From IMG/VR virus record IMGVR_UViG_3300035698_008965, positions 1 through 42,256 of that record: 42,256 nt of DNA; one strand, given 5' to 3'. Below, piece by piece: positions 1-42,256 of the stretch (its first letter is position 1; each line of letters starts with the position of its first letter). Position numbers and translations under genes: made by a program. Below the pieces are notes generated by a model. That model saw only the letters and a program-made list of their open reading frames with translations. It had not been told where the DNA came from and did no database searches. This DNA comes from a virus.

Positions 1-140
1 AAAGTATTAAGTGCTGAAATGTCAGGGATTATTAAAGAACCAGACCATAATTCTAATTCTTCAATTGATGAACTGAAAGATGCTGAATCAATAAAATAAG
101 AACTTGTGAAAGTATTAAGTGCTGAAATGTCAGGGATTAT
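1..140. repeat. Tandem/dispersed direct repeats inside the fibre gene
   Basis: Positions 1-32 and 109-140 are identical over 32 bases. Positions 51-100 match 621-670 with two differences. The repeat period corresponds to a ~36-codon protein module, which could allow module number to change by recombination. Confidence 0.9.
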
Positions 141-752
141 AATAGATTTCGGTTCCCATATATTAGAACTTGAATTGAAAGCCATAACTTGATTATCAAC
201 CGATCCAGTCCAGTTGATATCTGAATTTGGAAGGTGTATACTTCTACTGTTAGTTAATGATTCAACTCTATACGTTATTGGATTTGATGAATTAAAAATA
301 GATAATTCACCATCAACTCCAGAATTATTACCAATCAATATATCAGATAATACATTACTTATCTTTCGGAATTTAATCATATCCGATTGAGATGCGCCAG
401 AGCCACTCGAAAGAGAAATTGATTCAAAATCTCTAAAAATTAAGCCATAATTACCATATGCAATATCCTCACTTCCTGAGAATAACATCACTGAGACATT
501 ATTTGCTTTAAAATCAATTACATCATCTTCCGAAACTACAATATCAGAACCACTTGTCTCATTATGAATTAATAGAACATTAGGTAATCCTTGAGTTTCA
601 GAAAAAGATGAACTCCAACCTTCCAATTCTTCAATTGATGAACTGAAAGATGCCGAATCAATAAAATAAGATGATGTAAACGCATTAAGTGCTGAAATGT
701 CAGATGACCCCATTGGGACTGAATTTGGGATATATATTGGCCGTCTACCCAT
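1..752 (-). CDS. Tail-fibre-like protein with internal repeats (3'-truncated by window edge)
   Basis: The frame opens with ATG at 752 and stays open for 250 codons to the window edge, so the C-terminus is missing. The start overlaps the upstream stop codon (TAATG), which indicates translational coupling. The protein is rich in Ser, Asn and Ile. A module with the pattern SALNxFTSSYFIDSASFSSS followed by I(D/E)ELExWS occurs near residues 20-47 and 205-235 and begins a third time at the edge. The intervening ~150 residues look like beta-rich fibre sequence. No enzymatic motif is visible. Its position after other fibre-like genes suggests a tail fibre or fibre-associated structural protein, but the family is not recognised. 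Confidence 0.7.
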   Translation of the reverse strand, partial: MGRRPIYIPNSVPMGSSDISALNAFTSSYFIDSASFSSSIEELEGWSSSFSETQGLPNVLLIHNETSGSDIVVSEDDVIDFKANNVSVMLFSGSEDIAYGNYGLIFRDFESISLSSGSGASQSDMIKFRKISNVLSDILIGNNSGVDGELSIFNSSNPITYRVESLTNSRSIHLPNSDINWTGSVDNQVMAFNSSSNIWEPKSIIIPDISALNTFTSSYFIDSASFSSSIEELELWSGSLIIPDISALNT

Positions 753-1372
753 TAGTTTCTCGTTATCTTAGATCGTGGTGATCTATACCCACGAACTCCT
801 TCATCTTTAATTAATCCATTGATACCATATACAGTTTCTTTATGTTGCTTTTTTAATAATCCCAATATTTTATCAATTTCAAATTGAAGCCTAACTGTTT
901 CTAATTCATATTGTAATGAATCTGAGTACTCAGTATTATTTGCTACAGTTGTTAATTTTTTAGCGTTGCCACCGATTTGGTCACTAATCACAACAATCAT
1001 ATCAGTTAGATCATCGATCTCAGATCGATTCCTTTTTATTGAATATGAAATAGATCGCAATGTTGCGTTTATAGAATCCATTTTTAGTAACTGTGTATAA
1101 TGGAGATCTAACATTGGGTTTATTTTAGCTAATTGAACCTCTTCTAAATTTCTTATTTTAACTGATAAGGTACTATCGGTGACTAACCCAAGTTCTTTTA
1201 CAGATTGAGATAATATCATTTTTAAAGTTTCACGTTCATTTTCTATTATGGTATTTTTTGTATACTGCCAGCCTGATATTAACATTGCTATTATCATACC
1301 AACTGCTAATAATATCTGATGGATATTTTTAAGATATTCTATTACGGACTTTGATGCATCTTTTAGTTTCAT
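752..1372 (-). CDS. Membrane-anchored coiled-coil protein, function unknown
   Basis: This 206-residue protein has one hydrophobic segment at about residues 18-37, preceded by a short Lys-rich N-terminus. A long, largely helical, charged segment follows, with coiled-coil character from about 45 to 180. This topology (N-in, single membrane helix, extended helical ectodomain) is shared with inner-membrane spanins and with some tail or membrane adaptor proteins, but no specific family is recognised. The gene lies between two fibre genes and couples to the downstream one by a TAATG overlap. A candidate AATATTTATA promoter element lies only a few bases before its ATG. Confidence 0.65.
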   Translation of the reverse strand: MKLKDASKSVIEYLKNIHQILLAVGMIIAMLISGWQYTKNTIIENERETLKMILSQSVKELGLVTDSTLSVKIRNLEEVQLAKINPMLDLHYTQLLKMDSINATLRSISYSIKRNRSEIDDLTDMIVVISDQIGGNAKKLTTVANNTEYSDSLQYELETVRLQFEIDKILGLLKKQHKETVYGINGLIKDEGVRGYRSPRSKITRN

Positions 1373-1375
1373 ACC

Positions 1376-1385
1376 TATAAATATT
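1376..1385 (-). promoter_or_regulatory. AATATTTATA element (candidate late promoter)
   Basis: On the minus strand this reads AATATTTATA, 4 bases before the ATG at 1372. It is one of at least eight close matches found just upstream of genes in the window. Confidence 0.35.
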
Positions 1386-1418
1386 AATCAATTTCAATTA
1401 CCACTAATTTAATTTACA

Positions 1419-3311
1419 TTAACCGACTTTTACATTTGAAGAACCATTCCAATAATTAAAAACGAACCCATATGTACTATTTAACGTACTTATTAATGTA
1501 ATTTTTGATGAACTTGGTACTTCATTTGTGCCTATATTTGTGCTATTATTACTGTTAGTGTTTGATCGGCTGAAATTAAAACGTTGACCACTTTGTAGTG
1601 CTGCGTTATTTGTGTTAATATCATCTATCATATCATCAATATTTGATTGACTTAAATCGTTCATTGAGAAATCAACATAACTATCTGCTAAATCTGGAAG
1701 AATTTGCGCACCAATCTCAAAATAGAAGTCTAACTGTTCACATCTTCTAATAATTATGTGTCTCATTTGAATCACACCAAAACCCAATGAGAGGCTGGTT
1801 AAATTAGGATTCCCCTGTATGGTGAAATCGTGATCACCCTGCCTTATAATATCACCCGTCCAGTTAGAGAAATTAATTGTAGAATTACCCACATTGGACA
1901 TAGAGATTCGCCAAAAATCATTGGTATTTGTAGATGGGAAGTTCACCTGAATCCAATTCACAGGTCTTGAATCTGAAAAACTATATACTCTAAGATCATC
2001 CTTACATTGAGGGAGAGTTAATATTCGATTTGAACTGGTACCATTGTTGTCATGTCTGTAAATAACACACGATGTAAGTAAAGTGATCCCTGATAAATTT
2101 AATGGAAAATCAAGTAATCCATAATTTTGGCTAAATTTAAAATTTGTTACTCCCGCAATATTAGGCATTAAACGGAACTCTTCGGTTTGGCCACAGTTAC
2201 CTATAGCTACGGTATTTGTAAAATTACCTGTCCATCCTGTAAAATCGACTACTAATGGGGATTCCATAATCGATTCATATCTGAACATAGAGAAGTCGTT
2301 TGTGTTTAGTGCAGCTAGTATTATTATCCCAGCAAAATCATTTCCAAATCCATGCAATTCCAATGAATCTGACATACCCCAATCTGACAAATCGAATGTG
2401 GGGTTGTATATCGATAGGTTCCATATACCATTTCGGTATATCTCTGTTTTTGGGCATGTATCAGATCCATTGTCTAATACAATATTATTGGCCGTGCCCA
2501 TAGTTCTGTGATTACCTATGTATAAATCATCCACACCATCCATATTATTAGGAAGTGTCAGTAATTTCGGACCAACCCCTTGATTAGAAATTGAGAATTT
2601 TCCTGAGAATGCCCCCGACCATAATGACAAATCGATATCTTGTGATTGATACACCCCCCCTATTTCGAAGAAAGAGAAATCTTCACTATTGGATGTTGGT
2701 AAAGTGAGATACCAGCAAGTATTTGCCGTTGATGTCGTATTACCACGACCACCTATCTGTAATTTTGTTCTAAGTGATAGATCATCTATTTTTATAGAGC
2801 ATTTATTGAAATCCTGAACATATAAATCTGAGTATGTTCCACCACCTGTTATTGTAACTATTTCAGAATCAGAATAATCATTTGCATTATCAGTACCTAA
2901 TATTGATATTTCGTTAATATCAACTGGAGGTAATATCACTGTAGTATATATATTTCGTTTTAAATATAAATTATCAGAATCTATACCAGTTAGTTGACTC
3001 AGATCAATTAATGTAATACCTAAATCAATTCCACTAAAGTACGCACTACTATTTACGAATTCAAATTGATCATCTTCTTCGGAAAAAATCAATATTTCTT
3101 TCTCACTACTACCTATAAATTCCATTGTAACAGGCCAACCCGATCCATCAAAAGAACCTACAATCTGATCGATACCATCGATTGTGATTGTGGGTTGATC
3201 GGCACCTGAATATTTTAATAATACTGAGTATGAGCCTGAATAATCACTTAGAGATCGAATAGACCAAAGAGGATCTACTGCTGTTCGATTTGGGATGTGA
3301 TACCATATCAT
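1419..3311 (-). CDS. Repeat-containing tail fibre / receptor-binding-like protein
   Basis: This 630-residue protein has no membrane segment or catalytic motif. It contains three long repeats of about 125-130 residues, each starting near residues 207, 337 and 462. Each repeat begins with DFxxF or DFxxI, continues with a hydrophobic-D/N-(L/F)-(S/T)-x-W-(S/T)-G motif, and then runs of alternating hydrophobic residues with LP-x-DL-like turns. The pattern is reminiscent of irregular leucine-rich or beta-solenoid surface proteins. The ATG at 3311 overlaps the stop of the preceding fibre-like gene, so the two are coupled and probably belong to one adsorption structure. A receptor-binding role is inferred from composition and context only. 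Confidence 0.65.
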   Translation of the reverse strand: MIWYHIPNRTAVDPLWSIRSLSDYSGSYSVLLKYSGADQPTITIDGIDQIVGSFDGSGWPVTMEFIGSSEKEILIFSEEDDQFEFVNSSAYFSGIDLGITLIDLSQLTGIDSDNLYLKRNIYTTVILPPVDINEISILGTDNANDYSDSEIVTITGGGTYSDLYVQDFNKCSIKIDDLSLRTKLQIGGRGNTTSTANTCWYLTLPTSNSEDFSFFEIGGVYQSQDIDLSLWSGAFSGKFSISNQGVGPKLLTLPNNMDGVDDLYIGNHRTMGTANNIVLDNGSDTCPKTEIYRNGIWNLSIYNPTFDLSDWGMSDSLELHGFGNDFAGIIILAALNTNDFSMFRYESIMESPLVVDFTGWTGNFTNTVAIGNCGQTEEFRLMPNIAGVTNFKFSQNYGLLDFPLNLSGITLLTSCVIYRHDNNGTSSNRILTLPQCKDDLRVYSFSDSRPVNWIQVNFPSTNTNDFWRISMSNVGNSTINFSNWTGDIIRQGDHDFTIQGNPNLTSLSLGFGVIQMRHIIIRRCEQLDFYFEIGAQILPDLADSYVDFSMNDLSQSNIDDMIDDINTNNAALQSGQRFNFSRSNTNSNNSTNIGTNEVPSSSKITLISTLNSTYGFVFNYWNGSSNVKVG

Positions 3312-5485
3312 TAAATATCCTTATTAAATTTAATTACAAAGTCCAATTCAGCCGATGCTGATATATCTGAAATATCAATTCCCAATCGATCACCAATGTT
3401 AAATATATTTGAGCCTGAAATAACTACTTCGGAATAACTACTAGTCGTTATTGAAATCGGGCCCTGTGAGCTAGTTACATCATTTATTGATACATTTAAA
3501 TTCAATGAACCTGTTTGCAATAACCCACCGATGGCAACTATTTCACCTGAATAATGTGTACTGATTATAATTGTATATCCCATTTCACTTACAGTTGATA
3601 TCAATCCAGCTGCTACATCAGGAATCATTGCGGTACCAGGAACAGCGGAACCTGTCCTTACAAAAAAATCACCAATATCTACATAAATTTGACCACTGGT
3701 TATATTTCTATATAATAGTTGACTTCCAGCGGATGTGGGTTCTGTAGTTACTATTGTTCCTGGAGTCGAACCCAAATACGACCATTGATCTCCTGTTAAT
3801 GATGATGTGTAATCAACAACACCTTTAGTTACTATTTTAAATTTATTTACATTATACACATGCGAAACCACACCGTTACATCCCAATTCACCACTAGCGG
3901 TATTTGATGCTAATACATATTCAGATCCAGAATCCGAAAGTGGTGTTCCAATAGCAAATCCATGTGATGTTTGGTTTACTATATAAAATACAGAACCAGA
4001 TTCTAAAGAATACGATTCAGCCTCAATAGGTAAATCAAATTCAGTACCATTAGCCTTTACGAAGGTGAGTACATTACCATACACGGATGCTGTTAATAAT
4101 AAATTATCAACATTAAATTCACCATAACTTCCTGATACTATAATATCAGGCCCATCAATTACTGTTGAGCCTGATGGGTTTGTTGTTACGACACTAGGCC
4201 CATCAATTACGGTTGATCCTGAACTTCCAGATGCCGATGGATCGGTTATCCATGTGGATGGGCCTGCGTTTGGATATAATGTGCTATTTAATGAATTCCC
4301 ACCCTCATATACAAATACATCACTTATTGAATCTGTTCTTGATATTTCACCATTTGAGTTTAGGTATTCTATCTTTATTATTTTAGGGTCTGATATAAAC
4401 CTATCATTTAAGATAGTCTTTATTTTTAATGAGCCTGTGTAATTCACTCTAATATCATTTACTAATTCAAAATTTGAATCAGGAAATGCTACCGATTTTA
4501 GGAATACTTTTACCCTATCAACTACTCCTGATATTGGATCTAAATTATCAATACCAACGGTTACGAATGATGTTAAACTAGAGGTTAGTTGGGTGTTGGA
4601 TTGTGTTGAATAATAATTAATACTATAGCTAGCCTCTGAAATTGCATCATATGTGTGTATTAAATCAGTTTGATCGGTAAACTCAGTGGTGAATGGGGTT
4701 TCTAATACAATGCGGTTATTTGATAATAGATACGATACCGATGAGGTGTATGATGTATTATTTATTGGATTCCGATACTTAGTAATTGGGGTAGCTGGTT
4801 CAGTAAAATCTGATAGGATCATATCATACCCAATCATTTCGGAATTGAACTTAGAGGTATCCTTTATTGTTATAACTGAGGTATTTCCTTTATAAAAATA
4901 CGATGATAAACTGCCAGTTTGTGTTATTAATGATATACTATTAGCACTACTTCCTGTTGGTATTTGTGTATAGGTTTCGATGCTTTCAGATGCACTTATT
5001 ACGGGTAACGATGTTGGGTTAAATATGATAGGTGTTATATTATCCCTACCCCTATCCACATTAACTTTATATTGCCACCTTACATTCGGTTTATTTTTAA
5101 ATACAGTTGGAATGGTGTTACCATTACCATCAATCCTAGCAGTAGCTACTAATGATATAATAGCATCACCATTCGCCGTATTTAAATCACCAATATTATT
5201 ATAAATCCATATAGATATTATTCTACTCTTATCCTCTTCAATAAAGTTTGGAATTTCAAAGTATATAGGATCTCCATTAGAATCTCTAATATCAATTTGA
5301 ATCTCAGTATTTGGTAATAGGTTAAAAGGATGTGCAGATAACTTTACCATGTTCTTACCCTTGGTTAGAACTGTAGGTAAATATGACATTCTAAAGAAAT
5401 CTGGAGATTTTTCAGATTGATCATTTATATATACATCTAAATCTGTTAGATTATTCCTATAAGCCTTTTTATATACTAACGACAT
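3311..5485 (-). CDS. Large baseplate/fibre structural protein
   Basis: This 724-residue protein is rich in Ser, Thr, Asn and Ile. The N-terminal ~170 residues form a compact domain with PNTEIQIDIRDSNGDPIYF-type beta strands. The middle is beta-rich. A low-complexity linker near residues 420-450 repeats GSTVIDGP twice, and after it comes a segment of the type ASVYGNVLTFVKANGTEF, which resembles short beta modules common in phage fibres. It follows the recombination island and is coupled by overlap to the fibre gene at 1419-3311. A good ribosome-binding sequence (GGAAATGGGG) precedes the ATG. A virion fibre or baseplate appendage is the most likely role; no named family is recognised. Confidence 0.65.
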   Translation of the reverse strand: MSLVYKKAYRNNLTDLDVYINDQSEKSPDFFRMSYLPTVLTKGKNMVKLSAHPFNLLPNTEIQIDIRDSNGDPIYFEIPNFIEEDKSRIISIWIYNNIGDLNTANGDAIISLVATARIDGNGNTIPTVFKNKPNVRWQYKVNVDRGRDNITPIIFNPTSLPVISASESIETYTQIPTGSSANSISLITQTGSLSSYFYKGNTSVITIKDTSKFNSEMIGYDMILSDFTEPATPITKYRNPINNTSYTSSVSYLLSNNRIVLETPFTTEFTDQTDLIHTYDAISEASYSINYYSTQSNTQLTSSLTSFVTVGIDNLDPISGVVDRVKVFLKSVAFPDSNFELVNDIRVNYTGSLKIKTILNDRFISDPKIIKIEYLNSNGEISRTDSISDVFVYEGGNSLNSTLYPNAGPSTWITDPSASGSSGSTVIDGPSVVTTNPSGSTVIDGPDIIVSGSYGEFNVDNLLLTASVYGNVLTFVKANGTEFDLPIEAESYSLESGSVFYIVNQTSHGFAIGTPLSDSGSEYVLASNTASGELGCNGVVSHVYNVNKFKIVTKGVVDYTSSLTGDQWSYLGSTPGTIVTTEPTSAGSQLLYRNITSGQIYVDIGDFFVRTGSAVPGTAMIPDVAAGLISTVSEMGYTIIISTHYSGEIVAIGGLLQTGSLNLNVSINDVTSSQGPISITTSSYSEVVISGSNIFNIGDRLGIDISDISASAELDFVIKFNKDI

Positions 5486-5498
5486 CTATCCCCATTTC

Positions 5499-8400
5499 CT
5501 ATAAATATTGTATCGATGAAAATCCATTCTTTTTCTCAATATCTATAATATGGTCAACCATATCTCTAGTTTTATCAATATGTGATATCGTTACTATAAA
5601 TTCAAATTGAGTTTTTAAGTAATCAAATAAAAGATGAAGTGAATTAAAATTACTACTGTCCAATGATGAAAATCCCTCATCTATAGTTATAAAGTTAGGT
5701 CGTGGCAAATTAGATACATTGATTAAAGCACTGCGAATTGCAACAGATGATATGAATTTCTCCATACCACTTGTAAGTTCTAATGGCCAATATTCAGTAT
5801 TACCATATGCGATATATGAATTTATATTTTTCCCATCAGTATCTAATAGGATTTTGAATTCAACAATTGATGATAGAATATTATTTATCTCATCTTCAAT
5901 TTTTGGTAGAATATCAGATATTAATTTATATGGAATTCCATCTCGCTTCACACATTTCAAATAATACTCATACCCATCATATTTAGATTCCATATCTTTT
6001 AATTCAGAAATAGATTCATTTACATCATCGATTACACCATTGTGTACTTTTATATCACCACGGATTTCTGTAATGTCTTCCATTATAGTATCGACCAAAG
6101 CCTTAAAGTTATCTAAATCAATCTTAGTACGATCTACAGTTATATTTAAATTTTTATTAAAAATAATATCCTTTTGCTTTTTTTCTGAATTTTTGATTTT
6201 TATATCAACATCAGATAATTTTAATTCCAATGTAGATAGTTCTAAGCTGCAACTTTTATTTTTTAAACTTTCTTTCTCAACACCATGTTCTAATGTGGAA
6301 ATTTCATTATGTAATTCTAAACAAACTTTTAAAATATCAGTTACATCAAACTGCAAAACTAATTCATTAACACCCTCTAGTGTAATAGTTAAATGTGATT
6401 TTCGAATATTCAAATCATCCAAATCCTTAGATATCTTATTAGATTCCTTTGCAAATGGTGTATTTTTATTATTATAACAATGAGTACATTCATCATCAAA
6501 TGATAATGATCCAATTCCATCTAAGTGGGTTTGTTTGTGATTTAATTCAACATCTATTAGATCTAATTCAGATTTAATATCATTCGATTTATTTACATAA
6601 AGAATGTAACTTTCATTTTTTAATTTTAATTCCTTTAAATCATATTTCTTTAACTCAGTTTTTTTTGTTTTTAATTTAGATTTAAATTCCGTTAACACAG
6701 AAGCTATATCCGAACATTCGGATTGTTTATCAGTTATTTGCATTTTCAATTCAATATGTGATATTTTAAGAGTATCGATATCAACTATAGAATTATCTAC
6801 ATCACGTTTCTGATATAGTAACTTTTCCAATTCATTTTCTAATTCACTCTCTACATCTTTAGTTTTTATGAGATCTGCACTACAAACCTTTAATTTTGAT
6901 TTCTCATCATTATACGAATCTATTGCATTACTTAACCTTTCAGTTAAATTTCTATTTTTATAACTCTTTAGTAACGTTCCTAATTCTTTAAGTTCATCGT
7001 TTGCAATATGATATAATTCTTCGAAAACATCCATATCTAAGAATTTAGCTAATAAATCCTTTCTATCCTTCTGAGACTTATTAATAAAACCAGCACTATC
7101 GTTTTGAGTCGATAATGCTGTTAATATAAAATCATCATAAGATCCCACATAATTACGGATTATAGAATTAGTGTCACGTCGTTCCTCACCATTAAGAGAT
7201 TCTTTATCACCATTGGTATTGGTGGTATAAAACTCAACATCAACTTTGACAGTTCCTTTTTTTAGTGATTTCGTAGCATGTCTTTCTATAAAATAACTCT
7301 TACCGTTAATTTCAAATTCAAATTTACAATCAAACTTATCTTTTGAGAAATTTAAGACATCAACTGCTTTTGAAGTTCGTGAGCATTTATCAAATACACA
7401 AAATGAAAGGGCATCCCATAGTGATGATTTACCACTTGTGTTTGGTGCGAAGATACCATATGTACCTCTCATATTTGTAAAATCAATAACATTAGATTCA
7501 CCATAACTAAACATATTTGAAAACTCAAATTTCTTAGGTCTCCAAATAATATTTTTAAACCCAGAATATCTACCTAGCTTTTTATTGATATCTTTGTTGA
7601 TATCTTTAACAGTATGTATTAACTTATCTGATAGAATATAATTATCTTCTAAATATGATTGAATTAATTTATCTTGAAACGATTGATCTCTCACATTTTC
7701 TAAATGAATATGAGTGTCATCTGTAGTGGTTAACCCATTAGTTACCTTATGTACTGATATTTCTTGTACACTCCTACCCACTCGAAGATCAGATATAATT
7801 TCTTTTAATTGTGATTGAGATGTATTTTCTGCTCTAATTCGTATTCTAGCTTTCTTAGGTATATCCACAGAACCTATTACATCACCATCACTCACATCAA
7901 TAGTAACATACCCATAATCATTTTTTATCGGTACAAATTCAGATTTTTTTGATTCGACATCCCATACAAGAATACCATGTTTTGGATATTTTGATTCTGC
8001 ATGATTCTGCATTATAGTAGATCCACAGTATTTAATAGTACCCTCTGCATTTAATGTTTGATTGGGAACGTGAATATCACCAAGAAGTGATAGATCATAA
8101 CCTTTAAATGAATTCACATTTACATTACTATGATCTATTATAAATCCAGTATCAGTTTGAACCCGATCCACCGCACCATGATATAATGCTATTTTATAAT
8201 CACCATCATAATCATCAGCTTTAAGTATCTTACCATCTTGGTTAAAAATTGAAGTATGTATGAATGTCAATCCACCCATATCAATAACCGCATCATCTCT
8301 AAAGTAATGTAATTTTGGATGCTTCAATGCATTAACTATCGGTGTAAGTGCATCTAACCTTGATGTGTTATTTAAGTTTGCATCATGGTTTCCTGGAATT

Positions 8401-8669
8401 AAAATAGTATCACATAGATCGGCCAATGTTCTTAAAAAAGTCTGAGACATTTCTATGAGCTCAGGAGTCATGTCAGTCTTAGCATGAACGATATCACCAA
8501 CTAATACTATTATAGAGTTTTCTGTTTTAGTTTTTTTAATATAATCATATAATCGAATAAAGACCTCTCTGTACTCTTTATGTCTTTGTAGGTTTCGGAT
8601 GTGAACATCCGCTATGTGATAGATTTTATCTATACTACCATCAAATTTAATAATCTCCCTCGATATCAT
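5499..8669 (-). CDS. Fused Mre11-Rad50 (SbcD-SbcC / gp47-gp46-like) nuclease-ATPase
   Basis: One 1056-residue polypeptide contains both subunits of the DNA-end-processing complex. Residues 1 to ~340 are a calcineurin-like phosphoesterase of the Mre11/SbcD type: D21-x-H23 in HIADVH, G58-D59, G93-N-H-D96, then a YHG motif and GDIH. From about residue 380 comes a Rad50/SbcC ATPase: a P-loop near residue 411 reading APNTSGKSS (the usual first Gly is Ala), two long coiled-coil arms, a CTHC zinc hook near residue 727 at their apex, and Walker B FITIDEGFSSLD near residue 998 followed by a conserved ISH. The complex resects DNA ends for recombination-dependent replication. In T4 these are two genes; here no stop or restart separates them. 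Neighbours are a primase and a Holliday-junction resolvase, which fits. Confidence 0.95.
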   Translation of the reverse strand: MISREIIKFDGSIDKIYHIADVHIRNLQRHKEYREVFIRLYDYIKKTKTENSIIVLVGDIVHAKTDMTPELIEMSQTFLRTLADLCDTILIPGNHDANLNNTSRLDALTPIVNALKHPKLHYFRDDAVIDMGGLTFIHTSIFNQDGKILKADDYDGDYKIALYHGAVDRVQTDTGFIIDHSNVNVNSFKGYDLSLLGDIHVPNQTLNAEGTIKYCGSTIMQNHAESKYPKHGILVWDVESKKSEFVPIKNDYGYVTIDVSDGDVIGSVDIPKKARIRIRAENTSQSQLKEIISDLRVGRSVQEISVHKVTNGLTTTDDTHIHLENVRDQSFQDKLIQSYLEDNYILSDKLIHTVKDINKDINKKLGRYSGFKNIIWRPKKFEFSNMFSYGESNVIDFTNMRGTYGIFAPNTSGKSSLWDALSFCVFDKCSRTSKAVDVLNFSKDKFDCKFEFEINGKSYFIERHATKSLKKGTVKVDVEFYTTNTNGDKESLNGEERRDTNSIIRNYVGSYDDFILTALSTQNDSAGFINKSQKDRKDLLAKFLDMDVFEELYHIANDELKELGTLLKSYKNRNLTERLSNAIDSYNDEKSKLKVCSADLIKTKDVESELENELEKLLYQKRDVDNSIVDIDTLKISHIELKMQITDKQSECSDIASVLTEFKSKLKTKKTELKKYDLKELKLKNESYILYVNKSNDIKSELDLIDVELNHKQTHLDGIGSLSFDDECTHCYNNKNTPFAKESNKISKDLDDLNIRKSHLTITLEGVNELVLQFDVTDILKVCLELHNEISTLEHGVEKESLKNKSCSLELSTLELKLSDVDIKIKNSEKKQKDIIFNKNLNITVDRTKIDLDNFKALVDTIMEDITEIRGDIKVHNGVIDDVNESISELKDMESKYDGYEYYLKCVKRDGIPYKLISDILPKIEDEINNILSSIVEFKILLDTDGKNINSYIAYGNTEYWPLELTSGMEKFISSVAIRSALINVSNLPRPNFITIDEGFSSLDSSNFNSLHLLFDYLKTQFEFIVTISHIDKTRDMVDHIIDIEKKNGFSSIQYL
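5500..5509 (-). promoter_or_regulatory. AATATTTATA element (candidate late promoter)
   Basis: This reads AATATTTATA on the minus strand and overlaps the end of the SbcD-SbcC fusion gene. It lies 14 bases before the ATG of the fibre gene at 5485. Confidence 0.4.
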
Positions 8670-8681
8670 ACACTTTCTAGT

Positions 8682-9506
8682 TTATATTTGAACTATCCTA
8701 ATGAATTTACATTTAAGATAATTTTCTATTTCGTTTTGTCTTTTTAAATCCTTATCAATTTGCCGATTATGGTGCTTTTCATCATATTCTATTACTATAT
8801 TCTTCTCTTTACTGTAACCATCTACAAAATAACCCAATACCATATACTCACCCCCGTTTTCGGCATGCTGTAAATCAGTTATTCCTAATTCTTTAGCTTT
8901 TGCTTCTATGATTGGTATTGATGATGTATTATATCCTGGTATCATTTGATTTCCATTAAATTTAGCTTTTGAGATTCGGTTAATTGCCGATTCTCTCATT
9001 TTATTATGTGTACTATCATTAATTATTCTATTTTTAAAATAGGTTATATTTTCGACAGTGTGAGTTTTTCCATAAAAAGGATTTAATTTACCACATCTAT
9101 TTGAATTATACATTGGGTTATTTTTACCCGCCCATCGGTCAGATGATTTTTTAACTGCATTTAAATATGAACCAGATGCCCATGCGTTTTTAACTGCAAT
9201 TCCAATTGCTTTTTTGGATTTAGCAGTTACCGATTTACCTGTATGTGCATCTACACTCGCACATGATTTACATTTATACTCATTGAGTGGTTTTGATTGA
9301 ATATACTTACTATGAGTTGAGAATGTATGTGAATATCCACATTTAATACACTCCTTTATAAGTGGTTTTGGATTAACCGATCTTCGTTTATTCGCGCAAG
9401 ACCTACATACTCTATTATGTTTATTAGCTTCATTATATTGTGATTTTGATTTATATGTAATAACACCATCACAACCAATACACACTCTATTATAATCTTT
9501 CATCAT
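8682..9506 (-). CDS. Free-standing homing endonuclease (zinc-finger, NUMOD3, PD-(D/E)xK-like)
   Basis: This 274-residue protein starts with two zinc-binding CxxC pairs (C9/C12 with C34/C37, and C53/C56 with C79/C82). A NUMOD3-type DNA-binding motif follows near residues 127-150 (GKNNPMY then GKLNPFYGKTHT). The C-terminal nuclease-like domain contains GYFVDGY, IVIEYDEKHH and a terminal FIRI strand, consistent with a Vsr/DUF559-like PD-(D/E)xK fold. This architecture is typical of mobile endonucleases that sit between conserved phage genes. It separates the primase from the SbcD-SbcC fusion, with short junctions on either side. Its target is likely in one of the flanking genes in phages lacking the insertion. 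Confidence 0.85.
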   Translation of the reverse strand: MMKDYNRVCIGCDGVITYKSKSQYNEANKHNRVCRSCANKRRSVNPKPLIKECIKCGYSHTFSTHSKYIQSKPLNEYKCKSCASVDAHTGKSVTAKSKKAIGIAVKNAWASGSYLNAVKKSSDRWAGKNNPMYNSNRCGKLNPFYGKTHTVENITYFKNRIINDSTHNKMRESAINRISKAKFNGNQMIPGYNTSSIPIIEAKAKELGITDLQHAENGGEYMVLGYFVDGYSKEKNIVIEYDEKHHNRQIDKDLKRQNEIENYLKCKFIRIVQI

Positions 9507-9517
9507 TACCCCTCACA

Positions 9518-9527
9518 TATAAGTATT
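9518..9527 (-). promoter_or_regulatory. AATACTTATA element (candidate late promoter)
   Basis: This overlaps the stop codon of the primase gene and lies 11 bases before the ATG of the homing endonuclease at 9506. Confidence 0.35.
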
Positions 9528-10461
9528 AGGAATTCCCAATTTTCATTTTTACCATATCATATAATGTAATATCTTTTGCATTTTCAATCAAAGATGATAT
9601 AGCGGTGAATCCTAATTCAGCTGGGTCTTTTTCATTTGGTAATTTAATTAATCTAACTGATGTTACACCACATTGATGTAAATCATCAACCATTTTAATT
9701 GCAGATTCCATTGCATCTGGATCTAAACAAATATTAACAAACGGTGGTTTCTTTTCTATTATTTTTAATTTTAATTTGTTTTGCAAGAACTTACCAAATA
9801 ATGGTATTACATTTCTACGTATTGCTATTGCATCGAAAGACCCCTCTGTAAGTGTAATACCCAAATCCCAATTAATAAATAATTCAAATCCAATTATGTC
9901 TTTTGATGATGGTGGGTTTTTATGTGATTGAAATTCTTTGTAAAAACTCCGCCCCACAAAATAGTTTAATATACCACTTTCATTATAAGATGGTACTATT
10001 ATTTTGTTTTTATAAATACCCTCTTCACAATACCCTATGCTGTACTTTATCATATCGGGTACAGTAACACCTCTCTTTAGTAAATACTTCAATGCATGGG
10101 TACGCATGAGCGATTCTCCTGGTTGCCATATGGGTATGTATTCATCTGGAAGATTAACAACTGTATTTATCTCATCTTCAACAGTTTGATACCTGTATTT
10201 CTTTTTGAATATATTATTATGCTCATCCCATTTGGATTTAGATACACCGATCTTTTTAAACAAAGATTTAATACTTCTACCCTTTTCATCAGATATCCAA
10301 CAATGCCATTTATTTTCACCCTTAGAATTTAAGGTGATATCAATTTCAAGTTTGGGTTTGCTGTGAGTTACAAATGGTGAATAAAACGCATGGTTGTTTT
10401 TTGATTTCTTATATGAGTTTCCAATTACAGATTCTAATAGTACTAATAACCTTTCTTCCAA
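9526..10461 (-). CDS. DnaG-type (Toprim) DNA primase
   Basis: This 311-residue protein has a Toprim domain in its second half. The catalytic glutamate motif is LTEGSFDAIA (about residues 205-214) and the acidic metal-binding motif is CLDPDA (about 245-250). These residues synthesise RNA primers at the replication fork. The N-terminal ~65 residues are laid out like a CHC2 zinc-binding primase domain (HAFYSPF, then KLEIDI, then KWHCW), but most zinc ligands are absent and only one Cys remains, so it may fold without zinc. A small primase core linker (residues ~110-170, YLLKRGVT and YSIGY) is present as in DnaG. It lies directly downstream of the endonuclease-I-like resolvase, behind a candidate promoter. 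Confidence 0.88.
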   Translation of the reverse strand: MEERLLVLLESVIGNSYKKSKNNHAFYSPFVTHSKPKLEIDITLNSKGENKWHCWISDEKGRSIKSLFKKIGVSKSKWDEHNNIFKKKYRYQTVEDEINTVVNLPDEYIPIWQPGESLMRTHALKYLLKRGVTVPDMIKYSIGYCEEGIYKNKIIVPSYNESGILNYFVGRSFYKEFQSHKNPPSSKDIIGFELFINWDLGITLTEGSFDAIAIRRNVIPLFGKFLQNKLKLKIIEKKPPFVNICLDPDAMESAIKMVDDLHQCGVTSVRLIKLPNEKDPAELGFTAISSLIENAKDITLYDMVKMKIGNS

Positions 10462-10492
10462 TTTCTTTATATTTTTTAAGACATATTAGATA

Positions 10493-10503
10493 CAATATAC
10501 AAA
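10493..10503 (-). promoter_or_regulatory. TTTGTATATTG element (candidate promoter)
   Basis: The minus strand reads TTTGTATATTGTATC, about 31 bases before the primase ATG. The same GTATATTG core precedes groES, tRNA-Met and two candidate RNAs. Confidence 0.45.
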
Positions 10504-10514
10504 AAATAATTCGA

Positions 10515-10937
10515 TTATCCAAAAAAAGTTTCAGTCGGTCGCTCATCAATCCATTCCTGTGGTATTGATTTCTTAGCCCATTTAAAACCATTCTTTTCAC
10601 ACCATTGAGAATATGTTGTTTTTGAACCTTTATATATTTTACCATTTGGTGATTGCAATACAAATCGCAAATCGATCTCTGGATGCTGCTTTTTTATAAA
10701 GATATGTTTTTTTCTATCATCAGGTTTAAGCCAACCCTTTGATTCAATTAATATACCATTTGGTAGTTTAAAATCAACGGTATATATGTGCTTCTTTTCT
10801 GGAACTATATAATTAATTTGAACAGTTTCGTACTCAGGATCAATTCCTTGAATTATTAACTGCTCTGCTATGTTAACCTCAAGTCCACTTTTAAAACCCT
10901 TACTTCGTTTAATATGATCCCAATCACTCCGTGCCAT
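10515..10937 (-). CDS. T7 endonuclease I-like Holliday junction resolvase
   Basis: This 140-residue protein is a recognisable homologue of phage T7 endonuclease I (T7 gp3, 149 residues), which cuts branched DNA such as Holliday junctions. The PD-(D/E)xK catalytic residues fall at the same numbers as in T7: E20 in SGLE, D55 in YTVDFKLPNG, and E65 and K67 in IESKG. The following DDRKKH segment and the YKGSKTTYSQWCEKNG and PQEWI segments near the end also match T7. It lies upstream of the primase and SbcD-SbcC genes and would resolve recombination intermediates or debranch DNA before packaging. The presence of a T7-type resolvase rather than a T4 gp49-type enzyme in a T4-like setting is notable. 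Confidence 0.95.
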   Translation of the reverse strand: MARSDWDHIKRSKGFKSGLEVNIAEQLIIQGIDPEYETVQINYIVPEKKHIYTVDFKLPNGILIESKGWLKPDDRKKHIFIKKQHPEIDLRFVLQSPNGKIYKGSKTTYSQWCEKNGFKWAKKSIPQEWIDERPTETFFG

Positions 10938-10939
10938 AA

Positions 10940-12844
10940 TTATTCATTTATTTTAATACCAGGCAGTGCTGATGTATTCCATACAAAATTACCTTCGTTA
11001 TTTTCAATTAAAGTTGGTGTTTTACCATTAGGCTCAGTTGAGTATTTAGGTGTTCCAAATGGGCCGTCTAAATCAAAACGCACTTTAACTGTAATATCAA
11101 CATCATTTCTATTTTTAATAGGTGATGCTAATTTACCAACTGCTATTAACTCACCACTATTATTATATAATCCAATTGTAGTGATATATGTTGAAAAATC
11201 AGAACCAGTTACATATGATTTTAACCAGGGTGATTTAATATTATTATTAGGTCTTAATGATGGGTTGCTACTAACATTAAACTCATCTGCACCAATCTCA
11301 CATAAAACTGATGTTTCATATAGTAACTTAGTTGATCTATATTCAGTTGTGAACCCACGGCTGTAATCATACGGCCTATCTGGGAAATAATCCCAAGAAC
11401 CAGATTGACCTAACCATATATTTTTATACTTAGGTCTCATATCGGATACAACTGCGATACCGTGTTTGTAAAATATCTGACCTATTACTGATGTCTGATA
11501 TGCTGATCCTGATTCAAAATTATTATTAGATAATGATTGGATTTCAGTACTAGTTAGAAACTTCTTATACAATCTAACCTCATCGATTGATCCAGATAAA
11601 GATCCGATATTACTAATACTTCCCACTGTTGCATCTGAGATATATTTAGTTCCGAATAAAATATCATTTTGATTATGAATATTTGATCTTAAATTATTAA
11701 TGGATTTTTTGAAATCTAGAGTACCATCGATCCACAATTCCATAGATGTATTACTTTTATTAAAAACAATATGATGCTGACCATCATTTATTAAGGTTGA
11801 TGATGATATTTCATTCGTAATAATCCCATCAGATAATCCAATAATAACCTTACCATTATCCGATGTGGTTTGGTTCTTAACTCGTATTTCAAATGGATAT
11901 ATTGGATTCTCTTGATTTGTGTTTGATACGATATTAGATATACTCTTATCAAAACCATAATCTGTGAATGTCCCAGCCTTACTAACTATCCAATTAGAAT
12001 CACTATCGATCATTGATTGTGATGGTGGTAGGTCAGTCCAAATTGAAATTGAATAAGAATCGGATTTAAATAAATCAAAATGGGAATTATGAGAAGTTCG
12101 TATATAAGATGTATTACCATTAAGAAGTGCTTTAGTGCCAGATGCTTTTCGACTAGATGTAAATTCACCATCAGTTATAATGCCAGGTAAATACTTAATA
12201 TCCTTAGCATATGATTTATTTTTAAACTTACTACCATCTGATATATTACGATCAAATGTATAATTTCTATTTAAAATCTTTTCATTAAATCCCCAATACC
12301 CCATTAGATAATAATCATTAACATACGATTCTGAATTGAGATCGGAATCTACAATATAGCCATGATATTCATCTATTTTGACATCATGGAATGATGTCGT
12401 TATTTGATATGATGTCGAAGCATATGCTTCATCAGTATTGGAACTTAAATCAACCCCTTTGAATGTATTGGGTTTTACACCATCACCGAGCCTATTGTGT
12501 GGTATTGAGAATACCGAAGCTGTGGAATATAATTGTCCATTTATATTTTTATGGTAAAATGCACTCTTTAATGAAGTCCAAACTCCTTTTTGAAATTTAC
12601 TCGCTAAGAACTTTGTTGATCCAGATGTATGATTTTTTAGTTGGACATCATCTACTAATAGATCACCACTAATTGATTTAGATACAGGTATCTTTTCATT
12701 AAAATCTGGAGACAGGGCCCTTATAGTGGATATTTTATAAGCATCCATTCTAAAGTTTTCATCTGTTATTTTCCAGAGTTTATAGCTATAAAAAGGTCTA
12801 AGCTGTAAACCACTTCGGTTTATAGGTTTGTATGCTTCCGCCAT
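10940..12844 (-). CDS. LamG/concanavalin-fold tail structural protein
   Basis: This 634-residue protein has a LamG-like beta-sandwich domain at about residues 250-430: SYSISIWTDLP, then DGQHHIVFNKSNTSMELWIDG, then GSLSGSIDEVRLYKKFLT, the standard ending of such domains. LamG domains usually bind glycans or act as structural modules in phage fibres. A C-terminal module near residues 565-610 (FSTYITTIGLYNNSGELIAV) is repeated in the protein encoded at 13722-14801, so the two are partly paralogous. The gene lies between a homing endonuclease and the resolvase at the end of the tail cluster. The spacer before its ATG contains an AAAGGGAA ribosome-binding sequence. A peripheral baseplate or fibre protein is the likely role. 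Confidence 0.75.
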   Translation of the reverse strand: MAEAYKPINRSGLQLRPFYSYKLWKITDENFRMDAYKISTIRALSPDFNEKIPVSKSISGDLLVDDVQLKNHTSGSTKFLASKFQKGVWTSLKSAFYHKNINGQLYSTASVFSIPHNRLGDGVKPNTFKGVDLSSNTDEAYASTSYQITTSFHDVKIDEYHGYIVDSDLNSESYVNDYYLMGYWGFNEKILNRNYTFDRNISDGSKFKNKSYAKDIKYLPGIITDGEFTSSRKASGTKALLNGNTSYIRTSHNSHFDLFKSDSYSISIWTDLPPSQSMIDSDSNWIVSKAGTFTDYGFDKSISNIVSNTNQENPIYPFEIRVKNQTTSDNGKVIIGLSDGIITNEISSSTLINDGQHHIVFNKSNTSMELWIDGTLDFKKSINNLRSNIHNQNDILFGTKYISDATVGSISNIGSLSGSIDEVRLYKKFLTSTEIQSLSNNNFESGSAYQTSVIGQIFYKHGIAVVSDMRPKYKNIWLGQSGSWDYFPDRPYDYSRGFTTEYRSTKLLYETSVLCEIGADEFNVSSNPSLRPNNNIKSPWLKSYVTGSDFSTYITTIGLYNNSGELIAVGKLASPIKNRNDVDITVKVRFDLDGPFGTPKYSTEPNGKTPTLIENNEGNFVWNTSALPGIKINE

Positions 12845-12871
12845 ATCTTAATTCCCTTTATTATACATCTC

Positions 12872-13657
12872 TTATATAAGTATTAATTTCAAATCATTTA
12901 CAACTGATTTAGTATTATTCTTTATATCAGTTTCCCAATACCTATATAATTTATAACCAACAGCCCTTGCCATATTTTCTTTTACAATATCATTTGCTCT
13001 TACAGATTCTACATCTTTCCAATGGTTAGTTTGGTTTGGATTTCCATGCCAAAAATCACCATCTATTTCAAATATAATGTTCTTACCTTTTATTTTGAAA
13101 TCATAAGATTTACAAACGCCATCTTTATTCATAAAATATTGGAAATGATATTTAACACCTATTGAGTCTAATAACTTTGAAAACTTCTTTTCTAATTTAT
13201 TCATTTTTTTATGAGCAAATATCTTTTTAATTGCTTCGGGTGTATGTGTTTTACCATACATTCCATTTAATTTTCCAATTCCTAATTTTCTGGCTTTTCT
13301 AGTGTTACTCATTCTTGATTTGGATTCCATAGAATGTTTAGTACCAACTCTAGACTTATTTCCAATATTAGATTTACTCATTTTCTTTTTAGTTTCAGCT
13401 GATAAGGTAGCCCCCCACCTAATACTATCTTTACCTGTTAATGATTTTCTCCATATTATACTACATTTTTTAGAACATGATTTACTCCATTTGGATATTG
13501 GATTATCACATACCCTACATTTATTACCAGTCTCAAACTGATCTGAATTATCTTCCTTATATTTTGAAAATAATACATTATGTGTTTTTAGGTGCTGTGG
13601 TAATCCCTTTCTACCTACTTTTGAATCACATATACTACAAATAATAAAATCCCTCAT
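12872..13657 (-). CDS. Free-standing Vsr/EDxHD-like homing endonuclease
   Basis: An upstream in-frame ATG at 13693 exists. The start at 13657 (261 residues) is preferred because the zinc-finger begins directly after it: C7 and C10 with H22 and H26. A second Cys cluster (CRVC and CSKKC) follows, then NUMOD-like basic repeats and a NUMOD3 motif, KLNGMYGKTHTPEA. The C-terminal domain contains YDFKIKGKNIIFEIDGDFWH and later GYKLYRYWETDI, a Vsr/PD-(D/E)xK-type nuclease core like that of EDxHD homing endonucleases. It is inserted between two partly paralogous tail genes (10940-12844 and 13722-14801), so it may target one of them. It is distinct in sequence from the endonuclease at 8682-9506. Confidence 0.85.
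   Translation of the reverse strand: MRDFIICSICDSKVGRKGLPQHLKTHNVLFSKYKEDNSDQFETGNKCRVCDNPISKWSKSCSKKCSIIWRKSLTGKDSIRWGATLSAETKKKMSKSNIGNKSRVGTKHSMESKSRMSNTRKARKLGIGKLNGMYGKTHTPEAIKKIFAHKKMNKLEKKFSKLLDSIGVKYHFQYFMNKDGVCKSYDFKIKGKNIIFEIDGDFWHGNPNQTNHWKDVESVRANDIVKENMARAVGYKLYRYWETDIKNNTKSVVNDLKLILI
12875..12884 (-). promoter_or_regulatory. AATACTTATA element (candidate late promoter)
   Basis: This lies 30 bases before the ATG at 12844 and overlaps the stop codon of the homing endonuclease. Confidence 0.4.
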
Positions 13658-13721
13658 ATTAATATATATGAAAGATTTTAGAATTAATACCATATTCTAA
13701 GATAAGTTTAATAAAGATTTC

Positions 13722-14801
13722 TCAAAAATCCAACTTGCACTTTATTAACATTTCATTTGAGAATGATTTCAATTGAGGTTTAGATAGTTTTGCAATGGCT
13801 ATTAATTCTTGCTCACTATTATATAATCCAACTGTTGTTATATAAGTTTTAGGTGAGTTAACAAATGTAGATTGCCTAAATGCCCCAGTAGATCCAGTTA
13901 CAAATGATGGATTATTTGAGAAATTATATTCACCATTTTTAGCTCTTACAAAGTAATATGTAGATTGTACACGTTCCTCATTCCTTGCAGCTATTCCATA
14001 ATTTGTATTAAGTGCAGCGGCTCCACTAACAGAGGTATATAATTTATATGCATTATCACCATTTGTATTTGAACTACTAACACTACCAAATGTTAATTCG
14101 GTATTTAGAGTATCCGCATTGAATACAACAACACCTTGTTCTGGGAAAACTTTACCATAATATGTTTTAGGTGAATACACACCATTGGATATTGATCCTG
14201 ATACTAAATTATAAGTTCTACCAATTTGATTGGATGTTTGTTGCGTATCTCCTGAATCATCAATTAACGATATAACTTTTCCAGATGAATTAACTGTAGA
14301 ATTAGATCCTGTATTATATTGATCTGGTACCGCACTGGTTAATTCAGCTAAATTGAATTGAATATTTCCAGGATCTAACCTATCTTTAAGTCTAGCTCTG
14401 TTAATATTTAGAACGTATATGTGCTCAGAGGTTACGTTATTAAATGTAAACGTTCGTTGCGTATCTGGTAATAAAATTTGAGCGTACTGAGAGTATAGTG
14501 CTTTAGATGGTGAATCTTGATTCACACCAAGTGATCCACTTCCATTTAAATTACCATATACTACTGAGAATTGAGCTTCCGATGTGGTACTAGTTGAAAT
14601 TCCGTCAAATATTTCGTAATAATATTGTTTTTGTGTTTCTGATTGTGCTGATGAAGTGAAGAATGAACCTAACGTTCCTACATTCCCACTCCACAAACCT
14701 CTTGTTACTCGCTCCACACCACCCTCTACAACATCACCAACTTTGAATGCGGTGAATGTTCGTTTTGATGTGTTAAATGAGCCTGCTGGTAATATTGCCA
14801 T
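13722..14801 (-). CDS. Tail structural protein, paralogous C-terminus with 10940-12844 product
   Basis: This 359-residue protein is rich in Ser, Thr, Asn and Gly and has no catalytic motif. Its C-terminal ~70 residues (FSNNPSF, then KTYITTVGLYNSEQELIAIA, then KLSKP) closely parallel the C-terminus of the LamG protein at 10940-12844, including the preceding E(Y/F)N(F/V)S stretch. This indicates a shared assembly or docking module. The N-terminus (MAILPAGSFNTSKRTFTAF) and the GNVGTLGSFFTSSAQSETQK segment are features I associate with structural proteins of far-T4 phages, though I cannot name a family. An AAAGGAAAG ribosome-binding sequence and a TTTAAATATT element precede the start. Confidence 0.65.
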   Translation of the reverse strand: MAILPAGSFNTSKRTFTAFKVGDVVEGGVERVTRGLWSGNVGTLGSFFTSSAQSETQKQYYYEIFDGISTSTTSEAQFSVVYGNLNGSGSLGVNQDSPSKALYSQYAQILLPDTQRTFTFNNVTSEHIYVLNINRARLKDRLDPGNIQFNLAELTSAVPDQYNTGSNSTVNSSGKVISLIDDSGDTQQTSNQIGRTYNLVSGSISNGVYSPKTYYGKVFPEQGVVVFNADTLNTELTFGSVSSSNTNGDNAYKLYTSVSGAAALNTNYGIAARNEERVQSTYYFVRAKNGEYNFSNNPSFVTGSTGAFRQSTFVNSPKTYITTVGLYNSEQELIAIAKLSKPQLKSFSNEMLIKCKLDF

Positions 14802-14827
14802 ATCTACTTTCCTTTAAATATTTTTAT

Positions 14828-15523
14828 TTAATTTCTTACGAATCCTTGAGAAGCGTTTGTATCAAATGAAGTATCGGTCGTAGAACCTACTGAAATATCA
14901 GCAACGTTTGCTACAGTTAATATAATTTCTTCCCGTCCGCCAGTTTCATTACCAGTTACAATAATTTTAGTTGATATATCAATGTTATCGGATAATATTT
15001 TAGTAGTAACTGTAAATGATGATTTAGTACTAATAGTAACACTACGTCTATCCTCTGTGGGTGCTACTGGATCAGAATTCTCTGCTATCCCCTGCCCATC
15101 ACCAGTGATTGAAGCTGCGTTTGAGTTAAGTAATGTTACGGTATACCCCAACGTATCATTCCCACCATTGATTGTATTCAAAGTAATTACGGATTGAGCC
15201 CCACCTTCGTTTATTTCTATTGAATTTGGGTTAGCTTCAATTATTGGAATTCGAATTGTATTTTTTGGCAATGTCAGTAACTTATACTTCATTGAAAAGT
15301 TTTCATCAGTTACCGCCTCAACAATTGGCATATTTTCAATAATAATACCATAGAAATCACTTCCATTTGGATGTGATGGATTCCAATTTTCATAATCGAC
15401 TTCATCATCACCAAGAGCGAATTGACTTATAACAAAAAAGTCTCTACCTTTTGATAGAAGTTCTCTACCTTTTTTTGTAAGTACTGCATCTACAGTAATA
15501 GAACTGTTATCCAAATATCCCAT
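14828..15523 (-). CDS. Baseplate/tail-associated protein with Ig-like C-terminal domain
   Basis: The N-terminal ~95 residues (MGYLDNSSITVDAVLTKKG, then FFVISQFALGDDEVDYENW) form a conserved-looking domain of the kind found in large-phage baseplate adaptor proteins. The remaining ~130 residues (IEINEGGAQSVITLNTINGG to TISTKSSFTVTTKI) look like an Ig-like or bacterial cadherin-like beta-sandwich. Ig-like modules on virions often mediate weak surface or glycan adhesion. The gene follows the coiled-coil protein at 15594-16595 and a candidate promoter lies 31 bases before its ATG. Function is inferred from context. Confidence 0.6.
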   Translation of the reverse strand: MGYLDNSSITVDAVLTKKGRELLSKGRDFFVISQFALGDDEVDYENWNPSHPNGSDFYGIIIENMPIVEAVTDENFSMKYKLLTLPKNTIRIPIIEANPNSIEINEGGAQSVITLNTINGGNDTLGYTVTLLNSNAASITGDGQGIAENSDPVAPTEDRRSVTISTKSSFTVTTKILSDNIDISTKIIVTGNETGGREEIILTVANVADISVGSTTDTSFDTNASQGFVRN

Positions 15524-15553
15524 ATGTTTTTACCTAATATATTGTTTTACAAC

Positions 15554-15563
15554 TATAAATATA
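15554..15563 (-). promoter_or_regulatory. TATATTTATA element (candidate late promoter)
   Basis: This is a one-mismatch variant of the AATAYTTATA motif in the 70-base spacer before the gene starting at 15523. Confidence 0.35.
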
Positions 15564-15593
15564 AAAATAATAATTTTTACGTTAGATTATGAT

Positions 15594-16595
15594 TTAATTT
15601 ACCAACGCAGTCCCACGTGATGGTTTATTTAAACTAATGTGGCTGGGTTCTTCATTTGTATTATCTAAACTTAATTTCAATTCAATTAACTTTTTATACT
15701 TTTCTAGCTCCACTCTGACATCATCTGAGTTTCGTTTCGTAATTAATATATCAGATGGTGATGATATTGGGTTTGTGTCAAAATCAGATTCTTGATTTTC
15801 AAAAACATCTCTATGTGATATAATTCTTTTGTTGTTTTGAATTTGAAATTGCTCCACATCATTTATCAATTGAGTGATCTGACTTATTTCATAAATTTCA
15901 GGATTAATTTGTAGCTTCTGTCGGCGATCTGTGAGTACATCGTTTTCAAAAAACATAGAAGGTATTCTCTTTATAATTGGATTTGAATTTATAGAAGATT
16001 CCAACTCCTTTCTAAGTTTTTCTCTCTGCAATCTATCTACTTTTTTTTTCAGTAATGATTGCTTTTTATCTATGATACGATCAATTTCAACTACTATTTG
16101 AGATTGTACATTAGATTCATCACCATCTTTTATAAATCGATCACCAACTATTGATTTGTAATTTCGTTTCATAAAAAGGTTCTTTTCTAATTTCTTAACT
16201 TCAATTTCTCTTTTAAATAAAGAACGACGTTCTTCTTCATCCGATTTAGAATTATTAAAATCTACTTTTCTTTTATTTTCAATATCTCTAATTCGATTCT
16301 CTTGTACTTTTATTTGTTTTAATTGACCCTCACTTAAAGAATTTAACAACTCAACTACATCTTTAGCATTTTTAATGGGTGTTGTTAGATAATTATTTAT
16401 GAAATCTTTATTAGAGATTTGATCAATATTTTTTATTATTTTAGTTACATTACCGATACCACCATTTCCAACTTCTGTTTGGATCGGTTGTATTATTTTA
16501 ATTATAGAATCTGAATCACTAATCTCATCAGATGGTGTGATTGTGATTTGGTTATTAGATTTTACAAATAAATTCTTACGTAATTCATTACTCAT
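15594..16595 (-). CDS. Coiled-coil-rich structural protein, unknown
   Basis: This 333-residue protein is highly charged (Lys, Glu, Asp, Arg). A long helical region from about 75 to 200 (e.g. EGQLKQIKVQENRIRDIENK and SLLKKKVDRLQREKLRKELE) is typical of coiled coils. No enzymatic motif, signal peptide or membrane helix is visible. It lies inside the baseplate cluster, directly after the 1450-residue protein, so a structural or assembly role in the baseplate is the simplest inference. The product family is not recognised. Confidence 0.55.
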   Translation of the reverse strand: MSNELRKNLFVKSNNQITITPSDEISDSDSIIKIIQPIQTEVGNGGIGNVTKIIKNIDQISNKDFINNYLTTPIKNAKDVVELLNSLSEGQLKQIKVQENRIRDIENKRKVDFNNSKSDEEERRSLFKREIEVKKLEKNLFMKRNYKSIVGDRFIKDGDESNVQSQIVVEIDRIIDKKQSLLKKKVDRLQREKLRKELESSINSNPIIKRIPSMFFENDVLTDRRQKLQINPEIYEISQITQLINDVEQFQIQNNKRIISHRDVFENQESDFDTNPISSPSDILITKRNSDDVRVELEKYKKLIELKLSLDNTNEEPSHISLNKPSRGTALVN

Positions 16596-16606
16596 ATTAA
16601 TAAATA

Positions 16607-19600
16607 TTAGTCGTTAATAAAATAATCAACGGAGATTCTTATTTTACTATCATCAACATCTCTATTCAGTTGAATATCCGCCATTAAATCAAATTCAGCG
16701 ATTCTTGCCAATTCTATATTTTCTAAAATAGAAATGTTTGTATTAAATGAATTAAGTTCGTTTTGATACTTTTGATGATTCTGAAATTGTATTTCTTTAT
16801 TTATGTGCAATTCATCGATACGTAATGTTGTTAAAGTATTTCCCGCAACTACATCAATATTACCAATATTTGATTTTTGTGATGTATATATAAGAACATT
16901 TGGATCAGCCTCAAATATCTCAATAACAGGCTTACCATCTGGAGTATCTGGTGAGTTTGTAGTAATTGAGTCGGATGTAATTTTACATCCATTAAATTTA
17001 TGATTAGCAGTAGCCAGTGATAGGAAATCAGTGGATACCTGAGATGGTACTAATGATGATGAATATGGTATATTTAAGGATGCCGATTCATCTGTGTTAA
17101 AATGAAATATCCGCGATAGAGCGTATTTCGAAACTCGACTTGATGTAATTGCAACCCCCATTGGTTTGTAATTCCAATACCCATTAGAGTTTGATACCCA
17201 ATTAATCCCATACCCAATATCAGGTCCAGGAGACCAAACTAGGTTGGTGAATTTATAAGTTGCCATATTATATGGAGTCACTACTTCAATTACACCAAAT
17301 TCTAATAGGTCATTTCTTTCAGATACAACATCAACAGTCGATTCTATTTCAGTTTCAAATAAATTATAATCAGATGTTAGTGTTGTATTTACATTGATTT
17401 CAGTTTCTAAATTAATGAACTCAGTATTAATTTCTCTATTAATCGGATTCAATGTAACGTTACGTACTAAATCAGTATATGATATATTAGATGTTGATTT
17501 AAACTTAGGTCTTTCTAATATGTGCGGTTCTATTAATATACCTGAATTATAATCCACTCTAGCTGGCATAGTTTGTCTAATCTGCTCAAATACAGATAGA
17601 TCATATCGTGATAGTATATCTATAATTGAATTAATCAAATTCTTTGTACTGTATTTTTTAAATACCCGACGTCTTAAATGATCTAACTCTCTATATGTTT
17701 CTGAGAAACCAGCACGGTTATCAGGGTTACCAATATAATCATCGATTTTGAAAAAACCAGTATGGTTATATATATCTTCCTCATATGCCTGCGTCGCTGA
17801 TAGATAAACCCCAACTTGGTTTGTATCTACTGGTGATTTATCATATAATGATATTTCACTACTCGTTTCATAATCCAATGGTTTTAAAAGATTATTGTCA
17901 TCAATTCTGACTTTGTTAGTCATTATATTATTTGCACCTATTGATGGGATTCTTGTATAGTATTCCTCAGTTACACCTAATAAATCATCAGATTCAAAGT
18001 TATATAATGATGCTGATATAATACTACCATTTTCAGTAGTTGAGATTTGCTGATTAGGGTGCCGTGATACCACACCAGTTGTACCCACTATAGATTTTAA
18101 TTGAGAATCTGGTATAAATCGCATCTTCAAATCAAAATATGATGAAGTATGTGTATTACCATTATACATATTTCTTGCCAATGTATGATCTGTAATAACT
18201 GAATCTATAAGTGCATTTTCCCAAATTCTTAATTCTTGAATCTTACCTGATAGTGAACCGACATTATCCCATAATGATGGTGTAGTACCATCGGTGGGTA
18301 AACTACCACTACCAATAATTAAATCACCACTAGATGTCCAAGCCGCATTATAAGATGATTCAGTCGAACCATCTATTATTAACTTAGATGAAGTACTTAC
18401 AGTTAATTGATCTCTAAATCCACGTTTGTATATAAGGCTGTATGAATTATCTGTGGTTATTGAGGATGTACTAACATTTCTTTGTATTACTATAGTTGAC
18501 ATTTTACTATCAAACAAAGGAACATCTATAATAGATGATGATTTATATCCCGATGAACCACTTAAATGAAAGTGAATATTACCACGATTAGTTGATGATC
18601 CAGTTTCTTCAAGTATAATTGCGAAATCAGATCCCTTACTTATTAAACTTACAGTATCTTTTGTATTTTGTTGAAATTGTAATTCAATAGCATCTGGAAT
18701 TTTATATTCATTAAAACTATAATCAGATCCATTAAAAGTTGAAGTCTTGTCCCAAACAGTCTTTAAATAATTATCACCATCAAAATTAAGATGATACACA
18801 AATTTATCATGCTCCCAATATAATTGAGTTTCAGATTCATCAATTACAGGCCCACCATATTCTCTAATTGATAAGAATGATTGTGGTATACCATACATTG
18901 ACATAAGTGCTTTTACACTTCTACGGGTACCTTTTGTTTTAAGTAAATGTGGTATGTTATTAACAATTCGTCGCCACACCTCACTATTCATCTGCTTTTC
19001 AGATTTAGATGCCAACGATCCACTCTGCATGGGATTTCCTGATTTATCAGTTCCTATGAAATATCTCCAAAGTTCACTTCTCTGCTTTGAGTGTGTTAAC
19101 TGCCACCCCATTGATGATGCAACATTATAAAGTAATTCATCAGACATACCATCAAGTGGATGTTCTTCTCTTGAATTTATATTAGTTAATGAGTTAACAT
19201 AATTCCAAACAACATCAAAATACTGACCAATCATATTTAAGAAAAGTAAGTAATCTTGATTTAAATCATCCTCTGCAATAGATGATGGTGTAACTTTTGT
19301 TAACATTGAATCATTTGTAGAATCATAGTAACTAGCAGTGGATAACAACCCATTAAAATAAGTTTCAGCTATTGAAGATGTTGTTGTATACAACTTTAGT
19401 GGAAATGATGTAGGTGATGATGATTTTTTAGGCCACGGTTCAAATGTAAATGCAGATGAACTATAATGTGTATATAATGATCCAGTCGATTCATAATACA
19501 TCCAATTTTCCCAACCATCTAAATCACCGATCAGAATATCACGCCTATTCATAGATTGTGATATATTGGTTATCGCATTTGAGCCCGATATAGATTCCAA

Positions 19601-20959
19601 TGTTGATATTCTAAGATCGTAGTTTTCAATTAATTGTAATTTATATTTAAAGTTATGAACACGCTCTACTGCTGATGAGTATTTTACAAAGTTTTTAAAA
19701 TCAGTATAATCGATGTTTAATTTTGTATTACCAAATGAGCTAGAAAAGTTATTATTAACTATTTGATTAGATGTTATTTGGTTAGTATCTAATAAATCAT
19801 TCCAACTTTTTAATGAAGTTCCTTGTGATTTTCCATAATTCCCCGAATCAATTGCGAAATCGGGTGCAGAAAAATCTGTTTGTTTTTCTACAGTTGTTGT
19901 AGGGTAAACCAAAACACGGTCTATATAAGAATCTCTTAGTACTAAATCAATAGATGGTTGTTCATTTTCTAATCCAGATGAAATTCCTCTGTATAATTTA
20001 ACTATTATATTAGTTAATCCATTTAGATTTAATAATGAATTATCGAAATATCTAACTGTAGCATAAGTAGGTTGCCCCTTTAGATCATCTGTTAAGTTTA
20101 AATTTGCACTAATTGAAGATACTCTATCCTCAACATCTGCATCATCTGTATAAAATATAGGATTAAAATTACCATCTAGTTCCTGTTGAAAGATTATATT
20201 ATTATTTTCATTAACAATTAATTCAAATCTCGCAGTTCTTCCAGTTGTTATAAATTCAATAGGTAGTTCTGTCTCTGATAACGATTGTTCAGATTCGCTT
20301 TCGGATTTTTGAATAGGTAAAATAACCTCTACCCAATCACCAGAATCAGTTGGATAAAATCTAGTATCCTTTTGATTAAAACGCGTTCTAGGGAATTGTA
20401 TATCCCTTACACTCTCACCAACACGTTTGTTGTTATCAAAATAAATACCAACAATTGGTTCTATTTCGTTGTTGCCAAAATTTAATGCAAATTCATGTTT
20501 AAAATCAGTTGGTTTATTTAAAAAATCATAAATTGATTTTAACTTAGATGAATCGATTGGATTTGATATTGATAATTGAATCTCAGTTCCATCTGCTGAA
20601 ATACTATCCATATCCATATCGGAAATCATAGTATTTAAGAAATTATATACTAAAGTATAATTACCATTACCAACACCATTCGATCTTACATCATTTTCTG
20701 GGTTGATATCAATTGTATAATCAAACTCAGCACCATCATTAATATTAGTATTTATTGGATATTCAGAACCACCCAAATGGTTATTTTCAGAATATATGTG
20801 ATACTCAATTTTTGATTGAGGTGGAAAGTGCGAATCAGTCAATGATACATTACTAATATCTAATTTATTTAAAATAGAATCATCATAAATTTGAGCATGA
20901 TCTATTGGTTGTTTAGAATCAATCAGTATATTTTTATTACTAAACCTATTAATTGCCAT
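16607..20959 (-). CDS. Large baseplate wedge protein with P2 gpI/gp7-like and LamG-like domains
   Basis: This is the largest gene in the window (1450 residues). Residues ~570-705 resemble the phage tail-protein I family: EHPLDGMSDELLYNVASSMGW, then VWRRIVNNIPHLLKTKGTRR, then LMSMYGIPQSFLSIREYGGP. That region usually connects wedge and fibres. Residues ~745-955 form a LamG-like beta-sandwich ending GSLSGKIQELRIWENALI. The N-terminal ~400 residues and the C-terminus (~1050-1450) are beta-rich and unassigned. Position next to gp6-like and gp25-like genes makes a gp7-like wedge component likely. Its start overlaps the stop of the upstream gene by one base, so the two are coupled. Confidence 0.8.
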   Translation of the reverse strand: MAINRFSNKNILIDSKQPIDHAQIYDDSILNKLDISNVSLTDSHFPPQSKIEYHIYSENNHLGGSEYPINTNINDGAEFDYTIDINPENDVRSNGVGNGNYTLVYNFLNTMISDMDMDSISADGTEIQLSISNPIDSSKLKSIYDFLNKPTDFKHEFALNFGNNEIEPIVGIYFDNNKRVGESVRDIQFPRTRFNQKDTRFYPTDSGDWVEVILPIQKSESESEQSLSETELPIEFITTGRTARFELIVNENNNIIFQQELDGNFNPIFYTDDADVEDRVSSISANLNLTDDLKGQPTYATVRYFDNSLLNLNGLTNIIVKLYRGISSGLENEQPSIDLVLRDSYIDRVLVYPTTTVEKQTDFSAPDFAIDSGNYGKSQGTSLKSWNDLLDTNQITSNQIVNNNFSSSFGNTKLNIDYTDFKNFVKYSSAVERVHNFKYKLQLIENYDLRISTLESISGSNAITNISQSMNRRDILIGDLDGWENWMYYESTGSLYTHYSSSAFTFEPWPKKSSSPTSFPLKLYTTTSSIAETYFNGLLSTASYYDSTNDSMLTKVTPSSIAEDDLNQDYLLFLNMIGQYFDVVWNYVNSLTNINSREEHPLDGMSDELLYNVASSMGWQLTHSKQRSELWRYFIGTDKSGNPMQSGSLASKSEKQMNSEVWRRIVNNIPHLLKTKGTRRSVKALMSMYGIPQSFLSIREYGGPVIDESETQLYWEHDKFVYHLNFDGDNYLKTVWDKTSTFNGSDYSFNEYKIPDAIELQFQQNTKDTVSLISKGSDFAIILEETGSSTNRGNIHFHLSGSSGYKSSSIIDVPLFDSKMSTIVIQRNVSTSSITTDNSYSLIYKRGFRDQLTVSTSSKLIIDGSTESSYNAAWTSSGDLIIGSGSLPTDGTTPSLWDNVGSLSGKIQELRIWENALIDSVITDHTLARNMYNGNTHTSSYFDLKMRFIPDSQLKSIVGTTGVVSRHPNQQISTTENGSIISASLYNFESDDLLGVTEEYYTRIPSIGANNIMTNKVRIDDNNLLKPLDYETSSEISLYDKSPVDTNQVGVYLSATQAYEEDIYNHTGFFKIDDYIGNPDNRAGFSETYRELDHLRRRVFKKYSTKNLINSIIDILSRYDLSVFEQIRQTMPARVDYNSGILIEPHILERPKFKSTSNISYTDLVRNVTLNPINREINTEFINLETEINVNTTLTSDYNLFETEIESTVDVVSERNDLLEFGVIEVVTPYNMATYKFTNLVWSPGPDIGYGINWVSNSNGYWNYKPMGVAITSSRVSKYALSRIFHFNTDESASLNIPYSSSLVPSQVSTDFLSLATANHKFNGCKITSDSITTNSPDTPDGKPVIEIFEADPNVLIYTSQKSNIGNIDVVAGNTLTTLRIDELHINKEIQFQNHQKYQNELNSFNTNISILENIELARIAEFDLMADIQLNRDVDDSKIRISVDYFIND

Positions 20960-21954
20960 TATATACTCACTATGATTTTAATTTGTTTTAATGTATCCGT
21001 TATTAGATTACCATTAATAGCACCTAACGCAACCGTACCAATTGATGCCGAACTATCAAATTCATCTAAAGGTAAGTTAGTAGTTTCACCATTTTGATAT
21101 AATAATTGTAATGAAAACTCAATATTAGGGTTCATATTTTCAACTAATCTTGTAAATTTATAATTTAAATCAGATTCAGGTCTCAATATAGTTTGCCTTA
21201 ACTTATTGTCAATTCTCTTTTTAAACTCAACACGGGTAGAGACATCGTTTCCAAACTCTATACCATAAAAATACTCAGCAGATTCACCTTGAAAATCTAC
21301 TATAATACTATCATCGTAAATAAAATCAAGATCCATTACCTTATTATTACCAACTATTATATCAGTTAGAATGACATCTAACCCACGTCGAAAACTATCT
21401 AAATATCCAGAACTTTTTCGTTCGTACATCCTATTTGGAGATCTACCAATATCATCATATATGATATATTGATTCTGACCATAATCTAAATATCGATATT
21501 GATTATCAGGATCATCACTATATTCATAATCCTCTCCAACTTTGAAGAAAAATGGTTTACCTAACTTTTCAGCGACAAGGTTTATTATGAGACTTGATGG
21601 TAATTTATGGTAAATTTCATTTTCTATATAATAATAAGATGGACTACCTACATCATAAGAAAATCCGAGCTGAACGATCTCCCCACTCCAATTGAAATCA
21701 TTTACTAAAGTTTCATCAGTATCAACTAAGTTAGAGATGGATATTATATTTAAATTTATTACTGTTAAATTAGATTCCTCAACTGGAATTAACATTTCAT
21801 CAATATCCGTATCTATAAATTTATTAAACGAATCTACACTATACGTTGATTTTTGAGCAGGTAATTCCATTTTTGGGTATGGTGATATATCACCATCCAA
21901 TTTAGTATATGATATTATTTGGTTAAATGAATTTCTTCTTACTGTATCTGCCAT
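20959..21954 (-). CDS. Unassigned baseplate-cluster protein
   Basis: This 331-residue protein contains no recognisable motif, signal or membrane helix. It is acidic and Tyr/Asn-rich, with a mixed alpha-beta pattern such as KLPSSLIINLVAEKLGKPFF near residue 120. It sits between the DNRLRE-like gene, from which it is separated by no bases, and the 1450-residue wedge protein, with which it overlaps by one base. Tight coupling on both sides implies it is made in stoichiometry with baseplate parts. Confidence 0.6.
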   Translation of the reverse strand: MADTVRRNSFNQIISYTKLDGDISPYPKMELPAQKSTYSVDSFNKFIDTDIDEMLIPVEESNLTVINLNIISISNLVDTDETLVNDFNWSGEIVQLGFSYDVGSPSYYYIENEIYHKLPSSLIINLVAEKLGKPFFFKVGEDYEYSDDPDNQYRYLDYGQNQYIIYDDIGRSPNRMYERKSSGYLDSFRRGLDVILTDIIVGNNKVMDLDFIYDDSIIVDFQGESAEYFYGIEFGNDVSTRVEFKKRIDNKLRQTILRPESDLNYKFTRLVENMNPNIEFSLQLLYQNGETTNLPLDEFDSSASIGTVALGAINGNLITDTLKQIKIIVSI

Positions 21955-23058
21955 CTATCGTATTACTTTAAAAACGTACCCATCAAAATATTCTTCCTTA
22001 CTACCACGAACTACTTTAAATTCAAACTGATAAAATCTTTCCGATTGTAATGTATTAAACCAAAAGTCGAAATAATTACCATCTGAATCACATCCCACTT
22101 TAGTATAAATATCATCGAATGGAATTATTGCTAGATTTGTTTCAACATCCCGTAATTGATAGTATGTACTTTCAGGTAAATACTTTAAAGTATTGTATAA
22201 TGATGAGGTAGCAAACGTTCTTTCTCTAAATCGTTCTCTCCCAACTACTCGTATTCTTGCCTTAGATCCCTCTTTATAATACCTATTTAAGTTTTTGGGG
22301 TATAGTATTAGATCAACATCATTCACTTCATTTAACGAGCCTGTATCGAATATAGTATTGTCCCAATTTATTTCTAAAGTCGGTACATATATTGTATGGG
22401 TTTCATTTGAAAAGAATTTTGATGATCCAAATCTAAGTGAACCAGTCTCAGATATATTAGGCCGTTTAATAATAAATCCATTATTATCCCTAACACCACT
22501 AATCCAATCATTTACATAATCAGTAACATCAACTCTTAAATTATTAGTATAACTATTAAATGTCTGCGATGATGTAGTATTTACCGTTGAAGATGTGTAC
22601 CAAACACCACCACCATTTGATTTGTAATAAGATGATGTGGTATCTAATAATGTACTTCCAGTATCCCATAATGTAGAATCATTTCGATATCGCCAAGACA
22701 CACCATTTGTGACTTGCGGTGTATAGTGGAATTGACCAATACCATTATCCCAACTTTCAACTAAAGGGAATATATCTAATTGATATTCAGATTGAACTTC
22801 ACTTTGCTCAGTTGATGTTAAATTTAAATAATACTTTATAGAACTTCCAGATATTTCATTATTAGATAAAGATGATGACATATCAGTTAAGTTGAATTTA
22901 ATCAAAATTCGACTATTACCAATGAAGTTATTTGAATCTATTTCAGATTCGAAGAACTTAGTTACTTCTAAAATTTCATCATTACCAGTGTTTTGATCCA
23001 TACGTTCTGATTGTTCGTAGATTGTAGAATCTTTTTGTGCATATGTTCTGTAAATCAT
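21955..23058 (-). CDS. DNRLRE-like beta-domain baseplate protein
   Basis: The 367-residue product begins MIYRTYAQKDSTIYEQSERM and then has a region resembling DNRLRE/CBM-type beta-sandwich domains: SRILIKFNLTDM, SIKYYLNLTSTEQS, LDIFPLVESWDNGIGQF, then the closing LRVDVTDYVNDWISGVRDNN and NGFIIKRP. Such domains usually decorate secreted or virion surface proteins. The C-terminal third (RIRVVGRERFRERTF onward) is a second domain. Located immediately after the gp6-like gene in the baseplate operon, it is probably a wedge-associated structural protein. Confidence 0.65.
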   Translation of the reverse strand: MIYRTYAQKDSTIYEQSERMDQNTGNDEILEVTKFFESEIDSNNFIGNSRILIKFNLTDMSSSLSNNEISGSSIKYYLNLTSTEQSEVQSEYQLDIFPLVESWDNGIGQFHYTPQVTNGVSWRYRNDSTLWDTGSTLLDTTSSYYKSNGGGVWYTSSTVNTTSSQTFNSYTNNLRVDVTDYVNDWISGVRDNNGFIIKRPNISETGSLRFGSSKFFSNETHTIYVPTLEINWDNTIFDTGSLNEVNDVDLILYPKNLNRYYKEGSKARIRVVGRERFRERTFATSSLYNTLKYLPESTYYQLRDVETNLAIIPFDDIYTKVGCDSDGNYFDFWFNTLQSERFYQFEFKVVRGSKEEYFDGYVFKVIR

Positions 23059-23068
23059 AGTTTAACCT

Positions 23069-25000
23069 TTAAAATGATAAAGATACCACTCTTCCTCTAA
23101 TGTCGGTATCTGGGAATTTAATTTCAAATATTGATGGATCTTTTGGTGGATATACTATCCCATTCTTAGTAGCATTGGATATACTATATTTATTGGGTGA
23201 ATAATTACCATTATACTTATTAGTAATACGTAAACCACCCTGTTCGTTGTTATTAGGTCTAACTACAGTTTGTACACCAGAAACACCATCCAACAAAACA
23301 TATAATTTAGATATATTAATAGGCTGACCTACAGACCAATTATCAATATTAAAGTATTTTTTTAATTTATCAATACATTTCAATAAAACTTCATTTGAAT
23401 TATGATTAGGTAACACTATTATCTCAAAATCAATTGCTATGTTAACTATGTAGGCATCTTTAATATTAACCGCATCAGTTAATAATCTATAGTGTGATAT
23501 GTAATTTTTTAAATTAGTTTTAGTCGCTAAATTTAATTGAGTTAACTTTTTGTTACTATCAAATCCCAATGTATATAGATTAAGTGCTAATGGGTTTAAT
23601 ATTTCATCACCAATCGAACTATTACTTAAATCAGTACGTAGTTTATAATCTTGAATCAGATGTGCTTTAGAAATTGAACCAAATTGGGGTGGTAGTGAAT
23701 AACACCTCATAACATAATCTTCTTTAGTAACACTTCTATTCTGTGCTCCGAAATATGCCATAGCATTATTTCTTATCTCATCAAGAGTTTCCTCACTCCT
23801 AGCACCACGTGCTGGTTTAGGATTTGATACTGCTAATGATTTTTGAGAAAACCTTAATAGGTTAGAATCTAACTGAGAAGTATTATCATTTCCAAACGTT
23901 CTACCTATAATAGTAGTTAAATCTTTCTGAGGTACATTGTCCTGAACCCCATTACCTATTAGATATGTCACTGTTAATGTGGTGTTTGATGGTGCTGCTC
24001 CATACGTTTTTGTATATAAGAAGTTAGATGGATCTATGCCTTGGTCTATATTTGATGTGGCATTATATAGAGCCGACCCAACATTGTCAGGATTTGGTAG
24101 AATTTCTTCATCGGCATTTGCTGATACACCCGCTCCAAATTGTATGACTAATTCATCAGAATCATCAAACCTTGTAATAAATCGTTTTGGAACTCGGTTT
24201 AACCTCAATAAATATGGAGTCTGATCATTATACTGATGTAAGTTTGTAGAATTTTCATCATCATTAGTTACTTGCTCAAATACAGTATCTTGTGCTAAGT
24301 ATGGAACCTCAGTCCAACTATCACCATCTGAATCGATGATGGATTTTATACCTATAATATTCTCTTCATTGATACGAATCTTATCATATATTCGTGGATT
24401 ATCGAATGTGTATTGTAATTCAACTTCACGACCACTGACAGCATTTACTTTCTTTTTAAGTAAATAATATATTGGTTCATTTGTCGAATCATCTATTTGA
24501 TAAACTGATATCTCAGTAGGGTCAAATGAGGATGATTTTGAGAAATCGACTGATTTTATAGTTCTAAATTCAGTATTCCTAAATTGAGTAGACCCCACTG
24601 CCATTTTAGGGTTAACTGTTAGTGCGTATCTAAAATCAGGCTTAACATCATCCCCAGTTCCGATTGCAGGAACTAATTGATATATTTCTAATTCAACTGT
24701 AGATTGTACCACATTTTTGGGTTTATACCCATATGCAGAGGCTAAATTAAATACATTTGATCGTTCTTCCGCATTGGTAATTAACGATTCTCTTAACTGC
24801 GTATCTGTATAAAATGATAGGACATCACCGATGTACGATGCCATTTCAATAAACATCATACCAGGGGATGATTCATTAAAATCATTATACGTATTTGGAA
24901 AATAGTTTTTAGAAAACTCGATTAGCAATTTTCTAAATTGACCGAAATCTCTACCTATTAACCGTACATCTTTATTTACTAATTTATTATCATTTACCAT
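23069..25000 (-). CDS. Baseplate wedge protein, gp6 / baseplate J-like
   Basis: This 643-residue protein has the hallmarks of the T4 gp6/baseplate J group: an N-terminal FNESSPGMMFIEMASYIGDV and LSFYTDTQLRESLITNAEER segment, then NVFNLASAYGYKP, a beta-rich middle, and RSEETLDEIRNNAMAYFGAQ with NRSVTKEDYVMRCYSLPPQFG near residues 400-440. gp6-like proteins form the inner wedge ring that controls sheath contraction. It follows a gp25-like gene, as in many contractile phages, which reinforces the assignment. A GGAGATT ribosome-binding sequence precedes the ATG. Confidence 0.92.
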   Translation of the reverse strand: MVNDNKLVNKDVRLIGRDFGQFRKLLIEFSKNYFPNTYNDFNESSPGMMFIEMASYIGDVLSFYTDTQLRESLITNAEERSNVFNLASAYGYKPKNVVQSTVELEIYQLVPAIGTGDDVKPDFRYALTVNPKMAVGSTQFRNTEFRTIKSVDFSKSSSFDPTEISVYQIDDSTNEPIYYLLKKKVNAVSGREVELQYTFDNPRIYDKIRINEENIIGIKSIIDSDGDSWTEVPYLAQDTVFEQVTNDDENSTNLHQYNDQTPYLLRLNRVPKRFITRFDDSDELVIQFGAGVSANADEEILPNPDNVGSALYNATSNIDQGIDPSNFLYTKTYGAAPSNTTLTVTYLIGNGVQDNVPQKDLTTIIGRTFGNDNTSQLDSNLLRFSQKSLAVSNPKPARGARSEETLDEIRNNAMAYFGAQNRSVTKEDYVMRCYSLPPQFGSISKAHLIQDYKLRTDLSNSSIGDEILNPLALNLYTLGFDSNKKLTQLNLATKTNLKNYISHYRLLTDAVNIKDAYIVNIAIDFEIIVLPNHNSNEVLLKCIDKLKKYFNIDNWSVGQPINISKLYVLLDGVSGVQTVVRPNNNEQGGLRITNKYNGNYSPNKYSISNATKNGIVYPPKDPSIFEIKFPDTDIRGRVVSLSF

Positions 25001-25012
25001 TTATAATCTCCA

Positions 25013-25450
25013 TTACTCTATATTTACAAACCCAGATGAATCTACTAATATAATTATCTGCTGATTAGCTCCCTGTTCTGTAACTCGAAATCTTAATTTT
25101 ACTTTAACGTAATTTTTATCTTCAATAATTGTGGCTTGTAATTCACTTACTATAATATATGGTAGCCAAAATTCAATATCCTCTCTAATGTTTTCATTTA
25201 AGTCATTTTCAATATCTGGTGTTAATTGCTCAAATAACAATTCATAAATCCTACTACCAAATTCAGGCTGAAAGGGTCTCTCACCTTTTTTGGTAAGAAG
25301 TAAGTTTTTAAGATTTGACACAGCTTGTTCCTCAGTAGTATAACTTAGTTTAAAAAGTCCAGATTTTTTACCAAATGGCAAAGTAATACCAACTGCTGTG
25401 TCTTTCTTTAAATCAATAGGATCATAAAAATATTCCTTACGTCTAGCCAT
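25013..25450 (-). CDS. Baseplate wedge protein, gp25/GpW-like
   Basis: This 145-residue protein fits the gp25-like lysozyme-fold family, which nucleates sheath assembly at the baseplate in contractile systems. Diagnostic segments are GITLPFGKKSGLFKLSYTTE, then AVSNLKNLLLTKKGERPFQP, then EFGSRIYELLFEQ, the EPR-like core of the family. Its size is typical (T4 gp25 is 132 residues). It lies just upstream of the gp6-like gene with a 12-base spacer and has a good AAAGGA ribosome-binding sequence. Confidence 0.95.
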   Translation of the reverse strand: MARRKEYFYDPIDLKKDTAVGITLPFGKKSGLFKLSYTTEEQAVSNLKNLLLTKKGERPFQPEFGSRIYELLFEQLTPDIENDLNENIREDIEFWLPYIIVSELQATIIEDKNYVKVKLRFRVTEQGANQQIIILVDSSGFVNIE

Positions 25451-25460
25451 TAGTTATCCT

Positions 25461-25901
25461 TTATTTACTTAAACTTCTTTCTTTAGATTTTTTCAATATT
25501 TTTGAATAATCCTTAGTGAACATATTTTTAACACCATCTGGTAAAGATTCTACATCCACAGGCCGACCATCTATGTCGTTAGTTGGTATTGATTGTGTTA
25601 CACCATTCTTATCAAAAGACATTGCATTTTTTGATGTAAGACCACCTTCGCCATTTACATCTTTCCATTCATTTTGAATATAAGTTTCGTTTAGCATTCG
25701 ATTTAAAGTCGAGTTTGCAGCAAACTTCTGTTCTTTTATATTTTCGTTTTCAATTAATTGATTACCCGATTGATCAGTTATACCATCTATGATGTCATCA
25801 TCAGATGGTTTGGCAATTTCATTTAAAAAAGATTTCATTTCCTCTTTCACTGCCTTTTTTACTGCGTTTTCAATTATTTGCTTAAATTTCGATACTTTCA
25901 T
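25461..25901 (-). CDS. Small helical protein of the baseplate cluster, unknown
   Basis: This 146-residue protein begins with an amphipathic Lys/Glu helix (MKVSKFKQIIENAVKKAVKE) and is highly charged throughout, with disorder-like Asn/Asp stretches and a basic C-terminus. No catalytic motif is present. Proteins with a similar start occur in structural clusters of large marine and far-T4 phages, but I cannot name a family. It is placed between a Pro-rich protein and the gp25-like gene. Confidence 0.55.
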   Translation of the reverse strand: MKVSKFKQIIENAVKKAVKEEMKSFLNEIAKPSDDDIIDGITDQSGNQLIENENIKEQKFAANSTLNRMLNETYIQNEWKDVNGEGGLTSKNAMSFDKNGVTQSIPTNDIDGRPVDVESLPDGVKNMFTKDYSKILKKSKERSLSK

Positions 25902-25915
25902 AATACGTTCTTTTA

Positions 25916-25925
25916 TATAAATATA
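25916..25925 (-). promoter_or_regulatory. TATATTTATA element (candidate late promoter)
   Basis: This is an AATAYTTATA variant 15 bases before the ATG at 25901. Confidence 0.3.
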
Positions 25926-25938
25926 TAATTCATTTGTT

Positions 25939-26508
25939 TTACACTATACCAATCCAAGGAAATGGTGGGCCTGGTATAGGGCCATTTGGTGATGGTATAG
26001 TTCCAATGTATAATCCTGTAATAGTTAGTAGATGTATTTGAAATGCAGTGACTAATTTTGCGCATATAATATTTCCCAATGGTACGGGTGAAGGTGGGTT
26101 ATTAAATGCATTGAACAGGTTAACACTAAGAGTTGTTACGATTCCACCGAATTGAGTATTTACCCCTGTAATCGGGCCCACATATCCAATTGGTGGTGGA
26201 AGTGGATTCCATTTAGTTTGTAACCAATACGATGATAGTTCGTTTGCCCACTTAATATAATACGGTGGAATTGATTTACGGCCTGATTGTTTTGTTTTAT
26301 TAAATACATCAAGTATTGCATTTTCCATCAATATAGTAGGTGGTGTTAATATTGGAATTGATCCAATTATATTAGAAATAGACACCATTGATGTTGATGC
26401 TTTATAAGAATTTGATATGACACGGGCAGTGTCTCTTTCGGTTTTGGGAACGGCACTATCTAAAAAAGGTGCTACTGTATTTACGAATGTACTCCAATTT
26501 GCTGGCAT
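25939..26508 (-). CDS. Pro-rich baseplate-cluster protein, unknown
   Basis: This 189-residue protein has helical, hydrophobic stretches (e.g. MVSISNIIGSIPILTPPTIL and LSVNLFNAFNNPPSP) and a Pro/Gly-rich C-terminus (PSPNGPIPGPPFPW). It starts 2 bases after the spike gene stop. In contractile phages, genes adjacent to the spike often encode the spike tip or hub-associated parts. No PAAR signature (conserved His/Cys iron ligands) is visible, so a tip assignment is only a guess. Confidence 0.5.
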   Translation of the reverse strand: MPANWSTFVNTVAPFLDSAVPKTERDTARVISNSYKASTSMVSISNIIGSIPILTPPTILMENAILDVFNKTKQSGRKSIPPYYIKWANELSSYWLQTKWNPLPPPIGYVGPITGVNTQFGGIVTTLSVNLFNAFNNPPSPVPLGNIICAKLVTAFQIHLLTITGLYIGTIPSPNGPIPGPPFPWIGIV

Positions 26509-26510
26509 AT

Positions 26511-27512
26511 TTATTGTGCCATTAATTTGAGATCCGCTAACAATTTTTGAACTTGTGGTAGATTAGTTGCTACACCAGTTGGGCCTGCGCCTGTTGCAAA
26601 GGTTGCTTTAGCTGATACTAAATCTGCTAATTGTTGTATAACACTTTCTAATATAGTGAACATCTTATCCATATCAGCTGCCCAATTTGGTGTTGATATA
26701 TTGACTGATTTTTTAGCTGATAATATTATATAATCTGATTTAGAATTTAAAATTATCCTATCAGAGTTGATAAGTATAGTTGGTTTATTAAAACTTTTCT
26801 GCGGTATCACTCCCAATGCTAATGATTGAGCTGTTGATATTGGTAGATTTTGAGAAGATGTTAGCCAGATTGATGATAAATCATCATTTACATCCTCTAT
26901 GGTATATTTATTAGAACCTTTAGATGATTTTCTACCATTTGATAATATGATTATTGGTTCTTCAACTTTAGCCGATTTCCAAGAAGGTCTGAGAGTAGTA
27001 TCACTATTCTTTGGTGTGTATCCAAATCGAAGGGAATGTCCAAATCTACCTTCTATAATAACATCACCTATAAATGGTTGCAATTGGTTTATCCCACTCA
27101 CTTCCACAAAACCATTTCCTAAATTATATTTATTTGATTTTAACCTTGATGTATTTGGATTTCCAGTTTGAGTTGATTGGTATTCTAAATTTCGATCTAC
27201 AACTTTGATTGTTTTAGATCCAGGAAGCGCATTATTATGAATACTGTTTTGTAATGAAATCGGGTTTAAGTAATAATATCTAGTATTGGAAGTTTTGTTG
27301 GTTGGTTTTGAACTACCATCATGCGATTTTACTAATAATACAGCCTCACCCATTAAAGGTACTTTTTTTATATTAGAATCATAAGGGTATGCTGTGATTA
27401 ATTTATTAGGGATATTCTCTACATGAACCCCAATAGAATTTACCGAATTGCTATTATCATCTTTTAAAATTATACTTTTAACTATTCCAGTATTTAATGA
27501 AAAATTAGACAT
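26511..27512 (-). CDS. Baseplate central spike protein, gp5/VgrG-like without lysozyme domain
   Basis: This 333-residue protein has an N-terminal OB-like part (GIVKSIILKDD, then KVPLMGEAVLLVKS), a central GDVIIEGRFGHSLRFGYTPK and PIIILSNGRK segment, and then short beta repeats PTILINSDRIILNSKSDYII and LSAKKSVNIST. The last resemble the triple-stranded beta-helix of T4 gp5C and VgrG. The C-terminal ~60 residues are helical. No lysozyme domain is present between the OB-like and helix parts, unlike T4 gp5. It lies upstream of the gp25/gp6 genes, as expected for a hub/spike gene. Confidence 0.75.
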   Translation of the reverse strand: MSNFSLNTGIVKSIILKDDNSNSVNSIGVHVENIPNKLITAYPYDSNIKKVPLMGEAVLLVKSHDGSSKPTNKTSNTRYYYLNPISLQNSIHNNALPGSKTIKVVDRNLEYQSTQTGNPNTSRLKSNKYNLGNGFVEVSGINQLQPFIGDVIIEGRFGHSLRFGYTPKNSDTTLRPSWKSAKVEEPIIILSNGRKSSKGSNKYTIEDVNDDLSSIWLTSSQNLPISTAQSLALGVIPQKSFNKPTILINSDRIILNSKSDYIILSAKKSVNISTPNWAADMDKMFTILESVIQQLADLVSAKATFATGAGPTGVATNLPQVQKLLADLKLMAQ

Positions 27513-27877
27513 TAATCACCCTCACTCTTTTTAAGTAAATCAATTTTATTATCAATTTCTCTTGCGTTACTCAGAAGTTGTTTCTTTTCTTCATCTGACA
27601 ATCCAAATGAATCATCATTACCAGAACTAGAATCCTTTAACATACGTTGCACAATAGCTGCCAACTTAACAATCTGCTCATCATTCTTTACAGCGATTTC
27701 CATATATTCTTTTATAAGTGGAACCACCACTGTCGCATCATTAAGATCTTTAACTAATGGTTCTAACGTTGCTATTAATAGTTTAAGCTGCCTATCTTTC
27801 TTTTTAGAATTGTCATATATATGAGACATTAAATCAGAAAATGATTTACCTTTAAATAATTCTGTATCCTTATCCAT
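27512..27877 (-). CDS. Small helical protein coupled to spike gene
   Basis: The 121-residue product is almost entirely helical and charged (e.g. DRQLKLLIATLEPLVKDLND and QIVKLAAIVQRMLKDSSSG). No motif is recognised. Its start overlaps the end of the sigma-factor gene by 8 bases and its stop overlaps the spike start by one base. It is therefore translationally coupled on both sides and may be a baseplate chaperone or hub component. Confidence 0.6.
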   Translation of the reverse strand: MDKDTELFKGKSFSDLMSHIYDNSKKKDRQLKLLIATLEPLVKDLNDATVVVPLIKEYMEIAVKNDEQIVKLAAIVQRMLKDSSSGNDDSFGLSDEEKKQLLSNAREIDNKIDLLKKSEGD

Positions 27878-28595
27878 CTATTTTTATTTTTATATGTCCA
27901 TTTGCATTGTACTCAGTGTATAACTTTAGATATAAGGTTTTTAATATGTTAACAACGCGAGTTATGTATTGAGTATTGACATTAGTTCGTTCTCTAATAA
28001 GTATATACAGTGCTTTTTTGTTATAAGAATATAAATTATGCCTACGTTTAAATAACTCATTTACACTATCAGCAATCGATCTATCACGTTGTTTAGAAAA
28101 TAACGTATTCAAATTAACATCAATGTATTCTGAAAATAAATCAATAAATTCTGATTTATATTCTCTACTACTTTCTGAATAAACTTCATTTACAATATCT
28201 CTAGATAAATCAACAGCCTCTAACGTATCACGTGACTTAAGAATATCATAATTTTTGTTATTCTCATTCCATAGATAATGCCTAGATATAACTGTAAAGT
28301 ATGAAAATGCTTTACCGTTTTCAGGAATATACATATGTATCTTTTCATTAAGGAATGCCACCACATTAGCTTTTACATCATCGAATGAATCATTAAAATA
28401 TTTTGTTTTAAATGTGTTTATCGCATTTTCTGCTAACTTATCAAATGGATATTGTATAAATCGTTTATAAATCTTATTTCTAAGCCGTTGATCATCAGTT
28501 CCATTGTATGCACATATTGCTACTTGTGTTATATGTGTAAAATACCGTTTTGATTTTTTTCTTCTTCTTTTCTTTATTTTCTTAACTTCCCCCAT
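27870..28595 (-). CDS. Phage late sigma factor, T4 gp55-like
   Basis: The 241-residue protein opens with a very basic tail (KKIKKRRRKKSKR) and then has a sigma-2-like helical region. The segment NGKAFSYFTVISRHYLWNEN with NKNYD near residues 95-120 matches the core-binding and -10 region of gp55-type late sigma factors, whose counterparts carry a similar aromatic FSY(F/L)T-x-I motif and following basic NxKxY. Such factors redirect host RNA polymerase to late promoters. The gene is the entry point of the structural gene cluster. The AATAYTTATA elements described elsewhere would be natural candidates for its target. Similarity is by motif recognition, not alignment. Confidence 0.75.
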   Translation of the reverse strand: MGEVKKIKKRRRKKSKRYFTHITQVAICAYNGTDDQRLRNKIYKRFIQYPFDKLAENAINTFKTKYFNDSFDDVKANVVAFLNEKIHMYIPENGKAFSYFTVISRHYLWNENNKNYDILKSRDTLEAVDLSRDIVNEVYSESSREYKSEFIDLFSEYIDVNLNTLFSKQRDRSIADSVNELFKRRHNLYSYNKKALYILIRERTNVNTQYITRVVNILKTLYLKLYTEYNANGHIKIKIDG

Positions 28596-28598
28596 TCT

Positions 28599-28901
28599 CT
28601 AATTTCTCCCCTCAGTTTCTTCTACATTATTATCTAAATTAAATTCATCATTAAGTGAATTCATTGCGGATTTAATTTCAGCGAATATCGATCCAGATTC
28701 ATCATCAGATTCAAATGAACCCAATGTATCAATATCCTTCATTTTCATATATGCTGATTTCATTGAATTAAAACTTGCTATAAAAAATCCATAATTTGTT
28801 TCATTTTCATCTTCTAATTTTTCTAATTTTTTGAAAAGATTGTATATTATAAAAACACACACACTTAATACAATTCCTAAAATTACTATCGTTGCTACCA
28901 T
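28599..28901 (-). CDS. Small single-pass membrane protein
   Basis: This 100-residue protein has an N-terminal membrane helix (about residues 2-22, VATIVILGIVLSVCVFIIYN) followed by a Lys/Glu-rich cytoplasmic or periplasmic helical tail. It lacks recognisable motifs. It lies between the HD hydrolase and the sigma factor in a tight operon. Possibilities include a membrane regulator or lysis-accessory protein; neither can be shown. Confidence 0.6.
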   Translation of the reverse strand: MVATIVILGIVLSVCVFIIYNLFKKLEKLEDENETNYGFFIASFNSMKSAYMKMKDIDTLGSFESDDESGSIFAEIKSAMNSLNDEFNLDNNVEETEGRN

Positions 28902-28910
28902 ATTATATTT

Positions 28911-29672
28911 TTAATCCGTTTTAAATATACTATCAAAATCTAATTTCGATTCCATTTTGATCGAACTTAGCTTTTCTTTTTTAGATGGACGACCACCTGT
29001 TGATTTAGGTAATGCTACCCCACTCCCACGTCTCCATCGGTCATTTTCATATCTTGCCGCCATAATGTCAGCCTGATGCATTATAAACGGTAATGATGTC
29101 TTTAAATAATTGTTTTTATTATATGATATAAAGTATTGCTTATTAGATTCATCATACAACCCATCTGTTAGTTTGATCCCAAGATACTCTACCTCTGAAA
29201 TCTTAATACCAAAATGATTCAACATCCAAAAAGTACGATCATTTAAATTCATGTAATGCATACTAGGATTTGTGGTATATATTTTACCTTGATTCTCAAC
29301 ATGCCATTGGGAATCATTAGGTATGTACCAATTTTCAGTTTCATTACCAATCTTACCTAAATCATGGTGAAGTGCTGTAAAGATTAATGTTTCAGTATCA
29401 AAATCACCAATCTCCATTTCGGAATCTTCATAAAGTTTCATTACGTTTACTGCATTACGTGTAACACGTAATACATGATCTATATAACCACCAGCGAAGG
29501 CATTATGAAAAAAATCAGTTGAAGATGCAGGTGTTAGTAAGATTCTCTCTTCCAGTACATCATACATATTATTCAAAGCAATTAACCGATCACCTTTAAA
29601 AGTATTGGATATAATCTCTCTTAAAAGTTTATAATTACTTGTAATTTCATTTTCATCTAAGATATGAATCAT
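28911..29672 (-). CDS. HD-domain phosphohydrolase
   Basis: The 253-residue protein has a classic HD metal-binding set: H70 in GGYIDHVLRV, the HHDLGK motif near residues 104-109, and a distal aspartate in MHQAD near residue 205. HD hydrolases cleave phosphate esters of nucleotides, for example (d)NTPs or signalling nucleotides; the substrate cannot be told here. The C-terminus is basic (RRGSGVALPKSTGGRPSKKE). The start overlaps the groES stop by four bases (ATGA), so the two are coupled. Confidence 0.85.
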   Translation of the reverse strand: MIHILDENEITSNYKLLREIISNTFKGDRLIALNNMYDVLEERILLTPASSTDFFHNAFAGGYIDHVLRVTRNAVNVMKLYEDSEMEIGDFDTETLIFTALHHDLGKIGNETENWYIPNDSQWHVENQGKIYTTNPSMHYMNLNDRTFWMLNHFGIKISEVEYLGIKLTDGLYDESNKQYFISYNKNNYLKTSLPFIMHQADIMAARYENDRWRRGSGVALPKSTGGRPSKKEKLSSIKMESKLDFDSIFKTD

Positions 29673-29983
29673 ATTTCTATATTATATATTGGGGTTACTA
29701 TTGATAAAATATCACCTTCACGGTATATCTGATATGATTTATCACCGTTTTTATGCTTAACGCCTGTACCTTGTAGCAGTACCGTATCACCCGCTTTTAC
29801 AGTCATTTGTATTCTATCACCAGTTTGAGTAAATAATCCATCTCCTGTTATTAAAACAATACCCATCATAGTATCATCAAGGCCCGCTGGTTTTAATAAT
29901 CCACCTGCTGTTTTCTCTTCTTTGTTTTTGATTATATCGACAACAACCCTATCACCTAATGGTTTTTCGTATCTGTATTCCAT
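29669..29983 (-). CDS. groES: GroES-like co-chaperonin
   Basis: This 104-residue protein fits the Cpn10 family, near the usual length of ~95-100. The N-terminus reads PLGDRVVVDIIKNKEEKTAG, followed by the mobile-loop GGLLKPAG that contacts GroEL, then GIVLITGDG, VKAGDTVLL and a final EGDILSIV strand. It would cap host GroEL, as T4 gp31 does for capsid protein folding. A TTCGTATATTG promoter-like element lies 23 bases upstream of the ATG and starts the run groES, HD hydrolase, membrane protein, sigma factor. Confidence 0.96.
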   Translation of the reverse strand: MEYRYEKPLGDRVVVDIIKNKEEKTAGGLLKPAGLDDTMMGIVLITGDGLFTQTGDRIQMTVKAGDTVLLQGTGVKHKNGDKSYQIYREGDILSIVTPIYNIEI

Positions 29984-30006
29984 AGTTTTTTTATTATTAT
30001 TTTATG

Positions 30007-30017
30007 CAATATACGAA
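30007..30017 (-). promoter_or_regulatory. TTCGTATATTG element (candidate promoter)
   Basis: This minus-strand element lies 23 bases upstream of the groES ATG. The same 11-mer occurs before tRNA-Met and before the large candidate RNA. Confidence 0.5.
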
Positions 30018-30044
30018 ATATTTTACGATTAAACAAATTATAAG

Positions 30045-30959
30045 CTACTTTCTTTTTCTTTTTCTTATTGAAGTTTTATCAGAATTGATAAGTTTCGTTT
30101 TCTGTGGAACAATATCGACCTTAGTATTATCCTCATTATTACTAACATAGGATACATATTTGTTTAGTGCTATAACCATAGCAATTGCTAATGGGTCAAA
30201 TACAATTACAATTAATAATGTAAACCAATTCACAACCTCATTCATAGGTTTTCCTGTTAGTTCTGTTAAGTATAATAATGGTCCTAACTCAGATGAGATA
30301 GTACTTTCTGATTTTACAGACATAATCCGTAGCTCATATTTTGTAATAGAATCATTTAATGTATTGATCTTATCTGATAACTTATCGTAATTTATTTGAG
30401 AAACATTAAGTTGTGTATTCAACACCGAGCGGGTTGCACTTGATGTAGTTGTTATTATTTTACCAGTGTCATCATCTTTATATTGAATAACGTTGTTAGA
30501 CAGTCCTTTTGTCAACTCATTTATCGAATTGGATATATTGTTCCGATCAATTGTATATCTGTTTGATTCAGTGATGAACCGATCTTTCTTAGTTTCTAAC
30601 AACTCAACCTTATTATTGAATATATCCATTTCAAATGCAGTCGACTGATAAGCTGATGTCAAAAATCCATAAACTCCAGCTGATGTTATTAACATTAATA
30701 TAACAACCCCTAATGTCAAATAAGTCTTTAAAAATACCCCTATCCGTTTCCAATGATTATGTAGGTAACTTGCAATTACCAACTTTGAGAATTCTAAGGT
30801 TGATGCCATAATAATAACTTCAATCTGAGATCCAGCGAACAATGAACTAAGACCGTAAACAGAATAATATGCAGCTGTGAATGATAATCCAAATGTAGAT
30901 AATACCATCAGAATTATAAAAAGTGTACTTTTTTTAAAAATAGTTTTCCAAAACACCAT
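30045..30959 (-). CDS. Four-helix membrane protein with coiled-coil insertion
   Basis: The 304-residue protein has hydrophobic segments at about residues 11-32, 43-63, 73-96 and 240-265. Between the third and fourth lies a ~130-residue charged coiled-coil domain (e.g. DIFNNKVELLETKKDRFITE). A final tail is strongly basic (SIRKRKRK). The architecture resembles membrane-anchored proteins common in large T4-like phages but has no assigned function. The N-terminus faces the cytoplasm by the positive-inside rule. Genes on either side do not overlap, so it may be separately expressed. Confidence 0.6.
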   Translation of the reverse strand: MVFWKTIFKKSTLFIILMVLSTFGLSFTAAYYSVYGLSSLFAGSQIEVIIMASTLEFSKLVIASYLHNHWKRIGVFLKTYLTLGVVILMLITSAGVYGFLTSAYQSTAFEMDIFNNKVELLETKKDRFITESNRYTIDRNNISNSINELTKGLSNNVIQYKDDDTGKIITTTSSATRSVLNTQLNVSQINYDKLSDKINTLNDSITKYELRIMSVKSESTISSELGPLLYLTELTGKPMNEVVNWFTLLIVIVFDPLAIAMVIALNKYVSYVSNNEDNTKVDIVPQKTKLINSDKTSIRKRKRK

Positions 30960-31171
30960 GTAATTAACTTTTTAAATTGTAGTTATAATAAATACTTATG
31001 AGCTTGATTCAATTCTTTTTTACTTATTCATGTTTGATCTTTAGATTAACCATGTATATATAAGTACAAACTAATAAGTTATTCTTTAATATCAGATTGA
31101 CAATAATTAAAATCCTATTAATTAAGGGATAAGAAAAAAATAAGTATCATCATAAGAGGTTTCGGGAATAC
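30960..31171. other. Non-coding spacer
   Basis: Between the membrane-protein gene and the terminator there is about 210 bases of AT-rich sequence without a supportable frame. It holds an AATAAATACTTATG stretch 30 bases before the gene at 30959 and a TATAAGTACA stretch near 31059, both weak relatives of the candidate late promoter. Confidence 0.4.
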
Positions 31172-31191
31172 TATATCTAATTAGTAGATAT

Positions 31192-31216
31192 AAAAAAACA
31201 CCCAAACTGGGTGTTT
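31192..31216 (-). terminator. Intrinsic terminator closing the small-gene operon
   Basis: On the minus strand AAACACCC and GGGTGTTT form a perfect 8-bp stem with a 5-base loop, followed by a run of seven T. It lies directly after the stop codon at 31220. A second hairpin (8-bp stem, 31172-31192) lies just beyond it. Confidence 0.9.
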
Positions 31217-31219
31217 AAA

Positions 31220-31447
31220 TTAATCAAATATTAAAATTTCATCAATTGGGTATGAATGAAGATTACCCCTAACCATAATCACAGGTTTCCAACCAGGCAC
31301 CTTGAAACTGCATTCTCTAACAATAGATACATATTTGATAACATCAGTCCATTTGGAAACTCCATATACGTTTCTTTTGAATTTACACCCAATCAACTCA
31401 TCCATATCACTGATCGTAGATTTACTGAACTCATTCAACTCATTCAT
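31220..31447 (-). CDS. Small hypothetical protein
   Basis: This is a 75-residue protein with no recognised family. The sequence alternates strands and has an aromatic/basic core (FKRNVYGVSKWTDVIKYVSI, then VPGWKPVIMVRGN), which suggests a small beta-barrel such as an SH3-like or OB-like fold. It is the last gene before a strong terminator and follows the gene at 31461-31775 by 13 bases. Confidence 0.6.
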   Translation of the reverse strand: MNELNEFSKSTISDMDELIGCKFKRNVYGVSKWTDVIKYVSIVRECSFKVPGWKPVIMVRGNLHSYPIDEILIFD

Positions 31448-31460
31448 ATTTATTTTTCAT

Positions 31461-31775
31461 TTAACTCGTTTTACAACTATCAGTTACCCATTCCATTTTT
31501 TTAACTAATTCAGGTTTTTTAAGGCCCGCTGAGGTATATTTGTTTATTAATTTAAACAACTTCCTTTCAAACTCAGATGATATATCAATATCATTATCTG
31601 GATGATCATACATTTCAACCCCCAATCTATCAACTAATCGATTCATCCGTTTTAGTTGATCTTGATTCATTGTATGTTCGTGTCTCTCAATTTTCTCAGA
31701 AAATGCAACCGAAATTAATGCCACATCTTGGTAATGAAGTTCAGTTTCAAACTTCTCGTTTATAGTAAATCCCAT
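31461..31775 (-). CDS. Small hypothetical protein
   Basis: The preferred ATG at 31775 gives 104 residues beginning MGFTINEKFETEL; the frame extends 6 codons further only with a TTG. The protein is helical and charged (ERHEHTMNQDQLKRMNRLVD) and not recognised. It is transcribed away from the plus-strand gene at 31925, with which it shares a 149-base divergent spacer. Confidence 0.6.
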   Translation of the reverse strand: MGFTINEKFETELHYQDVALISVAFSEKIERHEHTMNQDQLKRMNRLVDRLGVEMYDHPDNDIDISSEFERKLFKLINKYTSAGLKKPELVKKMEWVTDSCKTS

Positions 31776-31924
31776 ATTTTTTATTTTAATCAAAAGTAAT
31801 CATTTAATTTGGAGACACCAAACTTTCTACATTAAATTTATGTTAAGTTTATTCGGTAACTTAGATTATTGAATATATATATAGTGAGCAGAACAAGTTA
31901 CCATCTATGTGGGCAGGGGGATAT

Positions 31925-32431
31925 ATGCTAAGAATAATAATGAGTTTAGTAATATTAGTTTTGATGGGATTTAACGTAAATGCTCAAAATAAAGTGATTG
32001 ATCCCTATAAAGAACGACGTGGTCGAATAGGTGATCATCAGGTATTTAAAACGGGATTAGATACCTACGATCAAAAAAGTGGTCTTAAAGTGGATATTAT
32101 ATTCCCACAGACTGTAGTTCTTTTTGCACTTATTGAATCAGATGGATCGCATTATTTACCATTGCCCCCTGAAATGGAATGTGAGTTATTTGGTGAATTT
32201 TGGTGGACTGGTAATATTCATAGACATGGTTATTGTAAGATTGAAATTAATCTAAACAATGAACGGTTTTTAATATGCACTCAAAAAGAATGCTTTATAT
32301 TAGAAATTTCGAAACCAGAAGAAAGTGTAACTAGGCGTATCGTTTATAAGTTCACATATAGGGATACTAAACTTGTATGGGATGATGAAAAACGAAAGTT
32401 AGTTAATGTATTACATAAAGCTAGCTTTTAA
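31925..32431 (+). CDS. Secreted/periplasmic protein, the only plus-strand gene
   Basis: The ATG at 31925 follows a GGGGG ribosome-binding sequence and opens a clear signal peptide: MLRIIMSLVILVLMGFNVNA with a likely cleavage before QN. The mature ~147-residue protein has strands and two Cys clusters (MECEL, GYCKIE, ICTQKECF) that could form disulphides in the periplasm. The family is not recognised. Being oriented against all neighbours, having its own terminator and encoding an exported product, it looks like an independently acquired cargo (moron-like) gene that may alter the host envelope. That role is inference. Confidence 0.75.
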   Translation: MLRIIMSLVILVLMGFNVNAQNKVIDPYKERRGRIGDHQVFKTGLDTYDQKSGLKVDIIFPQTVVLFALIESDGSHYLPLPPEMECELFGEFWWTGNIHRHGYCKIEINLNNERFLICTQKECFILEISKPEESVTRRIVYKFTYRDTKLVWDDEKRKLVNVLHKASF

Positions 32432-32436
32432 CGAAT

Positions 32437-32463
32437 AACAGTGGGATTATTCCCCCTGTTTTA
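32437..32463 (+). terminator. Convergent hairpin terminator
   Basis: AACAG and CTGTT plus GGG and CCC form a stem with a 6-base ATTATT loop, followed by TTTATT on the plus strand. The hairpin also overlaps the 3' end of the minus gene 32447-32680, so it may stop both transcripts. Confidence 0.65.
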
Positions 32464-32680
32464 TTACAACAGGTAGATACTTATTTACATAAGATATTTC
32501 TTTAAACTCAATCTCTTCAATTTTCCTACATAAATAATAATACCCATCCTTCTTAAACACACTATCGCATTTATTTGCAACCTTCCAGTATGCAAGTATT
32601 GGTTTATTATTAATTTTAATTCGTCTGATGATACTATATAAGTTGTCGTTTATACTTATCATTTGATTTATATTATTCAT
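32447..32680 (-). CDS. Small hypothetical protein
   Basis: This 77-residue protein is basic in its N-terminal half (SIIRRIKINNKPILAYWKVA), then has CDSVFKKDGYYYLCRKIEEI with two Cys. It is not recognised. It starts one base after the stop of the preceding gene, suggesting coupling. Confidence 0.6.
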   Translation of the reverse strand: MNNINQMISINDNLYSIIRRIKINNKPILAYWKVANKCDSVFKKDGYYYLCRKIEEIEFKEISYVNKYLPVVIKQGE

Positions 32681-32681
32681 A

Positions 32682-33056
32682 TTAGTTTACAGATATTGAA
32701 TTTACTACACCAATTATTTTATAGGTTACTTTACATTTAGAGTTAGCGGTATCAATGGATTGTAATTTTAATATAATACCATTCATAAATATTCTACTCG
32801 CGACAACATCGATTGAACTTTTATTAGTGCCAAATATTACTATTTCATTTTTATTTTCAGTAACACCGATTGATTCTTCACTATCTAAAAATTCACTATC
32901 ATCATCAACTTCATCATCAAACTTATCATCATACATGATTTTATTACCATCAGGATCACAATATAAATCATACATATACGATATTTTATCTTCATTAGAT
33001 AATGTCGAAAATATATCGATTTCATCATCATCCCACCAATCACTTACATCATTCAT
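32682..33056 (-). CDS. Small acidic hypothetical protein
   Basis: The 124-residue protein has a very acidic N-terminal half (DDDEIDIFSTLSNEDKISYM, then DDKFDDEVDDDSEF) and a beta-rich C-terminal half (NEIVIFGTNKSSIDVVASRI). Such acidic tails are seen in DNA-mimic and protein-binding phage factors, but nothing specific is recognised. It lies 7 bases after the gene at 33064-33702. Confidence 0.6.
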   Translation of the reverse strand: MNDVSDWWDDDEIDIFSTLSNEDKISYMYDLYCDPDGNKIMYDDKFDDEVDDDSEFLDSEESIGVTENKNEIVIFGTNKSSIDVVASRIFMNGIILKLQSIDTANSKCKVTYKIIGVVNSISVN

Positions 33057-33063
33057 ATCTCTC

Positions 33064-33702
33064 CTATCTATATTTTTTATATAACTCGTTTAGGTATAAC
33101 ATCACATCATTATTTAATTGATAATGATGAACAATATAATATCGCATTAAATTGCCCACAAATGCTATTTCCGTTTCAGACATCCCTACTTTCATCGGCA
33201 TATCAAATACTTTTGAATGCATTCTAATGGATAATTTCTCTAATAACTTCCATGTATTTGATGTACCAGTGATAATATACCCATTATCCCCTCTACTGAA
33301 AAGAATATTAGATAATATGTCATTAGATGTTATGTTAAAGTAATCATCTAATAATGGTTCTTCAACTACATTATGTACGGTGGTATCACAAACTTCATTT
33401 ACATAAGTAATAATGCTGTTACTCTTGGTTACTAAATCCCAATCGAAAGACTTTGGTTCTGGCAGTAGAGATAAAGTTGTTAGATGATCTTTATTATTTG
33501 ATTTTATTTCATCTATAACTGAGTTAAAGTCTGCATCTGTATTATATATGGATTGAAATAGTGGGTTCGTTTTATCTATCTCCCCCATATCGACCTCATA
33601 TTCATCCTGCCAACTCCGATCACTGTACCAGTTTCGGGGCAATTCATCCACTGCTGATTTAAAATAAGTTTCTTTATTTTTTTGTGTTTCTTCATCTTCC
33701 AT
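33064..33702 (-). CDS. Hypothetical protein
   Basis: The 212-residue protein is acidic and mainly helical, with a C-terminal segment AFVGNLMRYYIVHHYQLNND and a central WKLLEKLSIRMHSKVF. No known motif is visible. A candidate late-promoter element lies 8 bases before its ATG. The gene heads a short run of unrecognised genes that ends at the convergent hairpin. Confidence 0.6.
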   Translation of the reverse strand: MEDEETQKNKETYFKSAVDELPRNWYSDRSWQDEYEVDMGEIDKTNPLFQSIYNTDADFNSVIDEIKSNNKDHLTTLSLLPEPKSFDWDLVTKSNSIITYVNEVCDTTVHNVVEEPLLDDYFNITSNDILSNILFSRGDNGYIITGTSNTWKLLEKLSIRMHSKVFDMPMKVGMSETEIAFVGNLMRYYIVHHYQLNNDVMLYLNELYKKYR

Positions 33703-33710
33703 ACCTCATC

Positions 33711-33719
33711 TATAAATAT
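33711..33719 (-). promoter_or_regulatory. ATATTTATA element (candidate late promoter)
   Basis: This lies 8 bases before the ATG at 33702 and reads CATATTTATAGATGAGG on the minus strand, so a ribosome-binding GAGG follows immediately. Confidence 0.35.
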
Positions 33720-33725
33720 GTGAAA

Positions 33726-34022
33726 CTATCTAAATCTTCTTTTCAATAATCTTTTTTCTATTTTCATTGCTTTTTTCGCATCGGATGCTAAATCCATTTT
33801 ATTTGGGTGAGTTCGTTGTATGTTCTGATCGATTTTAATAATATCATACACAGCATGCCAAGCGGCAAATACTTTGGTCTGATTGGGTATGAAATATGCT
33901 TTCATTAGTTTACCGTTATCATCAGATACAAAGTATTTGCCGTTATTATCAGCAGCAGTTTTAGCTGTAGGATATTCCGACTTAACAAATTTCTTTATTT
34001 TATCAAATGTTGGGCTTTTCAT
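33726..34022 (-). CDS. Small basic hypothetical protein
   Basis: The 98-residue protein has a mixed fold (FVSDDNGKLMKAYFIPN, then FAAWHAVYDIIKID) and a strongly basic C-terminal helix (AMKIEKRLLKRRFR), which could bind nucleic acid. No family is recognised. It starts one base after the preceding stop. Confidence 0.6.
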   Translation of the reverse strand: MKSPTFDKIKKFVKSEYPTAKTAADNNGKYFVSDDNGKLMKAYFIPNQTKVFAAWHAVYDIIKIDQNIQRTHPNKMDLASDAKKAMKIEKRLLKRRFR

Positions 34023-34023
34023 A

Positions 34024-34221
34024 TTAATTAATTACCTCAAGAATTTTAGTTGCAGTCACTGAGGAAACTTCATATTCCAACCCTGAACTTTTGAACAACT
34101 CATGTATCTTAACTTCTCCATCTGATACTGATACCGCATTAACTAAATATTGCTCTGTTACTTTTTTTGTTGTCTTACCGTTATCGGTAATTACTTTTAC
34201 TTTTACTGAATACCAATTCAT
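34024..34221 (-). CDS. DUF4494-like small protein
   Basis: The 65-residue protein (MNWYSVKVKVITDNGKTTKK, then VTEQYLVNAVSVSDGEVKIH) closely resembles the N-terminal signature of DUF4494 (MNW-x-x-VKV, KKVTE-x-YLV-A-S). That family is found mostly in Bacteroidetes and their phages. Typical members are longer, so this may be a shortened form. Function is unknown. The match is a useful pointer to a Bacteroidetes host. Confidence 0.75.
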   Translation of the reverse strand: MNWYSVKVKVITDNGKTTKKVTEQYLVNAVSVSDGEVKIHELFKSSGLEYEVSSVTATKILEVIN

Positions 34222-34222
34222 A

Positions 34223-34492
34223 TTATTTGTTATTTGTTATTTGTTTAAAATTTATATTAAATCTGAATTCTAATTCTTTTTCGGTTGATAATCCCAATGA
34301 TGGTGGTGTGATATTTGGTGGAGAATCAGATGAACAATCAATTACATGATAATGTTCTACGTATTCACCACGGGAATCACACATCATTCCAGCAGATAAT
34401 ATAATCAATTCTACTGGAAAATGTTCTGAGGTAAAGTGATGGACAGGTTTATTTCCTATCTTATGTTTCCAATGATCTTTTAAGTTCGACAT
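34223..34492 (-). CDS. Small hypothetical protein
   Basis: The ATG at 34492 gives an 89-residue protein starting MSNLKDHWKHKIGNK; a longer frame reaches 34531 but adds a Phe/Tyr-rich stretch of doubtful value. The product contains His and Cys residues (VEHYHVIDCSSD) but no recognised motif. It is the first gene transcribed below the large non-coding region and precedes the DUF4494-like gene by one base. Confidence 0.55.
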   Translation of the reverse strand: MSNLKDHWKHKIGNKPVHHFTSEHFPVELIILSAGMMCDSRGEYVEHYHVIDCSSDSPPNITPPSLGLSTEKELEFRFNINFKQITNNK

Positions 34493-34551
34493 GATGTAAT
34501 ATATGAAAAAATACTTGAATAAACAAGCCATTTGTGAATTATTAACAGAAC

Positions 34552-34662
34552 GTTAATAACGTATGTATTGAGAATTTAATTGGTAGGTTGAGATTAAACC
34601 TCTTATGTTATCACTTTTGTTACCGTGCCAATAAAGTGCGACCTCTATTGTTAATAACGTAT
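34552..34662. repeat. 13-bp direct repeat pair
   Basis: GTTAATAACGTAT occurs at 34552-34564 and again at 34650-34662, near the 3' end of the large candidate RNA. The core GTTAATAAC is itself nearly palindromic. Confidence 0.8.
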
Positions 34663-34886
34663 CCACATTCAACACGAATGTATGACAACATCACCGCCTT
34701 TTTTAATGAGTGGCTATACTCATATCATTATGGAACTACTCAACTTTCATCTTTCCTCTGACCTTGCGAGCCATTCATCACCGCGAAGTGATTAAGTGCA
34801 GAATTCAATCAATTCATTTCTGCCTTGCGAGCTTCTACGAACCTACATTCTCCTAAGAGTGTAGGATTAGGTGATTTGTTTTCCAT

Positions 34887-35029
34887 AACTGTTGAAGTCT
34901 TTGCTTTTTTCTATCTATATGATAGTAAGTGATGGATTTGAACCACCGACAATCTGCTTCTGAGGCAAATGCTCTACCAACTGAGCTAACTTACAAAGTT
35001 TAAATTCACGAAGGTGTGCTTCAACAGTT
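34887..35029 (-). repeat. 11-bp inverted repeat clasping the tRNA-like domain
   Basis: AACTGTTGAAG (34887-34897 on the plus strand) is the exact reverse complement of 35019-35029. The tRNA-like sequence at 34923-34995 lies entirely between the arms, so in RNA it would be presented at the end of a helix. Confidence 0.85.
34923..34995 (-). tRNA. tRNA-like domain, anticodon CAG (Leu by codon)
   Basis: D-arm GCTC/GAGC, anticodon stem TTTGC/GCAGA with loop CTCAGAA, and T-arm GGTGG/CCATC with loop TTCAAAT are all present. The anticodon CAG would read CUG (Leu). However, the variable loop is short (5 bases), unlike class II tRNA-Leu, and the first acceptor pair is T-T. It may be a tRNA mimic within the larger RNA rather than a working tRNA. 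Confidence 0.7.
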
Positions 35030-35663
35030 GCTTCATACCCTTTTGAGATACAAAATACAACACACCTCATACGTTTCGGATTGCAAATCCTACTGTGCGG
35101 TATTTTAAGATTACTACGAATTCTATACGAATCCTTTTACCTTTCATACTGAATGTTCGCCTTATCCCTAGCAAGGAATCAAACTCACACTCTACAACTT
35201 ATCCTATTCTAACTACATTGATTTAGTTTGTAATGGGGTAAGTTACTACACTTATTAGTTCTCACCGAATGGCTCTGAACGTATCCTTTCTCAAGGGCCC
35301 GATTACATCAACTTACTGCTATATCCACCATTTGGTAATGATGGCCTGATTTGAGTATCAGGTAAGATGTTGCTTGTTTAAATGAACTAACGAATTAGCG
35401 ATGAGATGTGATATATCACCTTTCAAAATCCTTACGGATTTCTATTCTTTATTAAACTATCAACTTATTGTCAGCCTGGCTGTTACACATCGATGATACT
35501 TTAATTGGATATCAAACTACCCAATATTATTAAACTCCCATTGGACAGTGGTAATACGTAGATTATCTTCAACCCCGATGCCAAATCGGTGCCTACTACC
35601 GAAGTAGGATTAATCATGTATTTAGTTTAATACTTTCAATACTTTCAAAGAACGATTTCTTTA

Positions 35664-35700
35664 CTTATTTAACACCCACAATATACGAAACTTAAATAAG
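35664..35700. repeat. 9-bp inverted repeat around promoter-like motif
   Basis: CTTATTTAA (35664-35672) and TTAAATAAG (35692-35700) flank the CAATATACGAA motif at 35679-35689. It could be an operator-like site or the 5' hairpin of the large RNA. Confidence 0.7.
35679..35689 (-). promoter_or_regulatory. TTCGTATATTG element upstream of large RNA
   Basis: This is an exact copy of the element preceding groES. It is placed at the 5' border of the large non-coding region. Confidence 0.5.
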
Positions 35701-35742
35701 ATATCCAAATTTAATATGTTAAATTAATGTTAAATCTTTTTG

Positions 35743-35815
35743 AGCGGGTGGATGGAACTGACCCACCTTCTTCTAACTGGAAGTTAAACGGGTATTCCCT
35801 TAACCCCTCACCCGC
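35743..35815 (-). tRNA. tRNA-Gly(TCC), copy 1
   Basis: There is a perfect 7-bp acceptor stem (GCGGGTG/CACCCGC), discriminator U, and anticodon loop CTTCCAG with anticodon TCC for GGA. The D-arm is GGG/CCC. Position 8 is A and the T-loop (GTCAGTT) is atypical. CCA is not encoded. An AATACTTATA element lies 42 bases upstream. Confidence 0.85.
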
Positions 35816-35856
35816 ATTTATAGTTTCCACAATCATTATCGTTTCAACCGTGCTAA

Positions 35857-35866
35857 TATAAGTATT
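35857..35866 (-). promoter_or_regulatory. AATACTTATA element (candidate late promoter)
   Basis: This is an exact motif match 42 bases upstream of tRNA-Gly, between the 20-bp direct repeats. Confidence 0.35.
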
Positions 35867-35911
35867 AAAATTAACTTAACAAAACTTTTGATGTTAAATT
35901 AATGTTAAATA

Positions 35912-36175
35912 TTATTTTACTTCACTTTTAATTAAATCAATTATTGATTGATTTTTTTGTAAACCTACAACTACATTCCATAAATTTTTCATGTATGTAA
36001 TATGTGAATCTTGCATTTTAAATTGAAGTTCATCATCCATATAAAATGGTGTCGTTGAACCTGTGATTAATGCATCTATGACATCGACATCTCTACTTAC
36101 ATCTACTGTAGAATTATTCATTAATTGTTTAAGATATTGTATCTTATTAGGTAAACTTACATTCTCCCACCTCAT
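35912..36175 (-). CDS. Small hypothetical protein
   Basis: The 87-residue helical protein (MRWENVSLPNKIQYLKQLMN, ending IDLIKSEVK) is not recognised. Its ATG overlaps the stop of the DUF3293-like gene (ATGA), so the pair is translationally coupled and likely functions together. It is followed by a 20-bp direct repeat and a tRNA gene. Confidence 0.6.
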   Translation of the reverse strand: MRWENVSLPNKIQYLKQLMNNSTVDVSRDVDVIDALITGSTTPFYMDDELQFKMQDSHITYMKNLWNVVVGLQKNQSIIDLIKSEVK

Positions 36176-36768
36176 ACTTTCTTCATTATCGATTCAAATG
36201 CCATTCTAGTTAACATCCCATTTGGTTTATACTCAAATCCTTCAAACGTAAATGATTTACCTTTAACCTTAGTATATGCTCTTGCTATTTTCCCAGCTGA
36301 AAACTTACCAATTTTATCAATAGAACCACCTGATTTTGAAATCAATTCAACAGTATCGTTGGTTTCTTTACCTTGATAGATGATAGCATCTTGATCGTAT
36401 TTCTTTGCTAACCTAACTGCATTTGATTTAGTTATATTGGGAATGAATAACGATTCTTCAACTACTGGTATCTTCATATCATCAGGACATTTAGAGTAAT
36501 CAATATCAGCACTCTTACATTCCATCCAATAACCTTTAACTTTAAAGAAACCCAATCCTAATGATCTAACATCAGATTCCAATCGTTTATTTCTTTTTGT
36601 GTTATCTGATTTACTATTACCACCACGATATGCGGTGATTATAGAAAAGCTATCAGATGCTTCTTTTTGAGTATGTTGATATACCCTATTTAATGAGGCC
36701 TCATTAACTGATGATTTGTTACCGTATTTAATAGCGTATGCTAGGTTCTCTAATGTTACTACTTTCAT
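36172..36768 (-). CDS. DUF3293-like protein
   Basis: The 198-residue product has SFSIITAYRGGNSKSDNTKR followed by NKRLESDVRSLGLGFFKVKG and YWMEC. This is the pattern of DUF3293-type proteins ((I)ITA-x-R/N-x-N-x-x-R/N, then L-x-x-L-x-x-(G)-(Y/F)-x-x-V-x-G). These are common in large phages and of unknown biochemical function. The C-terminal half (KSNAVRLAKKYDQDAIIYQG) continues the fold. It sits inside the tRNA array, directly after tRNA-Met in the direction of transcription, and may share its promoter. Confidence 0.65.
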   Translation of the reverse strand: MKVVTLENLAYAIKYGNKSSVNEASLNRVYQHTQKEASDSFSIITAYRGGNSKSDNTKRNKRLESDVRSLGLGFFKVKGYWMECKSADIDYSKCPDDMKIPVVEESLFIPNITKSNAVRLAKKYDQDAIIYQGKETNDTVELISKSGGSIDKIGKFSAGKIARAYTKVKGKSFTFEGFEYKPNGMLTRMAFESIMKKV

Positions 36769-36794
36769 TTATCATCCTTATTATTTAATTTGAG

Positions 36795-36869
36795 TGGGCC
36801 TTGAGGGACTCGAACCCCCGACCTTTACGTTATGAGCGTACTGCTACTAACCAACTGAGCTAAAGGCCC
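36795..36869 (-). tRNA. tRNA-Met(CAT)
   Basis: Acceptor stem GGGCCTT/AAGGCCC, D-arm GCTC (imperfect closure), anticodon loop CTCATAA and T-arm GGGGG/CCCTC are visible; A73. It is elongator-type by its G1-C72 pair, although a tRNA-Ile(CAU, lysidine) identity cannot be excluded. A TTCGTATATTG element lies 22 bases upstream. Confidence 0.88.
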
Positions 36870-36891
36870 GATAATATATATTATATAAATA

Positions 36892-36902
36892 CAATATACG
36901 AA
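36892..36902 (-). promoter_or_regulatory. TTCGTATATTG element upstream of tRNA-Met
   Basis: This is an exact copy of the groES-type element, with GTATTTATA following downstream. Confidence 0.5.
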
Positions 36903-36942
36903 TTCTATTTTATATATCCTAATTTAATTTAATGTTTATTTG

Positions 36943-37016
36943 AGCGCAAGGTGGGATTCGAACCCACGACCCTTTGGTTGGAAACCAAACGCTCTGACCA
37001 ACTGAGCTACTCACGC
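36943..37016 (-). tRNA. tRNA-Gly(TCC), copy 2
   Basis: Acceptor GCGTGAG/CTTGCGC (two G-T pairs), anticodon stem TTTGG/CCAAA with loop TTTCCAA, T-arm GTGGG/CCCAC, discriminator U. It has the same anticodon as the gene at 35743 but a clearly different body sequence, so the two were not copied recently from one another. Confidence 0.93.
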
Positions 37017-37095
37017 TTATATTATTAACATCTTAGTTATTCCAAATCGGAATATGCGATAACCACCACGTGCAGGTGTGTTAATTTCGGTTATC

Positions 37096-37490
37096 TGGAG
37101 CTGGAGGGATTCGAACCCTCGTCTTATTCAGCACGTCATACAAATTCATTCACAATCATAGTTCATTTTTCTAAATAAACAAAATACCAAAATTATTGAT
37201 GTGGTTTATAATGTCAACTTTGTAAAAACATTCTCATAACGGATTTCCACTATCCTACTACACTTTAAGGTAGTTAGCACCCACTTATAACTTTCTGTTT
37301 CTAGGTAGTTATCACCCATCGGCTACGCTGCTAGAGCGAACTCACCACCTACGAAAGACATTGCATCTTCGAAGGTAAAATCTGACTTTTCGTCGTTTAA
37401 CTATTATCACCATAGATTATAGAGATAGATGACATTTCTCTGATTGCACTCACATAAACTAGATCTGCTAATCAATTCCAAGTCAGCCCC
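37096..37490 (-). ncRNA. ssrA: tmRNA (phage-encoded)
   Basis: About 395 bases carry the tmRNA ends. The 5' GGGGCTG pairs with 3' CAGCTCC, including the G3-U70 wobble that specifies alanine; the discriminator is A, and the T-arm is GAGGG/CCCTC with TTCGAAT. The internal tag frame ends GCT CTA GCA GCG TAG, encoding ALAA. The best resume site is TAGGT followed by GGT, which gives the tag GEFALAA, matching the GE...ALAA tags of Bacteroidetes. tmRNA releases stalled ribosomes and tags the partial products for proteolysis. CCA is not encoded. Confidence 0.93.
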
Positions 37491-37508
37491 AATTATTATA
37501 AACAATCG

Positions 37509-37997
37509 TTATTGTTTAATTCTTCCTAATTTTATTTCAATCTCTGCTCGTTTGCCGAGTTGTTTAATACCCTCAATTGGGTATTTACAGTGGACAAAGT
37601 TATCCTCTGATAAGTATGGTGATAAATCTAAATCATCAATAGCAACCCATTGATCTGGTCTATGTAGACTAACCCATTCTAGAATTTCTTGTGCTCTATT
37701 AGATTTATAATCACCATATCCTATTATTTTAGTATATCCAATAATAGTATCTTCACCATAAAGAATTCCAGCTGCTACAAAAATATCTCTCATAACCTGT
37801 AACGAATAATGCTTTCTCCAATCTGAACTAATAACTACTCTAGCATCAGTTGATAAAATTGCATTATTTAACGTTATCATTCCTTTTTGAGAAAATGGTT
37901 TTGCATCCCAATCATTATCTTTAGGAAATGCTTGATCATTTACCTTTTGGTAATCGGGAACCATAACACCATCAATATCTAAAAATATTATCTTCAT
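37509..37997 (-). CDS. HAD-superfamily phosphatase (HAD_SAK-like)
   Basis: The start at 37997 gives 162 residues opening MKIIFLDIDGVMV, which is the catalytic DxDG motif of HAD phosphatases. Further motifs are VVISSDWR (motif II Ser), a RAQEILEW helix and WVAIDDLDL (motif IV acidic pair). This matches the small HAD domains known in RNA-repair polyproteins and phages, which act on nucleotide or nucleic-acid phosphate ends. The frame can be read 36 codons further upstream, but that extension merely translates the adjacent tRNA-Ala and is rejected. It lies between tmRNA and tRNA-Ala, a setting compatible with tRNA or RNA maintenance. Confidence 0.85.
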   Translation of the reverse strand: MKIIFLDIDGVMVPDYQKVNDQAFPKDNDWDAKPFSQKGMITLNNAILSTDARVVISSDWRKHYSLQVMRDIFVAAGILYGEDTIIGYTKIIGYGDYKSNRAQEILEWVSLHRPDQWVAIDDLDLSPYLSEDNFVHCKYPIEGIKQLGKRAEIEIKLGRIKQ

Positions 37998-38016
37998 ATC
38001 TATTAATTTAAAAAAG

Positions 38017-38090
38017 TGGAGCCTAGGGGATTCGAACCCCTGACATCTGAATTGCAAATCCAGTGCTCTGGCCAACTGAGCTAAGACCCC
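38017..38090 (-). tRNA. tRNA-Ala(TGC)
   Basis: Acceptor GGGGTCT/AGGCTCC carries the G3-U70 alanine determinant. Anticodon loop TTTGCAA has anticodon TGC; T-arm AGGGG/CCCCT; A73. All arms are intact. Confidence 0.93.
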
Positions 38091-38105
38091 ATTAAACGGT
38101 TTCAT

Positions 38106-38335
38106 TTCGCGTTATATCATAATACCAGCGAATCGGTAAAATGAATCTGAATCAGGTGAATCTTCTATAACTACTTATTCAGATTGCATATATGTGGATT
38201 ATTCCTTTCATATGTATACCCATCATATTATTAACTATATAAGATTATATATTATATAGGTTATCTATGTTGTTAATTATAGTTGATTCTTAACACCGTT
38301 AAAAACCTTATCATTATTTTTGTAGTGCCCCGAAC
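38106..38335 (-). other. Non-coding spacer with two hairpins
   Basis: No frame is supported. There is a perfect 9-bp inverted repeat (AATCTGAAT at 38144-38152 with 38177-38185). Near 38235-38260, CTATATAA and TTATATAG form an 8-bp stem. Confidence 0.5.
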
Positions 38336-38411
38336 GGGATTCGAACCCGTACCCCCATCACTGAGGACTGAATTTTAAGTCCAGCGTGTCTACCAATTTC
38401 ACCATCGAGGC
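38336..38411 (-). tRNA. tRNA-Leu(TAA), copy 1
   Basis: Acceptor GCCTCGA/TCGGGGC, anticodon stem CTGGA/TTCAG with loop CTTAAAA (anticodon TAA for UUA), a long class II variable arm, T-arm ACGGG/CCCGT, A73. This is an intact, standard tRNA-Leu. Confidence 0.94.
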
Positions 38412-38423
38412 ATTTAATCATAC

Positions 38424-38592
38424 TTAACGGAATGGTGCAAATCTTATAAATTTACCATTCTCATGCATTATTTCATCTAAACTACCATCGGTATCATAGT
38501 ATAGTAATCGTTGATTTATTAGAAACACTATAATCCACGTAATCTCTAATTATTCTCCATTCTTCCATAGTTTTATAAAAGTATACACTCAT
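38424..38592 (-). pseudogene. Small gene split by an in-frame TGA with +1 continuation
   Basis: From ATG at 38592 the frame reads MSVYFYKTMEEWRIIRDYVD and on to ...STITIL, then meets TGA (38494-38496). Skipping one base at CTA TGA gives a continuous frame, DTDGSLDEIMHENGKFIRF, ending TAA at 38424. The joined product is about 55 residues and reads as one plausible protein. This could be a decayed gene, a sequencing or assembly indel, or a programmed +1 frameshift; the slippery context resembles the CUU UGA site of release factor 2. No family is recognised. Confidence 0.5.
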
Positions 38593-38917
38593 TTTTCAAC
38601 CTATTGAGTGTAGTATAATAGATATAATATGTCTATTAGGAATCTTATACTATGGTAGGAAGCCTAATACTAACAATTTATATTCTATCTTTATTTAGTG
38701 TTATTAAGCTCTTACATTACTCGAACGTGCTTAATACTCCACAAGGTCATAGGTTTAACCTTTAATTAAATATCATAATTGTTGAATTAATTTTTATAAA
38801 AAACTTACAACGACCACTTCGGGTCTTTCGGGGTTTCTAAAAATAACTGGTGTTGGTGATAAACCCTTATCAAATTCCAACTTCTTTTAGCTTCACTTAT
38901 AGTCATTATAAGTTTAG
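38593..38917 (-). other. Non-coding spacer with nested hairpins
   Basis: No frame is supported. TAGTATAA/TTATACTA encloses AATAGA/TCTATT near 38608-38655. ATTAAGC/GCTTAAT occurs near 38705-38735. On the minus strand, GTTGG/CCAAC encloses GATAA/TTATC near 38885-38855, followed by GACC/GGTC near 38829-38815 and a T-rich stretch. It may contain a small structured RNA. Confidence 0.4.
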
Positions 38918-38991
38918 TTGCGGGGATAGGATTCGAACCTACGTCATTCGGCTTATGAGACCGAGCTGGAGCCTCTCCAGTCCACCCCGCA
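38918..38991 (-). tRNA. Initiator-like tRNA-fMet(CAT)
   Basis: The acceptor is TGCGGGG/CCCCGCA and is followed by TGGA. The anticodon loop is CTCATAA in a GC-rich stem (TCGGT/GCCGA), and T-arm TAGG/CCTA leads to CCCCGCA-A. The whole layout follows bacterial initiator tRNA (CGCGGGGTGGA). It differs in having a U1-A72 weak pair in place of the C1xA72 mismatch, and in a G-U at the base of the anticodon stem. Confidence 0.88.
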
Positions 38992-39008
38992 ATTTTATTG
39001 TATTTTAG

Positions 39009-39082
39009 TACGCCCAGCGAGACTCGAACTCACAACTATTGCTTTAGAAAAACAATGCTCTATCCAGTTGAACTATGGGCGC
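39009..39082 (-). tRNA. tRNA-Arg(TCT)
   Basis: Acceptor GCGCCCA/TGGGCGT (terminal G-U), anticodon stem TTGTT/AGCAA with loop TTTCTAA, T-arm GTGAG/CTCGC, A73. It reads AGA, an Arg codon favoured in AT-rich phages. Confidence 0.92.
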
Positions 39083-39099
39083 ATATGTAATCATTAATA

Positions 39100-39222
39100 T
39101 AAAAAAACACATCAGAGGCTTTTGGGCCCTATCTCAATGCTGTATATTCATCGTTTTATCTCCCGATTCCCAAACTCAACAGCTCATTTTCAAACGAAGG
39201 GTTTTCGCATGATGTGTTTCTT
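39100..39222 (-). ncRNA. Candidate small structured RNA with 10-14-bp closing stem
   Basis: AAACACATCA (39105-39114) and TGATGTGTTT (39210-39219) are perfect inverted repeats about 95 bases apart. The pairing can be extended by A-T and G-U pairs to about 14. On the minus strand the 3' arm runs into seven T, as in an intrinsic terminator, and a CGTATATTG promoter-like motif lies at 39249-39259. The inside holds short pairings and a GGGCCC. Together these give a bounded ~120-base transcript between tRNA-Arg and the RNase H-like gene. The class is not recognised. Confidence 0.55.
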
Positions 39223-39248
39223 TTGCTCTCACTCTTAATCTGCTCTTA

Positions 39249-39259
39249 CAATATACGGA
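39249..39259 (-). promoter_or_regulatory. TCCGTATATTG element upstream of candidate small RNA
   Basis: This differs in one base from the groES-type element. It lies about 27 bases before the 5' arm of the closing stem. Confidence 0.45.
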
Positions 39260-39402
39260 TAATATTTCGATAATCCTAATTTATTTCAATAATTCCATCG
39301 TAGCGTATGGTAAATTCTCGTGATATCCTTTTTCTGATATACCATATTTATGTGTTAACTTCCACTTCCCAGCTGGAATTTCTACAATATTAAATTGTGA
39401 AG

Positions 39403-39855
39403 TTATCTACAGTGGTAATCCGCTGCATGAGTAGCGATTTGCTTTACTGGTTTAATATTCACCTTATATCCCAAACCTTCTGCCCAACCTTTCGTTGCTG
39501 GAACTAATCTTTGAGAGAAGTGCTTTTTATCACCATTGTAATCGAAATCCAATTCAACCTTTACACTTTTGATTTGAGAAGTAAACCATTCAGCTACTTC
39601 AATAGTCAATACAGTTTCTTTGTATAATTTAGTAAACTTATCTTTAATTCTAGGTACTTTTTCTTTCCAAAATATGTAATGAACTCCACGTGTGGAATAT
39701 CTGTAAGCAATCACAGTAACGTATGTGGTTAGATGTCCACTGCTTTGTGAATCTGTACCGATATGTATTTCTACATCAGGGTTTTTTTTGATTACATCCA
39801 AAGTGTGTTTAATTACATCTACTTTTTCACCGTTTACTTTTTTGAAAACTTTCAT
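39403..39855 (-). CDS. RNase H-like YkuK/DUF458 protein
   Basis: The 150-residue protein starts with a short basic strand and then has IHIGTDSQSSGHLTTYVTVI, the first acidic strand of an RNase H fold. It continues with HYIFWKEKVPRIKDKFTKLY, KETVLTIEVAEWF (helix), VELDFDYNGDKKHFSQRLVP and KGWAEGLGYKVNIKPVKQIA with a final THAADYHCR. This matches the YkuK/DUF458 RNase H-like family, which occurs in Firmicutes, Bacteroidetes and many large phages. Putative metal ligands are the Asp of GTDS, the Glu of the TIEVAEW helix, the Asp of LDFDYN and the late ADYH Asp. Nucleic-acid processing is likely; the substrate is unknown. Confidence 0.85.
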   Translation of the reverse strand: MKVFKKVNGEKVDVIKHTLDVIKKNPDVEIHIGTDSQSSGHLTTYVTVIAYRYSTRGVHYIFWKEKVPRIKDKFTKLYKETVLTIEVAEWFTSQIKSVKVELDFDYNGDKKHFSQRLVPATKGWAEGLGYKVNIKPVKQIATHAADYHCR

Positions 39856-39883
39856 TATTACATATATTACTTGTTTATATTAG

Positions 39884-39957
39884 AGGTATAGATTGGATTC
39901 GAACCAATGAATAACGGGGTTGCAACCCGCCCCTTTAGACCACTTGGGTACTATACC
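39884..39957 (-). tRNA. tRNA-Cys(GCA)
   Basis: Acceptor GGTATAG/CTATACC, discriminator U as expected for Cys, anticodon stem GCGGG/CCCGT with loop TTGCAAC, T-arm ATTGG/CCAAT. Intact. Confidence 0.92.
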
Positions 39958-40030
39958 ATAATTTTAAATCAATCTGTTAAGTACTTCGGACAATTTAATG
40001 TACAATCTTCCGCTTTGATTTAAATATTTG

Positions 40031-40102
40031 AGCCGTAACGGGGATTCGAACCCCAAGCAACTAGCATAAGCGCTTACACCTTACCCTTCCAAAAGTTACG
40101 GC
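40031..40102 (-). tRNA. Aberrant tRNA, anticodon not assignable
   Basis: The acceptor GCCGTAA/TTACGGC and T-arm TGGGG/CCCCG with TTCGAAT are perfect. The D-arm is weak (CTT/AAG). The best anticodon stem (TAAGC/GCTAG, one mismatch) leaves a 6-base loop GCTTAT, one base short. Depending on alignment the anticodon is TTA (a UAA reader) or TAT (Ile). It may be decayed or have unusual decoding. Confidence 0.75.
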
Positions 40103-40108
40103 ATTTTG

Positions 40109-40183
40109 GGTGAAAAGTCAGACTCGAACTGACGACCTCTTGATTCACAGTCAAGCACTCTAACCAACTGAGCTATAATCACC
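40109..40183 (-). tRNA. tRNA-His(GTG)
   Basis: Anticodon loop CTGTGAA in stem CTTGA/TCAAG. An extra G at the 5' end pairs with C73, the hallmark of tRNA-His. T-arm GTCAG/CTGAC. The acceptor has two T-T mismatches in its inner half. Confidence 0.9.
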
Positions 40184-40307
40184 ATAATTACTTAGTACAT
40201 ATAACTTATTACAATTAACGTATAAATTGTTAAAAATACAAGTATACCTATAGTATCTAAGTTCTCTTTTATTAATTTCTTCATTACATCTCCGTATTAA
40301 AATTAAG

Positions 40308-40381
40308 TGGGTATAATGAGACTCGAACTCATAACCTTCACCGTATCAGGGTGATGCTCTAACCAATTGAGCTATATACCC
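40308..40381 (-). tRNA. tRNA-Ile(GAT)
   Basis: Acceptor GGGTATA/TATACCC, D-arm GCTC/GAGC, anticodon stem TCACC/GGTGA with loop CTGATAC, T-arm ATGAG/CTCAT, A73. Intact. Confidence 0.94.
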
Positions 40382-40428
40382 ATACTTATCAAACTTCTAA
40401 GATTTTATATGTTATTTAATTTATGTTG

Positions 40429-40502
40429 CTCCCCCAATAGGATTCGAACCTATGACCCTCACCTTAACAGGGTGCCGCTCTAACCAACTGAGCTACGGGG
40501 GA
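40429..40502 (-). tRNA. tRNA-Asn(GTT)
   Basis: Acceptor TCCCCCG/TGGGGGA, discriminator G as typical of Asn, anticodon loop CTGTTAA in stem GCACC/GGTGA, T-arm ATAGG/CCTAT. Confidence 0.93.
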
Positions 40503-40594
40503 ATGTTATAGTTCTGAATCAACAGAATGAAATAAAGATACGGTTATTTGATATCATATCCTAATTTTCTATGTTACCAAATTGTTAATAATTG

Positions 40595-40666
40595 CACAAG
40601 TGAAAGGTATCGAACCCCCATCTACGGGTTTGGAATCCGTAATCTTAGCCATTAGACGACACTTGT
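40595..40666 (-). tRNA. tRNA-Trp(CCA)
   Basis: Acceptor ACAAGTG/CACTTGT, discriminator G as expected for Trp, anticodon loop TTCCAAA. The anticodon stem ACGGA/CCCGT has one A-C mismatch, and T-stem GGGGG/CCTTT has three G-U pairs. Recognisable but somewhat degenerate. Confidence 0.85.
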
Positions 40667-40679
40667 GTATTTTATATTG

Positions 40680-40751
40680 TGGTGCTGGGTGGGATCGAAC
40701 CACCGACCACTAGATCTTCAATCTAGCACTCTACCGCTGAGTTACAACACC
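40680..40751 (-). tRNA. tRNA-Phe(GAA)
   Basis: Acceptor GGTGTTG/CAGCACC, D-arm ACTC/GAGT, anticodon stem CTAGA/TCTAG with loop TTGAAGA, T-arm GGTGG/CCACC, A73. It lies 4 bases from tRNA-Thr. Confidence 0.93.
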
Positions 40752-40755
40752 TTAG

Positions 40756-40829
40756 AGGTTCCAATCAGGATCGAACTGATTTCTAATCTTTACAAGAGAT
40801 TTATTTTATGCCTTCTAAACTATGGAACC
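40756..40829 (-). tRNA. tRNA-Thr(TGT)
   Basis: Acceptor GGTTCCA/TGGAACC, anticodon stem AATCT/AGATT with loop CTTGTAA, T-arm ATCAG/CTGAT, discriminator U. The D-arm is AT-rich (GTTT/AAAT). Confidence 0.88.
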
Positions 40830-40843
40830 GATTTTAAATATAG

Positions 40844-40915
40844 TTGCCCCCCAAGGATTCGAACCTCAATTCTCTGGCTCAAAACCAGGCATCCTGCCAA
40901 TTAGATGAGGGGGCA
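40844..40915 (-). tRNA. tRNA-Gln(TTG)
   Basis: Acceptor TGCCCCC/GGGGGCA, D-arm ATC/GAT, anticodon stem CTGG/CCAG with loop TTTTGAG (anticodon TTG), T-arm GAGG with TTCGAAT, A73. The weak U1-A72 pair fits Gln identity. Confidence 0.88.
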
Positions 40916-41129
40916 ATATTGAAATAGATAAATTATAATTGATGTTAGTCACCACTCTAAAGGATAATCGTTAATATTTTCATCAATCTTATTGGATAGT
41001 GATGGGTAGCTTCCTATTTACATGACTTGTGTATAACCCCAACCTATTTTGCCTATCCATTCTACCCGATACGTAGTGTTTTACCACATCTATTTCAAGT
41101 TTTTATGAAGTAATATTATATTACAATTG
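40916..41129 (-). other. Non-coding spacer between tRNAs
   Basis: About 215 bases without a supported frame. Apart from short inverted repeats such as GGATAG with CTATCC (near 40995 and 41052) I see no defined element. The enclosed ~55 bases could form a hairpin domain. Confidence 0.35.
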
Positions 41130-41203
41130 CACACCTGGAGAGACTCGAACTCCCAACTCTCTGCTTCGAAGGCAGACACTCTATCCAATTGAGTTACAGA
41201 TGC
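41130..41203 (-). tRNA. tRNA-Arg(TCG)
   Basis: Acceptor GCATCTG/CAGGTGT (terminal G-U), anticodon stem TCTGC/GCAGA with loop CTTCGAA, T-arm GGGAG/CTCTC, G73. It complements the Arg(TCT) gene by reading CGN codons. Confidence 0.92.
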
Positions 41204-41217
41204 GTTTACTAATATCG

Positions 41218-41288
41218 TCGGGTTGGTGAGAGTCGAACTCACTACGCCATGACTCCAAATCATAGCCGATACCCCATTCGTCAACCCG
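41218..41288 (-). tRNA. tRNA-Pro(TGG)
   Basis: Acceptor CGGGTTG/CAACCCG with the C1-G72 pair typical of Pro, A73, anticodon stem TATGA/TCATG with loop TTTGGAG, T-arm GTGAG/CTCAC. Confidence 0.92.
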
Positions 41289-41293
41289 ATATC

Positions 41294-41490
41294 AAAATAA
41301 AACAAACCCCCATCCAAATTTCAGTGGAATACTTGTAAGGGATTGGCGGGTACTTATACCACAAAACATCTTACGCCTACCTCTACAATAAACACAACTG
41401 CTGATACAGTTTATACCCCTCTCCTACCAACTTAATGTTAAGGTCTCAAACGTAAGTGTTGTTTATCTTCAAGTGGGATTTTGTTTTATT
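41294..41490 (-). ncRNA. Candidate ~200-base structured RNA closed by 11-bp repeat
   Basis: AATAAAACAAA (41296-41306) and its exact complement (41480-41490) bracket a gene-free segment filling the whole gap between tRNA-Pro and tRNA-Tyr. The closing stem can be extended inward by C-rich and G-rich arms (CCCC near 41307, GTGGG near 41473). AACTG/CAGTT forms an internal hairpin near 41400-41420. This suggests one folded unit processed from the tRNA transcript. The class is unknown. Confidence 0.45.
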
Positions 41491-41491
41491 G

Positions 41492-41574
41492 TGGGCCTCG
41501 GTGGATTCGAACCACTCCCCGTAAAGGACCAGATTTACAGTCTGGCTGCTGAATCCAATCAACTTTCGATGCCC
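41492..41574 (-). tRNA. tRNA-Tyr(GTA)
   Basis: Acceptor GGGCATC/GAGGCCC (one A-G mismatch), anticodon stem CCAGA/TCTGG with loop CTGTAAA, long class II variable arm typical of bacterial Tyr, T-arm GTGG/CCAC, A73. Confidence 0.92.
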
Positions 41575-41590
41575 ATATTTTTAATAATTG

Positions 41591-41664
41591 TACTCCTAAC
41601 TGGATTCGAACCAATGGCCTATTCCATGTAAAAGAATTGCTCTAACCAACTGAGCTATAGAAGT
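41591..41664 (-). tRNA. tRNA-Val(TAC)
   Basis: Acceptor ACTTCTA/TAGGAGT, D-arm GCTC/GAGC, anticodon stem ATTCT/GGAAT with loop TTTACAT, T-arm ATTGG/CCAGT, A73. Confidence 0.92.
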
Positions 41665-42117
41665 AAGTTGAACACCATGTATTATCCAGCTGAGATGTTC
41701 ATTGTTGTCCTCAATACAAATTACTATCGTGTCTATCCAAAAAGGAGCCGACTCAGCCTATTTGTAAAAAGTTAGGAATAGATCAGTGAGAAGCCTATAA
41801 TTTATCTCTTAATTCTTAGACAGATGATCAATCTGGTGGCAATTCATCCAACCACTTTTCACTATAAGGAACTACCCTATTTCTCATCATGTGTGACACA
41901 CTAGCCTAGTAGTTAACTAAATTTACAATCTTAGTTGGCCCGTATTTTAATAATGTTCCTTAATTAAGGAACATTTAATTGGTGAGGGTGGGCCAGTAGG
42001 TTTTATTCTAGCTATCAACTATCTCCCAGATATATTACGTAATTCTATCCGATTCTTCAAGCTTCTCATGCTACCTACCTGTAAGTGCTACTTACACACC
42101 CCCATATATTTTAATAG
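41665..42117 (-). other. Gene-free stretch rich in hairpins
   Basis: About 450 bases have no supported gene. Pairings include CAGA/TCTG near 41820, AACTAA/TTAGTT near 41915-41937, TGGCCC/GGGCCA (41934-41995) enclosing a 24-base perfect palindrome at 41952-41975, and GTAAGT/ACTTAC near 42081-42095. It may be another structured RNA or a processing spacer. Confidence 0.4.
41952..41975. repeat. 24-base perfect palindrome
   Basis: AATGTTCCTTAA is followed immediately by its reverse complement. As RNA or DNA it could form a hairpin or a dimeric protein-binding site. Confidence 0.9.
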
Positions 42118-42203
42118 TACCTCTAGAGAGATTCGAACCCACACACCATGTTTCAGATACTGGAATTTAAACCCAGCGCGTATAACCATTTCGCCACAGG
42201 AGC
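42118..42203 (-). tRNA. tRNA-Leu(TAA), copy 2
   Basis: Anticodon stem CTGGG/TCCAG with loop TTTAAAT (anticodon TAA), a long class II variable arm, D-arm like other Leu tRNAs, A73. The acceptor GCTCCTG/TAGAGGT has a C-A mismatch and G-U pairs, and the T-stem has a T-T mismatch. It is more degenerate than copy 1. Confidence 0.83.
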
Positions 42204-42256
42204 ATTTAAAAAGAGAATTTCACGTCACATCCGCATGGCATCTAATCAGCCCCCTC

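What the first reader, a model, noticed from the sequence alone, without database searches (positions are those of the whole stretch)
34562..35689. Promoter-led ~1.1-kb ornate RNA in the tRNA array, with a tRNA-like domain at the tip of a helix
A gene-free stretch opens at a TTCGTATATTG element inside a 9-bp inverted repeat. It contains UUCG- and GNRA-type hairpins and many other stems, and holds a tRNA-like sequence (34923-34995) between the arms of an exact 11-bp inverted repeat (34887-34897 / 35019-35029). ROOL and GOLLD RNAs are very large phage-associated RNAs often found beside tRNAs, and I recall that some GOLLD RNAs carry a tRNA inside. This could be a divergent member or a new class.
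Basis: partly seen in the sequence, partly recalled or inferred. Interest (0 to 1): 0.85.

Follow-up and report, generated by a model that had tools for sequence, protein, structure and literature searches.

The report
Phage GOLLD RNA holding a tRNA mimic
This is a giant viral RNA of a known cage-forming family (GOLLD), and the tRNA buried in it looks like a tRNA mimic that stays in the RNA and does not serve protein synthesis, which gives the unsolved function of these RNAs a concrete, testable handle.

Summary
The 1.1-kb "ornate RNA" is a GOLLD RNA: its 3' domain (34585-35068, minus strand) matches Rfam RF02032 over the full model at 184.7 bits (cut-off 150). Its 5' domain shares a covarying fold with 20 other GOLLDs (66 of 92 pairs with compensatory changes). 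A two-box phage promoter lies at its 5' end; the 175-kb relative has 9 exact copies, all on one strand. The 11-bp inverted repeat covaries as a helix closing the GOLLD linker. The tRNA sits in that linker. tRNAs in GOLLD linkers are already in print (PMC12286853); their character I did not find in print. Of 59 distinct linker tRNAs 3 have a complete acceptor stem, against 258 of 303 distinct tRNAs beside them; the other stems are kept. Anticodon loops turn over: 5 of 9 independent sister pairs with GOLLDs within 10% changed the loop, against 1 of 21 neighbouring-tRNA pairs. The window's copy is a 76-nt class-I body with a Leu(CAG) anticodon; both array tRNA-Leu are 87 nt. Best reading: a retained tRNA-like domain, not a translating tRNA. 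Decoy for anticodon nucleases is my preferred, untested function.

The parts
35705..35709 (-). upstream promoter box TTTGG, 15 nt before the downstream box
   Evidence: The 9 exact promoter copies of the 174,750-bp relative share this box (consensus tTtGG; the T and both Gs marked in capitals occur in at least 8 of 9) at this spacing
35679..35689 (-). downstream promoter box TTCGTATATTG
   Evidence: Exact; in the relative G009 20 matches forward and 3 reverse at up to 1 mismatch, reversed-pattern control 3 and 5
35069..35672 (-). GOLLD 5' domain (start inferred from promoter; conserved core about 35069-35470)
   Evidence: nhmmer down to E 8e-07 against upstream regions of other GOLLDs; alignment A1 of 21 sequences, 92 consensus pairs, 66 with compensatory changes
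34585..35068 (-). GOLLD 3' domain, Rfam RF02032
   Evidence: 184.7 bits, model 1-416 of 416
35019..35029 (-). 5' arm of the 11-bp helix that closes the linker
   Evidence: Exact repeat; covariation in 51 distinct GOLLDs
34887..34897 (-). 3' arm of the 11-bp helix that closes the linker
   Evidence: Exact repeat; covariation in 51 distinct GOLLDs
34923..34995 (-). tRNA-like domain in the GOLLD linker, called tRNA-Leu(CAG)
   Evidence: Rfam tRNA 64.8 bits, ARAGORN; class-I body, U1:U72 mismatch
34958..34964 (-). anticodon loop CUCAGAA of the tRNA-like domain
   Evidence: Cloverleaf fit, position read

Best explanation
The region makes a GOLLD RNA of about 1.1 kb from its own phage promoter. By homology to the cryo-EM GOLLD it should assemble into a 14-chain RNA cage with the linker facing the interior (inferred). 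The tRNA-like domain in the linker is framed by a conserved helix (11 bp here) and, I infer, stays part of the chain: its kind keeps the D, anticodon and T arms but mostly not a sound acceptor end, so normal tRNA maturation and charging look unlikely. Each cage would then hold up to 14 anticodon arms. My preferred function, inferred and untested (about 0.3), is a lure for factors that read anticodon loops, such as host anticodon nucleases, with the loop diversifying in response. Family membership about 0.98; retained non-translating domain about 0.7.
For: Family. Promoter. Linker position: alignment; Kretsch et al. place the linker inside the cage and say tRNAs are sometimes present there (section 7 read; Discussion read). 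Not a translating tRNA: full 7-bp acceptor in 3 of 59 distinct linker tRNAs against 258 of 303 distinct array tRNAs; pair 2:71 formed in 18 of 59 against 295 of 303; CCA in 5 of 59 against 188 of 303; irregular decoding features in 28 of 59 against 33 of 303. After collapsing to 22 clusters at 80% identity, 3 contain any full acceptor. Anticodon stem 4.92 of 5 and T stem 5.0 of 5 pairs kept, with several pair types at most positions. Loop turnover: 9 sister pairs at 10% GOLLD divergence or less, loop 16 changes in 63 sites (a length change counted as one), stems and T arm 14/441, GOLLD 94/3395; loop changed in 5 of 9 against 1 of 21 array pairs. G138/G153 differ at 1 of 391 GOLLD sites and 0 of 49 stem and T-arm sites, but their loops differ in sequence and length. 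Window: 76-nt class-I body with a Leu anticodon against 87 nt for both tRNA-Leu of its array.
Against: The window's own acceptor is only mildly defective (6 of 7 pairs); 3 of its 19 array tRNAs also miss at least one pair and none of the 19 encodes CCA, so lack of CCA says nothing here. Array tRNAs are not free of oddities: 12 of 303 also put a Leu or Ser anticodon on a class-I body, against 11 of 59. Over the whole tree the loop columns (mean 14.1 changes, 7-nt loops only) are no faster than anticodon-stem (15.4, 15.6) or acceptor columns (16.3, 18.6), against 8.4 for GOLLD columns: the excess shows only among close pairs. 4 of the 9 close pairs keep the loop. With array pairs allowed up to 7 differences outside the loop, 8 of 38 changed the loop (P 0.09 against 5 of 9) though only 2 of 38 the anticodon. 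CUU and UCU anticodons recur (16 and 10 of 59), which drift alone does not predict. Changed loops may be single block events, so per-site P values overstate. I have no expression, cage or nuclease data for this RNA.
Confidence: 0.65

Rival explanations
1. A working phage tRNA is carried inside the GOLLD transcript and cut out by RNase P and RNase Z, so GOLLD serves partly as a precursor.
For: Cloverleaf of 64.8 bits in the window and 69.5 bits in G054; some linker tRNAs have sound acceptors (3 of 59) or CCA (5 of 59); recurrent CUU and UCU anticodons.
Against: Acceptor and anticodon statistics; Leu or Ser anticodons on class-I bodies in 11 of 59 and 8-nt anticodon loops in 7 of 59, against 12 and 1 of 303 array tRNAs; no expression of the GOLLD-internal pseudo-tRNA gene was detected in one Mycobacterium (PMC6582537, passages read).
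Confidence: 0.18
2. A tRNA gene landed in a tolerant, unstructured linker and is decaying as a neutral passenger.
For: The linker is the variable, disordered part of GOLLD; 37 of 111 GOLLD copies examined have no cloverleaf there; relatives of carriers lack it, such as phage Nanosmite (by eye) and vB_RpoS-V10.
Against: D, anticodon and T stems are kept with paired changes in 59 distinct copies; the loop changed more than the GOLLD around it in close pairs; the element occurs in 22 clusters.
Confidence: 0.2
3. The tRNA-like arm docks GOLLD on ribosomes, or on enzymes that bind tRNA elbows, during the switch to lysis.
For: Kretsch et al. state that ribosomes bind GOLLD in pull-downs (the source they cite not read); D and T arms are well kept, though the T loop was part of the search pattern; Y RNAs mimic tRNAs according to a reference title seen.
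Against: It does not explain why the anticodon loop changes in length and sequence between near-identical copies; 37 of 111 GOLLD copies have no tRNA there.
Confidence: 0.15
4. It is a new ornate RNA class unrelated to GOLLD.
For: Blastn against 50,697 phage records found no place covering 80% of the RNA.
Against: Full-length RF02032 match above cut-off and a shared covarying 5' domain.
Confidence: 0.01

Closest known systems
GOLLD RNA (Rfam RF02032; cryo-EM of env-38, Kretsch et al. 2025, PMC12286853)
   Same: Full 3' domain model match, separate 5' domain, phage context beside tRNA genes, variable linker that can hold a tRNA.
   Different: Score far below the best GOLLDs found (184.7 bits against up to 330). 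The published text calls the linker inserts phage-encoded tRNAs; here their acceptor ends and anticodon loops do not behave like those of the array tRNAs.
ROOL RNA
   Same: Large phage RNA near tRNA islands that forms a cage.
   Different: No ROOL match reached its Rfam cut-off in the window.
Phage tRNAs that resist or replace targets of tRNA nucleases (van den Berg et al. 2023, PMC10264068; Azam et al. 2024, PMC11555353; passages read)
   Same: Phage-encoded tRNAs, with anticodon-loop changes in the first study, proposed to answer host tRNA nucleases.
   Different: Those are free tRNAs. Here the tRNA-like arm lies in a large RNA and would act as bait, which is my inference.
Bacterial Y RNA (YrlA) tRNA mimicry
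   Same: A non-translating tRNA-like module within another RNA (recalled; only a reference title seen).
   Different: No homology tested beyond Rfam; YrlA scored only below its cut-off, on stretches outside the GOLLD hits.

Membership tests
GOLLD RNA | RF02032 score at or above the gathering cut-off over the 3' domain | tested here: met
   184.7 bits against 150, model 1-416/416
GOLLD RNA | Structured 5' domain upstream of the 3' domain | tested here: met
   Shared fold with 20 other GOLLDs, 66 of 92 pairs with compensatory change
GOLLD RNA | Variable linker within the 3' domain | tested here: met
   tRNA insert between the UCAAAAG hairpin and AAAAGCAA; closing helix covaries
GOLLD RNA | Phage or prophage location near tRNA genes | tested here: met
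   Virus record with a baseplate wedge gene; 19 further tRNA genes and a tmRNA in the window
GOLLD RNA | Conserved loops that bridge chains in the cage | not tested
   Bridge positions of env-38 were not mapped on this RNA
GOLLD RNA | 14-chain cage in vitro and rise in expression at lysis | not testable with these tools
   Needs RNA
Translating tRNA-Leu | Cloverleaf fold | tested here: met
   64.8 bits
Translating tRNA-Leu | Long variable arm of bacterial tRNA-Leu (rule recalled) | tested here: not met
   5-nt variable loop, 76 nt, against 87 nt for both array tRNA-Leu of the window
Translating tRNA-Leu | Complete 7-bp acceptor stem | tested here: not met
   6 of 7 pairs, U1:U72 mismatch; mild, since 3 of 19 array tRNAs also miss at least one pair
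Translating tRNA-Leu | Processing, CCA addition and charging with leucine | not testable with these tools
   Needs RNA from infected cells
ROOL RNA | Rfam model match | tested here: not met
   No match at gathering score in the window, nor at E up to 1 in 34500-35720

The most novel reading that the evidence does not exclude
GOLLD cages are anti-defence devices: each chain holds out a decoding-dead tRNA mimic whose anticodon loop is rewritten, in sequence and length, to keep pace with host anticodon-reading nucleases; the cage gathers up to 14 such baits and could trap the enzyme, or be cut in place of real tRNAs.
Probability: 0.27. Interest if true: 0.92.

Novelty: new member of a known kind. 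Interest (0 to 1): 0.66.

Why it matters
GOLLD is described as an RNA of unknown function (PMC12286853). If the linker inserts are tRNA mimics with fast-changing anticodon loops, the open question becomes testable: swap the loop, remove the mimic, and challenge with anticodon nucleases in laboratory hosts. It would also mean that genome annotations listing these inserts as phage tRNAs (Leu, Ser, Gln, Arg in the records read) count the wrong thing.

Tried and rejected
ROOL: no match. The genome-collection scan gave 2 stretches that looked like chance in an alignment; they were not scanned with the model. Lactobacillus phage JNU_P7 was only a tRNA match (alignment). Near-identity search of half the window in phage records: no match. 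Two baseplate relatives (Flavobacterium immuto 3-5A, Mel-JY01) have no GOLLD match; nothing rang in that call, so it is weak. The idea that the anticodon loop is the fastest part of the module over the whole tree was not upheld. No intrinsic terminator was found in 34300-35900, and a sigma-70 scan gave 11 sites against 6.7 expected. The relatives L127, L130 and L132 carry an identical 1,141-nt stretch, so they add no covariation.

Rows dropped before counts: two records with fragmentary matches (G004, G018) and a 49-bit second match in G145. Of 111 new loci passed a motif filter and were scanned; 42 were not. The T loop and the two T-stem pairs beside it were part of the pattern, so T-arm counts are biased upward; acceptor and anticodon were not part of it. 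Among 43 GOLLD copies gathered without that pattern (window included), 12 have a linker tRNA (9 of 34 distinct); some of those patterns were drawn from the window, so this is no census. The 13 named mycobacteriophages are outside the set of 111 and were read by eye.

The control tRNAs were called by ARAGORN, which I expect to favour good acceptors; 70 of the 74 linker tRNAs were also called by it. The cloverleaf fitter is my own script; it had more freedom of position on linkers than on controls, which should favour linkers. The nearest-neighbour counts are not independent; the sister pairs are. Sister pairs were chosen by GOLLD divergence and array pairs by differences outside the loop; matched on the latter (at most 3), the linker count is 4 of 8 against 1 of 21 (P 0.013).

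Full report
WHAT IS THERE. The window is a 42,256-base virus record. A scan of it with all 4,227 Rfam families gives one long non-coding match besides tRNAs and a tmRNA: GOLLD, RF02032, at 34585-35068 on the minus strand, 184.7 bits against a gathering score of 150, over the whole 416-position model. No ORF of 60 aa or more lies between 34531 and 35912. The record has a baseplate wedge gene, 20 tRNA calls in all and a tmRNA. The best relatives of that baseplate protein among phage records are Microcystis phage Mel-JY01 (52%) and Flavobacterium phages of the immuto group (43%). Three other IMG/VR contigs carry the RNA region without a difference over 1,141 nt; one, G009, is 174,750 bases and serves here as a stand-in for a more complete phage.

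PROMOTER AND EXTENT. In G009 the motif TTCGTATATTG with up to one mismatch occurs 20 times forward and 3 times reverse, while the reversed pattern gives 3 and 5; all 9 exact copies are on the strand of the GOLLD. Aligned, the 9 copies share an upstream box, tTtGG, 15 nt before it. This resembles the -33/-7 promoters of Bacteroidetes (recalled). Another exact copy lies 23-33 bases upstream of a tRNA-Met gene in the window (36892-36902 against a tRNA start at 36869). In the window alone, matches at up to 2 mismatches are no more than chance (30 against 29.4 expected); the support is the strand bias in G009. The inferred RNA runs from about 35672 to 34585, about 1.1 kb. The 9-base arms around the box exist but by eye are not at the other 8 copies, so I treat them as incidental. 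A sigma-70 scan found 11 sites (6.7 expected, sd 2.5) and no terminator.

THE 5' DOMAIN. The Rfam match begins at the 3' domain. The upstream 0.6 kb of the window matches the upstream regions of other GOLLDs (nhmmer down to E 8e-07; a 38-nt block at 84-87% identity in many). An alignment of the window with 20 of them, chosen by me, folds with 92 consensus pairs, of which 66 have at least one sequence with both sides changed and the pair kept; covariation term -21.4 kcal/mol.

THE REPEAT AND THE tRNA. The exact 11-bp repeat (35019-35029/34887-34897) is a helix that closes the GOLLD linker; its core is unpaired in the Rfam structure line. In 51 distinct GOLLDs where both arms could be anchored by motif (27 of 111 copies could not), 374 of 459 cells pair in the right register, against a mean of 297 and a maximum of 321 in 1,000 shuffles of partners, and 30-47% in slid registers. 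Some rows were anchored on a wrong motif, which lowers the observed value. The tRNA lies within this helix, in the linker that the cryo-EM paper places inside the cage (PMC12286853: sections 7, 8 and Discussion read; other passages). That paper states that phage tRNAs are sometimes present in the linker, so the arrangement itself is known. A Mycobacterium study calls one a pseudo-tRNA gene and could not detect its expression (PMC6582537, passages).

A SURVEY OF LINKERS. Rfam searches of records behind my loci found GOLLD in 17 of 37, 13 of 36, 12 of 24, 35 of 35 and 33 of 34 records. After dropping two records with fragmentary matches and adding two second copies and the window, 111 copies were examined. 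A cloverleaf fitter splits them cleanly: 74 score above 25, 37 score 20.04 or less. Identical ones removed, there are 59 linker tRNAs, compared with 303 distinct ARAGORN tRNAs outside the GOLLD hit in the same stretches. A complete acceptor stem: 3 of 59 against 258 of 303. Pair 2:71: 18 of 59 against 295 of 303. Encoded CCA: 5 of 59 against 188 of 303. Any irregular decoding feature (8-nt or 6-nt loop, no U33, Leu or Ser anticodon on a class-I body, stop anticodon, A34 other than ACG): 28 of 59 against 33 of 303. The inner stems are as good as in controls or better: anticodon stem 4.92 against 4.76 of 5, T stem 5.0 against 4.93, D stem 3.92 against 3.61 of 4. They show several pair types at each position, except the two T-stem pairs next to the loop, which do not vary and were in part fixed by the search pattern. 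Collapsed to 22 clusters at 80% identity, 3 have any member with a full acceptor and 3 any member with CCA.

LOOP TURNOVER. Nearest neighbours with at least 95% identical stems and T arms differ in the anticodon loop in 11 of 16 linker cases and 2 of 41 array cases. On a tree of the GOLLD parts outside the tRNA, 9 independent sister pairs differ by 10% or less: loop 16 changes in 63 sites (a length change counted as one), stems and T arm 14/441, GOLLD 94/3395. The loop differs in 5 of 9; among 21 reciprocal array pairs with at most 3 differences outside the loop it differs in 1 and the anticodon in 0 (Fisher P 0.005 and 0.0009). Matched for at most 3 differences outside the loop, the linker count is 4 of 8 (P 0.013); with array pairs of up to 7 differences, 8 of 38 changed the loop (P 0.09) and 2 of 38 the anticodon (P 0.0015). 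G138 and G153 differ at 1 of 391 GOLLD sites and at none of 49 stem and T-arm sites, yet have loops ATTGATAA and ATTTTGA; over the 1.5-kb flanks held they differ at 5 of 1,469 aligned sites. G102 and G120 differ at 6 of 320 and 0 of 49, with loops ATTGAAG and CTCTTAA. G106 and G127 differ at 7 of 392 but at 12 of 49, as if the whole module had been exchanged. Against a simple story: over the full tree the loop columns are no faster than the other parts of the module, and a block replacement counts as many substitutions.

NAMED PHAGES. DSS3_MAL1 and Phaeobacter phage MD18 have an annotated tRNA-Arg at the same place; vB_RpoS-V10 has none. Thirteen of 13 Mclasvirinae mycobacteriophage records have GOLLD above cut-off. 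Read by eye: prophiT49-2, prophiGD54-2 and prophi86-1 carry one 8-nt loop; Estes and Rey, almost identical elsewhere, differ mainly in the anticodon arm, with paired changes in the anticodon and T stems; Bongo, Reindeer and GenevaB15 keep the same 6-bp anticodon stem with three different loops and no recognisable acceptor; Nanosmite has no tRNA. Depositors annotate these inserts as Leu, Ser, Gln or undetermined or not at all. Estes, Rey, Bongo, Reindeer and GenevaB15 are listed with M. smegmatis mc2 155 as host, so these loop differences do not rest on metagenome assembly.

THE WINDOW'S OWN COPY. It has a class-I body of 76 nt with anticodon CAG, one acceptor mismatch (U1:U72), and U-C-A where CCA would be. 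Both tRNA-Leu genes elsewhere in the window are 87 nt. The acceptor defect alone would not convict it: 3 of 19 array tRNAs also miss at least one pair, and none encodes CCA. The class clash is the stronger point; that bacterial tRNA-Leu needs a long variable arm is recalled, and 12 of 303 array tRNAs show the same clash for Leu or Ser.

HOW IT MOST LIKELY WORKS. Shown: family, promoter motif, both domains, linker helix, tRNA-like domain, loss of the acceptor tip across the linker tRNAs examined, and loop turnover in close pairs. Inferred: cage assembly, retention in the chain, lack of charging. Speculative: bait for anticodon nucleases. Phage tRNAs with altered anticodon loops have been proposed to escape such enzymes (PMC10264068, passages), and phage tRNAs rescue phages from tRNA-cutting defences (PMC11555353, passages). 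A retained anticodon arm without a working acceptor would suit a bait better than a substitute. Ribosome docking and neutral decay remain open.

NOVELTY. As an RNA it is a new member of GOLLD. My searches for prior statements on the character of linker tRNAs (open-licence papers, listings, of which I opened six) turned up none beyond those cited. Subscription papers were not available; the 2020 Mycobacterium study was asked for and not held, and the 2009 description was not asked for.

Noticed in passing
L251/L254 and L252/L255 (records G066, G065): Two GOLLD copies in tandem, starts about 1 kb apart, one at 176.7 and one at 86.5 bits, none with a linker tRNA.
   Followed up: no
L243:947-1235, L244:2077-2365, L245:2127-2430: Next to GOLLD in three phages, at least two of them with marine alphaproteobacterial hosts given, lies a tmRNA that matches both alpha_tmRNA and the permuted tmRNA model.
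   Followed up: no
window 37096-37490: The phage encodes a tmRNA with tag DEKSDFTFEDAMSFVGGEFALAA, Rfam 56.6 bits; the tag is the same in two near relatives, L127 and L130.
   Followed up: no
window 30007-30017, 35679-35689, 36892-36902: Three exact copies of a phage-wide promoter box, all on the minus strand; nine in the 175-kb relative, all on one strand.
   Followed up: partly
L173:1501-1991: GOLLD of a phage that is 99.6% identical here to MT835469.1 from human faeces has a tRNA-sized linker with no recognisable cloverleaf; possibly a decayed insert.
   Followed up: partly
L242:1501-1969: A GOLLD with an unannotated UCU-anticodon tRNA-like insert in the 469-kb Sinorhizobium phage Phosso.
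   Followed up: no
window 40108-40182: The array tRNA-His(GTG) fits only 5 of 7 acceptor pairs in my register search.
   Followed up: no
L402:1501-1967 against L399:1501-1963 (G106, G127): Sister GOLLDs that differ at 7 of 392 sites outside the insert but at 12 of 49 stem and T-arm sites within it, as if the insert can be exchanged.
   Followed up: partly
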